Below the pieces are notes generated by a model. The model saw only the letters and a program-made list of their open reading frames with translations, was not told where the DNA came from and ran no database searches. Source: Methanoculleus horonobensis (lineage in GTDB: Archaea > Halobacteriota > Methanomicrobia > Methanomicrobiales > Methanoculleaceae). Taken from it: a stretch of 64,000 bases of DNA. The translations under genes and the position numbers were made by a program. The stretch lies in assembly GCF_001602375.1 (NCBI RefSeq), contig NZ_BCNY01000004.1:1-64000 (forward strand), written 5' to 3'. This document shows, one piece after another, positions 1 to 64,000 of this stretch. Numbering within the stretch: the stretch's first letter is position 1; each line of letters starts with the position of its first letter.

Positions 1-100
1 AGAGACTCCGCTGAGGACACGGGTAAAAGACCCGATTGATAGGTCCGGGATGTAAGCACGAAGGCAACGACGTGTTCAGTCCGCGGATACTAACGTCCGA
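1..100 (+). rRNA. 23S ribosomal RNA, 3' end (partial)
   Basis: The first ~100 bases match the conserved 3' tail of archaeal 23S rRNA: a GATAGG(T/G)CCGGGATGTAAGC block followed by TTCAGTCCGCGGATACTAAC. The body of the gene lies upstream of the window. The exact 3' end was placed by eye near the last conserved block and could be off by 10-20 bases. It is followed by a ~120 base spacer and tRNA-Cys, so the three RNAs are probably one precursor. Confidence 0.85.
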
Positions 101-220
101 TGTCTTCCGCTGAGCTCAGACGAAATCCGGAGTACGCACCGATGACGCCTTACGGCCGAATCTAGCAAGGGTGTAACCCTTAAATAGATTGGGCGACAAT
201 AGAGTGAGGTAACACAGCTT

Positions 221-292
221 GCCAAGGTGGCGGAGCGGCCACGCGGTTGACTGCAGATCAACTACACCCCGGTTCAAGTCCGGGCCTTGGCT
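221..292 (+). tRNA. tRNA-Cys (anticodon GCA)
   Basis: A 72-base cloverleaf: acceptor arms GCCAAGG (221-227) and CCTTGGC (285-291) pair perfectly, the discriminator is T292, and the T arm carries GGTTCAAGTCC. The anticodon loop CTGCAGA (251-257), held by TTGA/TCAA, reads GCA for cysteine. No CCA is encoded. It lies between 23S and 5S rRNA, so it should be processed from the rRNA transcript. Confidence 0.95.
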
Positions 293-376
293 TCCATTCG
301 GGCGCGAAGCGGCCGATTGGGGAGAAAACCCCGCAGGGGTTTTCGACTCGATCGAACCTTCATACCTGGATGTTAC

Positions 377-506
377 TGGTAATAGCGGCCATAGCAGAGG
401 GGAAACACCTGGACCCATTCCGAACCCAGAAGTTAAGCCCTCTCACGTGATGTGTGGTACTGAGGTGCGCGAGCCCTCGGGAAGCGCAACTCGCTGCTAT
501 TACCTC
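377..506 (+). rRNA. rrf: 5S ribosomal RNA
   Basis: Helix I is formed by GGTAATAG (378-385) and CTATTACC (497-504). Between them is the near-universal 5S block CCATTCCGAACCCAGAAG (416-433) followed by TTAAGC. Length is about 125-130 bases, normal for archaeal 5S. Ends are set from the terminal helix and may shift by a few bases. It is the last RNA of the rRNA operon in this window. Confidence 0.93.
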
Positions 507-889
507 CCTTTACTTTGAAAACTGTTCTTAGAGTTTCTGCTCTGTTCTGGAGTTTTACTGTGCGAACGCCAGTGATCGATCGTTCTTCTTCTGCGTAGCG
601 CGCGTTTACATCGATACTATCGACAAAACTGAAAGTCGAGGGGGAGAAGAGGGGAGCGATCTCTCGCCCCGTTGAAGCTCGCTTGCAGCGCCTCCCGGGA
701 CATCCGGCACGACGCCCGGTCGGGCTCTTCCCCATTCCCGACGTTTGCGGTGTTCCGCGGTTTGATTGATGGAATTGAGGTTCTAAAGATTGGATCTCAG
801 TGATGCGCCGCCACTGCGGTGGCACCAATCTATCTGTGGTCTGCGCGGGTTATTTAACTTTTGTTTCATGTCGAGCAATTTACATTTAC
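507..889. other. Intergenic region, no gene seen
   Basis: 383 bases between the 5S gene (plus strand) and the end of the formylmethanofuran dehydrogenase gene (minus strand). It holds short pyrimidine-rich stretches after the 5S gene that could end rRNA transcription, and a small hairpin GCCAC-TGCG-GTGGC near 811-824 that may lie in the 3' end of the minus-strand transcript. Reading frames here lack recognisable protein similarity, promoters or ribosome sites. Confidence 0.5.
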
Positions 890-2653
890 TCATGCTGCCG
901 GCGGCGCCTCCGAATACCGCCTCTCCGGGACGATTACGCCGTAAGGCTGACGTCTCTCCTGTACCCGGGAGAGGATCTCTGACAATACCTCCTCGTCGGT
1001 CGGGAGACCCAGGTCGAGGATCTTCTTCATCCGGATCGGTACTGAGTCCATCCGGTAGCCCGTTCCCTCGCAGTCGATGCCTGTGCATGCAACCGGGATA
1101 TGGAGATCCGCAACGGAGGTGCTGAGCGAGACGAACGGATCGATGACGATCGTGGGGATCGTCGCGAGGTGTTCGTTGCACCGTCTCGGCAGATGCGCTC
1201 CGGGGTCGGCGCCGATGATGAGGCATGCATCGGCCTCGCCCCGGCGGAGCAGGTCGACCGCCGTCGTCTCGCCGGGGTTGTAGTAGGGCGTGCCGCGCGA
1301 GAAATCGACGCCGTACGGGTAGCCCGTCAGGAACGAGAACGTCTGGTTGGTGCCGTTGACGTTCCAGTGCCCGCGCATGGGCGTCAGGGTGAACTTCGTA
1401 TGCCGGTTGAGCTCGTCGACGAGCTGGATGGCGTTCCTGACGTTCTTGTACCTGCCGCGCGACTGCGTCAGGCCTATCCCCGTGAAGAGTGCCCCGAATC
1501 GGGCGTTCATGCAGAGGTCGGCAAGCCAGATCAGCCTCTCCCGCGGGACACCTGCAACGGTTGGGGGAAGCGCGTCCGCGTGGCCCCTGAGGATCGCCCG
1601 TAGCGCCGAGAATACCGCGTAGTCCCCGCCCGGCCTGATCCGGATGAACTCATCGGCAAGCTTCGCGGTATCGGTCTCCCTGATATCCACGACGACCAGA
1701 GTCCGGTCATGGTGCCCGTTATCCCGGTACTTCCCGGTGACGAACGTCGTATACCGGGAGAGGTGGCGGGGGTGCGACTCGATGGGGTTCGAGCCCCAGT
1801 AGATCACGACGTCGGCCCGGTTCTTCACCGCACCAAGCGTGCACCCCGGGTGACCCGCCTCCTGGATGCCCATGATCGACGGCCCGTGGCAGATCGACGA
1901 ACAGTTGTCGATCACGCCCCCGATCGCCTCGGCGATCTGGATGCCGATGCACTGCGCCTCCGCGGACGTCCCGCTCCACCCGAACAGGAGCGGCCGTTCG
2001 GCGTCGGCGAGCACCTCTGCGGTATACCGGATAGCCTCCTCTAATCCAATCGTCTCCCAGGTTCCTCCCGTCTTTGAGACAGGGAGCATGAGACGGCTCC
2101 TTGAGAGGAACTTCTCCGAGCCGAGCGAGCATGCGTTGTCGACCGACCGGATCGCCCCGCCCTCGACCCGCACGACCAGGTCGTCGCAGAGGCACCCGCA
2201 GAGCGGGCAGGCGACGTCGCGGATGGTCACCGCCCCGCTGCCGTCGTCACCGGAGGGTGCCGGCACCGGAGGGCATGCGGCCCCGCCTTCCTCGATGAGG
2301 ATATCCCAACCGGATCGCGGGGAGAGATCGGTTCGTTTCACCGTCCCTTTCAGCCATTTGTAGTCCGGAGCACCGGTTCCCCGCGTGGTCGCGTGCAGGA
2401 TTGCATTCGCGTGCGGCCCGCAGGGGATGAACACGGTTCCGGAGACGAGATCGTCGCAGGGAGTGGCGATAAACACCTCCTCTCCCGTCCCGGTCGAGAG
2501 GAGAAGGCAGTCTCCTGCCGCGGCCCCGAGTTCCAGGAGATCGAACGGGTTGACGAAGCAGCGTGCCGTCTCAATGGAGTAGGCGGGCATGTCTTTGTAG
2601 TAGAGTTTTTTGCCCTGCGCGATCGTCCTCCCGCTCGTGATGAGAATATCCAT
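890..2653 (-). CDS. Formylmethanofuran dehydrogenase, fused subunits D and B (W/Mo)
   Basis: 587 residues. Residues 1-~110 resemble FwdD/FmdD, the molybdopterin-dinucleotide-binding subunit (GRTIAQGKKL; FIPCGPHANAI). Residues ~145-580 resemble FwdB/FmdB, the catalytic subunit that reduces CO2 with methanofuran in the first step of methanogenesis. Visible FwdB signs are a [4Fe-4S] motif C149-P-L-C-G-C-L-C156 with C175, and SSICHGPS, whose C255 matches the metal-binding cysteine of the family. Subunits D and B are usually separate; here a ~35-residue linker joins them. No fwdA, C, F or G gene lies nearby, so the other subunits must come from elsewhere. The ATG at 2653 is preceded by a short inverted repeat. 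Confidence 0.88.
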   Translation of the reverse strand: MDILITSGRTIAQGKKLYYKDMPAYSIETARCFVNPFDLLELGAAAGDCLLLSTGTGEEVFIATPCDDLVSGTVFIPCGPHANAILHATTRGTGAPDYKWLKGTVKRTDLSPRSGWDILIEEGGAACPPVPAPSGDDGSGAVTIRDVACPLCGCLCDDLVVRVEGGAIRSVDNACSLGSEKFLSRSRLMLPVSKTGGTWETIGLEEAIRYTAEVLADAERPLLFGWSGTSAEAQCIGIQIAEAIGGVIDNCSSICHGPSIMGIQEAGHPGCTLGAVKNRADVVIYWGSNPIESHPRHLSRYTTFVTGKYRDNGHHDRTLVVVDIRETDTAKLADEFIRIRPGGDYAVFSALRAILRGHADALPPTVAGVPRERLIWLADLCMNARFGALFTGIGLTQSRGRYKNVRNAIQLVDELNRHTKFTLTPMRGHWNVNGTNQTFSFLTGYPYGVDFSRGTPYYNPGETTAVDLLRRGEADACLIIGADPGAHLPRRCNEHLATIPTIVIDPFVSLSTSVADLHIPVACTGIDCEGTGYRMDSVPIRMKKILDLGLPTDEEVLSEILSRVQERRQPYGVIVPERRYSEAPPAA

Positions 2654-2657
2654 TGAT

Positions 2658-2670
2658 GGTCAGTCTGACC
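2658..2670 (-). promoter_or_regulatory. Inverted repeat over the ribosome-binding region of the fwdDB-type gene
   Basis: GGTCAG-T-CTGACC is a perfect 13-base inverted repeat four bases before the start codon at 2653. On the minus strand the preceding AGAGGTC is the only Shine-Dalgarno-like sequence and falls partly in the left arm. An AT-rich TATA-like stretch (about 2719-2728, read on the minus strand) predicts a transcript start ~25 bases downstream, so the repeat would be in the leader. It could be an operator or a translation-masking hairpin. Confidence 0.4.
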
Positions 2671-2784
2671 TCTGCGGCGATAATGGTTGCGGATTTACAA
2701 TTGAAAAAAGTAAACGAAAATAAATTTACCGGGTGACCCGCACCAGGAAGAGAAGGGGTGCCGGGCACCCCGGTATCGTGAGTG

Positions 2785-3222
2785 TCACACCGGCACGTAC
2801 CGCGCCGCCGCCACCTTCTCCTTCTCGAACGTCTCGCTGAGGGCGAAGAGATCGCTCCTCTCGATATGCTCCTCTGCCCGGGCGAAGACCTCGCCCTCTT
2901 CCGAGACGAAGTGGGCCTCGACCCGTCCCCGAAGATCGGCGAGCGCCGGCATCCAGGCGTCATCCCGGAGCGGGATCCTCTCAAACCGTGCAAGCGTCTC
3001 CCGGACATCGGTGTGCTCGTCGAGCGATCGCCATATCTCCTCCGGAACCCTGTCCCGGAGGTGTGCATACAGGGTAACCTCCTCTGCATGCATGTGCCCC
3101 GGCAGTTCCCGGCGAAGCGTGATGCACCGGACGTCCCGGGTCTCGGGGTTGCTCTCGAGTTCGTCGAAGAGTGCCCTGATGAGATCGTGATCCTCACGGA
3201 TCAATTCAAGAATCTGCGGCAT
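2785..3222 (-). CDS. Hemerythrin HHE cation-binding domain protein
   Basis: 145 residues forming one four-helix hemerythrin-like domain. The expected di-iron ligands are visible: H12 (REDHD), H43/H45 with E47/E48 (GHMHAEE), H70 (DEHTD) and H104 with E108/E109 (AHFVSEE). Such proteins bind two irons and commonly sense or carry O2 or NO. A strong Shine-Dalgarno sequence (GGAGG) lies about six bases before the ATG at 3222. It follows a second hemerythrin gene on the same strand and precedes the formylmethanofuran dehydrogenase gene, an oxygen-labile enzyme, so an oxygen-protection role is plausible but inferred. Confidence 0.85.
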   Translation of the reverse strand: MPQILELIREDHDLIRALFDELESNPETRDVRCITLRRELPGHMHAEEVTLYAHLRDRVPEEIWRSLDEHTDVRETLARFERIPLRDDAWMPALADLRGRVEAHFVSEEGEVFARAEEHIERSDLFALSETFEKEKVAAARYVPV

Positions 3223-3326
3223 ATACGTCCTCCGTCCGGTGGAGAATAGGGGATGAGGAACTTAACGGTTTCGCCCGGCCGATCCCGGCCAAAAAAGAGA
3301 GGTGTCGGCACCCTCGCCCGACGTGC

Positions 3327-3776
3327 TCAGCGTGCCGCAACGGGGAGCGCGCTCTTCTTTGCCTCCTCGTAGCTGCTCCCAAGACTCGAGAGATCGTCGC
3401 TGCTCATCTTCTGCTGCATCTCGGGGAAGATATGCTCCTCCTCCTCGCTGATGTGGTGTTCCACGTTCTCCTTGATCACCGTCACTTTCGCCACCCAGAC
3501 GTCTTCCTCCGACGTGGATGCGCTGTCGAGCTGGGATAGGAGCGTCTTGACCGCGTTGTGCTCCTCGATCGATTCGAGGGCTATCTCCTGCATCCCCGAG
3601 TCCATGAGTTTCGGGTATACGGCCTGCTCTTCTCCGATCATGTGCGGTATGAGGTTCTCCTTTAATGCGTTGTACTTCTGCTCCCGGCTGCTCGTGCCCT
3701 TGCTCGAGAGTTCCGAGAGTTGCGAGAGCACCATCTCGTGCTCCTGCTTCAGTATGTCGATAACGCTCTGTGCCAT
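3327..3776 (-). CDS. Hemerythrin HHE cation-binding domain protein
   Basis: 149 residues, one HHE four-helix domain with ligands H13 (QEHEM), H45 with E49/E50 (PHMIGEE), H73 (EEHNA) and H107/H108 with the acidic run EEEEH. It is only weakly similar to the neighbouring hemerythrin at 2785-3222, so they look like an old duplication or two separately acquired genes. The start at 3776 has a G-rich ribosome site (GGGGGAAG) upstream and a TATATATA box ~50-60 bases before it. A T-run after the stop (about 3292-3297) may terminate this transcript. Confidence 0.85.
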   Translation of the reverse strand: MAQSVIDILKQEHEMVLSQLSELSSKGTSSREQKYNALKENLIPHMIGEEQAVYPKLMDSGMQEIALESIEEHNAVKTLLSQLDSASTSEEDVWVAKVTVIKENVEHHISEEEEHIFPEMQQKMSSDDLSSLGSSYEEAKKSALPVAAR

Positions 3777-3825
3777 CGATTCACTTCCCCCCGCTCTTGC
3801 AGGGAAGCCATGAGGGGCGAGGCGA

Positions 3826-3838
3826 ATATATATACATT
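3826..3838 (-). promoter_or_regulatory. TATA box, hemerythrin promoter
   Basis: A TATATATA core lies in the divergent spacer between the hemerythrin start at 3776 and the permease start at 3969. Read on the minus strand it would start a transcript near 3800, leaving a short leader that contains the GGGGGAAG ribosome site. The permease has its own weaker box (CCATAAATG, about 3938-3946). Confidence 0.45.
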
Positions 3839-3968
3839 ATGCGGTGCCCCGTCGCGCGCCCTCTCCTTGCTCCCCGGCGGCGATGCGCCCGGCTGTATGG
3901 CGTTTCATGCCGGTGCCCGACAGTCGTTGCCGGATATCCATAAATGCTGCAGGCACATAGGATTGTAC

Positions 3969-5279
3969 ATGCCAAACGAGGATCGGGGCACCCCTACTCC
4001 CGGGACGAAGCTCCGGCGCGAGCTCGGCCTTCCCGCGGTCACCCTCTCGGGCATCGGGATCATCCTCGGGGCCGGGATCTATGCCCTGCTCGGGGAAGCG
4101 GCCGGCATGGCCGGAAACGCCGTCTGGCTGACCTTTGCCGTCGCCGCCGCCATCGCCGCCTTCAGCGCGCTCGGCTACGCCGAACTCTCGTCGATGTTCC
4201 CTCGTGCCAGCGCCGAGTTCGAGTATGTCAGAAACGCCTTCGGGAGGGGGCTCGCGTTCGTCGTCGGGTGGCTGATCATCTTCTCCGGCATCCTCGGGGC
4301 CGCAACCGTCTCGCTCGGGTTTGCCGGCTACTTCTCGGATCTCGTCGGCTTCCCGCCCCTCCCCTCCGCCATCCTGCTCCTCCTCGTCCTTGCCGGGATC
4401 CTCTTCTACGGCATCAAGGAGACCGCCCGGGCCGCCATCGCGATGACCCTCGTCGAGGTCGGAGGAATCGTCATGGTCATCCTGATCGGCCTCCCGCACC
4501 TCGGACGGGTAGACTACTTCGAGATGCCCCTCGGGGTTCCGGGTCTCCTGCAGGCCTCCGCGCTCGTCTTCTTTGCCTACATGGGATTTGAGGAGATGGT
4601 GAAACTCTCGGAGGAGACCAGAGACCCGGAGCGAACCATCCCCATCGCCCTGATGATTGCGCTCGCCGTCTCCGTCCTCCTCTACATCCTGGTCTCCCTC
4701 GCCGCCGTATCAGTCGTCGGGTGGGAGCAGCTCGCCGCATCGAGGGCGCCCTTCGCCGAAGTCGCGTCCGTCGCTCTCGGCCCTGCGGCGTTCACCGTCA
4801 TCTCCGTCATCGCCCTCTTCGCCACGGCGAACACCGCTCTCCTGATGATGATGGCGTCGTCCCGGATCACCTATGGGATGGCCTCCTCCTTCTCGCTCCC
4901 GTCCATCCTCGCCCGGGTGCATCCCCGGACACGGACGCCGTGGACTGCCATCGTCGCCGTCCTGCTCGCCTCCATCGCGTTCCTCTTTGCCGGCGAGATC
5001 GACTTCGTCGCGAACGTCACGAACTTCACGCTCTTCGTGACGTTCGTCGTCATCAATGCAGCCGTGATCCTGCTCCGCTATCGTGCGCCGGAAGTTGCCC
5101 GGCCGTTCCGGATACCGGGCAGCATCGGCAGGTTCCCGGTCATCCCGGCCGTCGGTATCGTCTCGACCCTCCTTCTCCTCGCCCAGCTGGAACTCCTGGT
5201 GCTGCTCATCGGCGGGATGGTGGTCGTCATCGGTGCGGCGATTGCCCTTGTCGGAACGCGGCGGCCGCCTTCCGCCTAG
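3969..5279 (+). CDS. APC-family amino acid permease
   Basis: 436 residues, hydrophobic throughout with about 12 predicted membrane helices. The first helix carries the family's substrate-binding signature (SGIGIILGAGIYALLG), and FAYMGFEEMVKLSEE is the typical helix-6 region of amino acid/polyamine/organocation transporters. Substrate cannot be told from sequence. An in-frame upstream extension exists, but ATG 3969 is preferred: a TATA-like CCATAAATG sits 25-30 bases upstream, so the mRNA is probably leaderless, and the membrane protein proper begins right after. The stop overlaps the convergent gene's stop in a shared CTAG. Confidence 0.85.
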   Translation: MPNEDRGTPTPGTKLRRELGLPAVTLSGIGIILGAGIYALLGEAAGMAGNAVWLTFAVAAAIAAFSALGYAELSSMFPRASAEFEYVRNAFGRGLAFVVGWLIIFSGILGAATVSLGFAGYFSDLVGFPPLPSAILLLLVLAGILFYGIKETARAAIAMTLVEVGGIVMVILIGLPHLGRVDYFEMPLGVPGLLQASALVFFAYMGFEEMVKLSEETRDPERTIPIALMIALAVSVLLYILVSLAAVSVVGWEQLAASRAPFAEVASVALGPAAFTVISVIALFATANTALLMMMASSRITYGMASSFSLPSILARVHPRTRTPWTAIVAVLLASIAFLFAGEIDFVANVTNFTLFVTFVVINAAVILLRYRAPEVARPFRIPGSIGRFPVIPAVGIVSTLLLLAQLELLVLLIGGMVVVIGAAIALVGTRRPPSA

Positions 5280-6793
5280 TCCTGCTCCTCTTTTGCCCGG
5301 TAGCGCTCGATGGGCCCGATGGCTTCCAGCCTCCCGTCCGAGAGGACGGACATGGCGCCGTGGCCGCACGCGACCAGGCACCGCCGGCCGGTCGCTCTGA
5401 GTTCTTCGTCCAGGTCATGGATCAGTTCGAGCAGTGCCTTCCTCTCTCTCTTGGCGCAGTCGCTGTCGACGTTGACCGAGGTCACCAGGAAGTCGGCGAG
5501 CGAGTTGTAGCGTCTCCGCGCCTCGTCGAGGCTGCCGAAGTTGATCAGTGTGTCGGCGGTGAAGATGATCCCGTGCGTGGGGCAGAAGAAGTAGACCTGG
5601 CCGTGCATATGTCCGCCGAGAGACTCGAGAACCTCGAACTCGAGGCCGTTGACCGTAAAACGTGCGAGGACGGGGAAGATCGAGCGCATGCCGAGCCTCT
5701 CCGCCGGAAAGACCTCGGGGTCGCCTGGGGGGGTGAAGTGCGAGAAGAGGTTGATGACGGTCGTGTAGACCTCTTCGAGGATCGAGGACTCGCTGCGCGA
5801 CCCGTATGCCCGGTTCGCCCGGCGGATGATCTCGAGCGACCCGGTGTGCGTATACGCCTTCGCCTCGAAGAGTCCCCCCGCCCCGCAGTGGTCGGCATCG
5901 GCATGGGTGATGTAGATCCTCCGGATCTTCCCGAGATCATCGAGACCGTAGTGCCGGAACATCCGGACGGCATCCTCGTGATAGATCCCGTATCCGGTGT
6001 CGATCATCACCGTCTCGTCCGGGGCGCGGAGCAGGAAGATGTTCCCGCCGCCCGGCATCTGGAAGCAGAAGACCTCGACGTCGTCGGCGAGGCTGATGCG
6101 CTGGACGTCCGCGTAGAACCCGTCGCCGGTGGTGTCCCGGAGCGTCCGGCCGGTGAGCAGGATGGACTCGAAGACCTCTCTTGGGTCCTGGCCGAGGCTG
6201 TTCAATTCCTGGACGATGTGGTTGACGTCCTGCAGGAGCGAGAGCAGGAACTCGTCCTCCGCCGTCCCGATCAGCCCCCGCACCGCCTGGGCGAATCGGA
6301 CGTAGAAGACGGTGTCGTCGAGTCTCTCACCGGTGGTGTCGTACTCCAGGATCTCGAGACGGTAGCGGGACTTCAGCCGGTCGAGCAGGTTCTCGACGAT
6401 CGCGGTCTCTTCGACGTTCAGGCTGATCGTGACTCTCCCGGGGTCCGGCCTCCGGTCGTCGAAGTCGATGTAGGCGATGTTCGCCCCCGCCCCGGTGACG
6501 TAGGTGAGGAGTTCGAAGAGGGATCCGGGTTCGTGAGGGAGGTATACGGAGAATTTGAGAAACCCGAGCGTCGGGAGCGACTCCTGGAGGTAGCCGATCG
6601 CGTGGAGGTCTCTCTTCATCCGGGTGTAACTCTCCGGCTCTGCGGTCACCTCAAAGAATACCGTGGCGGGATCGATCCGGCGGTCGTACTGGATGCGGAT
6701 GATGTTGCCCGAGTAAGACTTGACGATCTCGGCCGCGCGATGCAGCGCGCCCGGTTTGTCGGGCATTCTGGCTACAAAAGAGTATTTATTCAC
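5276..6793 (-). CDS. Double ACT domain plus metallo-beta-lactamase fold hydrolase
   Basis: 505 residues. Two ACT-type ligand-binding domains come first (about residues 2-75, KYSFVARMPDKPGALHRA, and 80-150, FSVYLPHEPGSLFELL), then a linker, then a metallo-beta-lactamase fold hydrolase (about 250-490). The metal motif reads THADADHCG, so the usual second His of HxHxDH is Asp; further ligands are likely in GGHMHGQ, FTADT and CGHG. ACT domains usually bind amino acids, so a regulated hydrolase is a reasonable reading; the substrate is unknown. GTG 6793 is chosen because a TATATAAA box (6810-6817, minus strand) lies inside the longer frame and would start transcription right at this codon. A longer start at 6841 is possible. 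Confidence 0.72.
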   Translation of the reverse strand: MNKYSFVARMPDKPGALHRAAEIVKSYSGNIIRIQYDRRIDPATVFFEVTAEPESYTRMKRDLHAIGYLQESLPTLGFLKFSVYLPHEPGSLFELLTYVTGAGANIAYIDFDDRRPDPGRVTISLNVEETAIVENLLDRLKSRYRLEILEYDTTGERLDDTVFYVRFAQAVRGLIGTAEDEFLLSLLQDVNHIVQELNSLGQDPREVFESILLTGRTLRDTTGDGFYADVQRISLADDVEVFCFQMPGGGNIFLLRAPDETVMIDTGYGIYHEDAVRMFRHYGLDDLGKIRRIYITHADADHCGAGGLFEAKAYTHTGSLEIIRRANRAYGSRSESSILEEVYTTVINLFSHFTPPGDPEVFPAERLGMRSIFPVLARFTVNGLEFEVLESLGGHMHGQVYFFCPTHGIIFTADTLINFGSLDEARRRYNSLADFLVTSVNVDSDCAKRERKALLELIHDLDEELRATGRRCLVACGHGAMSVLSDGRLEAIGPIERYRAKEEQD

Positions 6794-6809
6794 CCGGTTC
6801 ACCTTGTGG

Positions 6810-6817
6810 TTTATATA
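6810..6817 (-). promoter_or_regulatory. TATA box for the ACT-MBL gene
   Basis: TATATAAA on the minus strand, about 20-24 bases before the GTG at 6793. Its place within the upstream part of the open frame is the reason for choosing the internal start. Confidence 0.5.
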
Positions 6818-6915
6818 GGTGAGCGGCCGTCCTATAAGCACTTTTTTGTGCGTTCCGGCAGCCGGAACAAGAAAAGGGAGGTTTTTCTGCCTTCACACCA
6901 TCCTGTCGCGGCCGG

Positions 6916-7422
6916 TCACGCCGCCATGAGTTTCTGATGCACCGCCTGTGCCCAGGCGCGGACGGCTTCCCAGTCGCGGAAGTCTCCGGTCTTTGCCCGG
7001 ATCATCTTGACGATGGTGCGGTCGGTGAAGGAGAGGCCGCTGCTCTCCAGTCTGCCCGGGAAGACACCGACCTCCACCGGGTTGACGAGCAGCCTGACCG
7101 AGTCCATCGATGCTTCCGCTTTCCTGAGGATCTCGGGCCCCCCGTCTGCGACCGTGAGGCCCACGGCGAAGTAGGCGACCGGGATGGTGCGCAGGCGCTG
7201 CTGGTTCTTCTCGATGAAGACCTGCGGTTCCGGAAGCCACTTCCCCATGTATATCGGGCTTCCGATGACGGCGGCCCGGTACGGGGAGATGTCCTGAACC
7301 TCTCCCACCGGCCTGACATCGACATCAACGCCTGCTTTACGGAGTTCGTTGCCGATCGCCTCTGCCACTTCCGCGGTCGAGCCGTAGCGGGTGGCGTAGG
7401 CAACAAGAATCCTCTCTGCCAT
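6916..7422 (-). CDS. Flavodoxin-domain protein
   Basis: 168 residues with the flavodoxin fold. The FMN-phosphate loop is at residues 8-16 (YATRYGSTAE), and the AAVIGSPIYMGKW and AYFAVGLTVAD strands match the second and third flavin loops. The length and the C-terminal helix resemble archaeal flavodoxin-domain proteins and the HemG-like menaquinone-dependent oxidoreductases, but no haem pathway gene is nearby and the electron partner is unknown. It is transcribed divergently from the TPR gene across an 82-base spacer. Confidence 0.82.
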   Translation of the reverse strand: MAERILVAYATRYGSTAEVAEAIGNELRKAGVDVDVRPVGEVQDISPYRAAVIGSPIYMGKWLPEPQVFIEKNQQRLRTIPVAYFAVGLTVADGGPEILRKAEASMDSVRLLVNPVEVGVFPGRLESSGLSFTDRTIVKMIRAKTGDFRDWEAVRAWAQAVHQKLMAA

Positions 7423-7504
7423 GAGTAGTTACTTCTTGCTCGACCGGTCTTATTCGTTGCGGGTCGGGTTATCTTCTTATGGATTGGCTCCCCTTTCAGG
7501 TTCG

Positions 7505-8146
7505 ATGGCGACAAGAGATGAGGATGCCGAACGATGGTATCACAGAGGTCAGGTTCTCTGCACCACCCGATGCTTCAACGATGCGGTCGTCTGTTACGAT
7601 AAGGCACTTGAACTCTCTCCCGACGACCCTCTCCTCTGGAAAAGGAAGGGGTTTGCTCTCATCAAGGCCGGCCGCTACGACGAGGCGGTCGCCTGCTTCG
7701 ATAAGGCGCTCGCCGCAGATCCCGACGATGCGACGGCATGGCAGCGGAAGAGCTACGCTCTCGCGCACCTCGGGAAACACGAAGATGCGGTCGCCTGCTG
7801 TGATCGGGCGCTCAGGCTTGACCCGGAGCACATTCTCGCCTGGCAGAGCCGGGGCTGGGTGCTCGGGGTGATGTGCCGTTACGACGAGGCGCTGGAATGT
7901 TATGAGGCGGTTCTCTCGATCGACCCGGAACGTGGGTCGGCAGCCTGGCACCGGGAGCGGATGCGGGAGAGGAGAGAACTCGCGGCGCTCGAGGCAGAGA
8001 TCCGGGAGGCCGAGCGGATCATCGAGGTGCCGGCCTGCATCCGCGACGTCGCCCGGGAGCGGGACTACGCCAACGTCGATCTCGCGCGGATGCTGCTTTG
8101 CGAACTCGCCCGCCGGGCAGAGAGGGCGGCGATCCAGCGCCGGTGA
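7505..8146 (+). CDS. Tetratricopeptide (TPR) repeat protein
   Basis: 213 residues with four clear TPR units in the first ~150 (for example W-x2-KG-x2-L-x2-AGRYDEAVACFDKAL and YDEALECYEAVLSIDP), followed by a charged helical tail of ~65 residues with no recognised domain. It should act as a protein-binding scaffold, probably cytoplasmic as no signal peptide is seen. ATG 7505 is chosen because the repeats begin 8 residues later; the 28 residues possible upstream are not TPR-like. Confidence 0.78.
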   Translation: MATRDEDAERWYHRGQVLCTTRCFNDAVVCYDKALELSPDDPLLWKRKGFALIKAGRYDEAVACFDKALAADPDDATAWQRKSYALAHLGKHEDAVACCDRALRLDPEHILAWQSRGWVLGVMCRYDEALECYEAVLSIDPERGSAAWHRERMRERRELAALEAEIREAERIIEVPACIRDVARERDYANVDLARMLLCELARRAERAAIQRR

Positions 8147-8185
8147 ACGTGGGCGGTCTTCCCTGGAATCTATCTTTTAAACCGT

Positions 8186-8200
8186 CTTGAAAAAAAGGGC
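8186..8200 (-). terminator. T-rich terminator after gltX
   Basis: Seven A on the plus strand (8190-8196) give a run of T on the minus strand about 40 bases beyond the GluRS stop. Such T-runs end transcription in archaea. It lies between the convergent TPR and GluRS genes. Confidence 0.45.
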
Positions 8201-8238
8201 GTGAAGAAGGGATTCTATCCCTATCCGGTGAACCCGCT

Positions 8239-9924
8239 TCACCGGTGCGCAAAATACGCGCTTACCCGGCCGCCGTCCGCCGAATCGATCCGGGCAAACC
8301 CGATCCGCTCGAACTGGACGACGCGGTCGGTCTCTCCCGCGACCAGCGGCTCGCAGAACCCTTCGAGGCTCCCGTCCTGCCGGAGAAGGGTGCAGGGGAG
8401 TTTCGCGTCCGCCGGCAGCCACTGGATGATCGGCGCCTTCTCGTGCCGGGCCTCTTCGAGCGAGTCGCCCGCGTAGGATACCCGCAACGCATCGCCGTCC
8501 CACTCGATCTTCACGTTGTAGAGGTCTTTTAACCTGACCATGCTCTTCCCTTCGATATCCGCCCGCGGGAGGAGGATTGCTCCCTCCGCGACGAGGGTGC
8601 GAACCCCCCGGGAGGGATCGTTCGGATGGAGAAGAGCATGCGCCTCACGGCGCGGGGCGCCCTCCACCGTGACCTCGACCGGGTCGGGGACGAAGAAGTA
8701 GCGGTTCGCCTTCGGGTCGACGAGCTCCTTGTTCCGGGAGTAGAGGTTCTCCCACGAGAACGATATGTCGGTCTCCCCGATCCCGATATCGACCATGGCG
8801 TTCCGGACGGCCTCCGGCTCGATGCCGCGACGCGCGATCGCCCGCATCGTCCCGAGGTGGATGTCGTCCCAGCCCGTGTAGAGGCCGCTCTTGATCCCTT
8901 CGCGCATCCCCGACGTCGAGAGAACGACGCCCGATATCCCCATACGGCCGTAGTGGCGGTAGACCGGCGGCTTCCAGCCGAAGTAGTCGAAGATGTACCG
9001 CTGGCGTCTCGTGTTCGCGATATGGTCCTTGCCGCGGATGACGTGAGTGATCCCGAGCAGGTGGTCGTCCACCGCGACCGAGAAGTTCATCAGCGGAAAG
9101 ACCGTGGCGTCCACCCGCGGGTGGAGCGGCGCGTTCACGATCCGCATCGCGGAGTAGTCCCGCATCGCCGGGTCGGGGTGGGTGAGATCCGTCTTCACCC
9201 GGACGGTCGCGTCGCCCTCGTAGAACTCCTGATCAAGCATCTGCTGCCAGAGTTCCAGGTTCTCCTCCACCGTCCGCTCCCGGCAGGGGCAGGCCTTCCC
9301 CTTGAGTTTGAGTTCGCGGAAGCGTTCGGAGTCGCAGACGCAGACGTAGGCGCCGCCGAGTTCGATCAGTCTCCTGCACCAATCGTAGTAGATATCGAGG
9401 CGGTCGCTCTGGTAGACGATATCGGTGATCCCGAGCCCCAGCCACGCGATATCTTCCCGGACCATCTCGTATGCCTCGGGATCGACCCTCCGCGGGTCGG
9501 TATCCTCGATGCGGAGGACGTATCGGCCGCCGTAGCGCTTGACGTAGTAGTCGTTCAAGATGGAGGCGCGGGCATGCCCGAGGTGCAGCGGGCCGCTCGG
9601 ATTCGGCGCAAACCGCATCACCACGCCGTTCTCCGCCCCCTCGAGAGCAGGGAGTTCCCGGACGTGTTCGTGCGTCTCGGTGAGTTCCGCGAGAAGTTCG
9701 GGCGCGAGTGCTTCGAGCCGGCTCTTCCTCTCCGCCGCGCTCATCTGCGCCACCTCTGCGACCGCCTTCCCTGCAAGAGGGCCGAGTTCCCGCGCACGGC
9801 TCCGGAACTCGGGGTGCTTGCCGAGCACCGTGCCGATGACCGTCCCGCTCTTCGGGGCGCTGTCGTGCTTCACCGCGTTCTGCAGAGCGTAGATAAAGAG
9901 CAGGTGCTCGATATCGCCGTCCAT
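8239..9924 (-). CDS. gltX: Glutamyl-tRNA synthetase (archaeal type)
   Basis: 561 residues, the usual size of archaeal non-discriminating GluRS. Class I signatures: HLGH at 114-117 within NPSGPLHLGHAR, and the KMSKS equivalent in VVLSTSGMREGI. The C-terminal half is the beta-barrel anticodon-binding domain typical of the GlnRS/archaeal GluRS group. It charges tRNA-Glu, and in archaea the same tRNA pool feeds tRNA-Gln through transamidation. The ATG at 9924 is four bases after the stop of idsA, so it closes the long minus-strand operon; a longer frame to 9969 would overlap idsA and is not favoured. Confidence 0.93.
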   Translation of the reverse strand: MDGDIEHLLFIYALQNAVKHDSAPKSGTVIGTVLGKHPEFRSRARELGPLAGKAVAEVAQMSAAERKSRLEALAPELLAELTETHEHVRELPALEGAENGVVMRFAPNPSGPLHLGHARASILNDYYVKRYGGRYVLRIEDTDPRRVDPEAYEMVREDIAWLGLGITDIVYQSDRLDIYYDWCRRLIELGGAYVCVCDSERFRELKLKGKACPCRERTVEENLELWQQMLDQEFYEGDATVRVKTDLTHPDPAMRDYSAMRIVNAPLHPRVDATVFPLMNFSVAVDDHLLGITHVIRGKDHIANTRRQRYIFDYFGWKPPVYRHYGRMGISGVVLSTSGMREGIKSGLYTGWDDIHLGTMRAIARRGIEPEAVRNAMVDIGIGETDISFSWENLYSRNKELVDPKANRYFFVPDPVEVTVEGAPRREAHALLHPNDPSRGVRTLVAEGAILLPRADIEGKSMVRLKDLYNVKIEWDGDALRVSYAGDSLEEARHEKAPIIQWLPADAKLPCTLLRQDGSLEGFCEPLVAGETDRVVQFERIGFARIDSADGGRVSAYFAHR

Positions 9925-9928
9925 GGTA

Positions 9929-10894
9929 TCAGTTGCCTCGAGCAATGAAGAAATCGGCGATCTCCTCAAGAAGCCGCCTCTCCTCCGTGTCCGGGAGAAT
10001 CGAGAGCGCCTGTTTCGCGACGGCTGCCCGTTCGACGGCGACCGCCCTGACCTGGTCGATGACCCCGGCCTCCCGGAGCCGGGCGATCAGGTCGTCGATC
10101 TCGGCAGTGGAGAGTTCTCTCCGGTACGGAACGAGATCGATCCCCTTCTCCCGCGCCCGGATAGCAATCAGGGTCTGTTTCCCTTCCCGGATATCCGACG
10201 CCCGGTCCTTGCCGCTCGCTTCACTGCTCGCAAGGAGATCGATGAGGTCGTCCTGTATCTGGAAGGCGATCCCGCTGTTCACCCCGTACTGATAGAGGGC
10301 GTCGGCCTGGACGGGATTTGCTCCGGCAAGGATTCCACCGATGGCGGCGGATGCCCCGTAGAGGACACCGGTCTTCTTGCTGACCATCTCCAGGTACTCC
10401 ACCTCCTGGACGTCGCTCCTCTTCTCGAAGGCCATGTCCATGCTCTGCCCGTCGCAGATGTCGGTGCACGTCCGGGCAAGCATCTTCACCGCCCGGATCT
10501 TGGCGGCGTCCGCGGCTTCCGAGAAGCAGATGAACTCGAACGCCTTTGCATACAGCACGTCCCCGGCAAGAATCGCCGTCGGTTCGTCCCAGACCGTATG
10601 CACCGTCGGCACGCCGCGCCGGGCGGCGTCGCCGTCCATGATGTCATCGTGGATGAGGGTGAAGTTGTGGGTCAGTTCGAGCGAAAGGGCCGCCGGGAGC
10701 AGGTCGTCGGAGCTCCCCTTCCTCACCGCATCCGCAGCGAGAATGACGACCGCCGGGCGGAGGCGTTTGCCCCCCGCAAGCAGCAGGTGGGCGCTCGCCC
10801 GGAAGAGGTCGCCGTGGACATCTCCGAAGTAACGGTGGAGCGCCTTGTCGATCCGCTCAGCATTCTTCTCCAGGTAGTCTTCAAGCGTCGTCAT
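9929..10894 (-). CDS. idsA: Bifunctional short-chain isoprenyl diphosphate synthase (FPP/GGPP synthase)
   Basis: 321 residues of the trans-prenyltransferase family. The first aspartate-rich motif is DDIMD (83-87), the second is DDLID near 217-221, and GGKRLRP marks the IPP-binding site. The enzyme joins isopentenyl units into farnesyl and geranylgeranyl diphosphate, the side chains of archaeal ether lipids. It lies between RNase J and GluRS in the isoprenoid operon and uses the products of the mevalonate-pathway genes upstream. Product length cannot be fixed from sequence alone. Confidence 0.93.
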   Translation of the reverse strand: MTTLEDYLEKNAERIDKALHRYFGDVHGDLFRASAHLLLAGGKRLRPAVVILAADAVRKGSSDDLLPAALSLELTHNFTLIHDDIMDGDAARRGVPTVHTVWDEPTAILAGDVLYAKAFEFICFSEAADAAKIRAVKMLARTCTDICDGQSMDMAFEKRSDVQEVEYLEMVSKKTGVLYGASAAIGGILAGANPVQADALYQYGVNSGIAFQIQDDLIDLLASSEASGKDRASDIREGKQTLIAIRAREKGIDLVPYRRELSTAEIDDLIARLREAGVIDQVRAVAVERAAVAKQALSILPDTEERRLLEEIADFFIARGN

Positions 10895-10904
10895 GCATTG
10901 TCTC

Positions 10905-12242
10905 CTACTTTATCAACAGTCTGCTCCCGTTCCGGAGGATATGGAGGTCGTTGCCGAGCGTATACCCGAGCTCCTCCGCGAACCTCGCGTAGCCGCCGGT
11001 CATCCCGATGTCGCCGTGAGACGGGACGATATGCTGGGGATTTAAGAGATGCAGGAACTCGTAGTGGTCCTCTTTGTAAGCGTGACCCGAGACGTGCAGT
11101 TCATCGAAGATCCGCACGCCCGCCATCTTGGCACGGGCCTCGACCAGGTAACGCTGGCCGTAGTTCATTGGGTTCGGGATCACCTTTGCGGAGAAGAGGA
11201 TCTTGTCGCCCTTCTCCATCTTGTAGGGGGTGTCCCCCATCACGATCCTTGTCAGGATGGCGCCTGTCTCTCCCTGGTGGCCGGTGACGATCGGGAGGAA
11301 CTTATCCTTCCCGGTCTTCATGATCCGGCGCAGCGTCCTATCAACGGTCCGGCGGTTGCCGAACATGGAGAGGGACTCGGGGAACGCGACCAGTTTCAAC
11401 TGTTCGGCCGCCGAGCTGTAGCGCTCCATCGACCGCCCGAGCAGGACCGGTTTTCTGCCGATCTCGTGGGCACATTCGGCGATGGCCTTGACACGGGATA
11501 TATGCGACGAGAACGTCGAGACGAAGAGAGCGCCTTTGTCGTCCTCGTAACTCGTGATGGTATCCCGTACGAGGTCCCGCGCGATCCTCTCGCTCGGGCA
11601 CCGGCCGTTATCGGCGATGTTGACGCTCTCCGTGATGAGGGCAATGACACCCTCCTTCCCGATCTGCCGCAGCCTGGCGAAGTCAGGGGGCGCCCCGAGC
11701 ACCGGCGTCCGGTCGAGTTTGAAGTCGTTTGCATAGACGACCGCGCCTCTTGGCGTGTGCAGGACCGGGAAGACCGTATCGATGATCGAGTGCTGGGCCT
11801 GCACGAACTCGAGCGTCAGGTGCGGGGAGATGGTATAGCGCTGCCCGGCTTTCAGGGCGAAGAGCTTGTTGTTCACTCCGAACTTCTGTTCGCCTGCAAT
11901 TTGCTGTCGGATCAGTTCCGAGGTGTAAGGCGTGCTGATGATCGGGGCGTTGTAGCGGTGCGCCAGTTTCGGTATAGCACCGATATGGTCAAGGTGTCCG
12001 TGCGAACAGACGATAGCCTTGACGCTCCCCTCGGTCGCATTCATGATGGTGTCATCAGGAATGGCCTTCATCTCGATCAGGTCCAGGGAATGCATATTCT
12101 CGATATCAGCATCCTCGTGGATCATCACCTGGTCGAGCCTAAGACCCATATCAAAGATGACAATCTCTTTTCCGCAGCGGACGGCAGTCATATTTCTGCC
12201 GACTTCGTTATATCCGCCCACTGCTATGATCTCAATATCCAT
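10905..12242 (-). CDS. rnj: RNase J-family ribonuclease
   Basis: 445 residues: a metallo-beta-lactamase domain with the metal motif SHGHLDHIG (80-88) interrupted by a beta-CASP domain, including VSTFSSHISRV and VTGHQGETGA, then a final HVSGHA and IVPSHGD. This matches archaeal RNase J, a 5'-3' exonuclease and endonuclease in RNA turnover. ATG 12242 starts the conserved MDIEIIAVGG region; the 15 residues possible upstream would overlap the isomerase gene. Its place in the isoprenoid/ribosomal operon is typical for methanogens. Confidence 0.88.
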   Translation of the reverse strand: MDIEIIAVGGYNEVGRNMTAVRCGKEIVIFDMGLRLDQVMIHEDADIENMHSLDLIEMKAIPDDTIMNATEGSVKAIVCSHGHLDHIGAIPKLAHRYNAPIISTPYTSELIRQQIAGEQKFGVNNKLFALKAGQRYTISPHLTLEFVQAQHSIIDTVFPVLHTPRGAVVYANDFKLDRTPVLGAPPDFARLRQIGKEGVIALITESVNIADNGRCPSERIARDLVRDTITSYEDDKGALFVSTFSSHISRVKAIAECAHEIGRKPVLLGRSMERYSSAAEQLKLVAFPESLSMFGNRRTVDRTLRRIMKTGKDKFLPIVTGHQGETGAILTRIVMGDTPYKMEKGDKILFSAKVIPNPMNYGQRYLVEARAKMAGVRIFDELHVSGHAYKEDHYEFLHLLNPQHIVPSHGDIGMTGGYARFAEELGYTLGNDLHILRNGSRLLIK

Positions 12243-12270
12243 GTAGTCTCCTTGTAGAGTTTTTCCGTTG

Positions 12271-13323
12271 TTAGTCGCTGTTTTCAATCATTTGCCGGGT
12301 CAGGCCGGTTATATACGTCCTGGCGTGCCGGAGATCCGCTACAGACCGGGATCCCGTCAGGAACATCGCCACGCGGAGTTCGCGGTGCATCGCTTCGACG
12401 GCCAGAGAGAGCGCGTTCTCGCTCTCCATGGCTGGTTTCAAGAGGGGGAGCGCCATGCCCCCGAGGTCTGCCCCGAGAGCGATGGCCTTAGCGATGTCGA
12501 CACCTGTTCGTAGTCCGCCCGTCGCGATGATCGGGCCTTCTATCGTCCGCACCTCGTGGAGGCTCACCACCGTCGGTATGCCCCACGAGAGGAATGCCTC
12601 CCCGAGATCGGCGAGTTCGGAGCCGCTCGCCCGCAGGCGTTCAATCTTCGCCCACGACGTGCCTCCGTAGCCGCCGATATCGATGGCGCTTGCTCCGGCA
12701 CCCCGGATAATCCTTGCGGTTCCGGCCGATATGCCGGAACCTGTCTCCTTCACGATGACGGGGTAGGAGAACTCTTTGCAGAGGTTGCGCAGCACTTCGA
12801 TGCATCCCTCTGCGTTGTGATCGCCCTCCGGCTGAATCGCTTCCTGAAGCGAATTGATGTGGATGGCGATCGCCTGTGCATCGATCATCTCGACAGCCCG
12901 CTCCGCCCACTCGATGCCGTGGTCGCGGAGCTGGATGATTCCAAGGTTCGCGCAGAGGAACGCGTGTGGCGCTTCCTCCCGCACGACAGTGAAACTCTCC
13001 TCCAGTTCGGGCTTCTCCAGTGCCGCTCGCTGAGAACCGACACCCATGCCGAGGTTATACCGTTCGGCGGCACGTGCCAGCCGTCGGTTCACCTCGAGGG
13101 TGTCCGGATGTCCTCCGGTCATCGCTGCAATGAAGAGGGGGGAACCGAGTGCTCTATCGAGGAACCGCGTCTTCGTCTCGATCGCGTCCATGTCGCACTC
13201 GGGAAGAGCGTTATGCACCAGGCGCACGTCCCCAAAGCCGGCGTCGCCGGCCTCGACGGGCTGCTCGCAGCATATCTGCAGGTGATCCCGTTTTCTTGAA
13301 GACGTCGCGGTCTCTTTCTTCAT
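12271..13323 (-). CDS. fni: Isopentenyl-diphosphate delta-isomerase, type 2 (FMN)
   Basis: 350 residues, the usual length of type 2 IPP isomerase, an FMN/NADPH-dependent TIM-barrel enzyme that turns IPP into DMAPP. Diagnostic stretches are SRKRDHLQIC at the N terminus, FIAAMTGGH, NLGMGVGSQR, HINSLQEA and the FMN-phosphate region IATGGLRTG. It follows isopentenyl phosphate kinase by three bases, so it supplies the DMAPP primer for IdsA. Confidence 0.93.
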   Translation of the reverse strand: MKKETATSSRKRDHLQICCEQPVEAGDAGFGDVRLVHNALPECDMDAIETKTRFLDRALGSPLFIAAMTGGHPDTLEVNRRLARAAERYNLGMGVGSQRAALEKPELEESFTVVREEAPHAFLCANLGIIQLRDHGIEWAERAVEMIDAQAIAIHINSLQEAIQPEGDHNAEGCIEVLRNLCKEFSYPVIVKETGSGISAGTARIIRGAGASAIDIGGYGGTSWAKIERLRASGSELADLGEAFLSWGIPTVVSLHEVRTIEGPIIATGGLRTGVDIAKAIALGADLGGMALPLLKPAMESENALSLAVEAMHRELRVAMFLTGSRSVADLRHARTYITGLTRQMIENSD

Positions 13324-13326
13324 GGT

Positions 13327-14085
13327 TTACTCCTTTGCGGTTATCATTGTTCCGCCATGCTCGATACCGTCCAGGAACCGGCCGATCTTCGAGACATGGA
13401 AGATGTGTGAATCGATGCCGGCATCGGCCAATGCCAGGAGTTCCGCAAGTTTGCCTCGCATGCCCCCGGTCACGTCGGTGTTTCCCGACCCGCCGACATC
13501 GAGCGACTCCACCGTGCTGCGGTCGATACGCGGGACGACCGAGCCGTTCGCGAGGACGCCGGGAACATCCGTTGCAAGGCCCACCCGCCTGCTTTTGAGA
13601 GCGGCGGCAAGATGGGTCACGAGCTGGTCGCCCGAGACGATGCAGGAGCCCCGGAGACGGTCCATCACCACGTCGCCGTGCAGCACGGGCACAATGCCGT
13701 GTTCCGACATTTCGGCGATGTGGCGGGTCTCGAACGAGACCAGACGTCCGTTTTCGGCGAGGCCGAGGTCGAGGGGGTGGATGCCGATTGCCTCGACCCC
13801 CGCGTCCCGCAGAGCGTCGACGACCGCCGTGTTCAGGCTTGAGACGGCGGTATGTGTCTCGTAGACGCCGGGGACGTTCTCTCCGGTCAGGCCGTCGTTG
13901 ATCCGGTAGCGACGGGCCTCGGGATGCCCGCACGACCCCGCGCCGTGGACGAGCACGAGAGCGGTCTCTCTCTGTGCGGCAAGTTCTACCGCGATCTCGC
14001 GGAGGCGGGCGTGATCGATGGCACAATCCCCCGACTTGTCGGTGATCACGCTCCCCCCCAGTTTCAGTACCACTCTCTCAGTCAT
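13327..14085 (-). CDS. ipk: Isopentenyl phosphate kinase
   Basis: 252 residues of the amino acid kinase superfamily. KLGGSVITDK is the ATP-phosphate loop and HGAGSCGHPEA carries the conserved H54 that marks isopentenyl phosphate kinases. The enzyme phosphorylates isopentenyl phosphate to IPP in the archaeal versions of the mevalonate pathway. It overlaps the mevalonate kinase gene by 8 bases, so the two are likely translated together. No phosphomevalonate kinase or decarboxylase gene is present here, as expected for this route. Confidence 0.92.
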   Translation of the reverse strand: MTERVVLKLGGSVITDKSGDCAIDHARLREIAVELAAQRETALVLVHGAGSCGHPEARRYRINDGLTGENVPGVYETHTAVSSLNTAVVDALRDAGVEAIGIHPLDLGLAENGRLVSFETRHIAEMSEHGIVPVLHGDVVMDRLRGSCIVSGDQLVTHLAAALKSRRVGLATDVPGVLANGSVVPRIDRSTVESLDVGGSGNTDVTGGMRGKLAELLALADAGIDSHIFHVSKIGRFLDGIEHGGTMITAKE

Positions 14086-14947
14086 GCTTCTCTTTTCTCG
14101 CGCCGTCCGTATCTATCGACGTGATGATTGCTCTTCCTTCGCAGGCCTCGATGGCCCCGGCAACCCGGCTCTTCGCACGCCTCGGACAGAGGGCGACGAT
14201 GCACCCGCCGCCTCCGGCCCCCGTGATCTTTGCGCCGTATGCGCCGCTTGCCCGCGCCGCAAGCACGAGTTTGCTGCTCACCGGGTGCCCCACGCCGAGC
14301 GCTTCCAGGAGGGCGTGGTTCATGTCCATATACTGCCCGAGTTCCTTCGGGTTGCTGATGTTATGGAGGGCTGCAAGCGTCAGCGCCCCGATCGCGTCCA
14401 GGATCGGGTTCGCGACCTCGGGGTGTTTTCGCTGGAGTGTCCCGACCAGTTCCACCATCTTCGCGGTACTGTGCGGCACCAGGGTGTTCCCCACGACGAC
14501 CTGCAGGTTCTCGGGCGGCAGTCTCCGCTTGGAGTTCCCCGTGATCAGCACCATGCCGCCGTTTGCACAGACGTAGGTGTCGGTGGGGCTTGCCCGCCCT
14601 TTCTGAACTTTCTTCTCGATGGCAAACGCGGTCTCTGCGATGTAATCCCGGGTGTGCCCGAGATTGAACTCGTCATTGATCGCAGAGAGCGTCGCCACCG
14701 TCACCGCGGCCGACGACCCGAGCCCCGACGAACTCTGGAGCTGGGAGTGGACGTAGACACTGCCCCGGGCACCCATCATCCTGAAACACTCGTCGATGTA
14801 GGGCGACTTCGGGCGGGTCGGGTTGCGCGACTTCCTCACTGTGACGAAGACGCGTGGCTTGATTGCCATCGCGACCCCCGGCTTTCCATAGACCACTGCA
14901 TGCTCACCGAACAGGAATACCTTGCCCGGCGCGCTCCACGTTGCCAA
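14078..14947 (-). CDS. mvk: Mevalonate kinase
   Basis: 289 residues, GHMP kinase family. The N-terminal SAPGKVFLFGEHAVVYGKP motif, the ATP loop SSGLGSSAAV and the C-terminal KITGAGGGGC are all intact. It makes 5-phosphomevalonate for isoprenoid lipids. The ATG at 14947 directly abuts the stop of the MEMO-family gene (14948), and its 3' end overlaps ipk. Confidence 0.93.
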   Translation of the reverse strand: MATWSAPGKVFLFGEHAVVYGKPGVAMAIKPRVFVTVRKSRNPTRPKSPYIDECFRMMGARGSVYVHSQLQSSSGLGSSAAVTVATLSAINDEFNLGHTRDYIAETAFAIEKKVQKGRASPTDTYVCANGGMVLITGNSKRRLPPENLQVVVGNTLVPHSTAKMVELVGTLQRKHPEVANPILDAIGALTLAALHNISNPKELGQYMDMNHALLEALGVGHPVSSKLVLAARASGAYGAKITGAGGGGCIVALCPRRAKSRVAGAIEACEGRAIITSIDTDGARKEKHD

Positions 14948-15736
14948 TCAGACCACCGCTATTGCTGCATACCCCACTACCTGATTGTAATCTTCCGTCA
15001 CATCGCCGCTGGTCGTATACCGTAAGAGCTCTGCCCTCTCTGCACCGAGCGACCGGCATGTGATGCACATGGTCGCGATCGGGCCGTAGCCGCAGACCGT
15101 AGCGCGTGTCTCCTGGAGCCGCCGGTAAAACTCGGGTATGTCCAGGGTTTTGAGCGCGTCGATCGCGTGCAGGTCCTGCCGCCGGGCCACCTCGTCCGGG
15201 ACGTAATGGGAGAAGTCGCTCGAGGCGACGATCCGCACGTCCCGTTTCGTGTGTTCGATTGCCTGGAGCAGGTGCTCCGCAAGGCTTTCCGCCGCCTCGT
15301 AGGTCTGTTCTCCCATGAGAACGGGTGCGGCCCTTGCTCTCGGGAACCGGTATTTTATGATCGGCATCTGTACCTCGATCGAGTGTTCGCTCTGGTGCGA
15401 TGCCTCGTCTATCTCGATATCCATCGCGTCGACAAACTCCGTATCGACATCGACGATCCCGAGCGGCGTCTCCCACGGTACGGCAGAAGCACAGGTCATG
15501 TATCCCCGATGACTCGGGCCGATGACCAGAAACGTGCCGTCAAAATCAGGTGGTATGGTAGAGAATGCACAGGCTCCTGTCTCTCCCGAGTAGACGTATC
15601 CTGCGTGGGGAGAGACGATTCCCCGGGATATTATCCCCGGGGCCCTTTTCTGGAAAAAGGTCTCCAGCAGTTGCTCCAGATGCCTGGGCTCGGCAGGATA
15701 GAACATTCCCGCTACACTGCATGGGCGCATATCCAT
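14948..15736 (-). CDS. MEMO-family protein (AmmeMemoRadiSam system protein B)
   Basis: About 262 residues. It matches the MEMO family: FYPAEP near the start, SPHAGYVYSGETGA, IGPSHRG, SEHSIEVQMP, and SSDFSHY, which together hold the His/Asp/Cys residues thought to bind metal. MEMO proteins are found across archaea, often in this exact place between ribosomal protein S2 and mevalonate kinase; their reaction is not settled and they co-occur with AMMECR1 and a radical SAM protein. The start is one of TTG 15739, ATG 15736 or ATG 15730; ATG 15736 is used. Confidence 0.88.
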   Translation of the reverse strand: MDMRPCSVAGMFYPAEPRHLEQLLETFFQKRAPGIISRGIVSPHAGYVYSGETGACAFSTIPPDFDGTFLVIGPSHRGYMTCASAVPWETPLGIVDVDTEFVDAMDIEIDEASHQSEHSIEVQMPIIKYRFPRARAAPVLMGEQTYEAAESLAEHLLQAIEHTKRDVRIVASSDFSHYVPDEVARRQDLHAIDALKTLDIPEFYRRLQETRATVCGYGPIATMCITCRSLGAERAELLRYTTSGDVTEDYNQVVGYAAIAVV

Positions 15737-15763
15737 CAAGGTTGAGCTCTTGTGCTTCGGATC

Positions 15764-16372
15764 TTATAACTCTGTCTCAAAGTCTTCGGACGTGAGCGAT
15801 GTGGCCACGCCGCGCAGGCGGAGCAGTTCCTTTGTCAGGAGGTAGTAGATCACCGAGAGCGCCTTCCGACCCTTGTTGTTCGTCGGGATGACCATATCGA
15901 CGTACTTCGTCATATTGTTGGTGTCGCAGAGCGCAACGATCGGGATGCCTGCCTGGACGGCTTCGGTGATCGCCTGGGCATCGCCGATGGGATCGGTCAC
16001 CACGACGACGTCGGGCTCGATGTACTTGTTCAGACGCTGGTTGGTGAGCATCCCGGGGATGAAGCGGCCGATGACCGACATGCCGCCGACGGCGTCGGCG
16101 AACTTCTTGGCCGGGTACTGGCCGTACTGCCGGGAGGTGACGACCAGGATCTTCGAAGGCTCATACTGCGAAAGGAACTTCGCGGCAGTCTTGATCCGTT
16201 CGTCGGTTGCCTGGATATCCAGGATATAAAGTCCGTCCCCACGCACGCGGTAGATGAACTTCATCATGTCCTTGCTCTTCTGCTGGGTGCCGATGTGCAC
16301 GCCTGCCGCAAGGTACTCCTCAACGGGCAACAGCGGTTCTTTCAGTTCAATTTCAAGTTCGTTTCCTGTCAA
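15764..16372 (-). CDS. rps2: 30S ribosomal protein S2 (uS2)
   Basis: 202 residues, normal for archaeal uS2. Conserved blocks are [52 protein letters not shown] and [12 protein letters not shown]. It belongs to the small subunit near the mRNA entry and 16S 3' end. It starts one base after the enolase stop at 16374, within the long minus-strand housekeeping operon. Confidence 0.95.
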
Positions 16373-16373
16373 G

Positions 16374-17561
16374 TTAGATCAGCTCCTCTATGCGAATCAA
16401 TTCATTCAGTTTGGCTATTCGCTCACCGCCGACCACGCCGGTCTTGAGGAAGATGCACCCGAACGCGGTTGCAAGGTGTGCTATCGTCGCGTCGGTCGTC
16501 TCTCCGGAACGGTGGCTCATGACGGTCTCCATACCGTTCTCCTGTGCGAGGCGTATCGCCTCGAAGGTGTCGGTGAGAGTCCCTATCTGGTTTGGTTTGA
16601 TCAGGACGCAGTTTGCCGCATCCGTCTCGACGCCCTTCGTGATCCGCTCGACGTTGGTCACGAAGAGGTCGTCGCCGCAGATGAGGCACCGGTCCCCGAC
16701 CTGATCGGTCAGGTCGCCGAACGCCTCGAAGTCCTCCTCGAAGAGGGGGTCCTCGATGTAGATGAGGTTGTAGCGGTCGACGAGATCCGTCATGTAGGCG
16801 ATCTGGTCTTCACGGCTCCGTGCCGCGTCCTTGTAGCGGTACTGCTCGCCGTTCCAGAGTTCGCTTGCCGCTACGTCGATTCCCATCCTGACCTCGACGT
16901 TCGTCTCGTCGGAAACGGTGTTGATTGCGTCAGTGATGAGCTCGAACGCCTCAATGTCGGTTATGGCAGGTGCCCAGGCGCCTTCATCCCCTTTCCCGGA
17001 GAGTTTGCCCTGCTCCTGCAGCATCTTCTTCACGGTCTTGTGAACGGCAGCGTTCACGAAGACGCCTTCCGTCGCGCCACAAGCCCCGGTGGGAACCACC
17101 AGGAACTCCTGGATCGAGGTGGCGTTGGGGGCATGCGCGCCTCCGCCGATGACGTTGCCGAGCGGCAGGGGTGTCTCGGCGGCGAACGCACCTCCAAGGT
17201 AACGGAAGAGTTCAAGGTCGAGAGACGCCGCCGCCGCCTTTGCACACGCAAGCGAGAGCGCTACGGCGACGTTTGCGCCGATCGAACTGAAGTCGGCCGT
17301 TCCGTCGTTCTCTCTGAGCAGTGCGTCGAACGTGATCTGATCACGGGTGTCTTCACCGATGAGCGATGGAATCAGGTTTTTCTGCGCGTCCTCGACAGCC
17401 TCGCGCGGCGGCCGCACCTTTGCTTCATACGTGCCGGTGCTGGCACCACTGGGTGCCGCAGCCCGTCCGAAGCCGCAATCCGTGTAGATCTCAGCCTCGA
17501 CGGTCTCGTTTCCGCGGCTATCCAGGATTGTTCTCAGGATAATCTGTTCGATGGTCGTCAT
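16374..17561 (-). CDS. eno: Enolase
   Basis: 395 residues, slightly shorter than the ~410-430 typical of enolases. It interconverts 2-phosphoglycerate and phosphoenolpyruvate. Landmarks: [10 protein letters not shown] loop, [14 protein letters not shown] with a metal-binding Glu/Asp, [21 protein letters not shown] with the catalytic Lys, and SHRSGETTD. It lies between rpoK and rps2, the classic archaeal arrangement. Confidence 0.94.
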
Positions 17562-17568
17562 CAGATCA

Positions 17569-17736
17569 CTACTTTCTCTTCACCGTTATAGGGATCATGT
17601 CTTGAGCGTACTCTTCAAGTGCGATCTCGAGCGGCTCTGTGTTTGGTGTTTTGACCAGAACAGGCGCACCCATCGAGATCTGGAGAGCACGAGCCCCTAT
17701 AATTCGTGCCCGTTCATACCGGGTATATGATTCCAT
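17569..17736 (-). CDS. rpoK: DNA-directed RNA polymerase subunit K
   Basis: 55 residues. I translated it directly: it begins [19 protein letters not shown] and continues ISMGAPVL, the highly conserved core of archaeal RpoK (homologue of eukaryotic Rpb6 and bacterial omega), and ends PITVKRK. It helps assemble and stabilise the polymerase. It lies between tRNA-Pro and enolase, seven bases before the enolase start, as in many Euryarchaeota. Confidence 0.93.
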
Positions 17737-17766
17737 CGTGCAGCCTCAAAATCATTCATGATAAAA

Positions 17767-17840
17767 TGGGGTCGCTGAGATTTGAACTCAGGTCACAGCA
17801 TCCCGAACGCCATAGGATGGCCAGGCTACCCCACGACCCC
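17767..17840 (-). tRNA. tRNA-Pro (anticodon CGG)
   Basis: A 74-base cloverleaf on the minus strand: GGGGTCG (17840-17834) pairs with CGACCCC before discriminator A at 17767. The T arm is CTGAG-TTCAAAT-CTCAG and the anticodon loop TTCGGGA reads CGG with the expected G37. The anticodon stem has several G-T pairs. CCA is not encoded. Its 5' end touches the rpoN stop codon, so it must be cut out of the operon transcript. Confidence 0.93.
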
Positions 17841-18029
17841 TCATTGGTACGGATTCAGGTCCTCCACTACTTCCTTGTGCGTCAGCAGCATCCGTCTGCA
17901 GCAGTAGCGCTCCAGACCGAGATCGTCGAGGATCCGTTTTGGATCCTCGCCGGCATCCCGCCGCTCCTTGAACTCCTTCCAGGCTGTAGAGACGACCTTA
18001 CCGCATGTAAAACATCGTACGGGTATCAT
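17841..18029 (-). CDS. rpoN: DNA-directed RNA polymerase subunit N
   Basis: 62 residues, exactly the family size. It has the zinc-binding pattern CFTCGK at 6-11 with C43-C44 (RYCCRRM), and begins [10 protein letters not shown] as nearly all archaeal RpoN (Rpb10) proteins do. The stop codon occupies 17841-17843 and the next base is the first of tRNA-Pro, with no spacer. It follows rps9 by 34 bases. Confidence 0.95.
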
Positions 18030-18063
18030 AATAATGGTCCAGCATCCCTTATATCTCTTTTGC

Positions 18064-18465
18064 TCACCGGTAGGACTTCTGGAACTTCGCCCGTGCGCCG
18101 GGGCCGTGCGGTTTCTTGGCCTCTTTCTGCCGCGAGTCGTTTACGAGCAGTGTCCGGTCGTACGCAAGGAATGCGTCCTTTATCTGGGGGTCGTTGTGCC
18201 ACTCCACGATGCCGCGCGCGAGCGCAGTCCGGACTGCTTCGGCCTGTCCCATCGTGCCGCCGCCGGAGACATCGATCGCCGCGTCGACACCGTCGAGCGC
18301 GTTCGGAACCAGCAGCAGCGGCTCGGCGATCTTCATGCGGATCAACTCAGTCCCGTAGATCTCCAGGGGCACGGAGTTGATGCGGACCCGACCGTTGCCG
18401 GGCTTTAAGGTCGCGCGGGCGATTGCCGTCTTTCTCTTACCGCTTGAATTGATGATCTTTGCCAC
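18064..18465 (-). CDS. rps9: 30S ribosomal protein S9 (uS9)
   Basis: 133 residues. Conserved marks are [14 protein letters not shown], the [12 protein letters not shown] helix and the basic C-terminal tail ending KFQKSYR, which reaches the P-site tRNA. It lies 12 bases after L13, the pairing found in bacteria and archaea. Confidence 0.95.
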
Positions 18466-18477
18466 TTCATCACCTCA

Positions 18478-18900
18478 TTAATATTTAGCTCCGAGGTTGT
18501 TGCTTATCGCCCCGATCGTCACGTATCTCGTGCTGCCCAGCCGGTCGATGTGTGCCGCCTCGAGCGTCTCCGTCTCCATTCCGGTGAACTCCATTGGAAC
18601 GCCGACGTAGGTCTTGATCCGCTTGAATGCCGCGATACCGCGCTCGCGCTTGTAGGGAAGCATCCCGCGGATGGTGCGCTTGACGATATGGTCGGGCCTG
18701 CGCGGGAAGAACGGGCCGCCCTCGCGGGATCCGCGCTCGCGCTTCGTGGTGTAGTTCGCGAGCACCTGTGCCCTGTTTCCGGAGACGATTGCCTTTTCCA
18801 CATTCACGATGGCGATCTCTTCGCCGGCAAGCGCACGCTGCGCGACGAGGCTGGCCATCCTTCCGAGCAGTAATCCGTCTGCGTCGATAATTGTAACCAT
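18478..18900 (-). CDS. rpl13: 50S ribosomal protein L13 (uL13)
   Basis: 140 residues from ATG 18900, the family's usual archaeal length. It starts with the conserved [17 protein letters not shown], then [11 protein letters not shown], and has the [15 protein letters not shown] block. An upstream in-frame stretch of 24 residues overlaps the L18e gene and is not ribosomal in character, so it was left out. Only five bases separate it from L18e. Confidence 0.95.
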
Positions 18901-18905
18901 TCGTC

Positions 18906-19274
18906 TCACCTGAGGATCCGTACCCTGCTCCCCGTCGGGTTGTCCCGGACGAGGTCCTCGATAGTCATGCACGTCCCGTTTGCGCCGGTGATCTTGCTCA
19001 CCGCCGCTTCGGAGAAGTCCAGTGCAGCGATCTTCACCGGCAGGTTGAGCGCGCCGCTGCCGAGCACCTTGCCCGGCACCAGGATCGTCTCACCTTCGTT
19101 CGCGTACCGGTCGATCTTGCTGAGGTTCACCTCGGCGTAGTTCTTCCGGGGCGCATCCAGCCTCTTTGCAATCTCGCGCCAGATGTTCGCCTCATGTATG
19201 CGCGACGCGTCTTTGAGCGTCACGATGAGGGCGGTCAGCCGGGGGTTTGATTTATTCTCGGTTGTCTTCTTCAT
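18906..19274 (-). CDS. rpl18e: 50S ribosomal protein L18e (eL18)
   Basis: 122 residues, a protein specific to archaea and eukaryotes. It begins with [16 protein letters not shown] and has [11 protein letters not shown]-type and [13 protein letters not shown] segments typical of eL18. Its start overlaps the rpoD stop as ATGA (19271-19274), so it is translationally coupled to the polymerase subunit. Confidence 0.94.
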
Positions 19275-20101
19275 TCAGTCCCCTCTCCCGTAATCTCGTT
19301 CATCACGTCTACCAGGTTGTCTGATGATTTCTGGATATATTGTAGCGCTCTCTCGATGATCTTCTGGACGGGCATCGAACCGTCGCTCTCCACCACGAAG
19401 ATAAATCTCTCCGTATCGGTGCTTATGTGGATGGCCGGCTCGGTGCCGATTCCACCGGCGAGGCATGCCCGCTCACAGAGTCTGCAGAGGGAACAGAGTT
19501 CCTGCCGCCCTTCAATGACCCGGATTTTCCCCTGTGCCGTTTCAAGCACGCTCCTCGGGCATTCGTCGATGCACATGCCGCACCCGTCGCACCTCGCGTC
19601 GATGGCGATCACCGGGTAATTCTTGTAGCCGCAGGCGGTCGTCGCCTGCCACTTGGCATGCTCTTTTCCGGTGCCGATGACTGCCTGCGCTTCGAGCACG
19701 ACCTTCTGGTCCTTCGCCAGTTCGATGATGGGGATGCCCTCTTCCGCCGGTGCGGCGTCGGGATCCTGCGGTATCAGGTCGCTTGAGGTGACGGTCTTCG
19801 GCCCCTCGACGGAGAGCGTATAGGTCGCGGTGCAGGCCGAGCATCCGACGCCTTCGCAGGTACACTCACTGCGCGGTTTGTAGACCTTGAGGTCTGTCCG
19901 GAGTGGAACGAGTCCCAGGCGGTGCGTCAGCATCTCATCGAAGAGGACGCTTGTGTTGTCGTAGATGCGGACATCTTCGATGGCGAGCGTCGGCACTTCG
20001 CTGATCATCGCCCGCCGGAACATATTGGCGAACGACGTGGAAACGCCGCTCAGGGTGAATTTGGCGACTCTCTCATCCAGTCGAGAAAACGCTATCTCCA
20101 T
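19271..20101 (-). CDS. rpoD: DNA-directed RNA polymerase subunit D with iron-sulfur domain
   Basis: 276 residues; homologue of eukaryotic Rpb3 and bacterial alpha. The N-terminal dimerisation domain (NMFRRAMISEVPTLAIEDV) pairs with RpoL. Residues ~165-225 form a ferredoxin-like insert with two cysteine clusters, CDGCGMCIDECP and CSLCRLCERAC, expected to bind two [4Fe-4S] clusters; many methanogen D subunits keep them while others have lost one or both. A further C-rich hairpin (CTCEGVGCSAC) precedes it. The start overlaps the S11 stop by one base. Confidence 0.94.
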   Translation of the reverse strand: MEIAFSRLDERVAKFTLSGVSTSFANMFRRAMISEVPTLAIEDVRIYDNTSVLFDEMLTHRLGLVPLRTDLKVYKPRSECTCEGVGCSACTATYTLSVEGPKTVTSSDLIPQDPDAAPAEEGIPIIELAKDQKVVLEAQAVIGTGKEHAKWQATTACGYKNYPVIAIDARCDGCGMCIDECPRSVLETAQGKIRVIEGRQELCSLCRLCERACLAGGIGTEPAIHISTDTERFIFVVESDGSMPVQKIIERALQYIQKSSDNLVDVMNEITGEGTE

Positions 20102-20490
20102 TACACTCTCCTTCCTCTCCGGCCGCCTTTACCGCGGATGCTGTCGTGAGGCACCGGGGTGACGTCTTCGATGCGGCCGATCCTCATCCCTGCACGGGCA
20201 AGGGCGCGGATCGCTGCCTGAGCGCCGGGTCCGGGGCTCCGCTGTTTGCCCCGACCGGGTGCGCGGACCTTCACGTGGACGCCGGTGATCCCCTTGTCCC
20301 GTGCGTTCTGCGCGACCTGGATTGCCATCTGCATGGCTGCGTACGGCGAGCTCTCGTTCCTGTCCTGTTTCACGACCATGCCGCCGCTGCTCTTGGTGAT
20401 CGTCTCCGCTCCGGAGAGGTCGGTGACGGTGATGATGGTGTTGTTAAAGGAGGCAAAGATGTGCGCGATGCCCCATTTCTCTTCTGCCAT
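20101..20490 (-). CDS. rps11: 30S ribosomal protein S11 (uS11)
   Basis: 129 residues. It begins [20 protein letters not shown] and ends with the conserved [19 protein letters not shown] tail. uS11 sits on the platform of the small subunit. It starts four bases after S4 and overlaps rpoD by one base. Confidence 0.96.
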
Positions 20491-20494
20491 GGTT

Positions 20495-21043
20495 TTATCT
20501 CACTCCTGCGCGGGCGATGCGGCTTCTCTCGGGGTGAACCTCGTTCGTGAGCGGGGAAGGCCCGTAGTAGCTGATCTCGGCCTCTTCGGCTCTCTCGACA
20601 CGGTAGCCCGGGATGGTCACGCGGCGGCCTTTGATTGCGATGTGGCCGTGGGTGATGAACTGGCGCGCCTGCTTGGGGGACCGTGCGAACCCTCTGCGGA
20701 GAACCAGCGTCTGGAGCCGGCGGTCGAGCTGCTGCTCGACTTTGAGCGCAAGGACGTCGCCGACGTCGGCGTTCTCACCGACGAGACCGTAGCGGTACAG
20801 GTGGTTGACAAGCCGGTCTCTCTTCTCCAGATAATCCTCGGTGCTGAGTCCGCCCGAGCGCAGTGCCACCAGTTCACGGGCAGCAGCGCGGTACTTCCGC
20901 AGAACGCTCTGGGCCTTCCAGAGTTCGCGCTTGTTTCGCAGGCCGTAGTCGATGAGGAGCCGCTTTTCGTCCTCGAGTCTCGTCTTTTCGAACCGCCTCT
21001 TGGGCGTCGCGTACTGTTTGTGGTTTTTTCCTGGGTATCCCAT
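20495..21043 (-). CDS. rps4: 30S ribosomal protein S4 (uS4)
   Basis: 182 residues, archaeal length. It has the S4 RNA-binding domain ([38 protein letters not shown]). It is a primary 16S-binding protein. It lies 11 bases after S13 in the order S13-S4-S11-RpoD, the standard archaeal alpha-operon order. Confidence 0.96.
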
Positions 21044-21054
21044 TCAATCACCGC

Positions 21055-21504
21055 TCAATCTTTCTTCCTCTTGACGCCGACGGTCGTGCCGGTTCTTCCG
21101 GTGGACTTGGTGCGCTGGCCGCGGACCTTCTGTCCGGTCTCGTGCCGGATACCGCGGTAACTCCGCATCTTTCTCATGCGGTTGACGTCGTCATCGTTCA
21201 TCATGCTGAGATCGGTCCCAAGAAGGTGGCGGATCTCTCCGGTGTAGACGTCTTTCGGGCGGTTGACCATCCAGTCGGGCACCTGCTCTGTGTAGGTGTC
21301 GACGGCGCTTGCGATCCGCTCGACCGACTCGTCGTCGAGTTTGCCGAGCACGGCACGGGGATCTACGTTGGCAAGGGCGGTGATGGTGCGCGACGTGTGC
21401 GGACCAATGCCCTTGATCCCGGTCAGTGCGATGTGCACTGCCTTGGTGCCGTCGAGATCAGTGTTCCTGATTCGAACAAAGTACTTTATCTCTTCATCAT
21501 CCAT
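21055..21504 (-). CDS. rps13: 30S ribosomal protein S13 (uS13)
   Basis: 149 residues. The [14 protein letters not shown] helix-two-turns region, [20 protein letters not shown] and the basic C-terminal tail [15 protein letters not shown] are diagnostic. It contacts 5S-bearing and L11 bridges between subunits. It is the first protein gene of the operon; a GAGG ribosome site precedes the ATG, and tRNA-Ser ends 34 bases upstream. Confidence 0.96.
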
Positions 21505-21538
21505 GTGATCGCCTCATCATCGACATTGTCGGTGAAAG

Positions 21539-21623
21539 CGCTGAGGGAGGGATTTGAACCCTCGAGTCCCAGGGGGACACAGGTTTAGCAAACCTGCGCC
21601 ATACCAGGCTTGGCTACCTCAAC
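21539..21623 (-). tRNA. tRNA-Ser (anticodon GCT)
   Basis: An 85-base class II tRNA on the minus strand. Acceptor GTTGAGG pairs with CCTCAGC, discriminator G (21539). The anticodon arm AGGT-TTGCTAA-ACCT reads GCT (serine), and a long variable arm (GTCCCCCTGGGAC) is present. It directly precedes the S13 gene on the same strand, so it is likely the first product of the ribosomal operon transcript. Confidence 0.94.
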
Positions 21624-21694
21624 ATAGAACTTCGCATCTTTCGACACTCGCAACACGCGATGTGCTGCTCCAGACACAGCATTCTATGACTTGT

Positions 21695-21709
21695 GCCTAC
21701 TTATTTTGG
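21695..21709 (-). promoter_or_regulatory. Possible TATA box for the tRNA-Ser/ribosomal operon
   Basis: On the minus strand an AAAATAAGTA core, preceded by GCC, lies about 70-80 bases before tRNA-Ser and 200 before S13. It is the best AT-rich box in the 114-base spacer to deoxyhypusine synthase. The transcript would start near 21672. Weak by eye. Confidence 0.3.
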
Positions 21710-21737
21710 CTCCATTGATTAATAATAATTGTGGTGA

Positions 21738-22703
21738 TCAGGGAGATCGGCGAGCACGCTTGATCCCGCTTCCGATCAGCCCCGATGCGACGATGGGGAG
21801 CGCGATCGTCGCATCGCAGAAACACTGGACCCGCGGGCATGCAGGCGCCTCCTTGCCCCAGCTGATCGCCTCTTCAAACGTGCACCCGGAAAGTCCGCCC
21901 CAGTGGGGGGCGTCGGTGGTGTACTGGATGGCGTAGGCGTGCCCGCCGAGGTTCTGGTCGTGGATCGACGCGATGACCTGGGTCTGCTGGATGAAGTTCT
22001 TCGGGACGCCGCCGCCGACGTAGATGACGCCGGTCTTCTGCGCGTCCTCGACCATACGGGTGATCTCGTCGGTATCGGTGAGCTGGTCGACATCGACGTC
22101 GACCCCCCGCCGCCGGGCCATTACGAGGCCGATCCCGATGGATGAGTCGCAGAGGGCGGGGATGAAGATCGGGACGCCGTACTCGGCACAGGTGGCGATG
22201 AGTGATCGTCCTTCCGGCCTCTGCTCGCGGAGCCAGTTGCCGAGGAGCCGGATGAACTCCCGCGAGGAGCCCCTGAACGGCGCTATGGTGTCGGCGAACC
22301 GCGAAATCTCCGCATCAATGCTCCGGAACTCCTCCTCGTAGGCAAAGACGTCGTAGATCCTGTCGATCCCCTCCGCAAAGAGGGCTTCGTCGTTCGCGTG
22401 GTGGTGGCCGAGGTAGTGCCGGACGCCGAGGTGCTCGCAGGTGTCGTGGAAGATGTTCGCGCCCGTCGAGACGATGACGTCGACGTAACGGTGTTTGACG
22501 AGTTCGATGAGCACGTTCTGCATACCCGCCGGGATCATCGCGCCCGAGAGTCCCATGAATATCGTGCAGTCCGGATCCGAGACCATTCTGGTCCAGATGC
22601 CGAGCGACTCCCCGAGTTTTCTCCCCTGGAAGCCGGTTTGGCTCATGGACTCGAGGAGGGCCGTTATATTGCTGTTTGGTTTAACTGGCTGCGTTGGTTT
22701 CAT
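21738..22703 (-). CDS. dys: Deoxyhypusine synthase
   Basis: 321 residues. It transfers the aminobutyl group of spermidine to a lysine of translation factor aIF5A. Recognisable parts are GLSGAMIPAGM, VDVIVSTGANIFHD, CAEYGVPIFIPALCDSSIG, and SWGKEAP near residue 285, whose Lys matches the catalytic lysine of the family. A TATA-like TTAATACG lies about 35-40 bases before the ATG. It stands alone between the ribosomal operon and the CBS operon. Confidence 0.93.
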   Translation of the reverse strand: MKPTQPVKPNSNITALLESMSQTGFQGRKLGESLGIWTRMVSDPDCTIFMGLSGAMIPAGMQNVLIELVKHRYVDVIVSTGANIFHDTCEHLGVRHYLGHHHANDEALFAEGIDRIYDVFAYEEEFRSIDAEISRFADTIAPFRGSSREFIRLLGNWLREQRPEGRSLIATCAEYGVPIFIPALCDSSIGIGLVMARRRGVDVDVDQLTDTDEITRMVEDAQKTGVIYVGGGVPKNFIQQTQVIASIHDQNLGGHAYAIQYTTDAPHWGGLSGCTFEEAISWGKEAPACPRVQCFCDATIALPIVASGLIGSGIKRARRSP

Positions 22704-23199
22704 GGAAATATCCTGTTACCCATTTCGGATTGTGGCGTATTAATGGTTGGTGCCGGTCCGGTGGAGCGGGGCGGATGGAGGTTTTGGGGCTGTCATTGTG
22801 GCGGGTCGGGAGGAGTGGGTGGGGGCTACAAAGGAAGGACCTTACGCAATAGAGACAGGGGAGGGGGCGTGCCCCCTCCCCGTCAGCCCCTCCCCCAGTG
22901 GCGATACCCCCACGGTCCACTGCATGGGTGAGAACCCGGGCACCGAACTTCGCGGCTTCGCGCCCTTCGCGCGAGGTCCTGTTGACATCCTCCAACTTAC
23001 TCACGCGGAAGCACGCGGGAGAACGCGAAGGGAGGTCGATGGTTTGACCTCTTGAAGATTACCTCAACCATTTTAGCGAAGTGCTGAGTACGGGGGAGGC
23101 CCTGAAGAAGAGCAGAATCACAATTCGCTCCCGGGACACGGTTTCCCGCCGGCTAACGTCACGACCAGGGCTGGTTTACAACTACAGGAGATAGCGTTG
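22704..23199. other. Long intergenic region with a dispersed element
   Basis: The 546-base gap between deoxyhypusine synthase (start 22703) and the CBS operon (end 23250) holds the dys promoter, the element described at 22820-22932, and then a stretch to ~23170 with several GCG-rich inverted repeats (around CGCGGCTTCGCGCCCTTCGCG at 22948-22970) but no credible gene. The CBS-operon terminator follows. Nothing coding is seen. Confidence 0.5.
22820..22932. repeat. Dispersed intergenic element, array-less copy
   Basis: The left module GGGGGCTACAAAGGAAGGAC, then CTTACGCAATAGAGACAGG, recurs with few changes at ~45308-45345. A perfect hairpin GGGGAGGGGGC-GT-GCCCCCTCCCC (22858-22881) follows. The right module (GTCAGCCCC...CCCAGTGGCGATACCC, then CCACGGTCCACTGC) recurs at 45727-45772. 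In the second copy a 46-bp tandem array lies between the two modules; here they are joined directly at CTCCCCGTC. Confidence 0.7.
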
Positions 23200-23230
23200 C
23201 CCCAAAAATCCCCGCGCCCGCAAAAAATGT
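23200..23230 (-). terminator. T-rich terminators of the CBS operon
   Basis: Two T-runs on the minus strand, T6 (23222-23227) and T5 (23203-23207), each next to a GC-rich stretch, lie 20-50 bases after the last CBS gene's stop at 23250. Confidence 0.5.
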
Positions 23231-23249
23231 GTAGTAGTATCCGGCCGCT

Positions 23250-24032
23250 TCACAGGGCCTGCACGAGCGAGTTCCGAGTCACGACGCCCGCGATCCTGTT
23301 GTTCTGCTTGATCGGGACGGAACTGATGTTCTTCTTGAGCATCAGGTCGATGATCTCGGAGACGTCCGTATTCGCGTCCATCGAGATCAGGGGCGTGGTC
23401 ATGATGTCCCGCACGAGCAGGTTCCTGATCCGGTACTCCTGCCGGGTATCCTCCACGATATCCTTCAGCGCGTGGAGCGCCTTCGCGACATCGGTCTCCG
23501 TGACGATGCCGAGGACGGTGTCCCCGTCCTCCACGATGAAGCGGTTGATCTCTCCGTCAAGCATCCTGCGGCGGAGGTGGACGGCGCGCTCCTCGCTCTG
23601 GATGGTGTACGCCGGTTCCATGACTTCGAGGGTGCCGCCTGCCGGACGGAGCACCTTCAAGAGATCACCCGCCGTCACCTGCCCGATCAGGCGGTGCTCG
23701 GCATCGAAGACCACGACCAGCTTGTAGTGCTGGAGCAACGGTACCAGGATGTCGATGCTCTGATCGGGATACGCGGAGGTGAAGTTCTCCTCGACCGTGT
23801 TCGCGACATGAATGGATGTGGCCTTCAGCGCCTGGGTCTTCCTGCTCCCGAGCGTCTCGGCGATTGCTGCACGGGAAGTCGTTCCGATGACCGTGCCGTT
23901 GTTGGTCACGATAAGCGGATCGACCCCCTCACCGAGCATCTTATCGAGCGCTTCGCTGACAAAGGCGGATTTCGCGATGGTGATCGGTTTTGCCATCACG
24001 TCTTTGACAAGTACCTGAAATCTGTCGCTCAT
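23250..24032 (-). CDS. CBS-domain protein (four CBS motifs)
   Basis: 260 residues made almost only of CBS motifs, in two tandem pairs (about 8-60, 75-130, 140-190, 205-260). Typical blocks are VKDVMAKPITIAK, LIGQVTAGDLLK, VLGIVTETDVAKAL and VRDIMTTPLISMDANTDVSEI. CBS pairs bind adenine nucleotides or SAM and act as cellular energy or ligand sensors. No enzyme domain is attached. It is the last of five CBS genes; its ATG overlaps the previous stop as ATGA. Confidence 0.88.
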   Translation of the reverse strand: MSDRFQVLVKDVMAKPITIAKSAFVSEALDKMLGEGVDPLIVTNNGTVIGTTSRAAIAETLGSRKTQALKATSIHVANTVEENFTSAYPDQSIDILVPLLQHYKLVVVFDAEHRLIGQVTAGDLLKVLRPAGGTLEVMEPAYTIQSEERAVHLRRRMLDGEINRFIVEDGDTVLGIVTETDVAKALHALKDIVEDTRQEYRIRNLLVRDIMTTPLISMDANTDVSEIIDLMLKKNISSVPIKQNNRIAGVVTRNSLVQAL

Positions 24033-24868
24033 TTTGCCACTTCCTTGATGATATCATCTCTCTTGAGCATGCCGCGGATATCACCGTCCTCCACGACGAC
24101 GAGGCTGTTGATCTGGTGCTCCAGCATCAGCCCGACGGCATCCTGGAGGGATGCATCGGGAGATACGGTGACGACCGGGCGGCTCATGATGTCTTCTGCA
24201 ACTGCCGATACCTCGACGACATATCTGAAGCGTTTCTGCCCCGCCGGCCCCTCTTTCCTGAGGTGAGTAACATCCTTCCTGGGCAGGTTCATCCGCTCGT
24301 CCAGATACTCGTAAAATGCGAGGTTGCTTTCCGTAATTATGCCGGCAAGGCTTCCATTGTCGTTAACGACGATAAGTTTATCGTTTTTTCCCTTAATCGT
24401 GTCGATGACGTGGTCTAACGAGTGATACCGGTTGACCGTGGCCGCATCCTCCATGATCTCGTTGACCTTTGCGGTGAGCCCGCGGATATGGGCAGAACGC
24501 ATCAGATCCAGCTTGGTGACGATGCCGCTCATCCTGCCCTCTTCGACCACGGGAATCCCGGAGATGTCCTTATCAAGCATGATGGACGCGATATCGTGGA
24601 TACTGGTCTCCGGCGCAGCCGTGATCGGCTCGGGCGCCATCAGGACGCTGACCGGAATCCGGTCGATCGGGCGCCGCCGCCACATCGGCTCCGTCTGCCT
24701 GAGCCGGTAAGCGATATCCTTCTTGGTGAGGATGCCCCGGAGTTCGTCCCCTTCCATGACCGGCAACCTCGACACCCGGTGTTTGAGCATGAGGTTTCGT
24801 GCATAGGCAACGTTATCCCCCGGTGCAACGACGTACACCGGAGATGCCATCACATCAATGGCCCGCAT
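24029..24868 (-). CDS. CBS-domain protein (four CBS motifs)
   Basis: 279 residues: MRAIDVMASPVYVVAPGDNV, SRLPVMEGDELRGILTKKDI, GIPVVEEGRMSGIVTKLDL, a third pair around VNEIMEDAATVNRYHSL, and SRPVVTVSPDASLQDAVGLM. Two CBS pairs (Bateman modules) with no other domain. It lies seven bases after the 315-residue CBS gene and overlaps the 260-residue one by four bases, so the products are likely made in fixed ratio. Confidence 0.88.
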   Translation of the reverse strand: MRAIDVMASPVYVVAPGDNVAYARNLMLKHRVSRLPVMEGDELRGILTKKDIAYRLRQTEPMWRRRPIDRIPVSVLMAPEPITAAPETSIHDIASIMLDKDISGIPVVEEGRMSGIVTKLDLMRSAHIRGLTAKVNEIMEDAATVNRYHSLDHVIDTIKGKNDKLIVVNDNGSLAGIITESNLAFYEYLDERMNLPRKDVTHLRKEGPAGQKRFRYVVEVSAVAEDIMSRPVVTVSPDASLQDAVGLMLEHQINSLVVVEDGDIRGMLKRDDIIKEVAK

Positions 24869-24875
24869 CTTCGCA

Positions 24876-25823
24876 TCACTCCTCAGAAAATGCTTTTACA
24901 AGGTCGTATTCCGTCACGAGACCGACAAGGTGCGAGTCCTCTATGACCGGGAGCGCCCCGACACGCCTTCGGATCATCTCGAGAGCGATCTCGTGAATGT
25001 TCCGGTCGGGCGTGATGGTGTGCAGTTCCCCGGAGAGGAGCGAGCGCACCGGTGCTCCCATGACCTCGGCGGAGTCTCCGGTCGTCAGCTGCTCGAACGC
25101 CTTGCCCTTCCCGAGATAACTCATGATATCGGTGGCGGTGACGATCCCGCAGAGGAGATCGTCGGCAACGACCGGAAGCCGCCTGAACCGGCATTTCACC
25201 ATCTCCCGGCAGACCTTGCCGATCGATGTGTCGGGGCCGGTGACGCGTACCGAAGCGTTCATGATATCTTCTGCCTTGCGGTTCGAGTGTTCGGTGGTGA
25301 GCACCTTCATCACGTCGCGCTCGGTCACGATGCCCTTCAGTTCCCCTTCGGTGTCGGTGATGGGGATCCCGCCGATATGCTTGTTGATGATGATATCGAC
25401 CGCGTCGCCGATGGCTCCGGTCACGGGCATGGTGACCAGGTGCGGAGTCATGATCTCGCGGAGCCCCTCGTTGATGGCCGCGAGGAAGTTCCCCCCATGC
25501 TTCACCTGAACGAGGTTGAACTTGTCGCCGCCGCCCATGAAGTTGATGATGTCGCCGACGGTCACGATCCCCCGGAGGTGACGCGTTCCGGGATCGACGA
25601 CCGGCAGTCTGCGGAACCCTTCTCGGGTCATGATCTCGACCCCCTGGATGATCGCGGTCGTCTGCTGAGCCACGACGACGTCTCTCGTGGCGATCGCCAT
25701 GATCTCGCCTTCATGCTCGGCGATCTTTGTCTTGAAGTCGACCGGCCCGCGTTCGCGTCTGCCCGGCATCTTCAGAAGTCTGTCGGCCGGTTTCTTATCC
25801 GAGTTATTCGAGTTGGGTTGCAT
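24876..25823 (-). CDS. CBS-domain protein (four CBS motifs)
   Basis: 315 residues. A ~40-residue charged N-terminal stretch (KKPADRLLKMPGRRERGP) precedes four CBS motifs, seen as FRRLPVVDPGTRHLRGIVTV, GGIPITDTEGELKGIVTERD, FRRLPVVADDLLCGIVTATD and GALPVIEDSHLVGLVTEYDL. No catalytic domain. The gene is the third of the operon, with a 39-base gap before it, the largest in the cluster, and could have its own ribosome site there. Confidence 0.88.
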   Translation of the reverse strand: MQPNSNNSDKKPADRLLKMPGRRERGPVDFKTKIAEHEGEIMAIATRDVVVAQQTTAIIQGVEIMTREGFRRLPVVDPGTRHLRGIVTVGDIINFMGGGDKFNLVQVKHGGNFLAAINEGLREIMTPHLVTMPVTGAIGDAVDIIINKHIGGIPITDTEGELKGIVTERDVMKVLTTEHSNRKAEDIMNASVRVTGPDTSIGKVCREMVKCRFRRLPVVADDLLCGIVTATDIMSYLGKGKAFEQLTTGDSAEVMGAPVRSLLSGELHTITPDRNIHEIALEMIRRRVGALPVIEDSHLVGLVTEYDLVKAFSEE

Positions 25824-25862
25824 CCTATCACTCCTTTGAAATTGTGGTATTTGGAGTCTTCC

Positions 25863-26618
25863 TCAGGGCAGGCGGCCGCTGAGGACATCATGACGGTCGA
25901 TAACGCCGACGAGGTGCTTTTTCTCGTCGATTACCGGGAGCATGCTGACGTCGTGTTCGACCATCAGCCGGCTTGCCGCTGCTATCGTGTCGTCCGGCGT
26001 CACCGAGATGATGGGTGTCGTCATCACCCGCTCGACGGTGGTGTCTGCCTGGTTCTTCACCGATGTGCGGACACTCCCGGCGCGGAGGAGATCCCGGCGG
26101 GAGACTACGCCGATAACCTCTCTCTTCTGTACCACCGGAAACGCGGTAAACCCGCTCGAAACAATCAGGCTGTAGACGCGGTGTATGGGTTCGTCCGGTG
26201 TGCAGGAGACGGGCTCTCGCGACATGGCGTCCTCGACCCTGCCGGGGATGGCGCGACGCGAGATCAGGACGGGGAAGAGTTCGGAGAAGAGCACCCCTCC
26301 CTGGTATACGCCGTCTTCGTTGACTACCGCAGCGCTGTTTGTACGGGCATTCATTATAGCGATGCCTGCCTCCGCAAGGGGGGTGTTCCGGGAGACCCGG
26401 GCTGCTTCCCGGACGAACCCCTTGATCGTGACGTTCGACTTGGTGTCCATGACGCGCAGGACGTCGGAGATGTCAAGATAACCTCTCAGACGGTTCTTCT
26501 CGTCCACGATGTAGAGTTCGCGAAAGACGTCGTCACGGAGGATACTCCGTGCTTTCGTGACATGATCGTCGTAATACAGGGTGGGGATGTCCACCATCTG
26601 GTCTGAGGCCACCTTCAT
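25863..26618 (-). CDS. CBS-domain protein (four CBS motifs)
   Basis: 251 residues from ATG 26618, which overlaps the preceding gene's stop as ATGA (26615-26618). A frame to 26708 exists but lies wholly inside the upstream gene and is not favoured. CBS motifs: RELYIVDEKNRLRGYLDISD, SAAVVNEDGVYQGGVLFSEL, TAFPVVQKREVIGVVSRRDL and SMLPVIDEKKHLVGVIDRHD. No other domain seen. Confidence 0.87.
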   Translation of the reverse strand: MKVASDQMVDIPTLYYDDHVTKARSILRDDVFRELYIVDEKNRLRGYLDISDVLRVMDTKSNVTIKGFVREAARVSRNTPLAEAGIAIMNARTNSAAVVNEDGVYQGGVLFSELFPVLISRRAIPGRVEDAMSREPVSCTPDEPIHRVYSLIVSSGFTAFPVVQKREVIGVVSRRDLLRAGSVRTSVKNQADTTVERVMTTPIISVTPDDTIAAASRLMVEHDVSMLPVIDEKKHLVGVIDRHDVLSGRLP

Positions 26619-27178
26619 AGCAACTGATCCTCCTCCCGACAGGCGGGGCAGAGCATAAGGTTGTCGACCCTTGATAAATCGTCGGAGATGTTCCCGCACC
26701 GGTCGCATACGCCCATGGCGTACTCCTCCTCGCGGTTGATCTCGATGAGATCCGCCAGCAGCTCGTTCACTTCGGCCGCGACGGTGAGGATGTCCCGGAC
26801 CGTCACGATACCGATGACCATCTGGTCTTCGACGACGGGGAGCCTGCGGACGCGGTGCTTCACCATCATTGCTGCGGCGTCCCCGACCAGTTTGTCGGCA
26901 CCGATCGTGATGAGCGGCGTGCTCATGATTTCGCTGACGTGAATATCGCCTGGTTTTAAGTCTTTAGCCACGACTTTGCAGTTGATATCCTCCTCCGTGA
27001 CGATCCCGGTGGGGAGGTTGTTCTGCAGCACGATACAGCTCCCGACCTCGTCGCGGCACATGATCTGCGCCGCCCGGGCAACAGTCTCACTAACATCGAT
27101 GGTCGTAGGATGGCTCTGCATGACCTCCCTGACTGGTATGCGTGTCTCGAAGCGGATGGCATCGCTATTATTCATCAT
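26615..27178 (-). CDS. CBS-domain pair with C-terminal zinc ribbon
   Basis: 187 residues. One CBS pair (VREVMQSHPTTIDVSETV; VSEIMSTPLITIGADKL; RRLPVVEDQMVIGIVTVRDI) is followed from about 155 by a small zinc ribbon, CDRCGN...CPAC. CBS-zinc ribbon proteins are common in archaea and the ribbon suggests contact with nucleic acid or protein; the ligand is unknown. It is the first gene of the five-gene CBS operon. AGGAG lies upstream of the ATG at 27178 (a second ATG follows at once). Confidence 0.88.
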   Translation of the reverse strand: MMNNSDAIRFETRIPVREVMQSHPTTIDVSETVARAAQIMCRDEVGSCIVLQNNLPTGIVTEEDINCKVVAKDLKPGDIHVSEIMSTPLITIGADKLVGDAAAMMVKHRVRRLPVVEDQMVIGIVTVRDILTVAAEVNELLADLIEINREEEYAMGVCDRCGNISDDLSRVDNLMLCPACREEDQLL

Positions 27179-27242
27179 GGGATTCTCCTAATCTGGCCGC
27201 ATTTAGAGCCAATTCTCCAGGTGCAAGTCTATCTAGGTTACA

Positions 27243-27255
27243 ACACTATAAAAGA
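27243..27255 (-). promoter_or_regulatory. TATA box for the CBS operon
   Basis: TTTTATAGTG on the minus strand (plus strand CACTATAAAAG, 27244-27254), giving a transcript start near 27222 and a ~40-base leader with AGGAG before the ATG at 27178. It shares the spacer with the divergent GTPase operon. Confidence 0.5.
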
Positions 27256-27317
27256 ATTCTCTCGCCCCCGGAATGTAGTTTGTCTGCAAAATAGAGAGAA
27301 TCCGCCGGACGGAACAT

Positions 27318-27375
27318 ATAATTATATTTATTTGTGAGTGCCACAACTCACTTACGTATAGGCAAATTCTGCCTA
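27318..27375 (+). promoter_or_regulatory. TATA box and two inverted repeats before the Era-like GTPase operon
   Basis: An AT-rich TATA box (TTATATTTA, 27322-27331) is followed by GTGAGT-GCCACA-ACTCAC (27334-27351) and TAGGCA-AATTC-TGCCTA (27359-27375). The predicted transcript start (~27350) lies at the first repeat, so the first could be an operator and the second a leader hairpin just before the GGGAG ribosome site (27381-27385) and ATG 27390. Confidence 0.5.
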
Positions 27376-27389
27376 CCTGAGGGAGCTTA

Positions 27390-28031
27390 ATGACGTTCTT
27401 AGTTCGTACGAAAAGAAAGATCTCGGGGCTATTGAAGGCGCTCTTTAAGAAGAGAACCTGCCGCATCGGGATCTACGGCCCTCCCAACGCCGGCAAGACG
27501 ACGCTTGCGAACCGGATTGTGCGGGATTGGGTCGGTGACGCGGTCGGCCCGGTCAGTGAGGTGCCTCACGAGACCCGGCGTGTCCGGCGGAAAGAGGATA
27601 TCACCATCACGGGCCAGAACGGCGGTTCGATCACGATCGACATCGTCGATACCCCTGGCGTGACGACCAAGATTGACTACAACGAGTTCATCGAGTTCGG
27701 CATCGAGAAGGATGAAGCGGTCAAGCGGGCACGGGAGGCGACCGAGGGTGTTGCCGAGGCGATGCACTGGCTTCGCGAGGATATCGACGGCGTCATCTAC
27801 ATGCTCGACTCCACGCTGGACCCGTTCCAGCAGGTGAACATCATGCTTGTCGGGATCATCGAGAGCAGGAAACTTCCTGTCCTGATCGTCGCAAACAAGA
27901 ACGATCTTCCCGATGCGTCTCCCGCGCGGATCAAGAGTGCGTTCCCCCAGCATCCCGTGATCGCCATATCGGGTCTCGAAGGGAACAACGTGGAAGAGTT
28001 GTACGAGCAGATGACGTCGTATTTCGGGTGA
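27390..28031 (+). CDS. Era-like GTP-binding protein
   Basis: 213 residues. All GTPase motifs are present: G1 GPPNAGKT (about 32-39), a T in the switch I region (HETRRVRR), G3 DTPG (84-87), G4 NKND (near 169-172) and a G5-like AISG. An N-terminal basic helix (LVRTKRKISGLLKALFKKR) precedes the G domain. This archaeal group is found with DUF2073 and a zinc-ribbon protein, as here. Homologues of the trio in haloarchaea are annotated as origin-associated proteins; a replication or ribosome role is unproven. Confidence 0.85.
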   Translation: MTFLVRTKRKISGLLKALFKKRTCRIGIYGPPNAGKTTLANRIVRDWVGDAVGPVSEVPHETRRVRRKEDITITGQNGGSITIDIVDTPGVTTKIDYNEFIEFGIEKDEAVKRAREATEGVAEAMHWLREDIDGVIYMLDSTLDPFQQVNIMLVGIIESRKLPVLIVANKNDLPDASPARIKSAFPQHPVIAISGLEGNNVEELYEQMTSYFG

Positions 28032-28405
28032 TGGAGATGATACAGGGTGTACAAATCGACCTGATTTCTGCGGAGCGTCTGGATCGGCTCACCGCAATGG
28101 AGAAGATCCGCCTGATCCTCGATGACGTTATGGAAGGAAACATCGTTATCCTGGAGAAGGGCCTCGCGCCGGACGAGCAGAGCAAGCTCATCGAGATCAC
28201 GATGCGGGAGATCGCGCCGGACGGGTTCTCCGGGATCGAGATGGAGACCTATCCCATCAGGGATGCCGGAAACGGGTTCCTGGCGAAACTTCTCGGCGGG
28301 AAACGCTCCGAGACCCGTCTGACCGTGATTGGGCCCGCCAATCAGCTCAAGACGCTCAAGAAGGAGAAGGATCTCATCAGCGCATGGGTCTCCTCGTCGA
28401 GATGA
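28031..28405 (+). CDS. DUF2073 family protein
   Basis: About 124 residues, beginning with MEMIQGVQIDLISAERLD. The sequence is characteristic of the archaeal DUF2073 family (LILDDVMEGNIVILEKGL; FLAKLLGGKRSETRLTVIGP), whose function is unknown. The ATG at 28031 overlaps the GTPase stop (TGATG); a GTG three bases earlier is also possible. The strict coupling to the GTPase and the zinc-ribbon gene suggests one complex. Confidence 0.82.
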   Translation: MEMIQGVQIDLISAERLDRLTAMEKIRLILDDVMEGNIVILEKGLAPDEQSKLIEITMREIAPDGFSGIEMETYPIRDAGNGFLAKLLGGKRSETRLTVIGPANQLKTLKKEKDLISAWVSSSR

Positions 28406-28426
28406 ACCGGGAGCAGGGGTGAATAG

Positions 28427-28804
28427 ATGCCTCACAAGTGTACACAATGCGGCAGGGAGTTCGAAGACGGTTCGACGAAGATACTGAAAGGATGTCCGAG
28501 CTGCGGCGGGAAGAAGTTTCTCTATATCCGTGAGGCCGAACGACACGACGATGTGCTGAAGGAGAAGACTATCGATGAGATCGCCCAGGAGACGGGCGAG
28601 GAAGTGCTTGAGGTCAAGCAGGATCGCCGAAAGAAAGAGGATATCGAGGTATTCGAGCGTATCGAGAGCATTCGTATCCTCGGCCCGGGTTCGTACGAAT
28701 TGAATATCGAGAAGCTGGCCCGGTCGGACGAGGTCGTCGTCGGACTGGAGAAGGAAGGAAAATACGTTGTGGATATCCTCTCCATGGCCAAGAAAAAGAA
28801 GTGA
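28427..28804 (+). CDS. Zinc-ribbon protein (archaeal GTPase-cluster partner)
   Basis: 125 residues. An N-terminal zinc ribbon has CTQCGREF and CPSCGGKKF (about residues 5-30), followed by an acidic helix and a conserved beta-rich tail (IRILGPGSYELNIEKLARSD) ending in a lysine run. It matches the archaeal zinc-ribbon family that follows DUF2073. Third gene of the operon, 21 bases after DUF2073. A perfect hairpin lies beyond the stop. Confidence 0.83.
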   Translation: MPHKCTQCGREFEDGSTKILKGCPSCGGKKFLYIREAERHDDVLKEKTIDEIAQETGEEVLEVKQDRRKKEDIEVFERIESIRILGPGSYELNIEKLARSDEVVVGLEKEGKYVVDILSMAKKKK

Positions 28805-28835
28805 TCCGATATCCACCGCTTTAATCCAGGGGGGC

Positions 28836-28854
28836 GGTGCTGCTTCTGCAGCAC
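28836..28854 (+). terminator. Hairpin after the GTPase operon
   Basis: GTGCTGC-TTCT-GCAGCAC, a perfect seven-base-pair stem about 32 bases after the zinc-ribbon stop. No long T-run follows, so it may be a transcript-end stabiliser rather than a terminator. Confidence 0.4.
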
Positions 28855-28867
28855 TGTCCCTGCAACC

Positions 28868-29084
28868 GAAAATATAAATATCCTCAGAACCCTTTTGAGG
28901 TACAATACGTAATCCGACACTCAATAACGCATGTCGGAGCGACGGTTTCCTGCATGAGAACATGATTCTCTCATGACCCTTTGCGTAGATCGGATTTCAT
29001 TCACGATCTCTGCTCTCGTGCACCTGTCCCCGACCGTTAGCGGACTGTATCCTGCACTGGAGAGTGTCGCCTGAGAGGTACTCC
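28868..29084 (+). promoter_or_regulatory. Promoter and long leader of the KamA-type gene
   Basis: A TATA box (AAATATAAATATCC, ~28869-28882) lies about 200 bases before the start, so the mRNA would carry a leader of ~175 bases. It contains self-complementary segments: CATGAGA...TCTCATG (about 28953-28975, with an inner GAGAA-CATGA-TTCTC). The ribosome site GAGAGGT (29073-29079) precedes ATG 29085. No known riboswitch class was recognised. Confidence 0.4.
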
Positions 29085-30245
29085 ATGAACACGACATATG
29101 ATATTCAAACCGCGATCGGGAGCACCAAAAACCCGATTTATGTCACATCGCTCGATTCGGTTCCCGGTATCGGGCCGGAGGAGCGCGCCCGCCTTGCGGA
29201 GGTGACCGACCTCTTCGCGTTCCGTGCGAACGACTACTACCTCTCGCTGATCGACTGGGCCGACCCGGCCGACCCGATCCGGCGGCTGATCGTGCCGACC
29301 GTCGAGGAGCTTGAGCCCTGGGGGCATCTCGACCCGTCGTCGGAGCATCGGTTTACCCGGGCTCCGGGCCTGCAGCACAAATACCGCGAAACCGCTCTCC
29401 TGCTCGTGAGCGACATCTGCGGCGGCCTCTGCCGTTACTGTTTCCGCAAGCGCCTCTTCACCGAGGATGCGCGCGAGGTGAACAAGGAGATCTCTGCGGG
29501 GCTTGCCTACATCCGGGATCATCCGGAGATCACGAACGTCCTCCTTACGGGGGGCGATCCGCTCTTCCTCGAGACCGACAGGCTGCTCGATATCGTCCGG
29601 CAGATCCGCGAGATTGAACACGTCGAGATCATCAGGATCGGCACGAAGATGCCTGCATACGATCCTTTCCGGATCATCAACGATCCGGCGCTGCTCGACA
29701 TGATCCGGGACTACAGCATGGACGAGAAGCGTATCTACATCATGGCGCAGTTCAACCACCCGAGGGAACTGACCGATGCCGCATGCCGGGCGGTTGCTCT
29801 CCTGCAGGAAGCCGGGGCGGTCGTGATGAACCAGACGCCGCTCATCCGCGGCATCAACGACGACCCGGAGGTGCTTGCGGCGCTCTTCGACAAACTCTCG
29901 TTCATCGGCGCAAATCCCTACTACGTCTTCCAGTGCCGCCCGGCGGTCGGCAACAGGACGTTCGCGGTGCCGGTGGAGGAATCCTACCGGATATTCGAGC
30001 AGGCCCGCACGATCTGTTCGGGGCTTGCGAAGCGGGCCCGGTTCGTGATCTCCCACGCGACGGGGAAGATCGAGGTGCTCGGGAAGACGGACCGGTACAC
30101 CTACTTCAAGTACAACCAGGCGGCAGACCCGGAGGATCTCGGGCGATTCATGGTCTATAAGAGCAACCCGGACGCCTACTGGTTCGACGACTACACGGAA
30201 CTGGTGGACGAAGGAAGGGTGAGGGAGCCGCAGGATCTGCTGTAG
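29085..30245 (+). CDS. KamA-family radical SAM protein (lysine 2,3-aminomutase-like)
   Basis: 386 residues. The radical SAM motif is CGGLCRYC (C-x3-C-x2-C), and the surrounding ALLLVSDICGGLCRYCFRKR plus LLTGGDPL are typical of KamA/EpmB proteins. Lysine 2,3-aminomutase normally binds PLP through a Lys in a glycine-rich PGGGGK; here the matching stretch is ISHATGKIEV, keeping a GK but not the glycines. So activity on lysine is uncertain. The usual partner for N-acetyl-beta-lysine synthesis (the acetyltransferase) is not adjacent. ATG 29085 has a good ribosome site; a 29064 start does not. Confidence 0.8.
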   Translation: MNTTYDIQTAIGSTKNPIYVTSLDSVPGIGPEERARLAEVTDLFAFRANDYYLSLIDWADPADPIRRLIVPTVEELEPWGHLDPSSEHRFTRAPGLQHKYRETALLLVSDICGGLCRYCFRKRLFTEDAREVNKEISAGLAYIRDHPEITNVLLTGGDPLFLETDRLLDIVRQIREIEHVEIIRIGTKMPAYDPFRIINDPALLDMIRDYSMDEKRIYIMAQFNHPRELTDAACRAVALLQEAGAVVMNQTPLIRGINDDPEVLAALFDKLSFIGANPYYVFQCRPAVGNRTFAVPVEESYRIFEQARTICSGLAKRARFVISHATGKIEVLGKTDRYTYFKYNQAADPEDLGRFMVYKSNPDAYWFDDYTELVDEGRVREPQDLL

Positions 30246-30322
30246 GCGGGCTTATTTGCCGGCCGCGGCTTTCCCTCTTTTCCGTCTCCCCCTCCGGCCG
30301 GTGCGGTCATGTTTTCGGAGAA

Positions 30323-31678
30323 TCAGAACCTGTAATACGCCGTGGCTGTCTCGCTCCCTCTGTCGGGGATCGATACGTCGACGATCCTGCTCCCGAACGT
30401 ATTTTCGCCGACCTCCCAGTGGTCAAATTCCATGGAGGTGGGGAATATCAGGAGCCAGACCTGTATTTCATCCGGTGCAGCCAGCGTAACGCTGAACCCG
30501 GAGTTGGCCGGAGCGGTCTTGCTGAGCACGAACGGCGTCCGGTCCGATCCCGCTCCGAGTTCCCCAGAATAATCGATCTCGATGTCGTTTACCGGGGTGT
30601 ACCAACTCCAGAAGAGTATGCGCACCTGCCTGACCGAGTTCACCTCCAGCTGCGAGACGTGCTCCGCTGCAACCGTGATGTAGTTCGACTTCGTCACGGT
30701 ATCGCTGCCGTGGGCGTTCTCAACCGTCAGGGAGACGTTGTAGGTGCCATCTGTCCCGTAAGTGTGCACCGGGTTCTGCACGGAGGACGTACTGCCGTCG
30801 CCGAAGTCCCAGGACCACGATGTAATTCCATCACCGCTGGAGAAGTCGGTGAACTGCACCGTAAGGGGCGCCGGGCCGGTGGTGACGTTGGCTGTGAAGT
30901 CAGCGATGAGCGGAGCGGCGACGGTGATGTACCCGGGCTTCGTTTCGGTATCGTTCCCGTGTGCGTTGCTGGCTGCCAGCGTCACGGTGTACGTCCCCGG
31001 ACTGATATAGACGTGGATCGGGTTCTGGTCGGTAGAATTGCCGCCGTCCCCGAAGTCCCAGAACCACGAGGTCGCCCCGCCCGTGGAGGCGTCGTTGAAC
31101 TGCACCGAGAGGGGCGCCGGGCCGGATGTGGTGTCGGCGGTGAAGCCAGCGACAAGAGGCACCTGTGTCGGTTCGGTCGTCGGTATTGTAGTGGGTATGG
31201 TGGTGGGCACTGTAGTGGATGTTCCGGTCGGCACCGTTGTTGCCGTTGCCGTTGGCCCGACCGCCGAACCGTTCCCGAAGTCGTGAAGGAGCCAGTCGCT
31301 GCCGGTGCGGTCCACGCCCCCGGCGACGATCTGGACGTGGGCGTCCTCGGGCACACCGCTGAGGACGAGGACCTGCCCGGTCTCCCATGACGTCCAGGTG
31401 TCGTGCTCGCCTCCTGAGACATCGACGAGGCTGAACTCCCCCGTCCGGTCGACCCCGTCGATCAGAATAGCGACGTGTTCCCAATCGAGGGGGTCGCCGC
31501 CGTCATGGTGGATGGAGAGTCTCCCGTCCTCGGTCACGCTACGGGCAAGCATCGCGGGTGCCGCGTCCCCCGGGGGACTGGCGAGGAGCGTCACCCCGAG
31601 GATCGCCATCGCTGTCACGAAGACGGCGATGAGCGCCATCGTGGCGATGAGGTCGGAGGCGGCGGTGTCGGGATCCAT
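30323..31678 (-). CDS. Archaeal pilin-like protein with two PKD domains
   Basis: 451 residues. The short N-terminal segment and hydrophobic helix (LIATMALIAVFVTAMAILGVTLLAS) resemble an archaeal type IV pilin/adhesin anchor. Residues ~60-135 look like a pilin body domain, then a Thr/Pro linker (TTVPTTIPTTIPTTEPTQ), then two PKD beta-sandwich domains (FWDFGDGGNSTDQNPIHVY; WSWDFGDGSTSSVQNPVHTY), and a C-terminal beta domain. It is probably exposed on the cell surface. Last gene of a three-gene pilin-like cluster. Stop converges on the KamA gene. Confidence 0.78.
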   Translation of the reverse strand: MDPDTAASDLIATMALIAVFVTAMAILGVTLLASPPGDAAPAMLARSVTEDGRLSIHHDGGDPLDWEHVAILIDGVDRTGEFSLVDVSGGEHDTWTSWETGQVLVLSGVPEDAHVQIVAGGVDRTGSDWLLHDFGNGSAVGPTATATTVPTGTSTTVPTTIPTTIPTTEPTQVPLVAGFTADTTSGPAPLSVQFNDASTGGATSWFWDFGDGGNSTDQNPIHVYISPGTYTVTLAASNAHGNDTETKPGYITVAAPLIADFTANVTTGPAPLTVQFTDFSSGDGITSWSWDFGDGSTSSVQNPVHTYGTDGTYNVSLTVENAHGSDTVTKSNYITVAAEHVSQLEVNSVRQVRILFWSWYTPVNDIEIDYSGELGAGSDRTPFVLSKTAPANSGFSVTLAAPDEIQVWLLIFPTSMEFDHWEVGENTFGSRIVDVSIPDRGSETATAYYRF

Positions 31679-31722
31679 GTTCCTTCCTTTTTGGAGAATC
31701 TATCTGCTCGTAAGTCGGAGAT

Positions 31723-32547
31723 CTATAGTCCTGAGACCGTCGTGGTCACCCCGCTACATCCGATTATCGCGTCTCCGTTATACACAATGGCGATCATTGC
31801 GACTTTGTCGCCATTGGAAAGCCCTGGCATAGTTGGGATGTTGTCCCAGACGTAATAGGCACTGGCATTTGTCTGGACGTTTCGCATCATTGATTCTTTC
31901 TCGTTGCTATACGGCTCATCAAGTTGGTATACGATGAAATCAACTCGGGTCACATCTTCCAGCGTAGTCTGGGCGACCATCGTTGCATGCCTATTGTTGC
32001 CGTTTCCTGTCCCTGAGAATGCCAACCCCTGGCCGGTTTCAGGTGTCGTGATCCAAACGGGCGAGGTATCTTCGTCGTCTCCCGATCCCGGGGTTACCAT
32101 CACTCCCGGCCTCACCGGGTCGGGGGAGAACCTCTCCGTCCCGCCCCTGAACTCCGGCTCTGCAAGGACTGTCTCGCTGCCCCCCGAGATTGCGGTCACG
32201 ACCACCCGTTCCGGCGTTCCCGTGCCGTTGTAGACGAGGCTCTTCCCCACCGACCACGCCCCGTCTTCGTGTCCGGTGAATGAATCTGTCCCGACAGTAA
32301 GTCCGCTCCCGGTATCGACGTAGATCCGGTACTCGCCTGCCCGCAGGGGGTCACCGCCCTCGTGGACGAGGATGAGGCGGTCGGTCTCGTTCATCCCCGC
32401 GGCGATGGCTGCATGGGGGATCGCGTCCGGCCGGGAGTCGGAGAGGAAGACGATACCGACGAGCACGACGCCGATGACGGTCAGGCCGAGCAGGAGCATC
32501 GCCCCGACCATCTCGGAGACTCCTTCTTCACCCGGGTGCTGTTGCAT
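31723..32547 (-). CDS. Type IV pilin-like protein
   Basis: 274 residues from ATG 32547, five bases after the upstream gene's stop. It has the archaeal pilin N terminus: a short charged leader ending EEGVSEMVGAML followed by a hydrophobic helix (LLLGLTVIGVVLVGIVFL), fitting cleavage by the class III prepilin peptidase before the SEMVGA-like block. The exported part holds a domain similar to that of the PKD pilin (LILVHEGGDPLRAGEYRIYV resembles its LSIHHDGGDPLDWEHVAILI), so these are paralogues. GC content dips in the 3' third of the gene (31.75-32.05 kb), unlike its neighbours. Confidence 0.78.
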   Translation of the reverse strand: MQQHPGEEGVSEMVGAMLLLGLTVIGVVLVGIVFLSDSRPDAIPHAAIAAGMNETDRLILVHEGGDPLRAGEYRIYVDTGSGLTVGTDSFTGHEDGAWSVGKSLVYNGTGTPERVVVTAISGGSETVLAEPEFRGGTERFSPDPVRPGVMVTPGSGDDEDTSPVWITTPETGQGLAFSGTGNGNNRHATMVAQTTLEDVTRVDFIVYQLDEPYSNEKESMMRNVQTNASAYYVWDNIPTMPGLSNGDKVAMIAIVYNGDAIIGCSGVTTTVSGL

Positions 32548-32552
32548 GTTGC

Positions 32553-33452
32553 TCACTCCGTCAGGGACGCCGCGTTGTGGATCGTCACCGTGTAGTTCGC
32601 CGGATACATCCTGAGGAAGACCTTCTTGCCTCCCTCCGGCTGGACGGTGAGCCGGGCGGTATTCCCGCTCAGTCCGGTCGATAGCCATGTGGGTTCGACG
32701 TTCTCCTCGATCGCTCTCTGCCGGACCCCGTCAAACGCCCTCATCCAGGCCCTGGCCGTCGCCGGATCGTCGGCATCGAGGGTCAGGTTCACGTTGTCAT
32801 AGGTTCCGCTGAGAGTGGAGGGTTCGCTCCAGCGCATCCTGGTCTCGACCCGCACCGGCCCCGACCCCGCCGTCCCGGCCGAGCCTTCGAGGCTGATCGG
32901 GGCTACGGTGAGGGTGATGTTGCCGTCCTCCGTCTTCGCCGCCGCAATCGACGGCCCCACCCGCACCGTCGCCGCCTCCCCCTGCGAGAGGAAGATCGCG
33001 CCCCCCTGGTATGTCCAGGTCTGGTCGACCCAGTAGTGGTTCGAGGAGGTGTAGGAGAGGCTGCCGAGGGGGACGGTCATCGGACTCCCCCCTTCGGGTG
33101 CGATCGTCAGGTTCGCTCCCCCGCTCTTCACCGAGACCGTTCCTCCCGACCCTGCTGGCGCAAGGATCGGGAGCGCGAAGGCACTGCCCCCGGTCGCCGC
33201 CGAGCCCGTGCCGAGGTCGAAGGCCGTCGAGAGAAGAACCCCGTTTCGTTCGTTCAACCAGAGCGAGTCGAGAGCAATCTTGTAATCGATGAACCGGTCT
33301 TTCACCTGGTTCATATGCGCGATCTCGCTCTCCCTCCCGGCCGCCGGAACCCCGTAGACCTGATAGAGCGAGAGTGCCATAACGATCAGGGCGAGGATCA
33401 GGACGAATCCGACGACCTCGGAGAGGCCATCATCACGTGCGCGGGACGGCAT
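32553..33452 (-). CDS. Pilin-like/secreted protein with type IV pilin N terminus
   Basis: 299 residues. The N terminus RDDGLSEVVGFVLILALIVMAL is a pilin-type signal: charged leader, cleavage site near SEVVG, hydrophobic helix. The remainder is a large Ser/Thr/Gly-rich beta domain with no recognised family. It is the first gene of the cluster; a TATATTTAT box at 33479-33490 (minus strand) lies 25-35 bases before the ATG, so the message is nearly leaderless. Confidence 0.75.
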   Translation of the reverse strand: MPSRARDDGLSEVVGFVLILALIVMALSLYQVYGVPAAGRESEIAHMNQVKDRFIDYKIALDSLWLNERNGVLLSTAFDLGTGSAATGGSAFALPILAPAGSGGTVSVKSGGANLTIAPEGGSPMTVPLGSLSYTSSNHYWVDQTWTYQGGAIFLSQGEAATVRVGPSIAAAKTEDGNITLTVAPISLEGSAGTAGSGPVRVETRMRWSEPSTLSGTYDNVNLTLDADDPATARAWMRAFDGVRQRAIEENVEPTWLSTGLSGNTARLTVQPEGGKKVFLRMYPANYTVTIHNAASLTE

Positions 33453-33478
33453 AGTTAAAGTAAATCTCTGTGCGGGCT

Positions 33479-33490
33479 CTATATTTATCT
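33479..33490 (-). promoter_or_regulatory. TATA box for the pilin-like operon
   Basis: AGATAAATATAG on the minus strand, ~30 bases before ATG 33452. The same AT-rich spacer has an AAATATAT box near 33537-33545 that could serve the divergent radical SAM gene. Confidence 0.5.
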
Positions 33491-33635
33491 ATTGTTCACC
33501 GTATTGCATTTTTAAACCGGTAAAATGGAAATTTCGGAAATATATTGTCTGAAAACCGTAAATCCCTCTACTTTGCCGCTCTCCCTTTCTCATCATCTAT
33601 CCTTTTCACCTTCGCCGTCCCATAATTCATACAGT

Positions 33636-34646
33636 ATGCCACAGGACACGGGAGTACCCCCCGGCGGGCAGTTCCTCTCGCCAGGGTGCGTCCTCTGCCA
33701 CCAGGGAGCAAAGATGGTCCTCTTCGTGACCGGCCGGTGTCACCGCACCTGCTGGTACTGCCCGCTCTCGCGTGAGAGGAAGGGCCGGGACGTGGTGTTT
33801 GCAAATGAACGGCAGGTCTCGTCGCCGCCCGAAGCCATCGAGGTCGCGGAGAGCATGAGCGCTCTCGGAACCGGCGTCACCGGCGGCGAACCCCTGATCG
33901 AACTCGACCGGGTGGTGGAGTACTGCCGCGCCCTCAAGGAGCACTTCGGCCCGGATCACCAGATCCACCTCTACACCGGCCTTGCGCCGGACGAAGCCAT
34001 GCTCCGGCGCCTGCAGGGTTTGGTCGACGAGATCCGATTGCACCCGCCGCATGAGGTCTGGCCGCAGATCATCGAGACCGATTTTGCCCGATCTGCCGTC
34101 CTCGCCCGGCGGATGGGCTTCCTCATCGGGATCGAGGTGCCGGCGCTCCCGGGAATCGAGAACCTTGCCGCCGTCCTCCCTCTCCTCGACTTTTTGAACA
34201 TCAACGAGCTGGAGTGGGGCGAGACCTGCGCCGCCGCCATGCGCGAACGCGGGCTCGAGCTCGACGACGGGATGCACAACGCCGTGAAGGGTGCTCGCCA
34301 GTGGGCGGAGAAACTTGCCGGCGACCCGAAAGTCCACTTCTGTTCGTCGGTCTTCAAGGACTCAGTCCAGCTACGGGAACGGTTAAAGCGGATCGCTGCC
34401 AATACTGCGCGTCCGTTCGAGGAGGTGACGGATGACGGAACCGTCGTCTACGGGGTGCTCGAGCCGGAAGGTGCCGTCGACGGGTTCCTGGAGGGTCTTG
34501 ATGACGATGAGTATGCAGTCTCTGAGGGGCGGATCGAGATGGCGTGGTGGGTTCTTGCCGAGCACGGTGCCGGGCTGCCGGGCAGGAAGTACGTCGTCGA
34601 GCGCTACCCGAGCGGCGGCATGGTGGTCGAGGTGACGCCGCTCTGA
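33636..34646 (+). CDS. Radical SAM domain protein
   Basis: 336 residues from ATG 33636. The cluster motif is CHRTCWYC (C-x3-C-x2-C, near residues 33-40), preceded by SPGCVLCHQG with a second Cys pair. GVTGGEPLIELDR is the conserved GGEP-like SAM-binding strand. This is an archaeal family of unknown substrate. A frame starting at 33525 adds 37 residues rich in Ser/His/Leu that do not look conserved. The stop overlaps the cis-prenyltransferase start by one base (TGATG), so a linked role in polyprenol or lipid metabolism is possible but inferred. Confidence 0.8.
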   Translation: MPQDTGVPPGGQFLSPGCVLCHQGAKMVLFVTGRCHRTCWYCPLSRERKGRDVVFANERQVSSPPEAIEVAESMSALGTGVTGGEPLIELDRVVEYCRALKEHFGPDHQIHLYTGLAPDEAMLRRLQGLVDEIRLHPPHEVWPQIIETDFARSAVLARRMGFLIGIEVPALPGIENLAAVLPLLDFLNINELEWGETCAAAMRERGLELDDGMHNAVKGARQWAEKLAGDPKVHFCSSVFKDSVQLRERLKRIAANTARPFEEVTDDGTVVYGVLEPEGAVDGFLEGLDDDEYAVSEGRIEMAWWVLAEHGAGLPGRKYVVERYPSGGMVVEVTPL

Positions 34647-35425
34647 TGTTGCGTTCGGGGATCGACCCGCTCTACGAGCGTTTCCTGAAGTGGCAGGTGA
34701 AGCACGTCCCCCGGCACATCGCGGTTATCCAGGACGGAAACCGCCGGTATGCCCGGGAACAGGGGCTCGATACGGCGGTCGGCCACCGGCTCGGAGCGGA
34801 TGCGACGGAGCAGGTTCTCGACTGGGCGTGCGAGCTCGGTGTGCAGCACATCACGCTCTACACCTTCTCCACCGAGAACTTCCGGAGGAATAGCGCCGAG
34901 CTCGAATCGCTCTTTCGCCTCTTCCGGGAGAAGTTCACTGCGGTCATGAAGGACAAGCGGGTGCATAGAAACCGCATCCGTGTGCAGATGATCGGCGATC
35001 GATCCCTCCTCCCTGCCGACCTCCTCGCGACCATAGATGCGGCGGAGGAGGCGACCCGGCACTACAGCGATTACTTCATCAACATCGCGCTCGCCTACGG
35101 CGGCCGGAACGAGATCGTGCACGCCGCCCGGTCGATCCTCGACGAGGTCCGGGAGGGTGCCATCGACCCGGCGGCCATCGACCCCGCGACCGTTGAGGCC
35201 CACCTCAACCGGGGAGCGCCCATACCCCCCGTCGACCTGATCATCCGTACCGGGAACGATTACCGGACCTCGAACTTCCTCCCCTGGCTCGCGAACGGCC
35301 ACGAGTCGGCCGTCTACTTCTGCGCCCCCTACTGGCCGGCGTTCAGGAAGATCGATCTGTTGCGGGCGATGCGGGTCTACGACCAGCGCATGCGCTTAAA
35401 AGAGCGCGTGGCCCGGCGGGCGTGA
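34646..35425 (+). CDS. uppS: Cis-prenyltransferase, catalytic subunit (undecaprenyl diphosphate synthase family)
   Basis: 259 residues. HIAVIQDGNRRYAR has the catalytic D30 and P-loop; TLYTFSTENFRR, LAYGGRNEIV and the C-terminal DLIIRTGNDYRTSNFLPW are the family's other substrate-binding blocks. The enzyme lengthens prenyl diphosphates in cis to make the polyprenyl/dolichyl carrier lipids used for protein glycosylation and envelope glycans. It ends in RVARRA and lacks the C-terminal RxG motif used by two-subunit enzymes, whereas the convergent gene at 35729-36319 has it. Confidence 0.9.
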   Translation: MLRSGIDPLYERFLKWQVKHVPRHIAVIQDGNRRYAREQGLDTAVGHRLGADATEQVLDWACELGVQHITLYTFSTENFRRNSAELESLFRLFREKFTAVMKDKRVHRNRIRVQMIGDRSLLPADLLATIDAAEEATRHYSDYFINIALAYGGRNEIVHAARSILDEVREGAIDPAAIDPATVEAHLNRGAPIPPVDLIIRTGNDYRTSNFLPWLANGHESAVYFCAPYWPAFRKIDLLRAMRVYDQRMRLKERVARRA

Positions 35426-35728
35426 TTGGTATCTGTGTAATTGGGTTATTTTGGCTGATTTGAGGCAGGCTCCTGCCCCGGCGCCTGACGGCTTCTCAAG
35501 TTCCCTGCCCCTGGCGGGGCACGCATCACCGGTTGCACCTTGCGATGCTCGAACTCCGATCAGCCCTGCGGGAACGTCGCCACTCGCACCCGACGGTGCT
35601 CGAGCTCCGCCTGCCCCTAACGGGGCACGCGTCGCTACTCGCACCCGACGGTGCTCGAACTCCTTTCCCGCACCTGGCGGTGCTCAAGCTCCGTTCCTAC
35701 GGAACGTCGCACCCTCCGGGAACGTCGT
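35426..35728. other. Spacer between convergent cis-prenyltransferase genes
   Basis: 303 bases with no gene. Almost all of it is the degenerate repeat array described at 35481-35728. The first ~50 bases, after the uppS stop, hold TTGGGTTATTTTGG, a T-rich stretch that could end transcription. Confidence 0.6.
35481..35728. repeat. Degenerate tandem repeats with variable hairpins
   Basis: Five related units start at 35481, 35535, 35586, 35641 and 35670. Each opens with a version of GCACC(C/T)GACGGTGCTCRARCTCC and most continue with a short hairpin and ACGTCGC. The hairpins differ in sequence but stay paired: TGCCCC-TGGC-GGGGCA (35506-35521), CCC-TGC-GGG (35564-35572), TGCCCC-TAAC-GGGGCA (35612-35627), CGTTCC-TAC-GGAACG (35692-35706). 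The family is the same as in the 46-bp array at 45405-45726. Confidence 0.7.
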
Positions 35729-36319
35729 TTACTTCCCGAACCGTCGGGCTCTCGACTGGAAGTCCCGGAGCGCCCGGAGGAAATCCACTTTTCTGAGCAG
35801 CGCCCAGTTGACGTCGAGGAAGAAGAGTTCGGAGTAGACCGACTGCCAGATGAGGAAGTCGGTCAGGTGGTCGCCGCCGGTCTTGATGACGAGATCCGGC
35901 TCGTAGTTGAAGGTGAGGTACGACTCCAGCACGTCTTCGTCGACCGATTCCGGATCTATCCCGTCCTCGGCCATCCTTCGCACGCACCCGGCGATCTCCT
36001 CCCTGCCGCTCTTCCCGATCGCCACCGTCACGTCCATGCCTTCGCCGGTGACCTCCTTCTCGTCGCGGTAGTGCAGGGTCAGGCGCGCGATCGAGGATAC
36101 CTCCCGGATTCGCGGGAGGCACCGCTCCAGCCGGGCGGGGTCGGCGGTGCTGATGTGGAACGTGGCGCTCTTGATCCCGAGGTCGCGGCACCACCGGGTG
36201 GCAAGGGAGAGGTTGTCCGGGGCGTCGAGCATATCCTGCTCGGTGATCATGAAGCAGACGTGCTCGGGAAGCGTCCTGAGGTCGCGGAGGAGGTACTTCT
36301 CGTAGAACCGGTAGATCAT
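35729..36319 (-). CDS. Cis-prenyltransferase-like accessory subunit (NgBR/Nus1-like)
   Basis: 196 residues. The C-terminal half aligns with the cis-prenyltransferase fold (YEPDLVIKTGGDHLTDFLIW; YSELFFLDVNWALLRKVDF). The N-terminal catalytic region is altered: where active enzymes have a DGNRR, this has HVCFMITEQDM, so the catalytic Asp is gone. It ends R193-F-G195-K, the C-terminal RxG motif of NgBR/Nus1-type partner subunits. I infer a non-catalytic partner of the enzyme at 34646-35425, as in the two-subunit cis-prenyltransferases of eukaryotes and some methanogens. Start ATG 36319 overlaps the PolX-like stop as ATGA. Confidence 0.75.
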   Translation of the reverse strand: MIYRFYEKYLLRDLRTLPEHVCFMITEQDMLDAPDNLSLATRWCRDLGIKSATFHISTADPARLERCLPRIREVSSIARLTLHYRDEKEVTGEGMDVTVAIGKSGREEIAGCVRRMAEDGIDPESVDEDVLESYLTFNYEPDLVIKTGGDHLTDFLIWQSVYSELFFLDVNWALLRKVDFLRALRDFQSRARRFGK

Positions 36320-37995
36320 GACGTCCACTCCAGCAGCGCGGATAGAGAGAGGGTGTTTAAGATGTCGTCCGGGGTGCACCAGCCCCGGCGTGCCATGAGA
36401 ATCCCGTAGCGCATGTTTGCAAATTCCCCGTTCCTGTGAGCATCCGTTCCTGCAGCCAGTTTCACTCCTTCCTTCTTGGCATGCCAGATATAAATATCCT
36501 CAAGATCGAGCCTGTGGGGCGATGCGTTGATCTCGAGGGCCGTCCCCGTCGTCGCCGCATGCGCTATAACGCGTTCGAGGTCGACGGCATACGCCGGTCT
36601 CTGGCCGAGCAGGCGGCCGGTGGGGTGACCGATGATATCGACGTGCTTGTTCTCCATCGCGGTGAGGATGCGCCGGGTCAGGACGTCCCGGTCCTGGGAG
36701 AACCCCGAATGAACCGAGGCGATCACCAGGTCGAGGTCGGCGAGAACCCTGTTCTCGTACCCGAGCGTGCCGTCGCTCCTGATATCCACCTCGCTCCCGG
36801 AGAGGAGCCTGCAGTCGTGCCGCCGGTTGATCCGCTCGATCTCCGCCTGCTGTTTTGCAAGGGCTTCAGCCCGCACCTTCGAAGAGTGGTCGGTGATCAC
36901 GATGTACTCGTAGCCCCTTCTCTCCCCCGCCTCCGCCACGTCTTCGAGCGACTGGCGGCCGTCGCTCCATGTGGTGTGGGCGTGGAGGTCGCCCCGCACG
37001 TCGGAGAGATCGACGAGGTCGGGGAGGGCGTGCCGGAGGGCAAGTTCGATCTCGCCCCGATCCTCCCGGAGTTCCGGCGGAACCGTCTCCATCCCGAGGA
37101 ACGAGAAGACCTCCTCCTCGGTTGCGAACTCCTGCAGTTGCCCGCTTGCTCTCTCGACAAGGCCGTCGGGCGTGATCCGGTAACCCTGTTCGGCCGCCAC
37201 CTGCCCGAGCCTCTCCAGGAACCCGGCCGAGCCGGTGGCGGAGAGAAGCGCCGTGCCGCACCGGCCGGGTTCGGCGAACCGGACGTCCACCCCGGCACCG
37301 CCGAGCGAGACCGAGACCGCATCGTTCTCGCGGGTCACCGCACCTCCGGTGGAGAGAGTCTCTGCGACTGCGTTCCGGTCACCGGCAACGACGATCGCGA
37401 GCCTCCCTACAGTGCTCGACCCCCGCCGGTAACTCCCCGCAATCGTGTACCGGCCGTCGGGGAGGATCGCCGCCACCCCCGCGAGCACCGCGTCGGCCTG
37501 CGGGCGGGTCATCCGGTTCGACCTCTTCCGGAACTGTTCGATGCCGCGCTTGATCGTCTCCTCCTTCTTTGCTCCGAACCCGGAGAGCACCCTGAGCCGG
37601 TGCCCCTTCACCGCCTGCTCCAGGTCGTCCAATGTTCGGATCCCGAGTTTCTTGTAGAGGACGTGCAGCGTCTTCGGCCCCACCCCGGAAACGCCGAGCA
37701 GTTCGACGACCGATCCGGGTATGGCCGACTGGAGATCTATCAGTTCCCCGAACGTACCGGTGGCGGCGATCTCGCGGATCTGCCGGGCAATCCTCTCTCC
37801 TATCCCCGGGATACGGGTGAGTTCCTCCTCGTCGAGCCCGGCGACCGGGAAGGAGAGATGATCGATCTGGCGCGCCGCCCGTTCGTAGGCAGCGATCCGG
37901 TACTGATCCTCCCCCGCGATCCCGAGCAGGCGGGCCATGAACGCAAGTTGTTCGGTGACATCCCTGTTCGTGACCTGCCTCTCCGGGGTTCCCAT
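36316..37995 (-). CDS. PolX-like DNA polymerase/PHP protein with defective polymerase site
   Basis: 559 residues. Domain order is that of bacterial/archaeal PolX: helix-hairpin-helix region (1-160), polymerase beta-like nucleotidyltransferase (165-300), PHP phosphoesterase (330-559). The nucleotidyltransferase motif GSYRRG (187-192) should be followed by a DxD pair, but the sequence is VGRLAIV (196-202); only the third acidic residue (VDVR, 236-239) remains. The PHP metal sites are intact (HAHTTWSDG, ITDHS, SGSEVDI, SVHSGF, GHPTGR, GTDAHR). Polymerase activity is doubtful; phosphoesterase or nuclease activity is expected. Paralogue of 55283-57016. Upstream codons to 38190 are possible but not conserved. 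Confidence 0.83.
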   Translation of the reverse strand: MGTPERQVTNRDVTEQLAFMARLLGIAGEDQYRIAAYERAARQIDHLSFPVAGLDEEELTRIPGIGERIARQIREIAATGTFGELIDLQSAIPGSVVELLGVSGVGPKTLHVLYKKLGIRTLDDLEQAVKGHRLRVLSGFGAKKEETIKRGIEQFRKRSNRMTRPQADAVLAGVAAILPDGRYTIAGSYRRGSSTVGRLAIVVAGDRNAVAETLSTGGAVTRENDAVSVSLGGAGVDVRFAEPGRCGTALLSATGSAGFLERLGQVAAEQGYRITPDGLVERASGQLQEFATEEEVFSFLGMETVPPELREDRGEIELALRHALPDLVDLSDVRGDLHAHTTWSDGRQSLEDVAEAGERRGYEYIVITDHSSKVRAEALAKQQAEIERINRRHDCRLLSGSEVDIRSDGTLGYENRVLADLDLVIASVHSGFSQDRDVLTRRILTAMENKHVDIIGHPTGRLLGQRPAYAVDLERVIAHAATTGTALEINASPHRLDLEDIYIWHAKKEGVKLAAGTDAHRNGEFANMRYGILMARRGWCTPDDILNTLSLSALLEWTS

Positions 37996-38049
37996 GATCA
38001 CCGGTTCGTCCCCGAAACCATATAGGCGTTGATGCCCGCCGGGGGCATC

Positions 38050-38100
38050 ATCGGGGTACCCGCCACGACACGGCATGGCACCCCCGTATCGTGCCCCGAT
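38050..38100. promoter_or_regulatory. Interrupted inverted repeat upstream of the DtxR-FeoA gene (possible operator)
   Basis: Left parts ATCGGGG (38050-38056) and CACGACACGG (38064-38073) are mirrored by CCGTATCGTG (38084-38093) and CCCCGAT (38094-38100), with one mismatch and a seven-base insertion in the left arm. It lies ~20 bases before the TATA-like CCATAAACTT (38121-38130), and ATG 38154 follows 25 bases later, so the message is probably leaderless and the repeat is well placed for a repressor or activator of iron uptake. Confidence 0.45.
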
Positions 38101-38153
38101 CCCCATGGCACTACCCAAATCCATAAACTTGTAGAAGTGAAAGAAATTGTAAC

Positions 38154-38783
38154 ATGCTTCCTTCCACGTTTGAGGATTATCTCGAAGCAATCCTCACGAT
38201 CATGGAAAACGGGGGACGGGCGGCGACGCTGGAAGAGATAGCAGCAGCCCTCGATACCGGGAAGGAGACCGCCGGGACGACCGTCGCCGCTCTGGTCGAG
38301 GAAGGATACCTGGAGCGGGCGAACGACGATGCCGTCAGGCTTACCGGGAAGGGTTCGTCGGTAGCGGCGAGCGTGGCGCGGAAGCACCGCGTTCTCCAGT
38401 GTTTTTTGACGGAGATGCTCGGCGTCGATGAGGACGCGGCAAGCAGGGAGGCCTGCACGCTCGAGCACGGGATCTCCGACGAGACCATCGAGCGGCTCTC
38501 CTCCTACATGGACGGCGCCCACTCCCCGCCGGGGCGTATGGGACACTGCCGGGGGCGGGACTGCACGCTGCTCGACTGCAAGGAAGGCGATACTGTCCGG
38601 GTGGCGATGATGCGCGGCCCGCGGCGGCACCGGAGGCTGCTCGACCTCGGCATCTTCCCCGGCGAGATCGTGCTGATCCGGCGCAAGCTCCCGAACGAGT
38701 CCGTCGTCGTCAGGGTGAAAGGCTGTGATATCGCCATCAGCCCCGAGATCGCGAGATCGATCATCGTGGAGTCGTGTCCATGA
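38154..38783 (+). CDS. DtxR-family metal-dependent regulator with C-terminal FeoA domain
   Basis: 209 residues. Residues 1-65 form a winged helix (STFEDYLEAILTIMENGG; DTGKETAGTTVAALVEEGYL), 70-125 the DtxR/MntR dimerisation and metal-binding domain (ARKHRVLQCFLTEMLGVD), and 140-209 an SH3-like FeoA domain (EGDTVRVAMMRGPRRHRRLLDLGI). The fusion places the iron-responsive regulator and the FeoB activator in one chain, and the gene overlaps feoB as ATGA. It likely controls ferrous iron uptake and its own operon through the upstream inverted repeat. Confidence 0.87.
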   Translation: MLPSTFEDYLEAILTIMENGGRAATLEEIAAALDTGKETAGTTVAALVEEGYLERANDDAVRLTGKGSSVAASVARKHRVLQCFLTEMLGVDEDAASREACTLEHGISDETIERLSSYMDGAHSPPGRMGHCRGRDCTLLDCKEGDTVRVAMMRGPRRHRRLLDLGIFPGEIVLIRRKLPNESVVVRVKGCDIAISPEIARSIIVESCP

Positions 38784-40630
38784 AGTTCGCGCTGATCGGC
38801 AACCCCAGTGTCGGCAAATCCCTCATCTTCAACCAGCTCACCGGCCTCGGGGTCGAGGTGAGCAACTACCCCGGAACCACCGTCGAGCTGCAGCGGGGCA
38901 ACACCTGTTTCCAGCGCGAGATCATCGAACTCGTTGACCTGCCCGGGGTCTACTCGCTGGAAGGGAACTCGGACGAAGAAGGTCTGGTTCGCCGGTTCCT
39001 TGAGCAGCAGGACGTCGATGCGGTCATCGTGGTGGCGAACGTCACCCGTCTCGAGCGCAACCTCTACCTTCTCCTCCAGGTGGCGGAGTACGGCCTCCCG
39101 ATGGTCGTCGTGCTGAACATGGCCGACGAAGCCGCAAAACGGGGGCTTGAGATCGATCCCGGCCCGATTCACGACCTTCTCGGCGTCGAGGTGATCCTGA
39201 CGGCAGCGTCGCAGGGGAAGAACATCGACCGGATCATTCCGGCGGCTCTCGCCGCTTCGAGCCCGTCGCTGGTCGAGATCCCGTACGACCACCACATCGA
39301 GGCAGCCGTTCGGAGCCTTGGGAAGATGTTTGAGGCCGACCGCAAGGAGAGCGTCCGTGGGCTCCTCGGGTTCGGCGACAACCCGGAACTGCTCGAAGCG
39401 GCGCGGACGATCTCCGATGAGATCGAGTCCCGGCACCGGATGACGGTCGCCCAGATCATCGCGGCCAACCGGCACAACTTCGCCCACAAGATCGCCGACC
39501 TCACCCTGAAAGAGGAGGCCGAACTCCCCCAGACCGATCCGGACAGCATCCTGACGCGGCTCATCCCCGGGATGCCGATCCTTCTTTCCATCCTCATCGG
39601 GATGCTCCTCTTTGTCTTTATAGCGGGATCGTTCCTCGAAGGAATAATCGTGGAGTTCTTCGAGATCTACGCGATGCAGCCGTTCATCGAGCTCGGGCTG
39701 CCGCCGCTCGCCGAAGAACTGGGGGTATCCATCCTGCTCGCGCTCCAGGCGGGTCTCGGGATAGCGTTCCCGTACGTCTTCCTCTTCTACATCATCATCT
39801 CCGTCCTCGAGGACTCCGGGTACATGACCCGGGCGGCATTCCTCGCCGACAACGCGATGCACCGGGTCGGGATGCACGGCGGGGCGGTCATCCCCCTCAC
39901 CCTGGCGTTCGGGTGCAACGTCCCGGCCATCATGAGCATCCGGCTCCTCCGCTCCCGGCGCGAGCGGATCATCGCCTCGTTCCTGGTCACGATGGTTCCC
40001 TGCTCCGCCCGGACGGTCATCATCGCCGGGATCGTGGCCAGTTTCGTCGGCATCGCGGCGGCGTTCAGTGTATACGCCATCATCGTCGTGCTGATCCTCG
40101 CGACCGGGCTCGTCCTCTCCCGCGTGACGCCCGGCGAGCGGTTCGGGATGATCATGGAGATGGTTCCGCTCCGCTGGCCGGACCCGAAACTGGTGATGAA
40201 GAAGTCCTGGTCGCGTCTCTCGGAGTTCCTCTTCATCGCGATGCCCCTGCTCCTCGTGGGAAGCGTCGTCCTCGGGCTCCTGGAATTCTTCGGCGTCATG
40301 ACAATCTTTGAGGGGCTCATCGAGCCGTACACCATGGCCCTCCTCGGCCTTCCCGGCTACTCGGCAACGGCGCTCATCTTCGGGATCCTCCGAAAAGAGA
40401 TGGCGTTCGAGACCCTTGCCATCCTCGCGGGCACCGCCGACCTCGGGGCGGTGCTCTCGTCGCTGCAGCTCTACATATTCGCGGTCGTGACCGTCCTCTT
40501 CGTCCCCTGCCTCGCGACGATAACCGTTCTCCTGCGCGAGGTCGGCTCCAGGATCACGCTCGGGATCACGGTCTACACGGTCGCCCTCGGGCTCCTGATC
40601 GGAGGTCTTATCCACTATCTCCTGGCATAA
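38780..40630 (+). CDS. feoB: Ferrous iron transporter FeoB
   Basis: 616 residues. The cytoplasmic G domain comes first: G1 GNPSVGKS (7-14), G2 YPGTTVE, G3 DLPG, and NMAD in place of NKxD for G4. A helical spacer (about 160-250) follows, then about eight membrane helices with the two gate motifs (LAFGCNVPAI; VPCSARTVII). It imports Fe2+ using GTP. ATG 38780 is favoured over a GTG two codons earlier because it gives the ATGA overlap with the DtxR-FeoA gene. No FeoC is seen. Confidence 0.94.
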   Translation: MKFALIGNPSVGKSLIFNQLTGLGVEVSNYPGTTVELQRGNTCFQREIIELVDLPGVYSLEGNSDEEGLVRRFLEQQDVDAVIVVANVTRLERNLYLLLQVAEYGLPMVVVLNMADEAAKRGLEIDPGPIHDLLGVEVILTAASQGKNIDRIIPAALAASSPSLVEIPYDHHIEAAVRSLGKMFEADRKESVRGLLGFGDNPELLEAARTISDEIESRHRMTVAQIIAANRHNFAHKIADLTLKEEAELPQTDPDSILTRLIPGMPILLSILIGMLLFVFIAGSFLEGIIVEFFEIYAMQPFIELGLPPLAEELGVSILLALQAGLGIAFPYVFLFYIIISVLEDSGYMTRAAFLADNAMHRVGMHGGAVIPLTLAFGCNVPAIMSIRLLRSRRERIIASFLVTMVPCSARTVIIAGIVASFVGIAAAFSVYAIIVVLILATGLVLSRVTPGERFGMIMEMVPLRWPDPKLVMKKSWSRLSEFLFIAMPLLLVGSVVLGLLEFFGVMTIFEGLIEPYTMALLGLPGYSATALIFGILRKEMAFETLAILAGTADLGAVLSSLQLYIFAVVTVLFVPCLATITVLLREVGSRITLGITVYTVALGLLIGGLIHYLLA

Positions 40631-40643
40631 CTGGTATTACAAG

Positions 40644-41363
40644 ATGTACACCTACGAAACCGGCATTCCGATGATCGACAGGGAGTACGGGGGCCTGCGG
40701 GCCGCATCAAATGTTCTCCTTCTGGCGCCTCCTCTCTCCTACGCGGAGCTCCTGGCATATCGGATAGCCTCTCCCCGGTCGGGGGAATGGGCTGTCGGCA
40801 TCTCGACCGACGAGCGTGCTTCCGACGCCGTCGATGCGTTCCGCAGGTTTGGGGCCGGCAGGGGGCGGGTCGGGATCATCGACGCGGTCACGAAGAGTTC
40901 GGTGCCCACCCTGCGGGACACGGCGAGGGCTAAGTTTGTCACGAGCCCTCTCGACCTGACCAGCATGGGGATCAAGTTCTCCCGGATGGTGGAGGATATG
41001 TGGAAGGAAGGAGTGATGGCCGATCCTCCGGGCCCGATGCCTCCGCCGATCCGGCTCTGCCTCCACTCGGTCTCGACGCTTCTTATGTACGCACAGCTGG
41101 AGGTGACGTACCGGTTTCTCCATGTGATCACCAACAGGGTGAAGAAACTGGAGGGGATCGGGATCTACATCCTCAACAGCGAGTCGTTCGACGAGCGAAC
41201 CGTCGCCACGATCAAACAGTTGATGAGTACGGTCATCGAGGTGCGGGCTGAAGACGGGGGAGGGACGGTGCCGCGGGAGTTCCGCATCCTCGGCGTCCAT
41301 GGCAGGACGACCCCCTGGATCCGTTACTTCTACGATGATGGAACGCTGACATTTGATGAATGA
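40644..41363 (+). CDS. KaiC/RadA-like protein without a Walker A motif
   Basis: 239 residues with the shape of the single-domain archaeal KaiC-like RecA family: it starts [22 protein letters not shown], where active members continue GPPGTGKT. Here the loop reads [14 protein letters not shown], so the Walker A lysine is missing and ATP binding is unlikely in the normal way. A Walker B-like [14 protein letters not shown] is present but also lacks the expected aspartates. Probably a structural or regulatory pseudo-ATPase. It lies between feoB and diphthine synthase, with 13 and 64 base gaps. Confidence 0.7.
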
Positions 41364-41427
41364 TGACGGAACCCGTGCAGTTGTATCCCGGCTGCGTTCT
41401 GCCCCCCGTCCCGGGAGTGAGGTACCG

Positions 41428-42180
41428 ATGCTGACGTTCGTGGGTCTCGGGCTCTACGACCTCGAGGATATATCGGTCAAAGGCCTTCTCTACGTTAGAG
41501 ACGCCGATGCTGTCTTTTTAGAGGCGTATACCTCGCGGTTGATGGGAACGGACGTCGCTGCGATGGAAGCGTTCTTTGGGAAGAAGATCCGGGTCCTCGG
41601 CCGGGAGGACGTCGAGCAGCACCCCCGCGAGATCCTTGATTGTGCCGCTGCCGGCCGGGTGGCGTTCCTGACCGGAGGAGACCCCATGGTCTCGACGACG
41701 CATGCCGACCTCCGGTTGCGGGCGGCCGCCGCCGGGATCGAGACCTCCATCATCCACGCCTCCTCCATATCGAGCGCGGTCTCGGGCCTCTCGGGCCTGC
41801 AGAACTACCGGTTCGGAAAGTCCTGTTCGGTGCCGTTCCCCGCGAAGGGCTGGTTCCCGACGGCTCCAATCGAGACGGTCGCGGCGAATCTCGCGCTCAA
41901 CCTTCATACGCTCGTCTACCTCGATATCCAGAACGATCGCTACATGCGCGTCCCGGAGGCGATCGCCGTTCTCGAGGAGATGGCGGAGAAGCGCGGCATC
42001 GAACCGCCCGCGCTCTACGTGGGGATCGCCCGGGCGGGGTCGGAGCGGCCGGTGGTTGCCGCCGGAACCGGCGCGAAGCTCAAGGAGACGGACTTCGGCC
42101 CTCCGCTCCATATCCTCGCCGTGCCGGCGGAGCTCCACCCGATGGAGCGCGAGTACCTGGAGACGTTCGCCGGCCTATGA
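41428..42180 (+). CDS. dphB: Diphthine synthase
   Basis: 250 residues of the tetrapyrrole methylase fold: [19 protein letters not shown] at the start, [20 protein letters not shown] and the [21 protein letters not shown] block typical of DphB/Dph5. It trimethylates the modified histidine of elongation factor 2 using SAM. ATG 41428 is used because the methylase fold begins there; a frame to 41353 overlaps the KaiC-like gene. Confidence 0.93.
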
Positions 42181-42746
42181 TCCTCGATGACTACGGCGCT
42201 CTCTACGGAGAGGCCCTTTCCCTGGCCGGGATTGCCGTCCCGGAGGAGACCCTCCTCTACCGGGCGGCCGGGGAGGTGCTCGAGATGGCTATCGCCTATC
42301 ACGGCGACGGGTTTGCCTTTCTCCACTCGGGCGACCGGGTGAACGCCCTCGCCGCGTTTGCCTACGGGCTCGGCTGGCTCGACGCAGGTTCATACCTCGG
42401 GCTGCTCGAGCCTTCCAGTACCCACCCCCCACAGACGGTGGACGCGTGCATACCGGAATCGCAGGATTACCATCTCGAGGAGAAGACGCACCGCTACCGG
42501 CGGATGCTCGATGCGGCCCTCGCGGCGGTTGAAGCGGCGGCGGACGAGGCGAGCCCGCTTCATGCAGGAGCCGGGGAGTTCTATTCGGCGGCACGCACCT
42601 GGTATGCGGAAGGTGCGGAATACCTCGATGCGGGGGACCGTGTCGCCGCCCTCGCCCGGTTCAGTTACGGCTATGCCTGGCTCGATGCCGGCATCCGCGC
42701 GGGGCTGTTTCGGATAACCGGGGACCGGGGCCTCTTCACCGTCTAG
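42177..42746 (+). CDS. DUF357 family protein
   Basis: 189 residues, mostly helical, with two similar segments ([20 protein letters not shown] and [20 protein letters not shown]), indicating an internal duplication, each with the archaeal DUF357 signature. Function unknown. The start overlaps the dphB stop as ATGA, so it is expressed with diphthine synthase. Confidence 0.8.
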
Positions 42747-42939
42747 GATCCGGGTTTCCCGCGGATCCCCGGTTCTATCGATTTTTCGATAAAACCATCG
42801 TTAAATAGTAGCCGCACGATATTTTATTAATAAAAATTCGGGTGTTTCGCCCCCGTGTTGCCCGCGTCCGCAAACGGCTGCAGCAACAGGGGTGAGGTGG
42901 ACTGTCTGCGTGCCGTCCCCGTGCCCGGGAGCGTAGAGG
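42747..42939. promoter_or_regulatory. Promoter region of the flippase-like gene
   Basis: 193 bases without a gene. A TATA-like run (GATATTTTATTAATAAAAAT, about 42819-42838) could start a transcript near 42855, leaving a ~85-base leader before ATG 42940. Two T-rich stretches near 42780-42800 may end the dphB-DUF357 transcript. Confidence 0.4.
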
Positions 42940-43980
42940 ATGAAGAGGTCTCAGTGGAAGTGGCTGCTCGTCTCGCTCAGTTTTAGCGCTCTTGTCATGG
43001 CGGGCGTTCTGTACTTCACCGTCGACGAGTCGACGATCGGACACCTCAGCCGGATAAACCCGGTCTACCTGATCCTTGCCGTCCTCCTTCACATCGTCTC
43101 GCTCGTCTTCTGGGCGCTCCGCATCAAGTTGATGTCGGCGTCGCTCGGCTACCGGGTACACCTCACGCACTGCCTGAACCTGGTGCTGGCGAACATGCTC
43201 GTTGCGGCGGTGACCCCCTCCCAGGCGGGCGGGGAACCGGTCAGGGTTCACGAACTCTACAGGGCAGGCGTTCCGGTCGGAGACGCCACCGCCGTCGTCA
43301 TCATGGAGCGGATCCTGGATGGGATCGTTCTCGGGGCACTCGGGGCCTTCGCCATGCTCTTCCTCGGCAGTTACTGGAGCAGCCTCGCCTCGGGGTTCAG
43401 CGGGTTGAGCGCCATGATGTACGCCGCCTGGATCTTCGTCACCTTCTTCGTGCTGGTCTTCGTCTACTCCGTCAAGAACCCGGACTACCTCAAGAGAGCG
43501 CTCAAAGGGATCTCGCGGTGGGTCGACCGCCGCTGGCACTTAAAGCGGCTCGAGAACCTGCTGGAGACGATCGACCGCGAGGTGGACAACTTCAACCGGG
43601 GGCTCGTCAAGTTCGTGAACCACGGCAAGAGCGGCCTCGTGTGGGGGATGCTCTTCACCCTGCTCTTCTGGATCTCGGAGTTCGTCATCGCGTCGCTGCT
43701 TCTCATAGGTCTCGGGCAGCCCGCGTATCTCATCGAGTCGTTCGTCGTCCAGCTCGTCATCGCCATCATCATGATGATCCCGCTCACCCCCGGCGGCTCG
43801 GGCGTTGCGGAGATCGGCGCCACGTCGCTCTACAGCCTCTTCGTCCCGTCGGCGATCGTGGGCGTCTTCGTCCTCCTCTGGCGGTTGATCTTCTACTACC
43901 TGAACATCCTCCTCGGTCTCCTTTCGAGTCTCGTCATTGTCCGGCGCGAGTTTCTCGCCCGCGCCAAAAAACAGCGGTGA
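42940..43980 (+). CDS. Lysylphosphatidylglycerol synthase TM region/UPF0104 (AglD-type) membrane protein
   Basis: 346 residues with about eight hydrophobic helices. Family signatures are LANMLVAAVTPSQAGGEPVR, MERILDGIVLGALG and MMIPLTPGGSGVAEIGATSLYSLF, found in the archaeal and bacterial flippase-like UPF0104 proteins. In haloarchaea one member (AglD) works in glycan assembly, where the domain is joined to a glycosyltransferase; here it is stand-alone. A role in moving lipid-linked material across the membrane is inferred. Confidence 0.82.
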   Translation: MKRSQWKWLLVSLSFSALVMAGVLYFTVDESTIGHLSRINPVYLILAVLLHIVSLVFWALRIKLMSASLGYRVHLTHCLNLVLANMLVAAVTPSQAGGEPVRVHELYRAGVPVGDATAVVIMERILDGIVLGALGAFAMLFLGSYWSSLASGFSGLSAMMYAAWIFVTFFVLVFVYSVKNPDYLKRALKGISRWVDRRWHLKRLENLLETIDREVDNFNRGLVKFVNHGKSGLVWGMLFTLLFWISEFVIASLLLIGLGQPAYLIESFVVQLVIAIIMMIPLTPGGSGVAEIGATSLYSLFVPSAIVGVFVLLWRLIFYYLNILLGLLSSLVIVRREFLARAKKQR

Positions 43981-44026
43981 TTGATCCCAAGGTTTAAACA
44001 CCAGAAGGCTGATGTCAGGTGATCAC

Positions 44027-44473
44027 ATGACGGCTCAAAGTTGCAGGGTGCAGGGTGTGTTCATGTCGGTGAGCGAGATGGGAGCAGCGCCGACCGTTGT
44101 CCTGGATGCCGGGAGCGACAGCACGATACCCATCTACGTCGGACTCTGGGAAGCAATCTCGATCAGCAACGCGCTCAACAGCGAGATGCTCCCCCGCCCC
44201 ATCACCCACGATCTCATCGTCGAGATGTTTCGGAACTTTGAGATCGCTCTCGATTCCCTGCACATCGATTCCCTGGAGGAGGGGGTCTTCTACGCGAAAC
44301 TCCATCTCCGGCAGGGATCGCGAACGGAGATCATGGACTGCCGGCCGAGCGACGGGATAGCCATCGCTCTGCGCTACCGGGCGCCGATCATGATCGAGGA
44401 TACGGTCGTGGAGACGGCGGCGGTAAAGAAGGATGATCTCCCGAGGATGGTCGACCTGAAGGAGTACCTCTGA
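44027..44473 (+). CDS. Bifunctional nuclease (BFN) domain protein
   Basis: 148 residues, almost entirely the BFN domain (VVLDAGSDSTIPIYVGLWEAISI; PRPITHDLIVEMF; EIMDCRPSDGIAIALRYRAPI). Members have DNase/RNase activity reported in plants and occur widely in bacteria and archaea with unclear roles. ATG 44027 is chosen over 44012 because AGGTGAT lies just before it. Confidence 0.85.
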   Translation: MTAQSCRVQGVFMSVSEMGAAPTVVLDAGSDSTIPIYVGLWEAISISNALNSEMLPRPITHDLIVEMFRNFEIALDSLHIDSLEEGVFYAKLHLRQGSRTEIMDCRPSDGIAIALRYRAPIMIEDTVVETAAVKKDDLPRMVDLKEYL

Positions 44474-44767
44474 TTACTTCCGGCGAGATGCGAGTTCGTC
44501 GAGCACGTCACCGACATCGGTGCCGGATGCCCTGAGCGCCACCAGCAGGTGGAAGAGGAGATCGGCCGCTTCGGAGACCGTCCTTTCCGGAACCTGGTTC
44601 TTGGCGGCAAGGATGAACTCGACCGCCTCTTCGCCGACCTTTTCGAGGGACTTGTCGACTCCTTTCCGGTGAGTCAGGACGGAACTGACATAACTCTCGG
44701 CGGACGGGTGCTCTGCCCGGTCCTGGATGACCTGCCAGACTTCTTCGAGGATGGTCCAATCACGCAT
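44474..44767 (-). CDS. hisE: Phosphoribosyl-ATP pyrophosphatase
   Basis: 97 residues, all-alpha MazG-like fold. ILEEVWQVIQDR, SYVSSVLTHRKGVDKSLEKVGEEAVEFILAAK and EAADLLFHLLVAL carry the acidic metal-binding residues (ExxE...ExxD). It performs the second step of histidine biosynthesis; the rest of the pathway is elsewhere. ATG 44767 has GGAG nine bases upstream; ATG 44773 and TTG 44776 are alternatives. It overlaps the end of the NusA gene by 8 bases, so it is likely co-transcribed. Confidence 0.88.
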   Translation of the reverse strand: MRDWTILEEVWQVIQDRAEHPSAESYVSSVLTHRKGVDKSLEKVGEEAVEFILAAKNQVPERTVSEAADLLFHLLVALRASGTDVGDVLDELASRRK

Positions 44768-45200
44768 GGGCATCAACTCCTGTCAGCACCTCGCCGAGTT
44801 CGGTATCGAAGTACCGGGCAAGGAGGAGCCGTGCCTTCTCGATGGTGCATCCGCCTTTCCCTATGGCGATGCCGAGGTCGCTTGAGCTGATGTATACTGC
44901 GAGTTTCTCGTCGTCTCCTTTCGCGACGCCGACGACGTCGGCAGGCTTGAAGACGTTCTTCGCGAATTGCTCGATCTGGGGGGAATATTCGACCATCTCG
45001 ATGCGTTTTCCGAGAACCCTCTGCATCTTGCGGATATTGCTCCCCTTCCGGCCGATGGCGAGACCCATGTCTCCTTCTTTTATGAGGTATACTATGCGGT
45101 CGAAGCGCTCGTCGATGATGCAGTCCAGCGCGGTCGCCCGGGTAAGAATTCTCAACTCTTCGATATATCTTCGTTCTTTAAAGCATATTGTTCGTATCAT
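44760..45200 (-). CDS. nusA: Archaeal NusA-like transcription factor (two KH domains)
   Basis: 146 residues. It lacks the RNA polymerase-binding part of bacterial NusA and consists of two KH domains with GxxG loops (AIGRKGSNIRKM and AIGKGGCTIEKA), as in archaeal NusA. It binds RNA and is thought to aid termination or elongation. ATG 45200 is chosen because the conserved MIRTICFKERRYIEELRIL begins there and a TATATATC box (about 45253-45262, minus strand) lies ~55 bases upstream. Confidence 0.88.
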   Translation of the reverse strand: MIRTICFKERRYIEELRILTRATALDCIIDERFDRIVYLIKEGDMGLAIGRKGSNIRKMQRVLGKRIEMVEYSPQIEQFAKNVFKPADVVGVAKGDDEKLAVYISSSDLGIAIGKGGCTIEKARLLLARYFDTELGEVLTGVDAHA

Positions 45201-45299
45201 TGAAGCAGTCCCCGATGGGAATGATGCGGTATGATATAGTCGCTCACGGGATATATATCTGAGTACCCCGGGCGTCGGGGGGAAGGAGTGCGAAGCGCA

Positions 45300-45772
45300 G
45301 GTGGGGTGAGGGCTACAAAGAAGAGCCTTACGCAATGGAGACAGGGGAGGGGGTGAACCCCCTCGCACCTATCGGTGCTCAAGCTCGCTTCGCTCGCACT
45401 TCCCACCTGACGGTGGTCAAGCTCCGGTTCTACAAACCGTCGCACTCCCCACCTGACGGTGGTCAAGCTCCGGTTCTACAAACCGTCGCACTCCCCACCT
45501 GACGGTGGTCAAGCTCCGGTTCTACAAACCGTCGCACTCCCCACCTGACGGTGGTCAAGCTCCGGTTCTACAAACCGTCGCACTCCCCACCTGACGGTGG
45601 TCAAGCTCCGGTTCTACAAACCGTCGCACTCCCCACCTGACGGTGGTCAAGCTCCGGTTCTACAAACCGTCGCACTCCCCACCTGACGGTGGTCAAGCTC
45701 CGGTTCTACAAACCGTCGCACTCCCCGTCGGCCCCGCCCCCAATGGCGATATCCCCACAGTCCACTGCTTGG
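45300..45772. repeat. Dispersed intergenic element, array-bearing copy
   Basis: The left module (GAGGGCTACAAAGAAGAG, CCTTACGCAATGGAGACAGG) and the right module (GTCGGCCCC...CCCAATGGCGATATCC, then CCACAGTCCACTGC) match the compact copy at 22820-22932. Here a degenerate unit and the 46-bp array separate them. The GGGGG-TGAA-CCCCC hairpin at ~45350-45363 is the counterpart of the perfect hairpin in the other copy. Confidence 0.7.
45405..45726. repeat. Perfect 46-bp tandem repeat, seven copies
   Basis: Seven identical units start with ACCTGACGGTGGTCAAGC at 45405, 45451, 45497, 45543, 45589, 45635 and 45681. Each contains the hairpin CGGTT-CTACA-AACCG followed by TCGCACTCCCC. There are no spacers, so it is not CRISPR, and 46 is not a multiple of three, so it is not a coding repeat. 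A shorter diverged unit (45367-45404) precedes it. The absence of any mismatch between copies points to recent expansion or homogenisation. Confidence 0.9.
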
Positions 45773-46048
45773 GAAGATGCTGGAGACGGATGGAGTCCCG
45801 GGAGAAAAACCGTGCACGGCTTCCCACCGGCTATCGTCATGCACTGCCCCCGCCCCTCGTGGGCGGGTGAGGAGGCCGAAGGCCGGGCGGGGTGGGGGTT
45901 ACAAGTGCCCGTGTACAAGGTGGAGACAGGGGTGGGGGCTACAGGGAGAAAGCGATAGGTTCTGCCGACAGGGAAAGCGAGCCGGATCCATCCTCCGAAC
46001 CCCGTATCCTCCGGACGGCGGCCCGCACCCGGGGCGCGAAAAATCCCA

Positions 46049-47089
46049 CTAGCACTTCTGCAGGATGATCTTGATCGTCGCTCCTTCCTCCGGTTTTCCG
46101 GGAACCCGATCGGCCGCCCAGACGCGTCCGCCGTACCGGTTCACGAGGGTCTTGACGATATGAAGCCCGAGACCCCTGCCCCCGGAGGGGGTTTTGCTGC
46201 CCTCCCGGCTGAAGCGGTCGAAGATGTTCGGCTTTAAGTGATCCGGTATGCCGATGCCGGTGTCGGCGACGGAGAGCACCACGGTGTCGCCGGTCTCCAT
46301 GACGGATATCTCGATCCTGACCTTCATGCCGCCGAACTTGATGCTGTTGCTGATCAGGTTGGAGATGGTGTGCTCAAGAAGGGGATTTGCCCAGACCATG
46401 CAGGTTCCGCCTTCATACCTGATATCGATGCCCGCGTACCGCTGCATCTGGTCGCGGACGGCGGCGGAGAGGTCGACCGGTTCCAGGCGGATGCTGTGCT
46501 TGTTGAGCGTGGTCAGCAGTTCGACGTTCTTGATGACGTTGATCCCCTGCTCGATCGTGATCTTGACCCTCTGGGCGAGTTCCGCCTCTTCGTCGGAGAG
46601 CCGGTCGCGGAGCATCTCGATGATCGTTGCCGCAACCATGCTGGTGTTGTAGATGTCGGTGCCGAGCAGGTCGAGGTAGAGGCTGGAGAGCCGGCTGGCC
46701 TGTTCGCAGGCGATCTCCCGGGTGATCTCCCGGCCTACCCCGGTCGCGGCCACGATCCTCCCGGAAGCGTTATGCAGGGGGTGGATGGCGATCTGGAACG
46801 ACCGCTCCTCACCGCGCCACGCGAATGTCCGGGTTTCCGATACGGCCTCCGCCGTCTCGATGACCCGGAACGCCGCTCCGGTCAGAAAGTCAGCCTCCTC
46901 CGGCGGAAACAGCACATGGGGTGTTCTGCCCACGACCCCTTCCGGGTTTACGCCCTGGTTCCAGCCGCCGGTCCAGAAGAACTGGGTGAAGATGCCGTCC
47001 CTGTTGAGCGTGAAGATCATGTCGGGCAGGGTGCTTGCCAGGATCTGCACCTGCTCCTCCGGCACTCCGCGGGACTCTTCGGCCACCAT
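46049..47089 (-). CDS. PAS-domain sensor histidine kinase lacking the phospho-acceptor His
   Basis: 346 residues: a PAS domain (10-125), a dimerisation helix region (130-190), and a HATPase domain (225-346) with an N box (NLISNSIKFGG), G1 (VADTGIGIPDHLKPNIFDRF) and G2 (GGRGLGLHIVKTLV). In related archaeal kinases the dimerisation helix has HDI-N; here it reads LLGTDIYN, with T144 at the His position, so self-phosphorylation on histidine is unlikely. The ATG at 47089 is preceded, in frame, by GAG and then the TAG that ends the upstream PAS gene. Confidence 0.82.
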   Translation of the reverse strand: MVAEESRGVPEEQVQILASTLPDMIFTLNRDGIFTQFFWTGGWNQGVNPEGVVGRTPHVLFPPEEADFLTGAAFRVIETAEAVSETRTFAWRGEERSFQIAIHPLHNASGRIVAATGVGREITREIACEQASRLSSLYLDLLGTDIYNTSMVAATIIEMLRDRLSDEEAELAQRVKITIEQGINVIKNVELLTTLNKHSIRLEPVDLSAAVRDQMQRYAGIDIRYEGGTCMVWANPLLEHTISNLISNSIKFGGMKVRIEISVMETGDTVVLSVADTGIGIPDHLKPNIFDRFSREGSKTPSGGRGLGLHIVKTLVNRYGGRVWAADRVPGKPEEGATIKIILQKC

Positions 47090-47092
47090 CTC

Positions 47093-47617
47093 CTATGGAG
47101 CGTCGCGGATGGTCTCGACCGCACCGATCTGTCGGCCGCCGGTATCGTAGAGGGGGGCGGCCATGCAGACGACCGCTCTCCCGGATCTCGTGGGGATGCG
47201 CGACTCGGCGAGCAACTCTTCGCCTTCGTGGTGCAGCAGGTGGTAATGGCCGCTCCCGGCTTCACTGTGAGTCAGGATACAGTTTGCCAGTGTGGGGCAC
47301 GCCTCCCCGAACAGCGCTTTTCCATGGACGTACTCACCTTTTCCAACGATCTCTTCCGCCGGAACGCCGGTGTACCGCTCCATGCTGTTGTTCCAGATGA
47401 TCACCCGCCCCTCGCAGTCGAGGACGAGCGCCGGCTGCTGGAGGTGGTTGAAGATACTCATGGGTATCTGGCTGCGATTCATGGACTCCCTGACTCTTTG
47501 CTGCTCTGTCTTCAAACGCATCACCCGGGAACTGTTCTCGTCCCGCAATGCCGCGAGAAGGGCCTCTCGCCTGGATCTCCGGGCGAGTCCTCCGTGCCGG
47601 CCGATACGGTGCCCCAT
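47093..47617 (-). CDS. PAS-domain protein, in frame with the downstream kinase across one TAG
   Basis: 174 residues from ATG 47617 (a GTG at 47644 is possible). A coiled, basic N-terminal region (RREALLAALRDENSSRVMRL) precedes a PAS domain at about 50-174 (FNHLQQPALVLDCEGRVIIW; GAVETIRDAP). The stop TAG (47095-47093) is followed in the same frame by GAG ATG of the next gene. Multi-PAS kinases commonly run from such a GAVETIRD end straight into the next PAS, so this looks like one PAS-PAS-kinase chain cut by a single amber codon. Confidence 0.72.
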   Translation of the reverse strand: MGHRIGRHGGLARRSRREALLAALRDENSSRVMRLKTEQQRVRESMNRSQIPMSIFNHLQQPALVLDCEGRVIIWNNSMERYTGVPAEEIVGKGEYVHGKALFGEACPTLANCILTHSEAGSGHYHLLHHEGEELLAESRIPTRSGRAVVCMAAPLYDTGGRQIGAVETIRDAP

Positions 47618-47906
47618 GCATATTATCGTTTGGGGCGAACGCACAGGAGAAATGTCTGGAGCAGCCGGTTAAAAGAGTGTTCATTTATCTTCTGCAAAAT
47701 ATACTTTCGAATGGATTTATTATATATATCTTCCCAGTTCGTTCCCATTTAGACCGGGCTGATTTCCCACAACTACTCCCTATTGCGTGAGTGACTCCAC
47801 AAATGCCCGTATTGATCCGTCTTTTGCGATCCGGTGCCGGGACGCGACTCCGGCGGATCGCGTCTATAACGTAGATTAATATTTGAGTATTTGCAGATCA
47901 TAGTTG

Positions 47907-48608
47907 ATGTTCGGACGTTACAGAGGCACTTTTCGCCGTGAATACAACGATATTCTGGTGGAAGCCGAGAGCGCCGGAGGTCTCCTGACCTACCGGCGCA
48001 GGTGCGAAGGGAAGACGTTCGAGCGGATCCTGGTCTCGAATACGGGGGAGGTGGTCATCAACCCGGTCGAGCCGGTCAACCTCCCCAAGGAGATCACGAA
48101 TTTCCTGCAGGTGGAGTTCTCCCCGATGATGATCGAGCCCGGCGCTTCCCGGACGGTCTACCTGAAGTTCCCCGTCGAGATCGGCGTCTTCGTGGAGTCT
48201 GCGCGGGATATCGAGGTGCTGGATGTTTTTGCTCTCGGCACCCAGAAATATGCGCTCTACGGCTCGCCGACGAATGGGGTCATCGCCCGGTACTACGAGA
48301 GCGTGGTCTACCCGGAGATCCCTTCCGTCGATCCCTTCCGCGAGGGGGTGATGGAACTCTCCATCCACAATACCTGCCGCGAGTGGGTGGAGGTGTCCCG
48401 GGTTGTCTTTGAGAGTACCGATATGAAGATCTACTACGGTGACTTCGTGGCGGCCACCGCCACGATGAAACTTCTCACCAAGACTATGGCGGAGACGGAC
48501 TTCATCGACGCCCCGCTCCGGCCCGGGATGGTGAAGTCCGTCGAGCTCTACACGGCCCGCAAGATCCCGGCTATCGACCGCGGATACCTGATGGAGTGGG
48601 GTCTCTGA
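47907..48608 (+). CDS. DUF432 family protein
   Basis: 233 residues, beta-rich, no signal or membrane segment. It matches archaeal DUF432 (FGRYRGTFRREYNDILVEAE near the start; EFSPMMIEPGASRTVYLKFP), a family of unknown function that is regularly found next to MscS channels, as here. The stop and MscS start overlap by one base (TGATG). ATG 47907 is used, three bases after an alternative TTG. A TATTAATATT-like box (47873-47884) lies ~25 bases upstream. Confidence 0.8.
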   Translation: MFGRYRGTFRREYNDILVEAESAGGLLTYRRRCEGKTFERILVSNTGEVVINPVEPVNLPKEITNFLQVEFSPMMIEPGASRTVYLKFPVEIGVFVESARDIEVLDVFALGTQKYALYGSPTNGVIARYYESVVYPEIPSVDPFREGVMELSIHNTCREWVEVSRVVFESTDMKIYYGDFVAATATMKLLTKTMAETDFIDAPLRPGMVKSVELYTARKIPAIDRGYLMEWGL

Positions 48609-49468
48609 TGGCGTTCAACGTGACAGAGATCTTCGAGATCCCGATCGGCGTCGGGGATATCACCGTCGAGCGCCTCCTGTACTTCGCCGTTATCCTCACG
48701 GTCGGCGTTATAATCGCGAAGGTTGTCGCGACGAACGTCCGGCGGGCTCTCTCGGAACGGTTGCCCGTGAACGAGCGCGAACTGCTCGCGAAACTGGTCT
48801 ACTACGTCATCATCGTCTGGGCGTTCGTCGTCGCTCTCCCGCAGCTCGAATTCGACCTCTCCGGTCTCCTGGTGGCCGGGGGCATCGCCGGGCTGGTCAT
48901 CGGTTTTGCGAGCCAGAGCGTTGTTTCCAACCTGATCTCCGGGCTCTTTTTGATGTTCGAGCACCCGATCCGGATCGGCGACAACATCAACGTCGCCGAC
49001 GTGAGCGGGAGTGTCGAGGACATCCGTGTCCTCTCGACCGTCATCAAGACCTATGACGGGATCTACATCCGGATCCCAAACGAGAAGGTCTTCACCTCGA
49101 ACATCACGAACTACGTCCATAACGCGGCCCGGAGGTTCGAATACCGGATCGGCATCCGGTACCAGGACGACGCCAATGCAGCGATCCGGATCGCACGAGA
49201 GGTCATCGAGACCCACCCCTTCGCGCTCAAGAGCCCGGCGCCGTCGGTCTTCGTCGATAATCTGGGGGACAACAGCGTCAACCTGACCGCCTACATCTGG
49301 GCGCCGGCCCGGAACTGGTGGGACGTCCGGACGGATCTCCTCTGGAAGATCAAACAGGCGCTTGAAGAGAACGGCATCGAGATACCCCTCCCGCAGCGTA
49401 CCGTCCGGTTTGTGGACGGGTCTGAGGGGAAGAACCGGGGTGGGGAGATGAACGGAGAGGACGAGTAA
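48608..49468 (+). CDS. MscS-family mechanosensitive ion channel
   Basis: 286 residues. Three membrane helices are predicted (about 22-40, 65-82, 88-112), the last being the pore helix (LVAGGIAGLVIGFASQSVVSNLISG). The beta domain follows (FEHPIRIGDNINVADVSGSVEDI; RIPNEKVFTSNITNY), then the cytoplasmic cage domain. It opens on membrane tension to release solutes after osmotic downshock. Coupled to DUF432, which may modify or gate it. Confidence 0.9.
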   Translation: MAFNVTEIFEIPIGVGDITVERLLYFAVILTVGVIIAKVVATNVRRALSERLPVNERELLAKLVYYVIIVWAFVVALPQLEFDLSGLLVAGGIAGLVIGFASQSVVSNLISGLFLMFEHPIRIGDNINVADVSGSVEDIRVLSTVIKTYDGIYIRIPNEKVFTSNITNYVHNAARRFEYRIGIRYQDDANAAIRIAREVIETHPFALKSPAPSVFVDNLGDNSVNLTAYIWAPARNWWDVRTDLLWKIKQALEENGIEIPLPQRTVRFVDGSEGKNRGGEMNGEDE

Positions 49469-49475
49469 CCCTACT

Positions 49476-50141
49476 TTACCCCACCCGGTGCGTCTTCCCG
49501 ACGCCGCCGGGCAAGAACGACTCCGGGTAGCGCTCCGCGAGTTCCTCGATCCGGTTGGTGCAGTGCGACACCGAGAGGTACGCCACCCCTGCGAGCGCGT
49601 CGATCTCCTCGCCGGAGACGGTGTGGACCCCGCCGATGATGCCCCGAACCGGCCCGAGATCCGAGACCCGCTCGATGATCCGGCCGATGTGGGGATGTGC
49701 GCACCCGGTGACGACCAGGTAACCACCCGGCGTCGATAGTACGAGCGACTGCTCCCGGATATCCGTTCCGAGCGGCCCGGTCACGGCGATGCCGTTCGCG
49801 ATCTCCGTCCGCTCCGTCACGATCCGCGGCTCGGTATACTTCCGGATCAGCGAGAGCGTCGTTTCCGAGAATGCGTCGTGGACATAGACCTCAATTGCCG
49901 GGTTTGCAGCAAGAACCGCTTCGATGCCGCCGGTATGGTCCCAGTGGTCGTGGGAGAGGACGAGGCGCCGGATGCCCGCAGGACCGATGCCGAGCGCCCG
50001 CATATTGGATAGGAGCACGTCTCCTTTAGCCCCGGTGTCGAAGAGCAGCCCCGCTTCCTCTATCAGGCAGGAGAATCCCCAGTCCGCCGTGAGCCCCTCA
50101 CGGCAGGGGATGTTGTTGTAGACTTCGGTCACTGTGAACAT
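49476..50141 (-). CDS. Metallo-beta-lactamase fold hydrolase (COG1237-like)
   Basis: 221 residues. The canonical metal motif is SHDHWDHTGG (H-x-H-x-D-H), with further ligands in GCAHPH and SVSHCTN. The order and spacing resemble the archaeal COG1237 group, some of which act in the tetrahydromethanopterin or other cofactor pathways; the substrate here is not clear. It converges on MscS with a seven-base gap. Confidence 0.8.
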   Translation of the reverse strand: MFTVTEVYNNIPCREGLTADWGFSCLIEEAGLLFDTGAKGDVLLSNMRALGIGPAGIRRLVLSHDHWDHTGGIEAVLAANPAIEVYVHDAFSETTLSLIRKYTEPRIVTERTEIANGIAVTGPLGTDIREQSLVLSTPGGYLVVTGCAHPHIGRIIERVSDLGPVRGIIGGVHTVSGEEIDALAGVAYLSVSHCTNRIEELAERYPESFLPGGVGKTHRVG

Positions 50142-50255
50142 AGAAAAGACTCCGCCTTTTTGGTCTCTCCTCAGAGGCGATTATGCTTTCCGATGGGGCA
50201 GTCCGGGGTTCGGAGCCCCCGGATCTCACAGACGAAAAAGAGGTGGTAGAGGTGA

Positions 50256-51002
50256 TCAGGAGATGATGTAGGAGATGGAGACGGTGGCGGTCACGTCGAT
50301 CTCGCCGACCTCGAGCGGGGTTGCGACGGCTGAACCCGCCGCCTTCTCCATCATATTGTAGCGACCGTCGTAGGCCATGGGCACGTAGCTGCCGCCGACG
50401 TTGACCTCTTTGACGTCGACGATGGTCTTGCCGATGGCCGCGGCGACGGCGTCGGCGTCACCCCGTGCCTGTGCGACCGCGGCGGTCAGGGCCTGCGACC
50501 GGAACTCCTGCTGCTTTGCGTCGCTCAGGGTGAACGCGAACCGGTTGACCTTGTTTGCACCGTTCGCGACCGCGAGGTCGACGATCTCGCCTGCGCGGTT
50601 CACGTCGTTCATCGTGACCTCGAGGCTGTTGACGACCCGGTAGTACTTGACCTTCGACGTTGTCAGGCCCCGGCTGTCGGTCTCGGTCACCGGGATGATG
50701 TTGTAGCCGGCGGTCCTGATGTCTTTCTCCGGGATGCCCGCCCTCTTCAGTGCGTTGACCACAGCGTCCATCCTCTCGGCGTTCTGCTGCTGTGCTGTCT
50801 TGACGTCGGTGTTCTCGGTCTCGACCGCGAAGACGACGACGGCCTCATCAGGCGTGGTCGTCACTTTGCCCGTGCCGGAGACATGGATCAGTTTGTCCCT
50901 GGATTCCTCCGGCAACTGTGCGGTGACGTTGCCGATCACCGCGGCACAGAGAACCATCAGGGCGATCCCCAGAAGTGCTGCTTTTCCTCGCATAGATATC
51001 AA
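50256..51002 (-). CDS. SIMPL-domain (DUF541) secreted protein
   Basis: 248 residues. A signal peptide at 1-~29 (KAALLGIALMVLCAAVIGNVTA) is followed by the SIMPL/DUF541 domain (HVSGTGKVTTTPDEAVVVFAV; AVVNALKRAGIPEKDIRTAGYN; ANKVNRFAFTLSD). SIMPL proteins form oligomers and are linked to stress resistance in bacteria; the archaeal role is unknown. A TATTTATTTT box (51021-51032, minus strand) lies ~20-30 bases before the start. Confidence 0.85.
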   Translation of the reverse strand: MISMRGKAALLGIALMVLCAAVIGNVTAQLPEESRDKLIHVSGTGKVTTTPDEAVVVFAVETENTDVKTAQQQNAERMDAVVNALKRAGIPEKDIRTAGYNIIPVTETDSRGLTTSKVKYYRVVNSLEVTMNDVNRAGEIVDLAVANGANKVNRFAFTLSDAKQQEFRSQALTAAVAQARGDADAVAAAIGKTIVDVKEVNVGGSYVPMAYDGRYNMMEKAAGSAVATPLEVGEIDVTATVSISYIIS

Positions 51003-51041
51003 TCATCTCTTGATTCGGTCAAAATAAATATCTTGCTTTAG

Positions 51042-51059
51042 CTACGAGATTTTTCGTAG
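51042..51059. promoter_or_regulatory. Inverted repeat between the K+ channel and SIMPL genes
   Basis: CTACGA-GATTTT-TCGTAG, perfect six-base arms. It lies just upstream of the SIMPL TATA box and ~56 bases after the K+ channel stop. It could be an operator of the SIMPL gene or a hairpin at the end of the kinase-channel transcript. Confidence 0.4.
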
Positions 51060-51114
51060 TTTAAATCGGACGGATCGGGAAACCCGACATTTCTCTCTGG
51101 AATTCCTGTGCGGT

Positions 51115-51792
51115 TCACCCGTCACCGGCATCGGTTCGCCATCCGGCCGCCGCCACCAGGCGGGCGATCAGAACGGCGATGTAGAGCGTCCCGCTCACGG
51201 TCTCGAGCACGGCGAGCGATCTGGCCTGGTCGGTGATCGGCGTGATGTCGCCGTAACCAAGCGTCGCAAGGGTGACGAAACTGTAGTAGATGAACGCAGG
51301 AAAGGTGAGAACCTCTCCCGGCCCGGCCGAGAACGATCCCGGGGTGATGCCCTCGACGAGATCGTAGGCCGTCGCCCAGGTGAGACCCATGAGGAGGTAG
51401 ACGGAGACCGCGCCGTAGATGGTGTCGGTGGTGATCCGCTGTGTCCCGAGCACCCTCGAGAGGCCGACAAGCGCGGTGAAGGCGTAGAAGAGGAGCGTGA
51501 AGACGCTCTCGGCGCTGCCGAGTGCCGGGTTCCCGGTGATGACCTGGAGCCAGCCGAGGCCGAAGGCGGGGACAGCGAGGAGGACGGCAATCACGACCTG
51601 CCGTCGCCGATTGCTCACGGCGTAGACACCGGTGATCAGGACGAAGGACGAGAGCACCTTCAGGGCGACCGGGCCGCTCGGCCCTGCGCTCACGTAGGGG
51701 TAGACGGCGAGCAGGAGGACGAGCGACGCGAGGAGGTAGTGGAACTGCATCTTTCTCGCGCGTGCGAGGTACCGGGAAAGAAGGTTCTTCAC
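51115..51792 (-). CDS. Potassium channel protein (pore-loop type, no RCK domain)
   Basis: 225 residues, six or seven hydrophobic helices. The K+ selectivity filter is TLATLGYGD at 174-182, between a pore helix and the last helix (TVSGTLYIAVLIARLVAA). The chain ends 15 residues after that helix, so the regulatory RCK domain found on many archaeal K+ channels is absent, and there is no charged S4-like voltage sensor beyond an RRR at 62-64. GTG 51792 overlaps the kinase stop as GTGA; ATG 51750 is the alternative. Last gene of the FHA-kinase-channel operon. Confidence 0.82.
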   Translation of the reverse strand: MKNLLSRYLARARKMQFHYLLASLVLLLAVYPYVSAGPSGPVALKVLSSFVLITGVYAVSNRRRQVVIAVLLAVPAFGLGWLQVITGNPALGSAESVFTLLFYAFTALVGLSRVLGTQRITTDTIYGAVSVYLLMGLTWATAYDLVEGITPGSFSAGPGEVLTFPAFIYYSFVTLATLGYGDITPITDQARSLAVLETVSGTLYIAVLIARLVAAAGWRTDAGDG

Positions 51793-53084
51793 GGCTTCTC
51801 CGCTCCTGCATCGCCCGTCAATGCCTCGATCGCCTCGAGGAGTTCGGCGGCGGATTGGTAGCGGTCGCCGGGATCTTTGGCGAGGCACCGGAGGATGATC
51901 GGGTCGAGTCGTGCAAGTTTCGGGTCGATCTCCGAGGGAGGGACGGGCTGCTCGCGGATGATTGCTTCGGCCAGCCCGGCGAGGCTCTCGCGGGCGTTGG
52001 GCGGCTTCCCCGTCACCAGTTCGTAGAAGACGGCGCCGAGCTGGTAGATGTCCGTCCGTGCGTCGGCCCTGCCGAACCGTTCCGGGGCGATCTGCTCCGG
52101 GGCCGCGTAGGCGAGGGTGAACCCTGCGATGGCGGTGTCCCGGCTCGCCGCCAGTGTCGTGCTCATCCCCCAGTCGGTGATCTTCGGCGTCAGGTCGCCG
52201 GAAAGAAGGATGTTGCTTGGCTTGATGTCCCGATGAATCACACCCTTTTCGTGGGCGTAGGCGATCCCTGCGGTGATGCCTGCAGCGATGCGGACGGCGG
52301 TCTCCGGCGGGAGGGGTTTTTCCAGGCCCTCCAGCGTCCGTGGGAGGTATTCCATCTCGACAAATGGGACCGGGAGGATGTTGACCGAGTAGACCGCCAC
52401 GATGTTTTCGTGGACGAGGTCTTCCCAGAACCGCATCTCCTTCATGAAGGTCCTCCCCGTCGCCTCGTCGTAGGCGGCCGGGATCTTCACCGCTACGGTT
52501 CGACGGTCATCGCGCCGGACCGCCGAGAAGACCTGCCCGAGCCCTCCTCTCCCGACAAAGGCGACCCGGTCGTAGCGCTCCGCAAGTTCGGGTGGGAACC
52601 CTGCCGGGCGGGAGAGCACTGTCCGGTATGCATCGGCAAGGATGGTCGCGGCGGCCCCTGTCTCCTCTCCGGCCGGCCGCTTCAGGTACCAGGCGCCAAC
52701 GACCCCTCCACCGAGCAGTACGAGAGCCAGAGCGACCCCGAGCCAGGGGGACGGGCTATTGTCGGCCGGATTATCCTGTTCGGGGGCAGCCCCCCCGGTC
52801 GGGGTTGCCGTCGCCACTGTCGGGGTTCCGCCGGGGGTGACGGTCGGGTCAGCCGGGGGCTGAGGTGTGGGCGTCTCTTCTGGTGCACCTCCGCCCTTGT
52901 TCGGGCCGGAACCGGCGTTCTTATCGTTGTTAGGGCTATTTCCGGCGGATTCGATGCCCTGGGGGGAGGCGCTTGAGTGTTCGGGCGGCCCTCCGGCGCC
53001 CGAGACGGCAGGAGCGAAGGCTGCGAGAAGCAGCGCGGCGACGAAGAGCAGGACGGCCGCTCGCCCGGCCCGGTCAGGCGGCAT
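51789..53084 (-). CDS. Membrane-bound Hanks-type serine/threonine protein kinase
   Basis: 431 residues. A hydrophobic signal-like segment (8-30), a long Pro/Thr/Gly-rich low-complexity stretch (31-112, probably outside the cell), one membrane helix (114-134), and a cytoplasmic kinase domain (172-431). All catalytic elements are present: glycine loop GRGGLGQVF (178-186), K200 (VAVK), E216, HRDIKPSN (284-291) and D304, though the DFG motif is DWG; an APE motif follows. It overlaps the HTH-FHA gene by 11 bases and the K+ channel gene by 4, so the three products should be co-made. Confidence 0.88.
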   Translation of the reverse strand: MPPDRAGRAAVLLFVAALLLAAFAPAVSGAGGPPEHSSASPQGIESAGNSPNNDKNAGSGPNKGGGAPEETPTPQPPADPTVTPGGTPTVATATPTGGAAPEQDNPADNSPSPWLGVALALVLLGGGVVGAWYLKRPAGEETGAAATILADAYRTVLSRPAGFPPELAERYDRVAFVGRGGLGQVFSAVRRDDRRTVAVKIPAAYDEATGRTFMKEMRFWEDLVHENIVAVYSVNILPVPFVEMEYLPRTLEGLEKPLPPETAVRIAAGITAGIAYAHEKGVIHRDIKPSNILLSGDLTPKITDWGMSTTLAASRDTAIAGFTLAYAAPEQIAPERFGRADARTDIYQLGAVFYELVTGKPPNARESLAGLAEAIIREQPVPPSEIDPKLARLDPIILRCLAKDPGDRYQSAAELLEAIEALTGDAGAEKP

Positions 53085-53874
53085 CCGGCACCGGCACCCC
53101 CCCGGGAATGACGAAGACGAGGGTTGCCCCCGGCGCGCCTTTCGCGAGTTCAATGAGGTCCCCGTCGTGAAGTTCCCGCTGCTTGCCCGGTTCAAGCGGC
53201 GTGCCGTTCACGAAGGTGCCGCCCGTGCTGCCGCAGTCCTCGATCAGCCAGGTGCCGTCCACCCGGCGGCGGGTGAGCCGGGCGTGCGGCTTCGAGACGC
53301 GGGTGACCGCCGCGTATGCCTCGCCGAGGACGATCGCCTCTCCGGCCCGTTCGGGCGTTCCCGGGTCAGCCCGGCCTACGGGGATGCTCTCCCCGGCGAG
53401 CGCAAAGACCCTGCCGTCCTCCGCGCCCCCGAGGAGGATGACGGCCGGGGGCTGCCCGGAGAACTCTCCCGAGAACGTCTCCCGGACACCGGCGAGTCTT
53501 TTCGCGAGCACGGAGTCCGTGAGGGTCAGTCTCAGGTTCGCAAACAGTCCGAGGCTCCTTGTGATCGCTTCGAGCCCCCCGGGCACGATCGAGTATTTCC
53601 AGACCGGATGAACCCCCTTTGCGGTCGGGCGCGAGAGGCCGGCCTCTTTGCGGACGACCCCGATACTCATCAGTTTGTCGAGATGCTTCTTTGTGTTCTC
53701 GTAACTCGTCTCGATCGCGGCCGAGATCTGCCGGACGTCCTTCGGGCTTCGTTCGATGGCTTTCAGAATCTTCAAACGCGTGCTGCTGCTCAGCACGTCC
53801 AGGTATTCGGAGAGCTCCTGCAGGTCGTCGTTGTCTACATCGAGGATAAGCGTTCTTGAGTCGTCGTCGGTCAT
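53074..53874 (-). CDS. Winged-helix (ArsR-like) regulator fused to an FHA domain
   Basis: 266 residues. N-terminal winged helix (about 18-100; LDVLSSSTRLKILKAIERSP and SYENTKKHLDKLMSIGVVRKE), a middle region (100-160), and a C-terminal FHA domain (160-255) with the phosphothreonine-binding residues in GRAD, SKPHARLTRR and STGGTFVNGT. FHA domains bind phosphothreonine, so this DNA-binding protein is a likely substrate or reader of the adjacent kinase. It is the first gene of the operon. The combination of HTH and FHA in one archaeal chain is uncommon to my knowledge. Confidence 0.85.
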   Translation of the reverse strand: MTDDDSRTLILDVDNDDLQELSEYLDVLSSSTRLKILKAIERSPKDVRQISAAIETSYENTKKHLDKLMSIGVVRKEAGLSRPTAKGVHPVWKYSIVPGGLEAITRSLGLFANLRLTLTDSVLAKRLAGVRETFSGEFSGQPPAVILLGGAEDGRVFALAGESIPVGRADPGTPERAGEAIVLGEAYAAVTRVSKPHARLTRRRVDGTWLIEDCGSTGGTFVNGTPLEPGKQRELHDGDLIELAKGAPGATLVFVIPGGVPVPDAA

Positions 53875-54040
53875 AGGCTCTCGTGCGGGACTCCGTTGCT
53901 GTATGTTTTAACGAGGTCTCTGATGAAGGTTGTGCACCACGACGGGCGGCGAACCGTGCCGGCACGCTCCGGTTGACGCCGCCCGGTGCACGGTCGTACC
54001 CCGGATCATATTTTATACGAAGGGTGCGATCGGGGGCGGC

Positions 54041-54325
54041 ATGCTTGGAGATATCGAGACCCTGCAACGGCAGGCCATGATGGTGGAGATCGAGGAGATC
54101 ATCCAGGCGACGCCCGACTACACCGATGTCAGGGAGGCGCTCCGTTCGTTGAACTTCATACCGGAGCAGGACGATGCCGACGTTGCGATATGGGTGCAGC
54201 CCGAACTCGGGATCTTCGTCCTCCTGCAGATGAACCTCGGGGGCGGGTATGCGGGCTACCGGGTGGTCGCCTCCGACGACCTGGAAGGCCGCGATGAGAG
54301 TCCTGTCGGTTTCAACGCCCGGTAG
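54041..54325 (+). CDS. Small conserved protein, unknown function (paralogue A)
   Basis: 94 residues, acidic. It resembles the next gene's product: YTDVREALRSLNFIPEQDDADVAIW here versus YDEVREILGSLGFQAKEDRPALALW there. No known domain recognised. A TATTTTATAC box (54007-54017) lies ~25-30 bases before ATG 54041, so the mRNA is probably leaderless; this supports the start over the longer frame from 53930. Confidence 0.6.
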   Translation: MLGDIETLQRQAMMVEIEEIIQATPDYTDVREALRSLNFIPEQDDADVAIWVQPELGIFVLLQMNLGGGYAGYRVVASDDLEGRDESPVGFNAR

Positions 54326-54418
54326 GGGGTCTCTCCCTTCGAGACCCGCCGGCAGGCTCACTCTTCGATCGCCTCCACCGGGTCAGATTTATCCGGGCGT
54401 ATGCAGTATGGTTGGCGC

Positions 54419-54685
54419 ATGCCGGAACAGGTTCCTATCGACCGGGATGCACAGGAGGCCATGGAGGCCAGGATCAGGGAGATGTTCGCCGCGAACCCCA
54501 CCTACGACGAGGTCCGGGAGATCCTCGGATCGCTCGGGTTCCAGGCAAAGGAGGACAGGCCCGCCCTTGCTCTCTGGGAGAGCGGCGAGCACGAACTCTT
54601 CGTGCTGGTTCATATCGACCCGAAGACCGGGACGTTGCGCGACCACGCGGTGAGCACTTTCGAGGAGATGGAGGGGTTCGAGTAG
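54419..54685 (+). CDS. Small conserved protein, unknown function (paralogue B)
   Basis: 88 residues from ATG 54419 (ATG 54401 is possible). Shares with the upstream gene a pattern of helix (AMEARIREMFAANPTYDEVREIL), strand pairs and LFVLVHIDPKTGT matching IFVLLQMNLGGGY. A tandem duplication with its own weak box (AGATTTATC, 54383-54391). Function unknown; the alternating helix-strand pattern suggests a small alpha/beta domain. Confidence 0.6.
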   Translation: MPEQVPIDRDAQEAMEARIREMFAANPTYDEVREILGSLGFQAKEDRPALALWESGEHELFVLVHIDPKTGTLRDHAVSTFEEMEGFE

Positions 54686-54692
54686 TCCCGGT

Positions 54693-55127
54693 TCACATCC
54701 GGTTCGTAAATAGCCCGATATACCCTGCGATGAGCGCGATGATGAAGACGAGCAGGTAGACCGGGAGCGTAAGCACCTTCTCGAAGACGAAGAAGAATTC
54801 AAGATCGGTGATCCCGGCGAAGAACAGAAAGAACCTGGCGATGAAGATGACCAGGAGCACGGCACCGAATGCGCCGAAGATCGGGCCGGGGAGGTTCAGG
54901 GGGAGTGGAAGCGCCCCGAAGAGGTCGCCGACGAGGAAGATGACCGATATCAGGATGAGCAGCCCGAGGTTGGCGTTGAGGAACTCGACGACCTGGAGGA
55001 AGATCGGTATCCGGACGTAGGCGCCAGCGAGGATGTTCAAGATGCCGAGCACGATCAGGAAGACGACGATCCCGACAACTCTCGAGACGAGGACTTCGGC
55101 AATCGACTCCTTTTTGCGCTCGCCCAT
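54693..55127 (-). CDS. Small integral membrane protein, unknown function
   Basis: 144 residues with four predicted helices (about 15-35, 50-70, 85-108, 120-140) after a charged start (MGERKKESIAEVL). No recognised family signature or charged residues inside the helices. It is convergent with paralogue B (7-base gap) and divergent from PolX. Confidence 0.6.
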   Translation of the reverse strand: MGERKKESIAEVLVSRVVGIVVFLIVLGILNILAGAYVRIPIFLQVVEFLNANLGLLILISVIFLVGDLFGALPLPLNLPGPIFGAFGAVLLVIFIARFFLFFAGITDLEFFFVFEKVLTLPVYLLVFIIALIAGYIGLFTNRM

Positions 55128-55282
55128 GCGATCCTTCCTCGTGATTGAAAGACCTTCCGAACATATGGAGTTACCGCCCGGGGCTTCTTCGGCCGCCCGG
55201 AGATCACAACCTTCAAGTAGGCCCCGGTGATGAATGAATCAGGAATTGCAGTTCCTCTGCCTTCCGGTTCCGGGTGAACGTC

Positions 55283-57016
55283 ATGGAGAACCACTCAAGG
55301 GTGACGAACGTCGAGGTCGCGGCGATCCTCTACGAGGTCGCCGATCTCCTGGAGATCAAGGGCGTCCGGTTCAAGCCGCAGGCATACCGGCGGGCGGCGC
55401 TGGCGATCGAGACGCTGCCGGAGAGTATCGGCGATCTCGAGCGGAGAGGCGATCTCGACGAGATTCCCGGGGTGGGGAGAGCCATCGCCGCGAAGATCCG
55501 CGAGATCCTCGAGACCGGCAGCCTTGGATACCTCTCCTCTCTCCGGGCAGAACTCCCGGAAGGCGTGCAGCACCTTACCCGGCTCGAGGGGATCGGGCCG
55601 AAGAAGGCGATCGCCCTCTCCCGGGAACTCGGCGTCAGGACGGTCGACGACCTGGAGGCGAAGGCGTTGGCCGGTCGGATCCGCGATCTGCCCGGTTTCG
55701 GGGAGAAGACCGAAGCGAATATCCTCGCGAGCATCCAGTTGAGTCGGACGGCAGAGGAGCGCCGTCTTCTCGGAAAGATCCTTCCCGTCGCCAGGGATAT
55801 CGAGCGGCGGCTTGCCTCGCTCCCGTCTGTCCGTCAGGTGAGCCTCGCCGGGTCGATCCGCCGGAGGAAAGAGACGATCGGGGACGTCGACATCCTCGCC
55901 ACCTCAGCGCGTCCCGAGGAGGTGATGGAGGTCTTCGCCACCCTCCCCGGGGTCGAGCGCGTCCTCGTCCGGGGGACGACGAAGACCTCGGTGGTGCTCT
56001 CGACCGGCATCCAGGTCGATCTGCGGGTGGTGGAGGACGAACATTTCGGAGCCGCCCTCCAGTACTTCACGGGCTCGAAAGAGCACAACATCGTCATGCG
56101 CAAACTCGCGATCGCGAGGAACTGGCGGTTGAACGAGTACGGGCTCGTCGACCTTGCGACCGGCGGGGCGGTCGCGGGAGAGGACGAGGCCGGGATCTAC
56201 CGCGCCCTCGGTCTCGCCTGGATCGAGCCGGAACTCCGGGAGAACCGGGGCGAGTTTGAGGCTGCCCGAACCGGAACCCTCCCCGATCTCGTCGGTTACG
56301 ACGTGATCAGGGGCGACCTCCATGTCCACACCACCTGGAGCGAGGGCGCTCATTCCATCGAGGAGATGGCACAGGCAGCCCGGACGCTCGGCTACGAGTA
56401 CATTGCCATCTGCGACCATGCAGAGAGCCTCCGTATCGCCCGCGGCCTCTCCCCCGGGCGTCTTGCCGACCAGATGCGGGAGATCGAGCGGATCAACCGG
56501 GAGAGCGATGACGAATTCACCCTTCTTACCGGCACCGAGTGCAACATCGGCATGGACGGCACGATCGACCTCCCGAACAGCGTCCTCGCCGACCTCGACG
56601 TGGTGGTGGCAAGCGTTCACTCGGGGTTCAAGCAGTCCGAGAGCGAGATGACCGAACGGGTGCTCGCGGCGATGCAGAACGATCACGTCGATATCATCGG
56701 CCACCCGACAGGAAGGATACTCCTCTCCCGTGAACCCTACCGGATCGATCTCGCCGCAATCTTCGAAGCCGCGGCAGCGCTCGGGGTGCTTATGGAGATC
56801 AACGCGTTCCCGGCCCGGCTGGACCTCTCCGACATCAATGCCCGTTCGGCCCGCGGGGCAGGCGTCCGGTTCTCGGTCGCCTCGGATGCCCATCGCCGTG
56901 AGAACCTCCGGTATATGGAACTCGGCGTCGCGACCGCCCGGCGGGGGTGGCTAACGGCCGGCGATATCGCCAACACCCGGCCGCTTTCAGAACTAAGAAA
57001 AATCCTGCGCTCTTAG
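55283..57016 (+). CDS. polX: DNA polymerase/3'-5' exonuclease PolX (PHP)
   Basis: 577 residues. HhH region (1-160; EIPGVGRAIAAKIREIL; LEGIGPKKAIALS), polymerase beta-like core (165-300) with GSIRRRKETIGDVDI (190-204), giving catalytic D201 and D203, and D246 in VDLR; TGSKEHN is the nucleotide-binding loop. The PHP domain (from ~340) has HVHTTWSEG, CDHAE, TECNIG, SVHSGF, GHPTGR and SDAHR. It should fill gaps in base-excision repair and has phosphatase/exonuclease activity in the family. ATG 55283 has GGGTGA upstream. Paralogue of the defective 36316-37995 protein. Confidence 0.92.
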   Translation: MENHSRVTNVEVAAILYEVADLLEIKGVRFKPQAYRRAALAIETLPESIGDLERRGDLDEIPGVGRAIAAKIREILETGSLGYLSSLRAELPEGVQHLTRLEGIGPKKAIALSRELGVRTVDDLEAKALAGRIRDLPGFGEKTEANILASIQLSRTAEERRLLGKILPVARDIERRLASLPSVRQVSLAGSIRRRKETIGDVDILATSARPEEVMEVFATLPGVERVLVRGTTKTSVVLSTGIQVDLRVVEDEHFGAALQYFTGSKEHNIVMRKLAIARNWRLNEYGLVDLATGGAVAGEDEAGIYRALGLAWIEPELRENRGEFEAARTGTLPDLVGYDVIRGDLHVHTTWSEGAHSIEEMAQAARTLGYEYIAICDHAESLRIARGLSPGRLADQMREIERINRESDDEFTLLTGTECNIGMDGTIDLPNSVLADLDVVVASVHSGFKQSESEMTERVLAAMQNDHVDIIGHPTGRILLSREPYRIDLAAIFEAAAALGVLMEINAFPARLDLSDINARSARGAGVRFSVASDAHRRENLRYMELGVATARRGWLTAGDIANTRPLSELRKILRS

Positions 57017-57020
57017 GGAG

Positions 57021-57476
57021 TTACCCGGCTGCCTGCTCCTGCTTGGCGCTGACGATATCCACGAGTTCGATCTCGAATGTCAGGGGCTGGCCGGCAAGGG
57101 GATGGTTTGCGTCCAGCGTCACGGTCGACTCCGAGACGTCGCTCACAACGACGACGGCCGCCTGGCCGTCCGGCTGCTGAACCTGGAGTTGCTGGCCGGG
57201 TTCGGGGTTGATCTCCTCGGGGAACTGTCCCCTGTCCACCGTGATGGTCATCTCCTCGCGGTGTGGGCCGTATGCCTCTTCGGGCGGGACCCTCATCGTC
57301 TTCGTCTCTCCCGGCTCCATGCCGACCACGGCCCGCTCGAACCCGGGGATGATCTGGCCGCTGCCGATGGTGAACTCGATAGGCGTTCGTTCTTCTGACG
57401 TGTCAAAGACCGTTCCGTCTTCAAGTTTTCCGGTGTAGTGCACCTTTACGGTGTCGCCTTCTTTTGCCTGCGCCAT
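57021..57476 (-). CDS. FKBP-type peptidyl-prolyl cis-trans isomerase
   Basis: 151 residues of the archaeal short FKBP/SlyD-like type: VKVHYTGKLEDGTVFDTSEE, GSGQIIPGFERAVVGMEPGE, an insert-in-flap domain (EEAYGPHREEMTITVDRGQFP), and a C-terminal strand NHPLAGQPLTFEIELVDI. It speeds proline isomerisation and often acts as a chaperone. Convergent with polX (4-base gap). Confidence 0.93.
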   Translation of the reverse strand: MAQAKEGDTVKVHYTGKLEDGTVFDTSEERTPIEFTIGSGQIIPGFERAVVGMEPGETKTMRVPPEEAYGPHREEMTITVDRGQFPEEINPEPGQQLQVQQPDGQAAVVVVSDVSESTVTLDANHPLAGQPLTFEIELVDIVSAKQEQAAG

Positions 57477-57623
57477 ACTACATCACCACCCGGGGCGTTG
57501 TTGCCGATCCCTATTTATGCATGCCGGTTGGTCGCGGTTAGCCGGATCTCGGGGAATTTACCGGCCATTTTATCCCGGCCGGGATTCCCTGAACTATCCC
57601 GGCTCGCGAAGGCCGGCGGATCT
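57477..57623. other. Short intergenic region
   Basis: 147 bases between the FKBP start (57476) and the FkbM end (57624). It contains a TATTTATGC box (about 57511-57519) usable on the minus strand for the FKBP gene. No gene seen. Confidence 0.4.
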
Positions 57624-58265
57624 TCATCTACCGCCCTTTCGGATGGCGTGCAGAACCCCTATCACGCCCTTCACATCGTAGCCGGGCGTCCGCTCTATCT
57701 CAAAATCGTAGTGCTCCCCGATGTAGTCGAGGAGCCTCCTGTTCACCGGCCCCCCGATCGGGGGCATGTGGAGTTCCATCTCGATCCGGCGCACCCCATC
57801 AAGGTGTTGTGGCCTGATGAACCACTCCGCCCCCTCGCAGTCGCACTTTAAGAAGTCGCACCCCCCGGCCGCGGCGGCGAACTCCTCGAGGGTGCAGGTC
57901 GTCACGGCGAGGGTTCTCTCTCCCCAGGCGATCCGGACTCTCTCCCCCGTGCCGAGCGCCCCGTCCACCACATCGACACCTCCGCCGTTTCGTGCGACGT
58001 TCTCCCGGAGCGCCTCTGTGAGGATGGGTTCGACGGCCAGCACGTGCCTCGAACGACGGGCGGCCCGGATGCAGAAAGCGCCCACGTTGGCCCCGATGTC
58101 CAGGACGATCTCGTCGGGCCGGATGTCGTCGAAGCGGTACTCGCCGACGACGTAGACGGCGTCGGCTCCGTGCGGCATCCTCCTGAAGGTTACCCCGTCG
58201 GGGGTGGTGAACAGGGACGTGTTCCCGGGATCGATGCCGGGTTTCCCGGCGTGATTTCGATACAT
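57624..58265 (-). CDS. FkbM-family SAM-dependent methyltransferase
   Basis: 213 residues. The Rossmann methyltransferase core has VLDIGANVGAFCIRAAR (SAM loop), VLAVEPILTEALRENVARN and LKCDCEGAEW, the FkbM signature with the acidic/cysteine loop. Substrate unknown; FkbM enzymes often methylate sugars or natural products. Start ATG 58265 lies ~25-30 bases after a CATATAGGG box. Confidence 0.85.
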   Translation of the reverse strand: MYRNHAGKPGIDPGNTSLFTTPDGVTFRRMPHGADAVYVVGEYRFDDIRPDEIVLDIGANVGAFCIRAARRSRHVLAVEPILTEALRENVARNGGGVDVVDGALGTGERVRIAWGERTLAVTTCTLEEFAAAAGGCDFLKCDCEGAEWFIRPQHLDGVRRIEMELHMPPIGGPVNRRLLDYIGEHYDFEIERTPGYDVKGVIGVLHAIRKGGR

Positions 58266-58582
58266 CGCACCGTATAGTGTTGGGAATCCTCCCTATATGG
58301 GCATTGCTTCTTCATTTCTTTCGGCGCGTCGCCTTCTCCGTCTCTTGCGCTCTCCGGATCCGCATCGTCCCGGGGCTCCGAATTTTTTCACCTTATTAAC
58401 CCTTTTTGTCCCGGGCATCGTTGGTCTGCATCGCCGGAATCGATATACTATGGACAAAATCGACGTCGCGAGCAAATTCCGGCGGCAAACGGGCCATTTT
58501 TATAAGCATATATTTATTAATTGGTGCTCATAGATGCTGTGTGCAGTAAGTCTCAAAACTGTATTTGAGGGGGAGATTTGCG
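58266..58582. promoter_or_regulatory. Divergent promoter region, FkbM and TreT
   Basis: 317 bases without a gene. For TreT a strong TATA region (TTATAAGCATATATTTATT, 58499-58517) lies ~70 bases before the start, giving a ~40-base leader with a GAGGGGGAG ribosome site. For FkbM a CATATAGGG box is near 58292-58300 (minus strand). A T6 run (58384-58389) between them may isolate the two. Confidence 0.5.
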
Positions 58583-59842
58583 ATGGCCTATATGGACGGA
58601 ATAACCTGCATCTGCGAAAACGGCCGGACGCTCGAGGACCACCGGCCCATCGTCGGCGACGAAGTCATCTCCGGGATCTACCGCAAGGCGGCGGTTCTCC
58701 AGGGAAGACGGATCCTTCACGTGAACTCGACCTACCAGAGCGGCGGCGTGGCGGAGATGATCCTCTCGCTCGTTCCGCTCATGAACGACGTCGGGATCAG
58801 GACGCAGTGGAATATCCTGACCGGCGAGGGTGACTTCTTCACCATCACCAAGAACTTCCATAACGCGCTCCAGGGACAGGCGATATCGTTCTCGGACGAT
58901 GAGAAGCAGCTCTACCTCAAAACGAACGAGGGCTTCTCCGGGCAGATGAAGATTGACCACGACCTTGTGGTCATCCACGACCCGCAGCCCCTGCCCCTGA
59001 TCCGGTTCTACGAGAAGACCCAGCCCTGGGTCTGGCGGTGCCACGTCGATCTCTCGAACCCTGATGCGAACCTCTGGGAGTTCCTCAAGGACTTTGTCCT
59101 TGACTACGACCGGATGGTCATCTCGCACGAGGAGTACCGGCGCCGCGGGATGCCGATGGAGCAGTGGATCTGCCGCCCGGCGATCGACCCCCTCTCGGAG
59201 AAGAACCGCGATCTCACTGACGCGGAGATCGCAGGGCTTCTTGAGAAGTACGGCGTGCCGATAGACAAGCCGCTGATCACCCAGATCTCGCGGTTCGATA
59301 AGTGGAAGGACCCCGAGGGCGTCGTCGACGTCTTTGCCCGGGTACGCGAACACGTCGACTGCAGGCTGGTGCTCTGCGGGAGCATGGCTCCGGACGACCC
59401 CGAAGGCTGGGCGATCTACCGTAGCGTCGAGGAGAAGGCGCGGGAGTTCATCGAGGCCGGCGACGTCATCCTGATCACCGCCGAAGACCACCTGCTGGTC
59501 AACGCCCTGCAGCGAGTCTCGTGCGTCATCCTCCAGAAGTCGCTCCGCGAAGGGTTCGGTCTGACCGTCACCGAAGGACTCTGGAAAGGGCGTCCGGTCA
59601 TCGCGTCCCGGGTCGGGGGCATATCGCTCCAGATCGAGGACGGGGAGACCGGTTTCCTCCTCGACCCGACTGATACCGAGGGATTTGCCTGGAGGATCCG
59701 GCAGGTTCTCGAGAATCCTGATCTCGGAGAGCGGCTCGGCCGGGCAGGCAAAGAGCACGTCCGGCAGAACTTCCTGATCACCCGTCTTCTCTCCGACTAT
59801 CTGGACATGCTGAGCGCGGAGCTCGGCGTTCAGAATACATAA
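58583..59842 (+). CDS. treT: Trehalose glycosyltransferring synthase-like GT4 glycosyltransferase
   Basis: 419 residues, GT-B fold. The opening (ILHVNSTYQSGGVAEMILSLVPLM; FFTITKNFHNALQG) and LREGFGLTVTEGLWKGRPVI with the EGFGLTVTE motif of retaining GT4 enzymes are those of TreT, which makes trehalose from NDP-glucose and glucose. Trehalose could be a compatible solute here. ATG 58583 follows GAGGGGGAG by 8 bases. Confidence 0.78.
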   Translation: MAYMDGITCICENGRTLEDHRPIVGDEVISGIYRKAAVLQGRRILHVNSTYQSGGVAEMILSLVPLMNDVGIRTQWNILTGEGDFFTITKNFHNALQGQAISFSDDEKQLYLKTNEGFSGQMKIDHDLVVIHDPQPLPLIRFYEKTQPWVWRCHVDLSNPDANLWEFLKDFVLDYDRMVISHEEYRRRGMPMEQWICRPAIDPLSEKNRDLTDAEIAGLLEKYGVPIDKPLITQISRFDKWKDPEGVVDVFARVREHVDCRLVLCGSMAPDDPEGWAIYRSVEEKAREFIEAGDVILITAEDHLLVNALQRVSCVILQKSLREGFGLTVTEGLWKGRPVIASRVGGISLQIEDGETGFLLDPTDTEGFAWRIRQVLENPDLGERLGRAGKEHVRQNFLITRLLSDYLDMLSAELGVQNT

Positions 59843-60448
59843 AAAAAGGCATACAATCCCGATACACGTACTGCGGGCGGGGCCGTTAAAGCGGTCTCAC
59901 GGCCGCGCCCATCCGGCAGATTCGTCTGGACTTATTTCGGGGATCCGGTTTTTTTTCCGGAGGGAGGCGCTTTCGGGTCGGGTTGCCCCGTCGCGCCCCC
60001 CTATGCAGGGCAGGTGGCAGAGATGGCCGGCCGAACCCGGGCAGGAGTTTGCAGCACCCTATCCTTTACATATGCTATTTGCGGGTCTTAGGGCAGATAA
60101 TCCTCGATTTTTTCGATGGCGATGAGACTCCGGAAGACAAGAGATTGTACGTACCTGTTGACGCCACCACCCCCAGACGGTGTAGAATACGTGTCAGTCT
60201 ATATAATCATTTCTCCGGACGGGACCGGTGCCGCAACCCCGGTGAATCCCGCCGCACCTCCGGGTTCCCATGCGGTGATCCCGCCGGTTCATACCGGACG
60301 GTGCTCCTGATTCGGGGAAAGCGTCCCGGGTCAACGACTGTTCTGCTCTGCCGCCCTTCCGGTGCGTCTCAAGCATCCCGGTGAGCTGCGCCGGCCCGGC
60401 AAAAAGGTTTGTGGAGGCCGGCTCCGCACGCCGCCGGCCTGTATGCCC
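59843..60448. other. 606-base intergenic region, no gene
   Basis: After the TreT stop comes an A-rich stretch and a GC-rich imperfect hairpin (GGGCGGGGCCGT ... ACGGCCGCGCCC, about 59877-59911). TCCGG-TTTTTTTT-CCGGA (about 59945-59962) is a stem with an eight-T loop, likely part of a terminator. A second T6 run is at ~60109-60114. Open frames lack protein character, and the DEAD-box gene ends at 60449, so this is a convergent spacer; a decayed gene or small RNA cannot be excluded. Confidence 0.45.
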
Positions 60449-62032
60449 TTACCGCCCGCCAGCCGCCTCGACGATCTCGATCGGTCGGGTCAACCTGGCC
60501 CGTGCGATGGTCTTTCCTTTCATCCCCTCGATGATCTGTTCGGCGGCTTCGATGGGCACGTCGACGGTGGAGTAGGTGTCGTAGATGTTGATCGCGCCGA
60601 TGGCGCTGCCGGAGATCCCGGTCTCCCCCGCGAGCGCTCCGACGATATCCTTCGGCCTGATCTGGTGTTCCCTTCCAACCGGGATCCTGAGAAGAGCCTG
60701 CCCCCGGGTCGGTCTGATATCCTGTGGCTGGCCCTGGGCGGTCCCGCCGATTTCCAGTTTCAGGAGGGCGGCGGCGACCTCGAGCGAGGTGTAGTCCTCG
60801 GTGATGATCCGCTCGATGAGATTCACGTACTTGTCGAGATCACCCGCCTCGATGGTCTGTTGCACCCGCTCGATGAGTTTACGCGTCCGGCTCTCTTCGA
60901 CGTCCCCCTGTGTCGGGAGCGGGATCCGGGCGATGTTGATCTTCGTGTAGTTCTGAATCGTCCGGAGTTTGAAGTACTCTTTTTGGCCCACGAACGTGAC
61001 GGCCCGGCCGGCGCGCCCGGCCCGCGCCGTCCTGCCGATGCGGTGGATGTAGTAATCGATGTCCTGCGGGACGTCGTAGTTGATGACCAGGTCGACGTCC
61101 TCGACGTCGATGCCCCGTGCGGCGACGTCTGTCGCGACCAGGACGTCGATGCTCCCGCCGCGGAACTTTGCCATCACCCGGTCGCGCAACGTCTGCTTCA
61201 TGTCTCCGTGGAGCCCCTCGGCGAAGTGGCCGCGGGCCTGGAGGTGCGTGGTCAGGTCGTCGACACCCCTCTTGGTGTTCGAGAAGATCAGGGTCAGATC
61301 GGGGTCGTACATGTCGAGCAGCCGGGTGAGGACCTCAAGTTTGTCGCGGTTGCGCACCTCAAGGTAGAGCTGCTCGATCTGCGGGACGGTCACTTCCCGG
61401 CGCGCGACCGAGATGAACTCGGGGTTCTTCTGGAACTTCTTCGAGATCTCCAGGATGGGTCGGGGGAGGGTGGCCGAGAAGAGGATCGTCTGGCGGTCAC
61501 GCGGGGTCTCGTCGAGGATCTTCTCGATGTCTTCACGAAAGCCCATGTCCAGCATCTGGTCGGCCTCATCGAGGACGACGAGTTTCACCGCGCCAAACGA
61601 GAGCGTCCCGCGGTCGAGGTGGTCGAGCACCCGGCCGGGTGTCCCGACGACGATCTGGACGCCGCGTTCCAGCGCCCGGAACTGCCGATCGATCGGCTGG
61701 CCGCCGTAGATCGGGAGGATGTTGATGCCCCGGTGATGTTTCGCGAGGTGGGAAAACTCTTCGGCGGTCTGGATGGCGAGTTCCCGGGTGGGGGAGAGGA
61801 CGAGCACCTGCGTCTTCCGGCTGTCGGGGTCGACACGCTCGATCGCCGGGACGCCGAACGCCGCCGTCTTTCCTGTTCCGGTCTGTGCCTGGCCGGTCAC
61901 GTCGCGTCCGTCGAGTATCGCCGGTATGGTGCTGGTCTGGATGGGCGTGGGCTCCTCAAAGCCCATATCTTCTATTGCGCGGAGTGTCTTTGGCGAGATA
62001 TTGAGTTCCTGGAAGGTAATATTCTTCTCCAT
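60449..62032 (-). CDS. DEAD-box RNA helicase with DbpA-like RNA-binding domain
   Basis: 527 residues. Complete motif set: Q motif (GFEEPTPIQ), I AQTGTGKT, Ia PTRELA, Ib TPGR, II DEAD, III SAT, IV IFSNTKRG, V ATDVAARGID, VI HRIGRTARAG. Residues ~440-515 match the DbpA/CsdA C-terminal RNA-binding domain. CsdA/DeaD-type helicases help ribosome assembly and cold adaptation. ATG 62032 follows a TATA box (CATATAAAG, about 62057-62065) by ~25-30 bases, so the longer frame to 62143 is not used. Confidence 0.93.
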   Translation of the reverse strand: MEKNITFQELNISPKTLRAIEDMGFEEPTPIQTSTIPAILDGRDVTGQAQTGTGKTAAFGVPAIERVDPDSRKTQVLVLSPTRELAIQTAEEFSHLAKHHRGINILPIYGGQPIDRQFRALERGVQIVVGTPGRVLDHLDRGTLSFGAVKLVVLDEADQMLDMGFREDIEKILDETPRDRQTILFSATLPRPILEISKKFQKNPEFISVARREVTVPQIEQLYLEVRNRDKLEVLTRLLDMYDPDLTLIFSNTKRGVDDLTTHLQARGHFAEGLHGDMKQTLRDRVMAKFRGGSIDVLVATDVAARGIDVEDVDLVINYDVPQDIDYYIHRIGRTARAGRAGRAVTFVGQKEYFKLRTIQNYTKINIARIPLPTQGDVEESRTRKLIERVQQTIEAGDLDKYVNLIERIITEDYTSLEVAAALLKLEIGGTAQGQPQDIRPTRGQALLRIPVGREHQIRPKDIVGALAGETGISGSAIGAINIYDTYSTVDVPIEAAEQIIEGMKGKTIARARLTRPIEIVEAAGGR

Positions 62033-62054
62033 TCTTCCACTTCTTGGTTCTGAG

Positions 62055-62067
62055 ACCTCTTTATATG
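62055..62067. promoter_or_regulatory. Shared bidirectional TATA box
   Basis: CTTTATATG (plus) / CATATAAAG (minus) sits ~25-30 bases before the helicase start and ~35-70 bases before possible starts of the divergent UDG-like gene. It is the only strong AT box in the 96-base spacer, so one box may serve both. Confidence 0.4.
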
Positions 62068-62128
62068 TCGCATCCCATGCCGGGTTTTGCCCGTGAAACA
62101 TATCCGTCACCGCGGCAAACCTGCACTG

Positions 62129-62851
62129 ATGGATCCCCGACATTCTCCGGCGGCGATGCGGGAAGCCTACCGCCTCTACGCCGCCGCCCGCCCTGATTTA
62201 GGCGGCATTCTCCTGCCCGGGCTCCTGCCCCACGACGCCTGCGATGCCGCATCCCGGAGATCCGGCCGCGTGAAGGTGCTCTTCGTCGCGGAGTCTCCGC
62301 CCTGGGCCGCCGGGCGGCACGAGATCGCGGAACCGGCCGATTGCCGGAGCCCCGGCTACCCCTACTTCTGGAACGATCGCTACGACGCGCCGTGCCGTCC
62401 CGGCGCCGCGCCCCTCTCCCGTGGGCTCGCGGAGAACCTGTTTCGTCTGCTCGGGCTCGACGGCAGCTCGCGCCGGGAGAACCTCGATCTCTTCACTGAG
62501 AGGGGTCTCTTCCTCGTCGATACGGTCAGGTGCGTCTTTCGGAAGAACCGTAAGCCTGCCATCCCGGCAGATCTGGTCAGGATGAGCGCCCAAAAGACGC
62601 TCGCCCCGGAACTTGCCGCCCTCGCCCCGGAGTACGTCGTCGCCCTCGGGAATACGGCGCTCACCGGCCTTCGGTGTATCGAGCCCTACGCGAGCGCTCT
62701 CTGTGGTGCCGGGACGATCACCGGGCTATCCCGGGAGGCGATCTTCGAGGAGAGCCGGCTCCTCTGTCTTCCCTACCCGGGCGGGCGCAACCGGCGGTAC
62801 CTGGATGCCATCGAGTCGGGGTTCGATATCCTCCGGAACCTTTCGAGGTGA
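62129..62851 (+). CDS. Uracil-DNA glycosylase superfamily-like protein
   Basis: 240 residues. VLFVAESPPW resembles the GE-P-G strand that starts UDG-superfamily folds, followed by a central region with FLVDTVRCVFRKNRKP and EYVVALGNTAL, and SRLLCLPYPGGRNRRYL matching the terminal H-P-S-P motif region, where the usual His is L/P. Catalysis on uracil is uncertain; a divergent nucleic-acid-processing or binding protein is as likely. Start ATG 62129 is tentative (GTG 62093 and TTG 62087 are upstream). Confidence 0.6.
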   Translation: MDPRHSPAAMREAYRLYAAARPDLGGILLPGLLPHDACDAASRRSGRVKVLFVAESPPWAAGRHEIAEPADCRSPGYPYFWNDRYDAPCRPGAAPLSRGLAENLFRLLGLDGSSRRENLDLFTERGLFLVDTVRCVFRKNRKPAIPADLVRMSAQKTLAPELAALAPEYVVALGNTALTGLRCIEPYASALCGAGTITGLSREAIFEESRLLCLPYPGGRNRRYLDAIESGFDILRNLSR

Positions 62852-62856
62852 CCGGC

Positions 62857-63543
62857 TTACTCCTCGAGTTTCCTCTTCCCCTCTTTGTAGAGCTGCTCCT
62901 TCTGCTCGCGGAGCTTCGCGGCCGTCTCCTGCTCTTCGGGACTCCCCCGCTCCTCGAGTTCGATCCCCTCCGCCGCTCCCATCACGTCCCGTGAGCTCGG
63001 GTACCCGGATGGTTCTATCTTCTCCCGCGCCTCCCGGTATCCTTCCTCCACCTGCTTCCTGTGCTGCTCGGCGGCCTGGCCGGCCTCTTCGGTCAGCGAG
63101 ATCTCTTTTCCGCGAGTCTCGGGAACCTTCTTCAGCCGCACCTCGAGGACGCCGTTCTTGAACGTGGCGGTCGCCCCCTCGTCGCGGACCTCGGTCGGGA
63201 GGGAGACCGTCCGGGAGATCGCGCCGAACCTCCGTTCCCGCACGTGATATCCGGCCTGTCTTTCCTCCTTCGCCTCCTCTCTTCTGGCGGTGACCCTGAG
63301 CGTCCTCGCATCAAGGAGCCGGACGGATATCCCCTCCCTCTCGACGCCGGGGAGGTCGGCAACGACCACGACGTCGTCCTCGTGCTCGACGACGTCGACA
63401 ACCGTCCCGGCTCCCCCGAGCGTGGGCACCTGCTGTGCGGCTCCCGAGAGCCGCTCCATCACCTCGGAGAACTGCTTCTGCATATCCCCTATCATCTGGT
63501 CGAATTCGCTCCAGATCTCGCGTGACGGTCTTCTCCATGCCAT
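62857..63543 (-). CDS. Hsp20 (alpha-crystallin) family small heat shock protein
   Basis: 228 residues, longer than usual Hsp20 (~150). An N-terminal helix (MAWRRPSREIWSEFDQMIG) and the crystallin domain (about 48-140; VVVVADLPGVEREGISVRL; TATFKNGVLEVRLKKV with the V-x-V/I-type end) are followed by an unusual ~85-residue Glu/Lys/Arg-rich helical tail (EEAGQAAEQHRKQVEEGYREA to the C terminus). The tail resembles coiled coil. ATG 63543 opens the conserved start; upstream codons are not conserved. Confidence 0.85.
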   Translation of the reverse strand: MAWRRPSREIWSEFDQMIGDMQKQFSEVMERLSGAAQQVPTLGGAGTVVDVVEHEDDVVVVADLPGVEREGISVRLLDARTLRVTARREEAKEERQAGYHVRERRFGAISRTVSLPTEVRDEGATATFKNGVLEVRLKKVPETRGKEISLTEEAGQAAEQHRKQVEEGYREAREKIEPSGYPSSRDVMGAAEGIELEERGSPEEQETAAKLREQKEQLYKEGKRKLEE

Positions 63544-63660
63544 GATTCCCACATCCTGCCGCAATCTTCTGTTGATCTCGGCAGGCTCACAGGGCGCGAA
63601 CACTTCATATAGGTTCCTGTGCGGGCAGGGCACCTCCACTCCGGCGTCCTCCCCCCCCCT

Positions 63661-64000
63661 TCAGGCCGGATCGCCGTCCCTCTCCAGCACGTAGGCGATG
63701 GTTCCCTCCTCGAACCCCTCGCCTCCGGGAGTCCCCCCGGCACAGGTGAACCCGTTCTTCTCGAGCACCCGGACGGATGGGACGAGGTCCGGGTAGGTCG
63801 TCGCCACGATCCGCCGGACGCCGGGAAGGGAGAATGCGGTCGCGATGATGTGGCGCACCGCCTCGGTCGCATAGCCGCGGCGCTGGAACTCTTCGAGCAC
63901 TGAGTAGCCGATGAAGACTGTATCGGGAACGGGTGCCGAGGCCAGTCCGCCGCTGCCGACGAGAACCCGGCCGCCCTCGGCGGGGTCGTCCCGCACCCAG
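63661..64000 (-). CDS. GNAT-family N-acetyltransferase (5' end outside the window)
   Basis: At least 113 residues; the frame is open to the window edge, so the N terminus is missing. IGYSVLEEFQRRGYATEAVRHIIATAF holds the acetyl-CoA binding R-R-G-Y-A/G, followed by VVATTYPD-like and NGFTCAGG motifs of RimJ/RimL-type GNAT enzymes. Substrate unknown. Reads toward the Hsp20 gene. Confidence 0.78.
   Translation of the reverse strand, partial: WVRDDPAEGGRVLVGSGGLASAPVPDTVFIGYSVLEEFQRRGYATEAVRHIIATAFSLPGVRRIVATTYPDLVPSVRVLEKNGFTCAGGTPGGEGFEEGTIAYVLERDGDPA

Follow-up and report, generated by a model that had tools for sequence, protein, structure and literature searches.

What does a membrane Ser/Thr kinase act upon when its gene overlaps, on one side, the gene of a DNA-binding protein with a phosphothreonine-reading domain and, on the other, that of a K+ channel? 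The question is raised by a locus in Methanoculleus horonobensis where, within the 64,000-nucleotide stretch of contig NZ_BCNY01000004.1 that we analysed (the window), genes for an HTH-FHA protein, a membrane Ser/Thr kinase and a K+ channel follow one another co-directionally on the minus strand. An earlier note on this DNA had described the three as coupled through overlaps of 11 and 4 bases, and this is indeed their arrangement (HTH-FHA/kinase, 53074-53084; kinase/channel, 51789-51792). It had further proposed that an external cue activates the kinase, which then both gates the channel by phosphorylation and passes a signal to DNA by way of the FHA protein. From upstream to downstream, the features of the locus are the following.

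53921 to 53934, minus strand: CACAACCTTCATCA, genus-conserved promoter element, about 50-60 bp before the HTH-FHA start (genus alignment and motif searches)
53902 to 53911, minus strand: TTAAAACATA, TATA-like box (read from sequence; conserved in the genus alignment)
53074 to 53874, minus strand: HTH-FHA protein, 266 aa, ATG start, with disordered N-tail, ArsR-type winged helix, linker helices and C-terminal FHA domain (Pfam, AlphaFold2 model)
53851 to 53853, minus strand: codon of Thr8, candidate phospho-acceptor in the disordered N-tail (TLIL; conservation, low pLDDT)
53590 to 53817, minus strand: winged helix-turn-helix, residues ~20-95, recognition helix SYENTKKHLD nearly invariant (Pfam, alignment, model)
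53110 to 53433, minus strand: FHA domain, residues ~148-255, with GR, S/T-x-x-H, STGGT and N (Pfam, alignment, Foldseek)
51789 to 53084, minus strand: membrane Ser/Thr kinase, 431 aa, ATG start (Pfam, family alignment; best PDB relative PknB)
52749 to 52997, minus strand: kinase ectodomain, P/T/G-rich, ~83 aa, after the signal peptide (read from sequence)
52680 to 52748, minus strand: kinase transmembrane helix, residues ~113-135 (read from sequence)
52575 to 52679, minus strand: juxtamembrane segment with TIL (Thr147) and TVL (Thr155), candidate FHA docking sites (T-phi-phi enrichment)
51840 to 52571, minus strand: protein kinase domain (PF00069; catalytic residues invariant)
51115 to 51792, minus strand: 6-helix K+ channel subunit, 225 aa, GTG start, filter TLGYGD, without RCK domain (Pfam, structure model)

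For the kinase, a start at the longer, mechanical TTG open reading frame was rejected and the ATG at 53084 taken. No Rfam match was found near the operon. Upstream of it and divergent (54029-54325 and 54401-54685, plus strand) are two small paralogous proteins, 33% identical, without a Pfam match; behind it (48596-51002) are a SIMPL/DUF541 protein, a metallo-beta-lactamase-fold protein and an MscS-type channel, and genus loci that lack the K+ channel have a series of open reading frames agreeing with this set in length and order.

Taken singly, the three proteins are much what the earlier note had made of them. The upstream protein joins an HTH_5/ArsR domain (E 1.1e-7) to an FHA domain (E 1.5e-13, 51.4 bits against a cut-off of 20.7), is the sole PF00498 match over cut-off in the window's genome, and has its closest named relatives in Methanoculleus (92-93%); against the ArsR metalloregulator subfamily profile NF033788 it scores 29.9 bits where 55 are needed. 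Conservation of the FHA residues GR (95/95), H197 (95/95), N223 (94/95) and S194 (Ser in 76, Thr in 17) predicts phosphothreonine binding. The motif STNGT reads STGGT, and the position that we take to be equivalent to Asn107 of Rad53 is Gly in 89/95, therefore the binding mode may differ. The kinase, credited earlier with all its catalytic residues, has a Pkinase domain (PF00069, residues 172-415, E 3.4e-39, 135 bits against 31.7), the only one over cut-off in the genome, with the K, E, HRD, D of DFG and APE of Hanks-type enzymes intact, and is predicted to be active; these residues are (nearly) invariant in 95 family members, with scattered exceptions at single positions, and DFG reads DWG throughout the 95 distinct systems. 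Read from sequence, the kinase begins with a signal peptide (~1-29), followed by an ectodomain (~30-112), one transmembrane helix (~113-135) and the cytoplasmic kinase. It resembles PknB-type PASTA kinases in its membrane anchor, and the PknB kinase domain is the closest among PDB entries; unlike them, it places a signal peptide and ectodomain ahead of the kinase, has no PASTA domain and carries DWG rather than DFG, and the PASTA kinase profile NF033483 is matched by the kinase part alone (198.9 bits against 450). Its relatives bear NosD beta-helix or PEGA ectodomains in place of the short, low-complexity, P/T-rich tail of the window's kinase, and the ectodomain thus appears to be interchangeable; an external cue may still be what activates the kinase. 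The start of this tail, short and GPPEH-like (residues ~30-50; also in the kinase of locus L117), recurs in Methanoculleus kinases, the remainder being low-complexity.

The third protein is, as described earlier, a K+ channel without an RCK domain: an Ion_trans_2 pore (E 6.5e-14, 52 bits against 22.5) with the TLGYGD filter and pore helices of KcsA-like and 6-TM K+ channels, from which it differs by four extra N-terminal helices and by the missing RCK domain. The model has four helices, then TM5, a pore helix and TM6, with the pore region at low confidence and no cytosolic domain. Is it, then, part of the signalling core? In the window's family (f1), every one of the 22 full-length channel homologues immediately follows a kinase gene, whereas elsewhere in Methanomicrobiales 0/30 are linked to one (in both cases among the matches listed). 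Even within the family the channel is sometimes absent: 7 of the 29 family kinases listed, a count that leaves out the genus genomes G124 and G160, both with kinase matches, have no adjacent channel (six in Methanoculleus, G080, G022, G148, G010, G004 and G132, and one, G139, in another genus). In G148, a draft genome, the kinase and HTH-FHA matches are on different contigs. A tree fits one gain of the channel at the family base followed by several losses, although support inside the genus is weak, and at that resolution the channel fits a later, family-level addition to the other two genes rather than a core component.

The earlier idea of a relay for ion balance, in which the kinase phosphorylates the channel directly to gate it and uses the FHA protein as a separate route to DNA, could draw on the 4-base overlap, on the unbroken linkage within the family and on two conserved residues of the cytosolic loops, S60 and T121. 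T121, however, is equally conserved in channel homologues that are unlinked to kinases, the tails are short and without conserved Ser/Thr, and the linkage ends at the family. The channel also has almost no cytosolic part. Direct gating is therefore unsupported, and we regard this relay as very unlikely; transcriptional co-regulation of the channel by the other two proteins is the likelier relationship.

What persists beyond the family is the pair formed by the HTH-FHA protein and the kinase. Among 199 Methanomicrobiales genomes, 136 gave a match to the HTH-FHA protein and 144 to the kinase, and for at least 116 of the 136 listed HTH-FHA matches the kinase lies directly downstream on the same strand. 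The loci L110, L111, L128 and L129 are among the remaining 20, yet have the kinase next door when read directly; conversely, some genomes of the order have kinase matches with no HTH-FHA neighbour among the matches listed. Outside the order, nothing better than weak, partial similarity to one domain, HTH or FHA, turned up in a phylum sample of 295 genomes. From all GTDB species, 80 named loci were retained; they are labelled as Methanomicrobiales or as compatible archaeal MAGs, and one MAG is labelled Thermoplasmata. In the genomes sampled, the pair is restricted to Methanomicrobiales. It is also multi-copy, with two or more systems in each of 23 genomes (49 systems), and there the distances between true partners correlate at r=0.82, compared with a mean of 0.31 after within-genome permutation of partners (0/5000). 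This co-duplication shows that the two genes are inherited as a unit, although correlation alone does not prove interaction and linkage alone could produce it. In two places (G161:C1:132488 and G097:C63:8090) the genes adjoin on opposite strands and not in tandem. In G023, G035, G129 and G196, reading past one TGA continues the HTH-FHA frame into an open frame of 316 to 1175 aa; in three of the four this suggests that the HTH-FHA protein and the kinase share one frame, split by one stop. A third partner may be nearby: at least 21 of 100 genomes of the order have a PP2C phosphatase gene within 3.1 kb of one or other gene of the pair, a minimum and not a rate because the places checked were chosen by eye from lists, and in 11 of these genomes the PP2C gene is 166-385 bases from the HTH-FHA match. 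The single PP2C gene of the window's genome is unlinked, on another contig.

Candidate traces of a phosphothreonine exchange are found in both proteins of the pair. In the HTH-FHA protein, residue 8 is Thr in 94/94 aligned systems and never Ser, in 50/50 in a further count, and in 80/80 named loci, many of them close relatives, where it stands a fixed 13 residues ahead of the anchor Leu21; the flanks are variable, with positions -6 to -1 reaching about half identity at most, and residues 1-13 are disordered in the AlphaFold2 monomer model (pLDDT<50). In the kinase, the motif T-phi-phi (T-[VILMF]-[VILMF]) occurs 32 times in the juxtamembrane segments of 45 non-redundant kinases, against 6.1±2.5 expected. 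The same count with Ser gives 8 against 8.2, that is, no enrichment, and with Ala 13 against 6.2, a mild one; T-phi-phi is not clearly enriched in ectodomain residues 30-80 (14 against 9.7) and is depleted in the kinase domain (20 against 47). The motif is absent from the last 40 juxtamembrane residues in 17 of the 45. This Thr-specific pattern, together with Thr8, fits the specificity of FHA domains for phosphothreonine. The activation-loop Thr was rejected as a general, sole FHA ligand because 14/95 activation segments contain no Thr. We conclude that the pair is the real unit of this locus, on the basis of its order-wide adjacency, its co-duplication and the FHA-ligand-like Thr motifs in both members. 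Of the relay envisaged in the earlier note, it is therefore the kinase and HTH-FHA pair that stands across the order; signalling from kinase to DNA through the FHA protein is upheld as far as this unit goes, and the biochemical steps that would carry it are our proposal.

Two other readings of these motifs deserve consideration. The FHA domain might serve as a membrane tether, the phosphorylated kinase holding the HTH-FHA protein away from DNA while phosphorylation of Thr8 plays no part. The juxtamembrane enrichment and the near-obligate pairing would both be expected of such a tether, but it leaves unexplained why a disordered tail keeps an invariant Thr that is never replaced by Ser, and we consider it unlikely. 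Thr8 might instead be structural, for example in an N-tail strand at a dimer interface, with the FHA domain reading other phosphoproteins and the pair acting as a broad regulator. Hanks kinases often have many substrates, the TLIL sequence at Thr8 is hydrophobic and strand-like, and dimer contacts are invisible in a monomer model; against this, the Thr is fixed while its flanking residues vary, in a pattern like that of the GarA, OdhI and DgcB tails, and a structural role seems to us rather doubtful.

The comparison with known systems points instead to a switch. The self-binding tails of DgcB and OdhI have hydrophobic residues at +2 and +3 (PMC6733907), and the HTH-FHA protein shares with GarA, OdhI and DgcB a conserved Thr in a disordered N-tail followed by such residues; there the Thr is read by the protein's own FHA domain, while here binding of the tail phosphothreonine to the FHA domain is predicted, the monomer model leaving the tail disordered. 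Foldseek matches to the HTH-FHA model include phospho-OdhI, the DgcB FHA-tail complex, PknB-GarA and EmbR (2ff4). By analogy, Thr8 and the juxtamembrane T-phi-phi motifs suggest a self-binding switch of the GarA/OdhI/DgcB type, with the difference that the outputs of those proteins are enzyme binding or a diguanylate cyclase and this one has a winged-helix DNA-binding domain in their stead. A close parallel for the pair as a whole is PknH-EmbR of Mycobacterium tuberculosis, likewise a membrane Hanks kinase and a transcription factor whose DNA-binding domain is N-terminal and whose FHA domain is C-terminal; phosphorylation there requires the FHA domain and enhances binding to promoters (PMC4601284). 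EmbR combines a SARP/OmpR-type DNA-binding domain with a BTA domain, whereas the HTH-FHA protein has an ArsR-type winged helix and no BTA (HTH_5/ArsR and FHA are its only Pfam domains over cut-off); and unlike PknH-EmbR, the methanogen pair is archaeal, order-specific and often accompanied by a linked PP2C. The pair may thus work like PknH-EmbR while falling, by its predicted domains, outside the EmbR family. Within the archaea, the ArnA-ArnB-ArnC/D network of Sulfolobus combines an FHA protein with eukaryotic-like kinases affecting gene expression (PMC6509490). ArnA, however, has a zinc finger, no HTH and a vWA protein as partner, and belongs to another lineage; in the HTH-FHA protein Pfam lists HTH families and no zinc finger before the FHA domain.

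As for the output, a candidate element lies in the upstream region of the HTH-FHA gene itself, where the block GCACAACCTTCATCA, followed by the TATA-like box, stands out in 25 aligned Methanoculleus sequences. The 14-base core of this element has one match in the window's genome at up to 1 mismatch, and 28/31 genomes of the genus have a match at the same stringency; in most genus genomes with both element and HTH-FHA gene, the element is 50-70 bp before the gene (positions compared by eye). Some genomes have matches elsewhere (e.g. G058, G096), several have extra ones, and in G080 the sole match at this threshold is on another contig, away from the HTH-FHA gene. The element is a candidate operator or core promoter. 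A repeated regulon motif was rejected, given the single match in the element's own genome and no second site visibly recurring across the genus; nor did any family-wide 7-mer, inverted repeat or direct repeat upstream of HTH-FHA rise clearly above shuffled sequences, leaving no family-wide operator motif.

From these observations we infer a general pathway, with stimulus, DNA target and channel role filled in by conjecture. The membrane kinase would autophosphorylate, and its juxtamembrane T-phi-phi phosphothreonine would serve as a docking site for the HTH-FHA protein encoded alongside it, which would bind there by its FHA domain. The docked kinase would then phosphorylate Thr8 in the disordered N-tail, and the phosphorylated tail would bind the FHA domain, its own or that of a partner protomer, freeing the protein from the kinase and altering DNA binding by the adjacent winged helix, until a PP2C phosphatase reset the module. 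The output would be transcriptional and would most likely extend to the promoter of the HTH-FHA gene itself; in the window's family, the K+ channel encoded downstream would thereby come under the same control. We consider it probable that the pair is such a dedicated, two-component-like phosphothreonine module, with its kinase, Thr8 switch, PP2C reset and transcriptional output. More tentatively, the whole may be an order-specific Ser/Thr counterpart of two-component systems, in which kinase ectodomains are swappable, phospho-Thr8 and juxtamembrane phosphothreonine compete for a single FHA pocket, PP2C acts as eraser, and the K+ channel was taken into an autoregulated operon in the window's family.

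The earlier note had thought its relay undescribed in methanogens, and for the HTH-FHA and kinase pair we likewise found no description there in the open-licence papers searched. The system is apparently an undescribed, order-specific variant of the kinase and FHA transcription factor theme exemplified by PknH-EmbR; in one family, a channel has joined it. Archaeal Ser/Thr phosphorylation pathways with a known writer, reader, eraser and output are few; here, a major order of methanogens encodes candidate parts for all four together, and the specific residues involved, Thr8 and the juxtamembrane T-phi-phi motifs, make the proposed mechanism directly testable.
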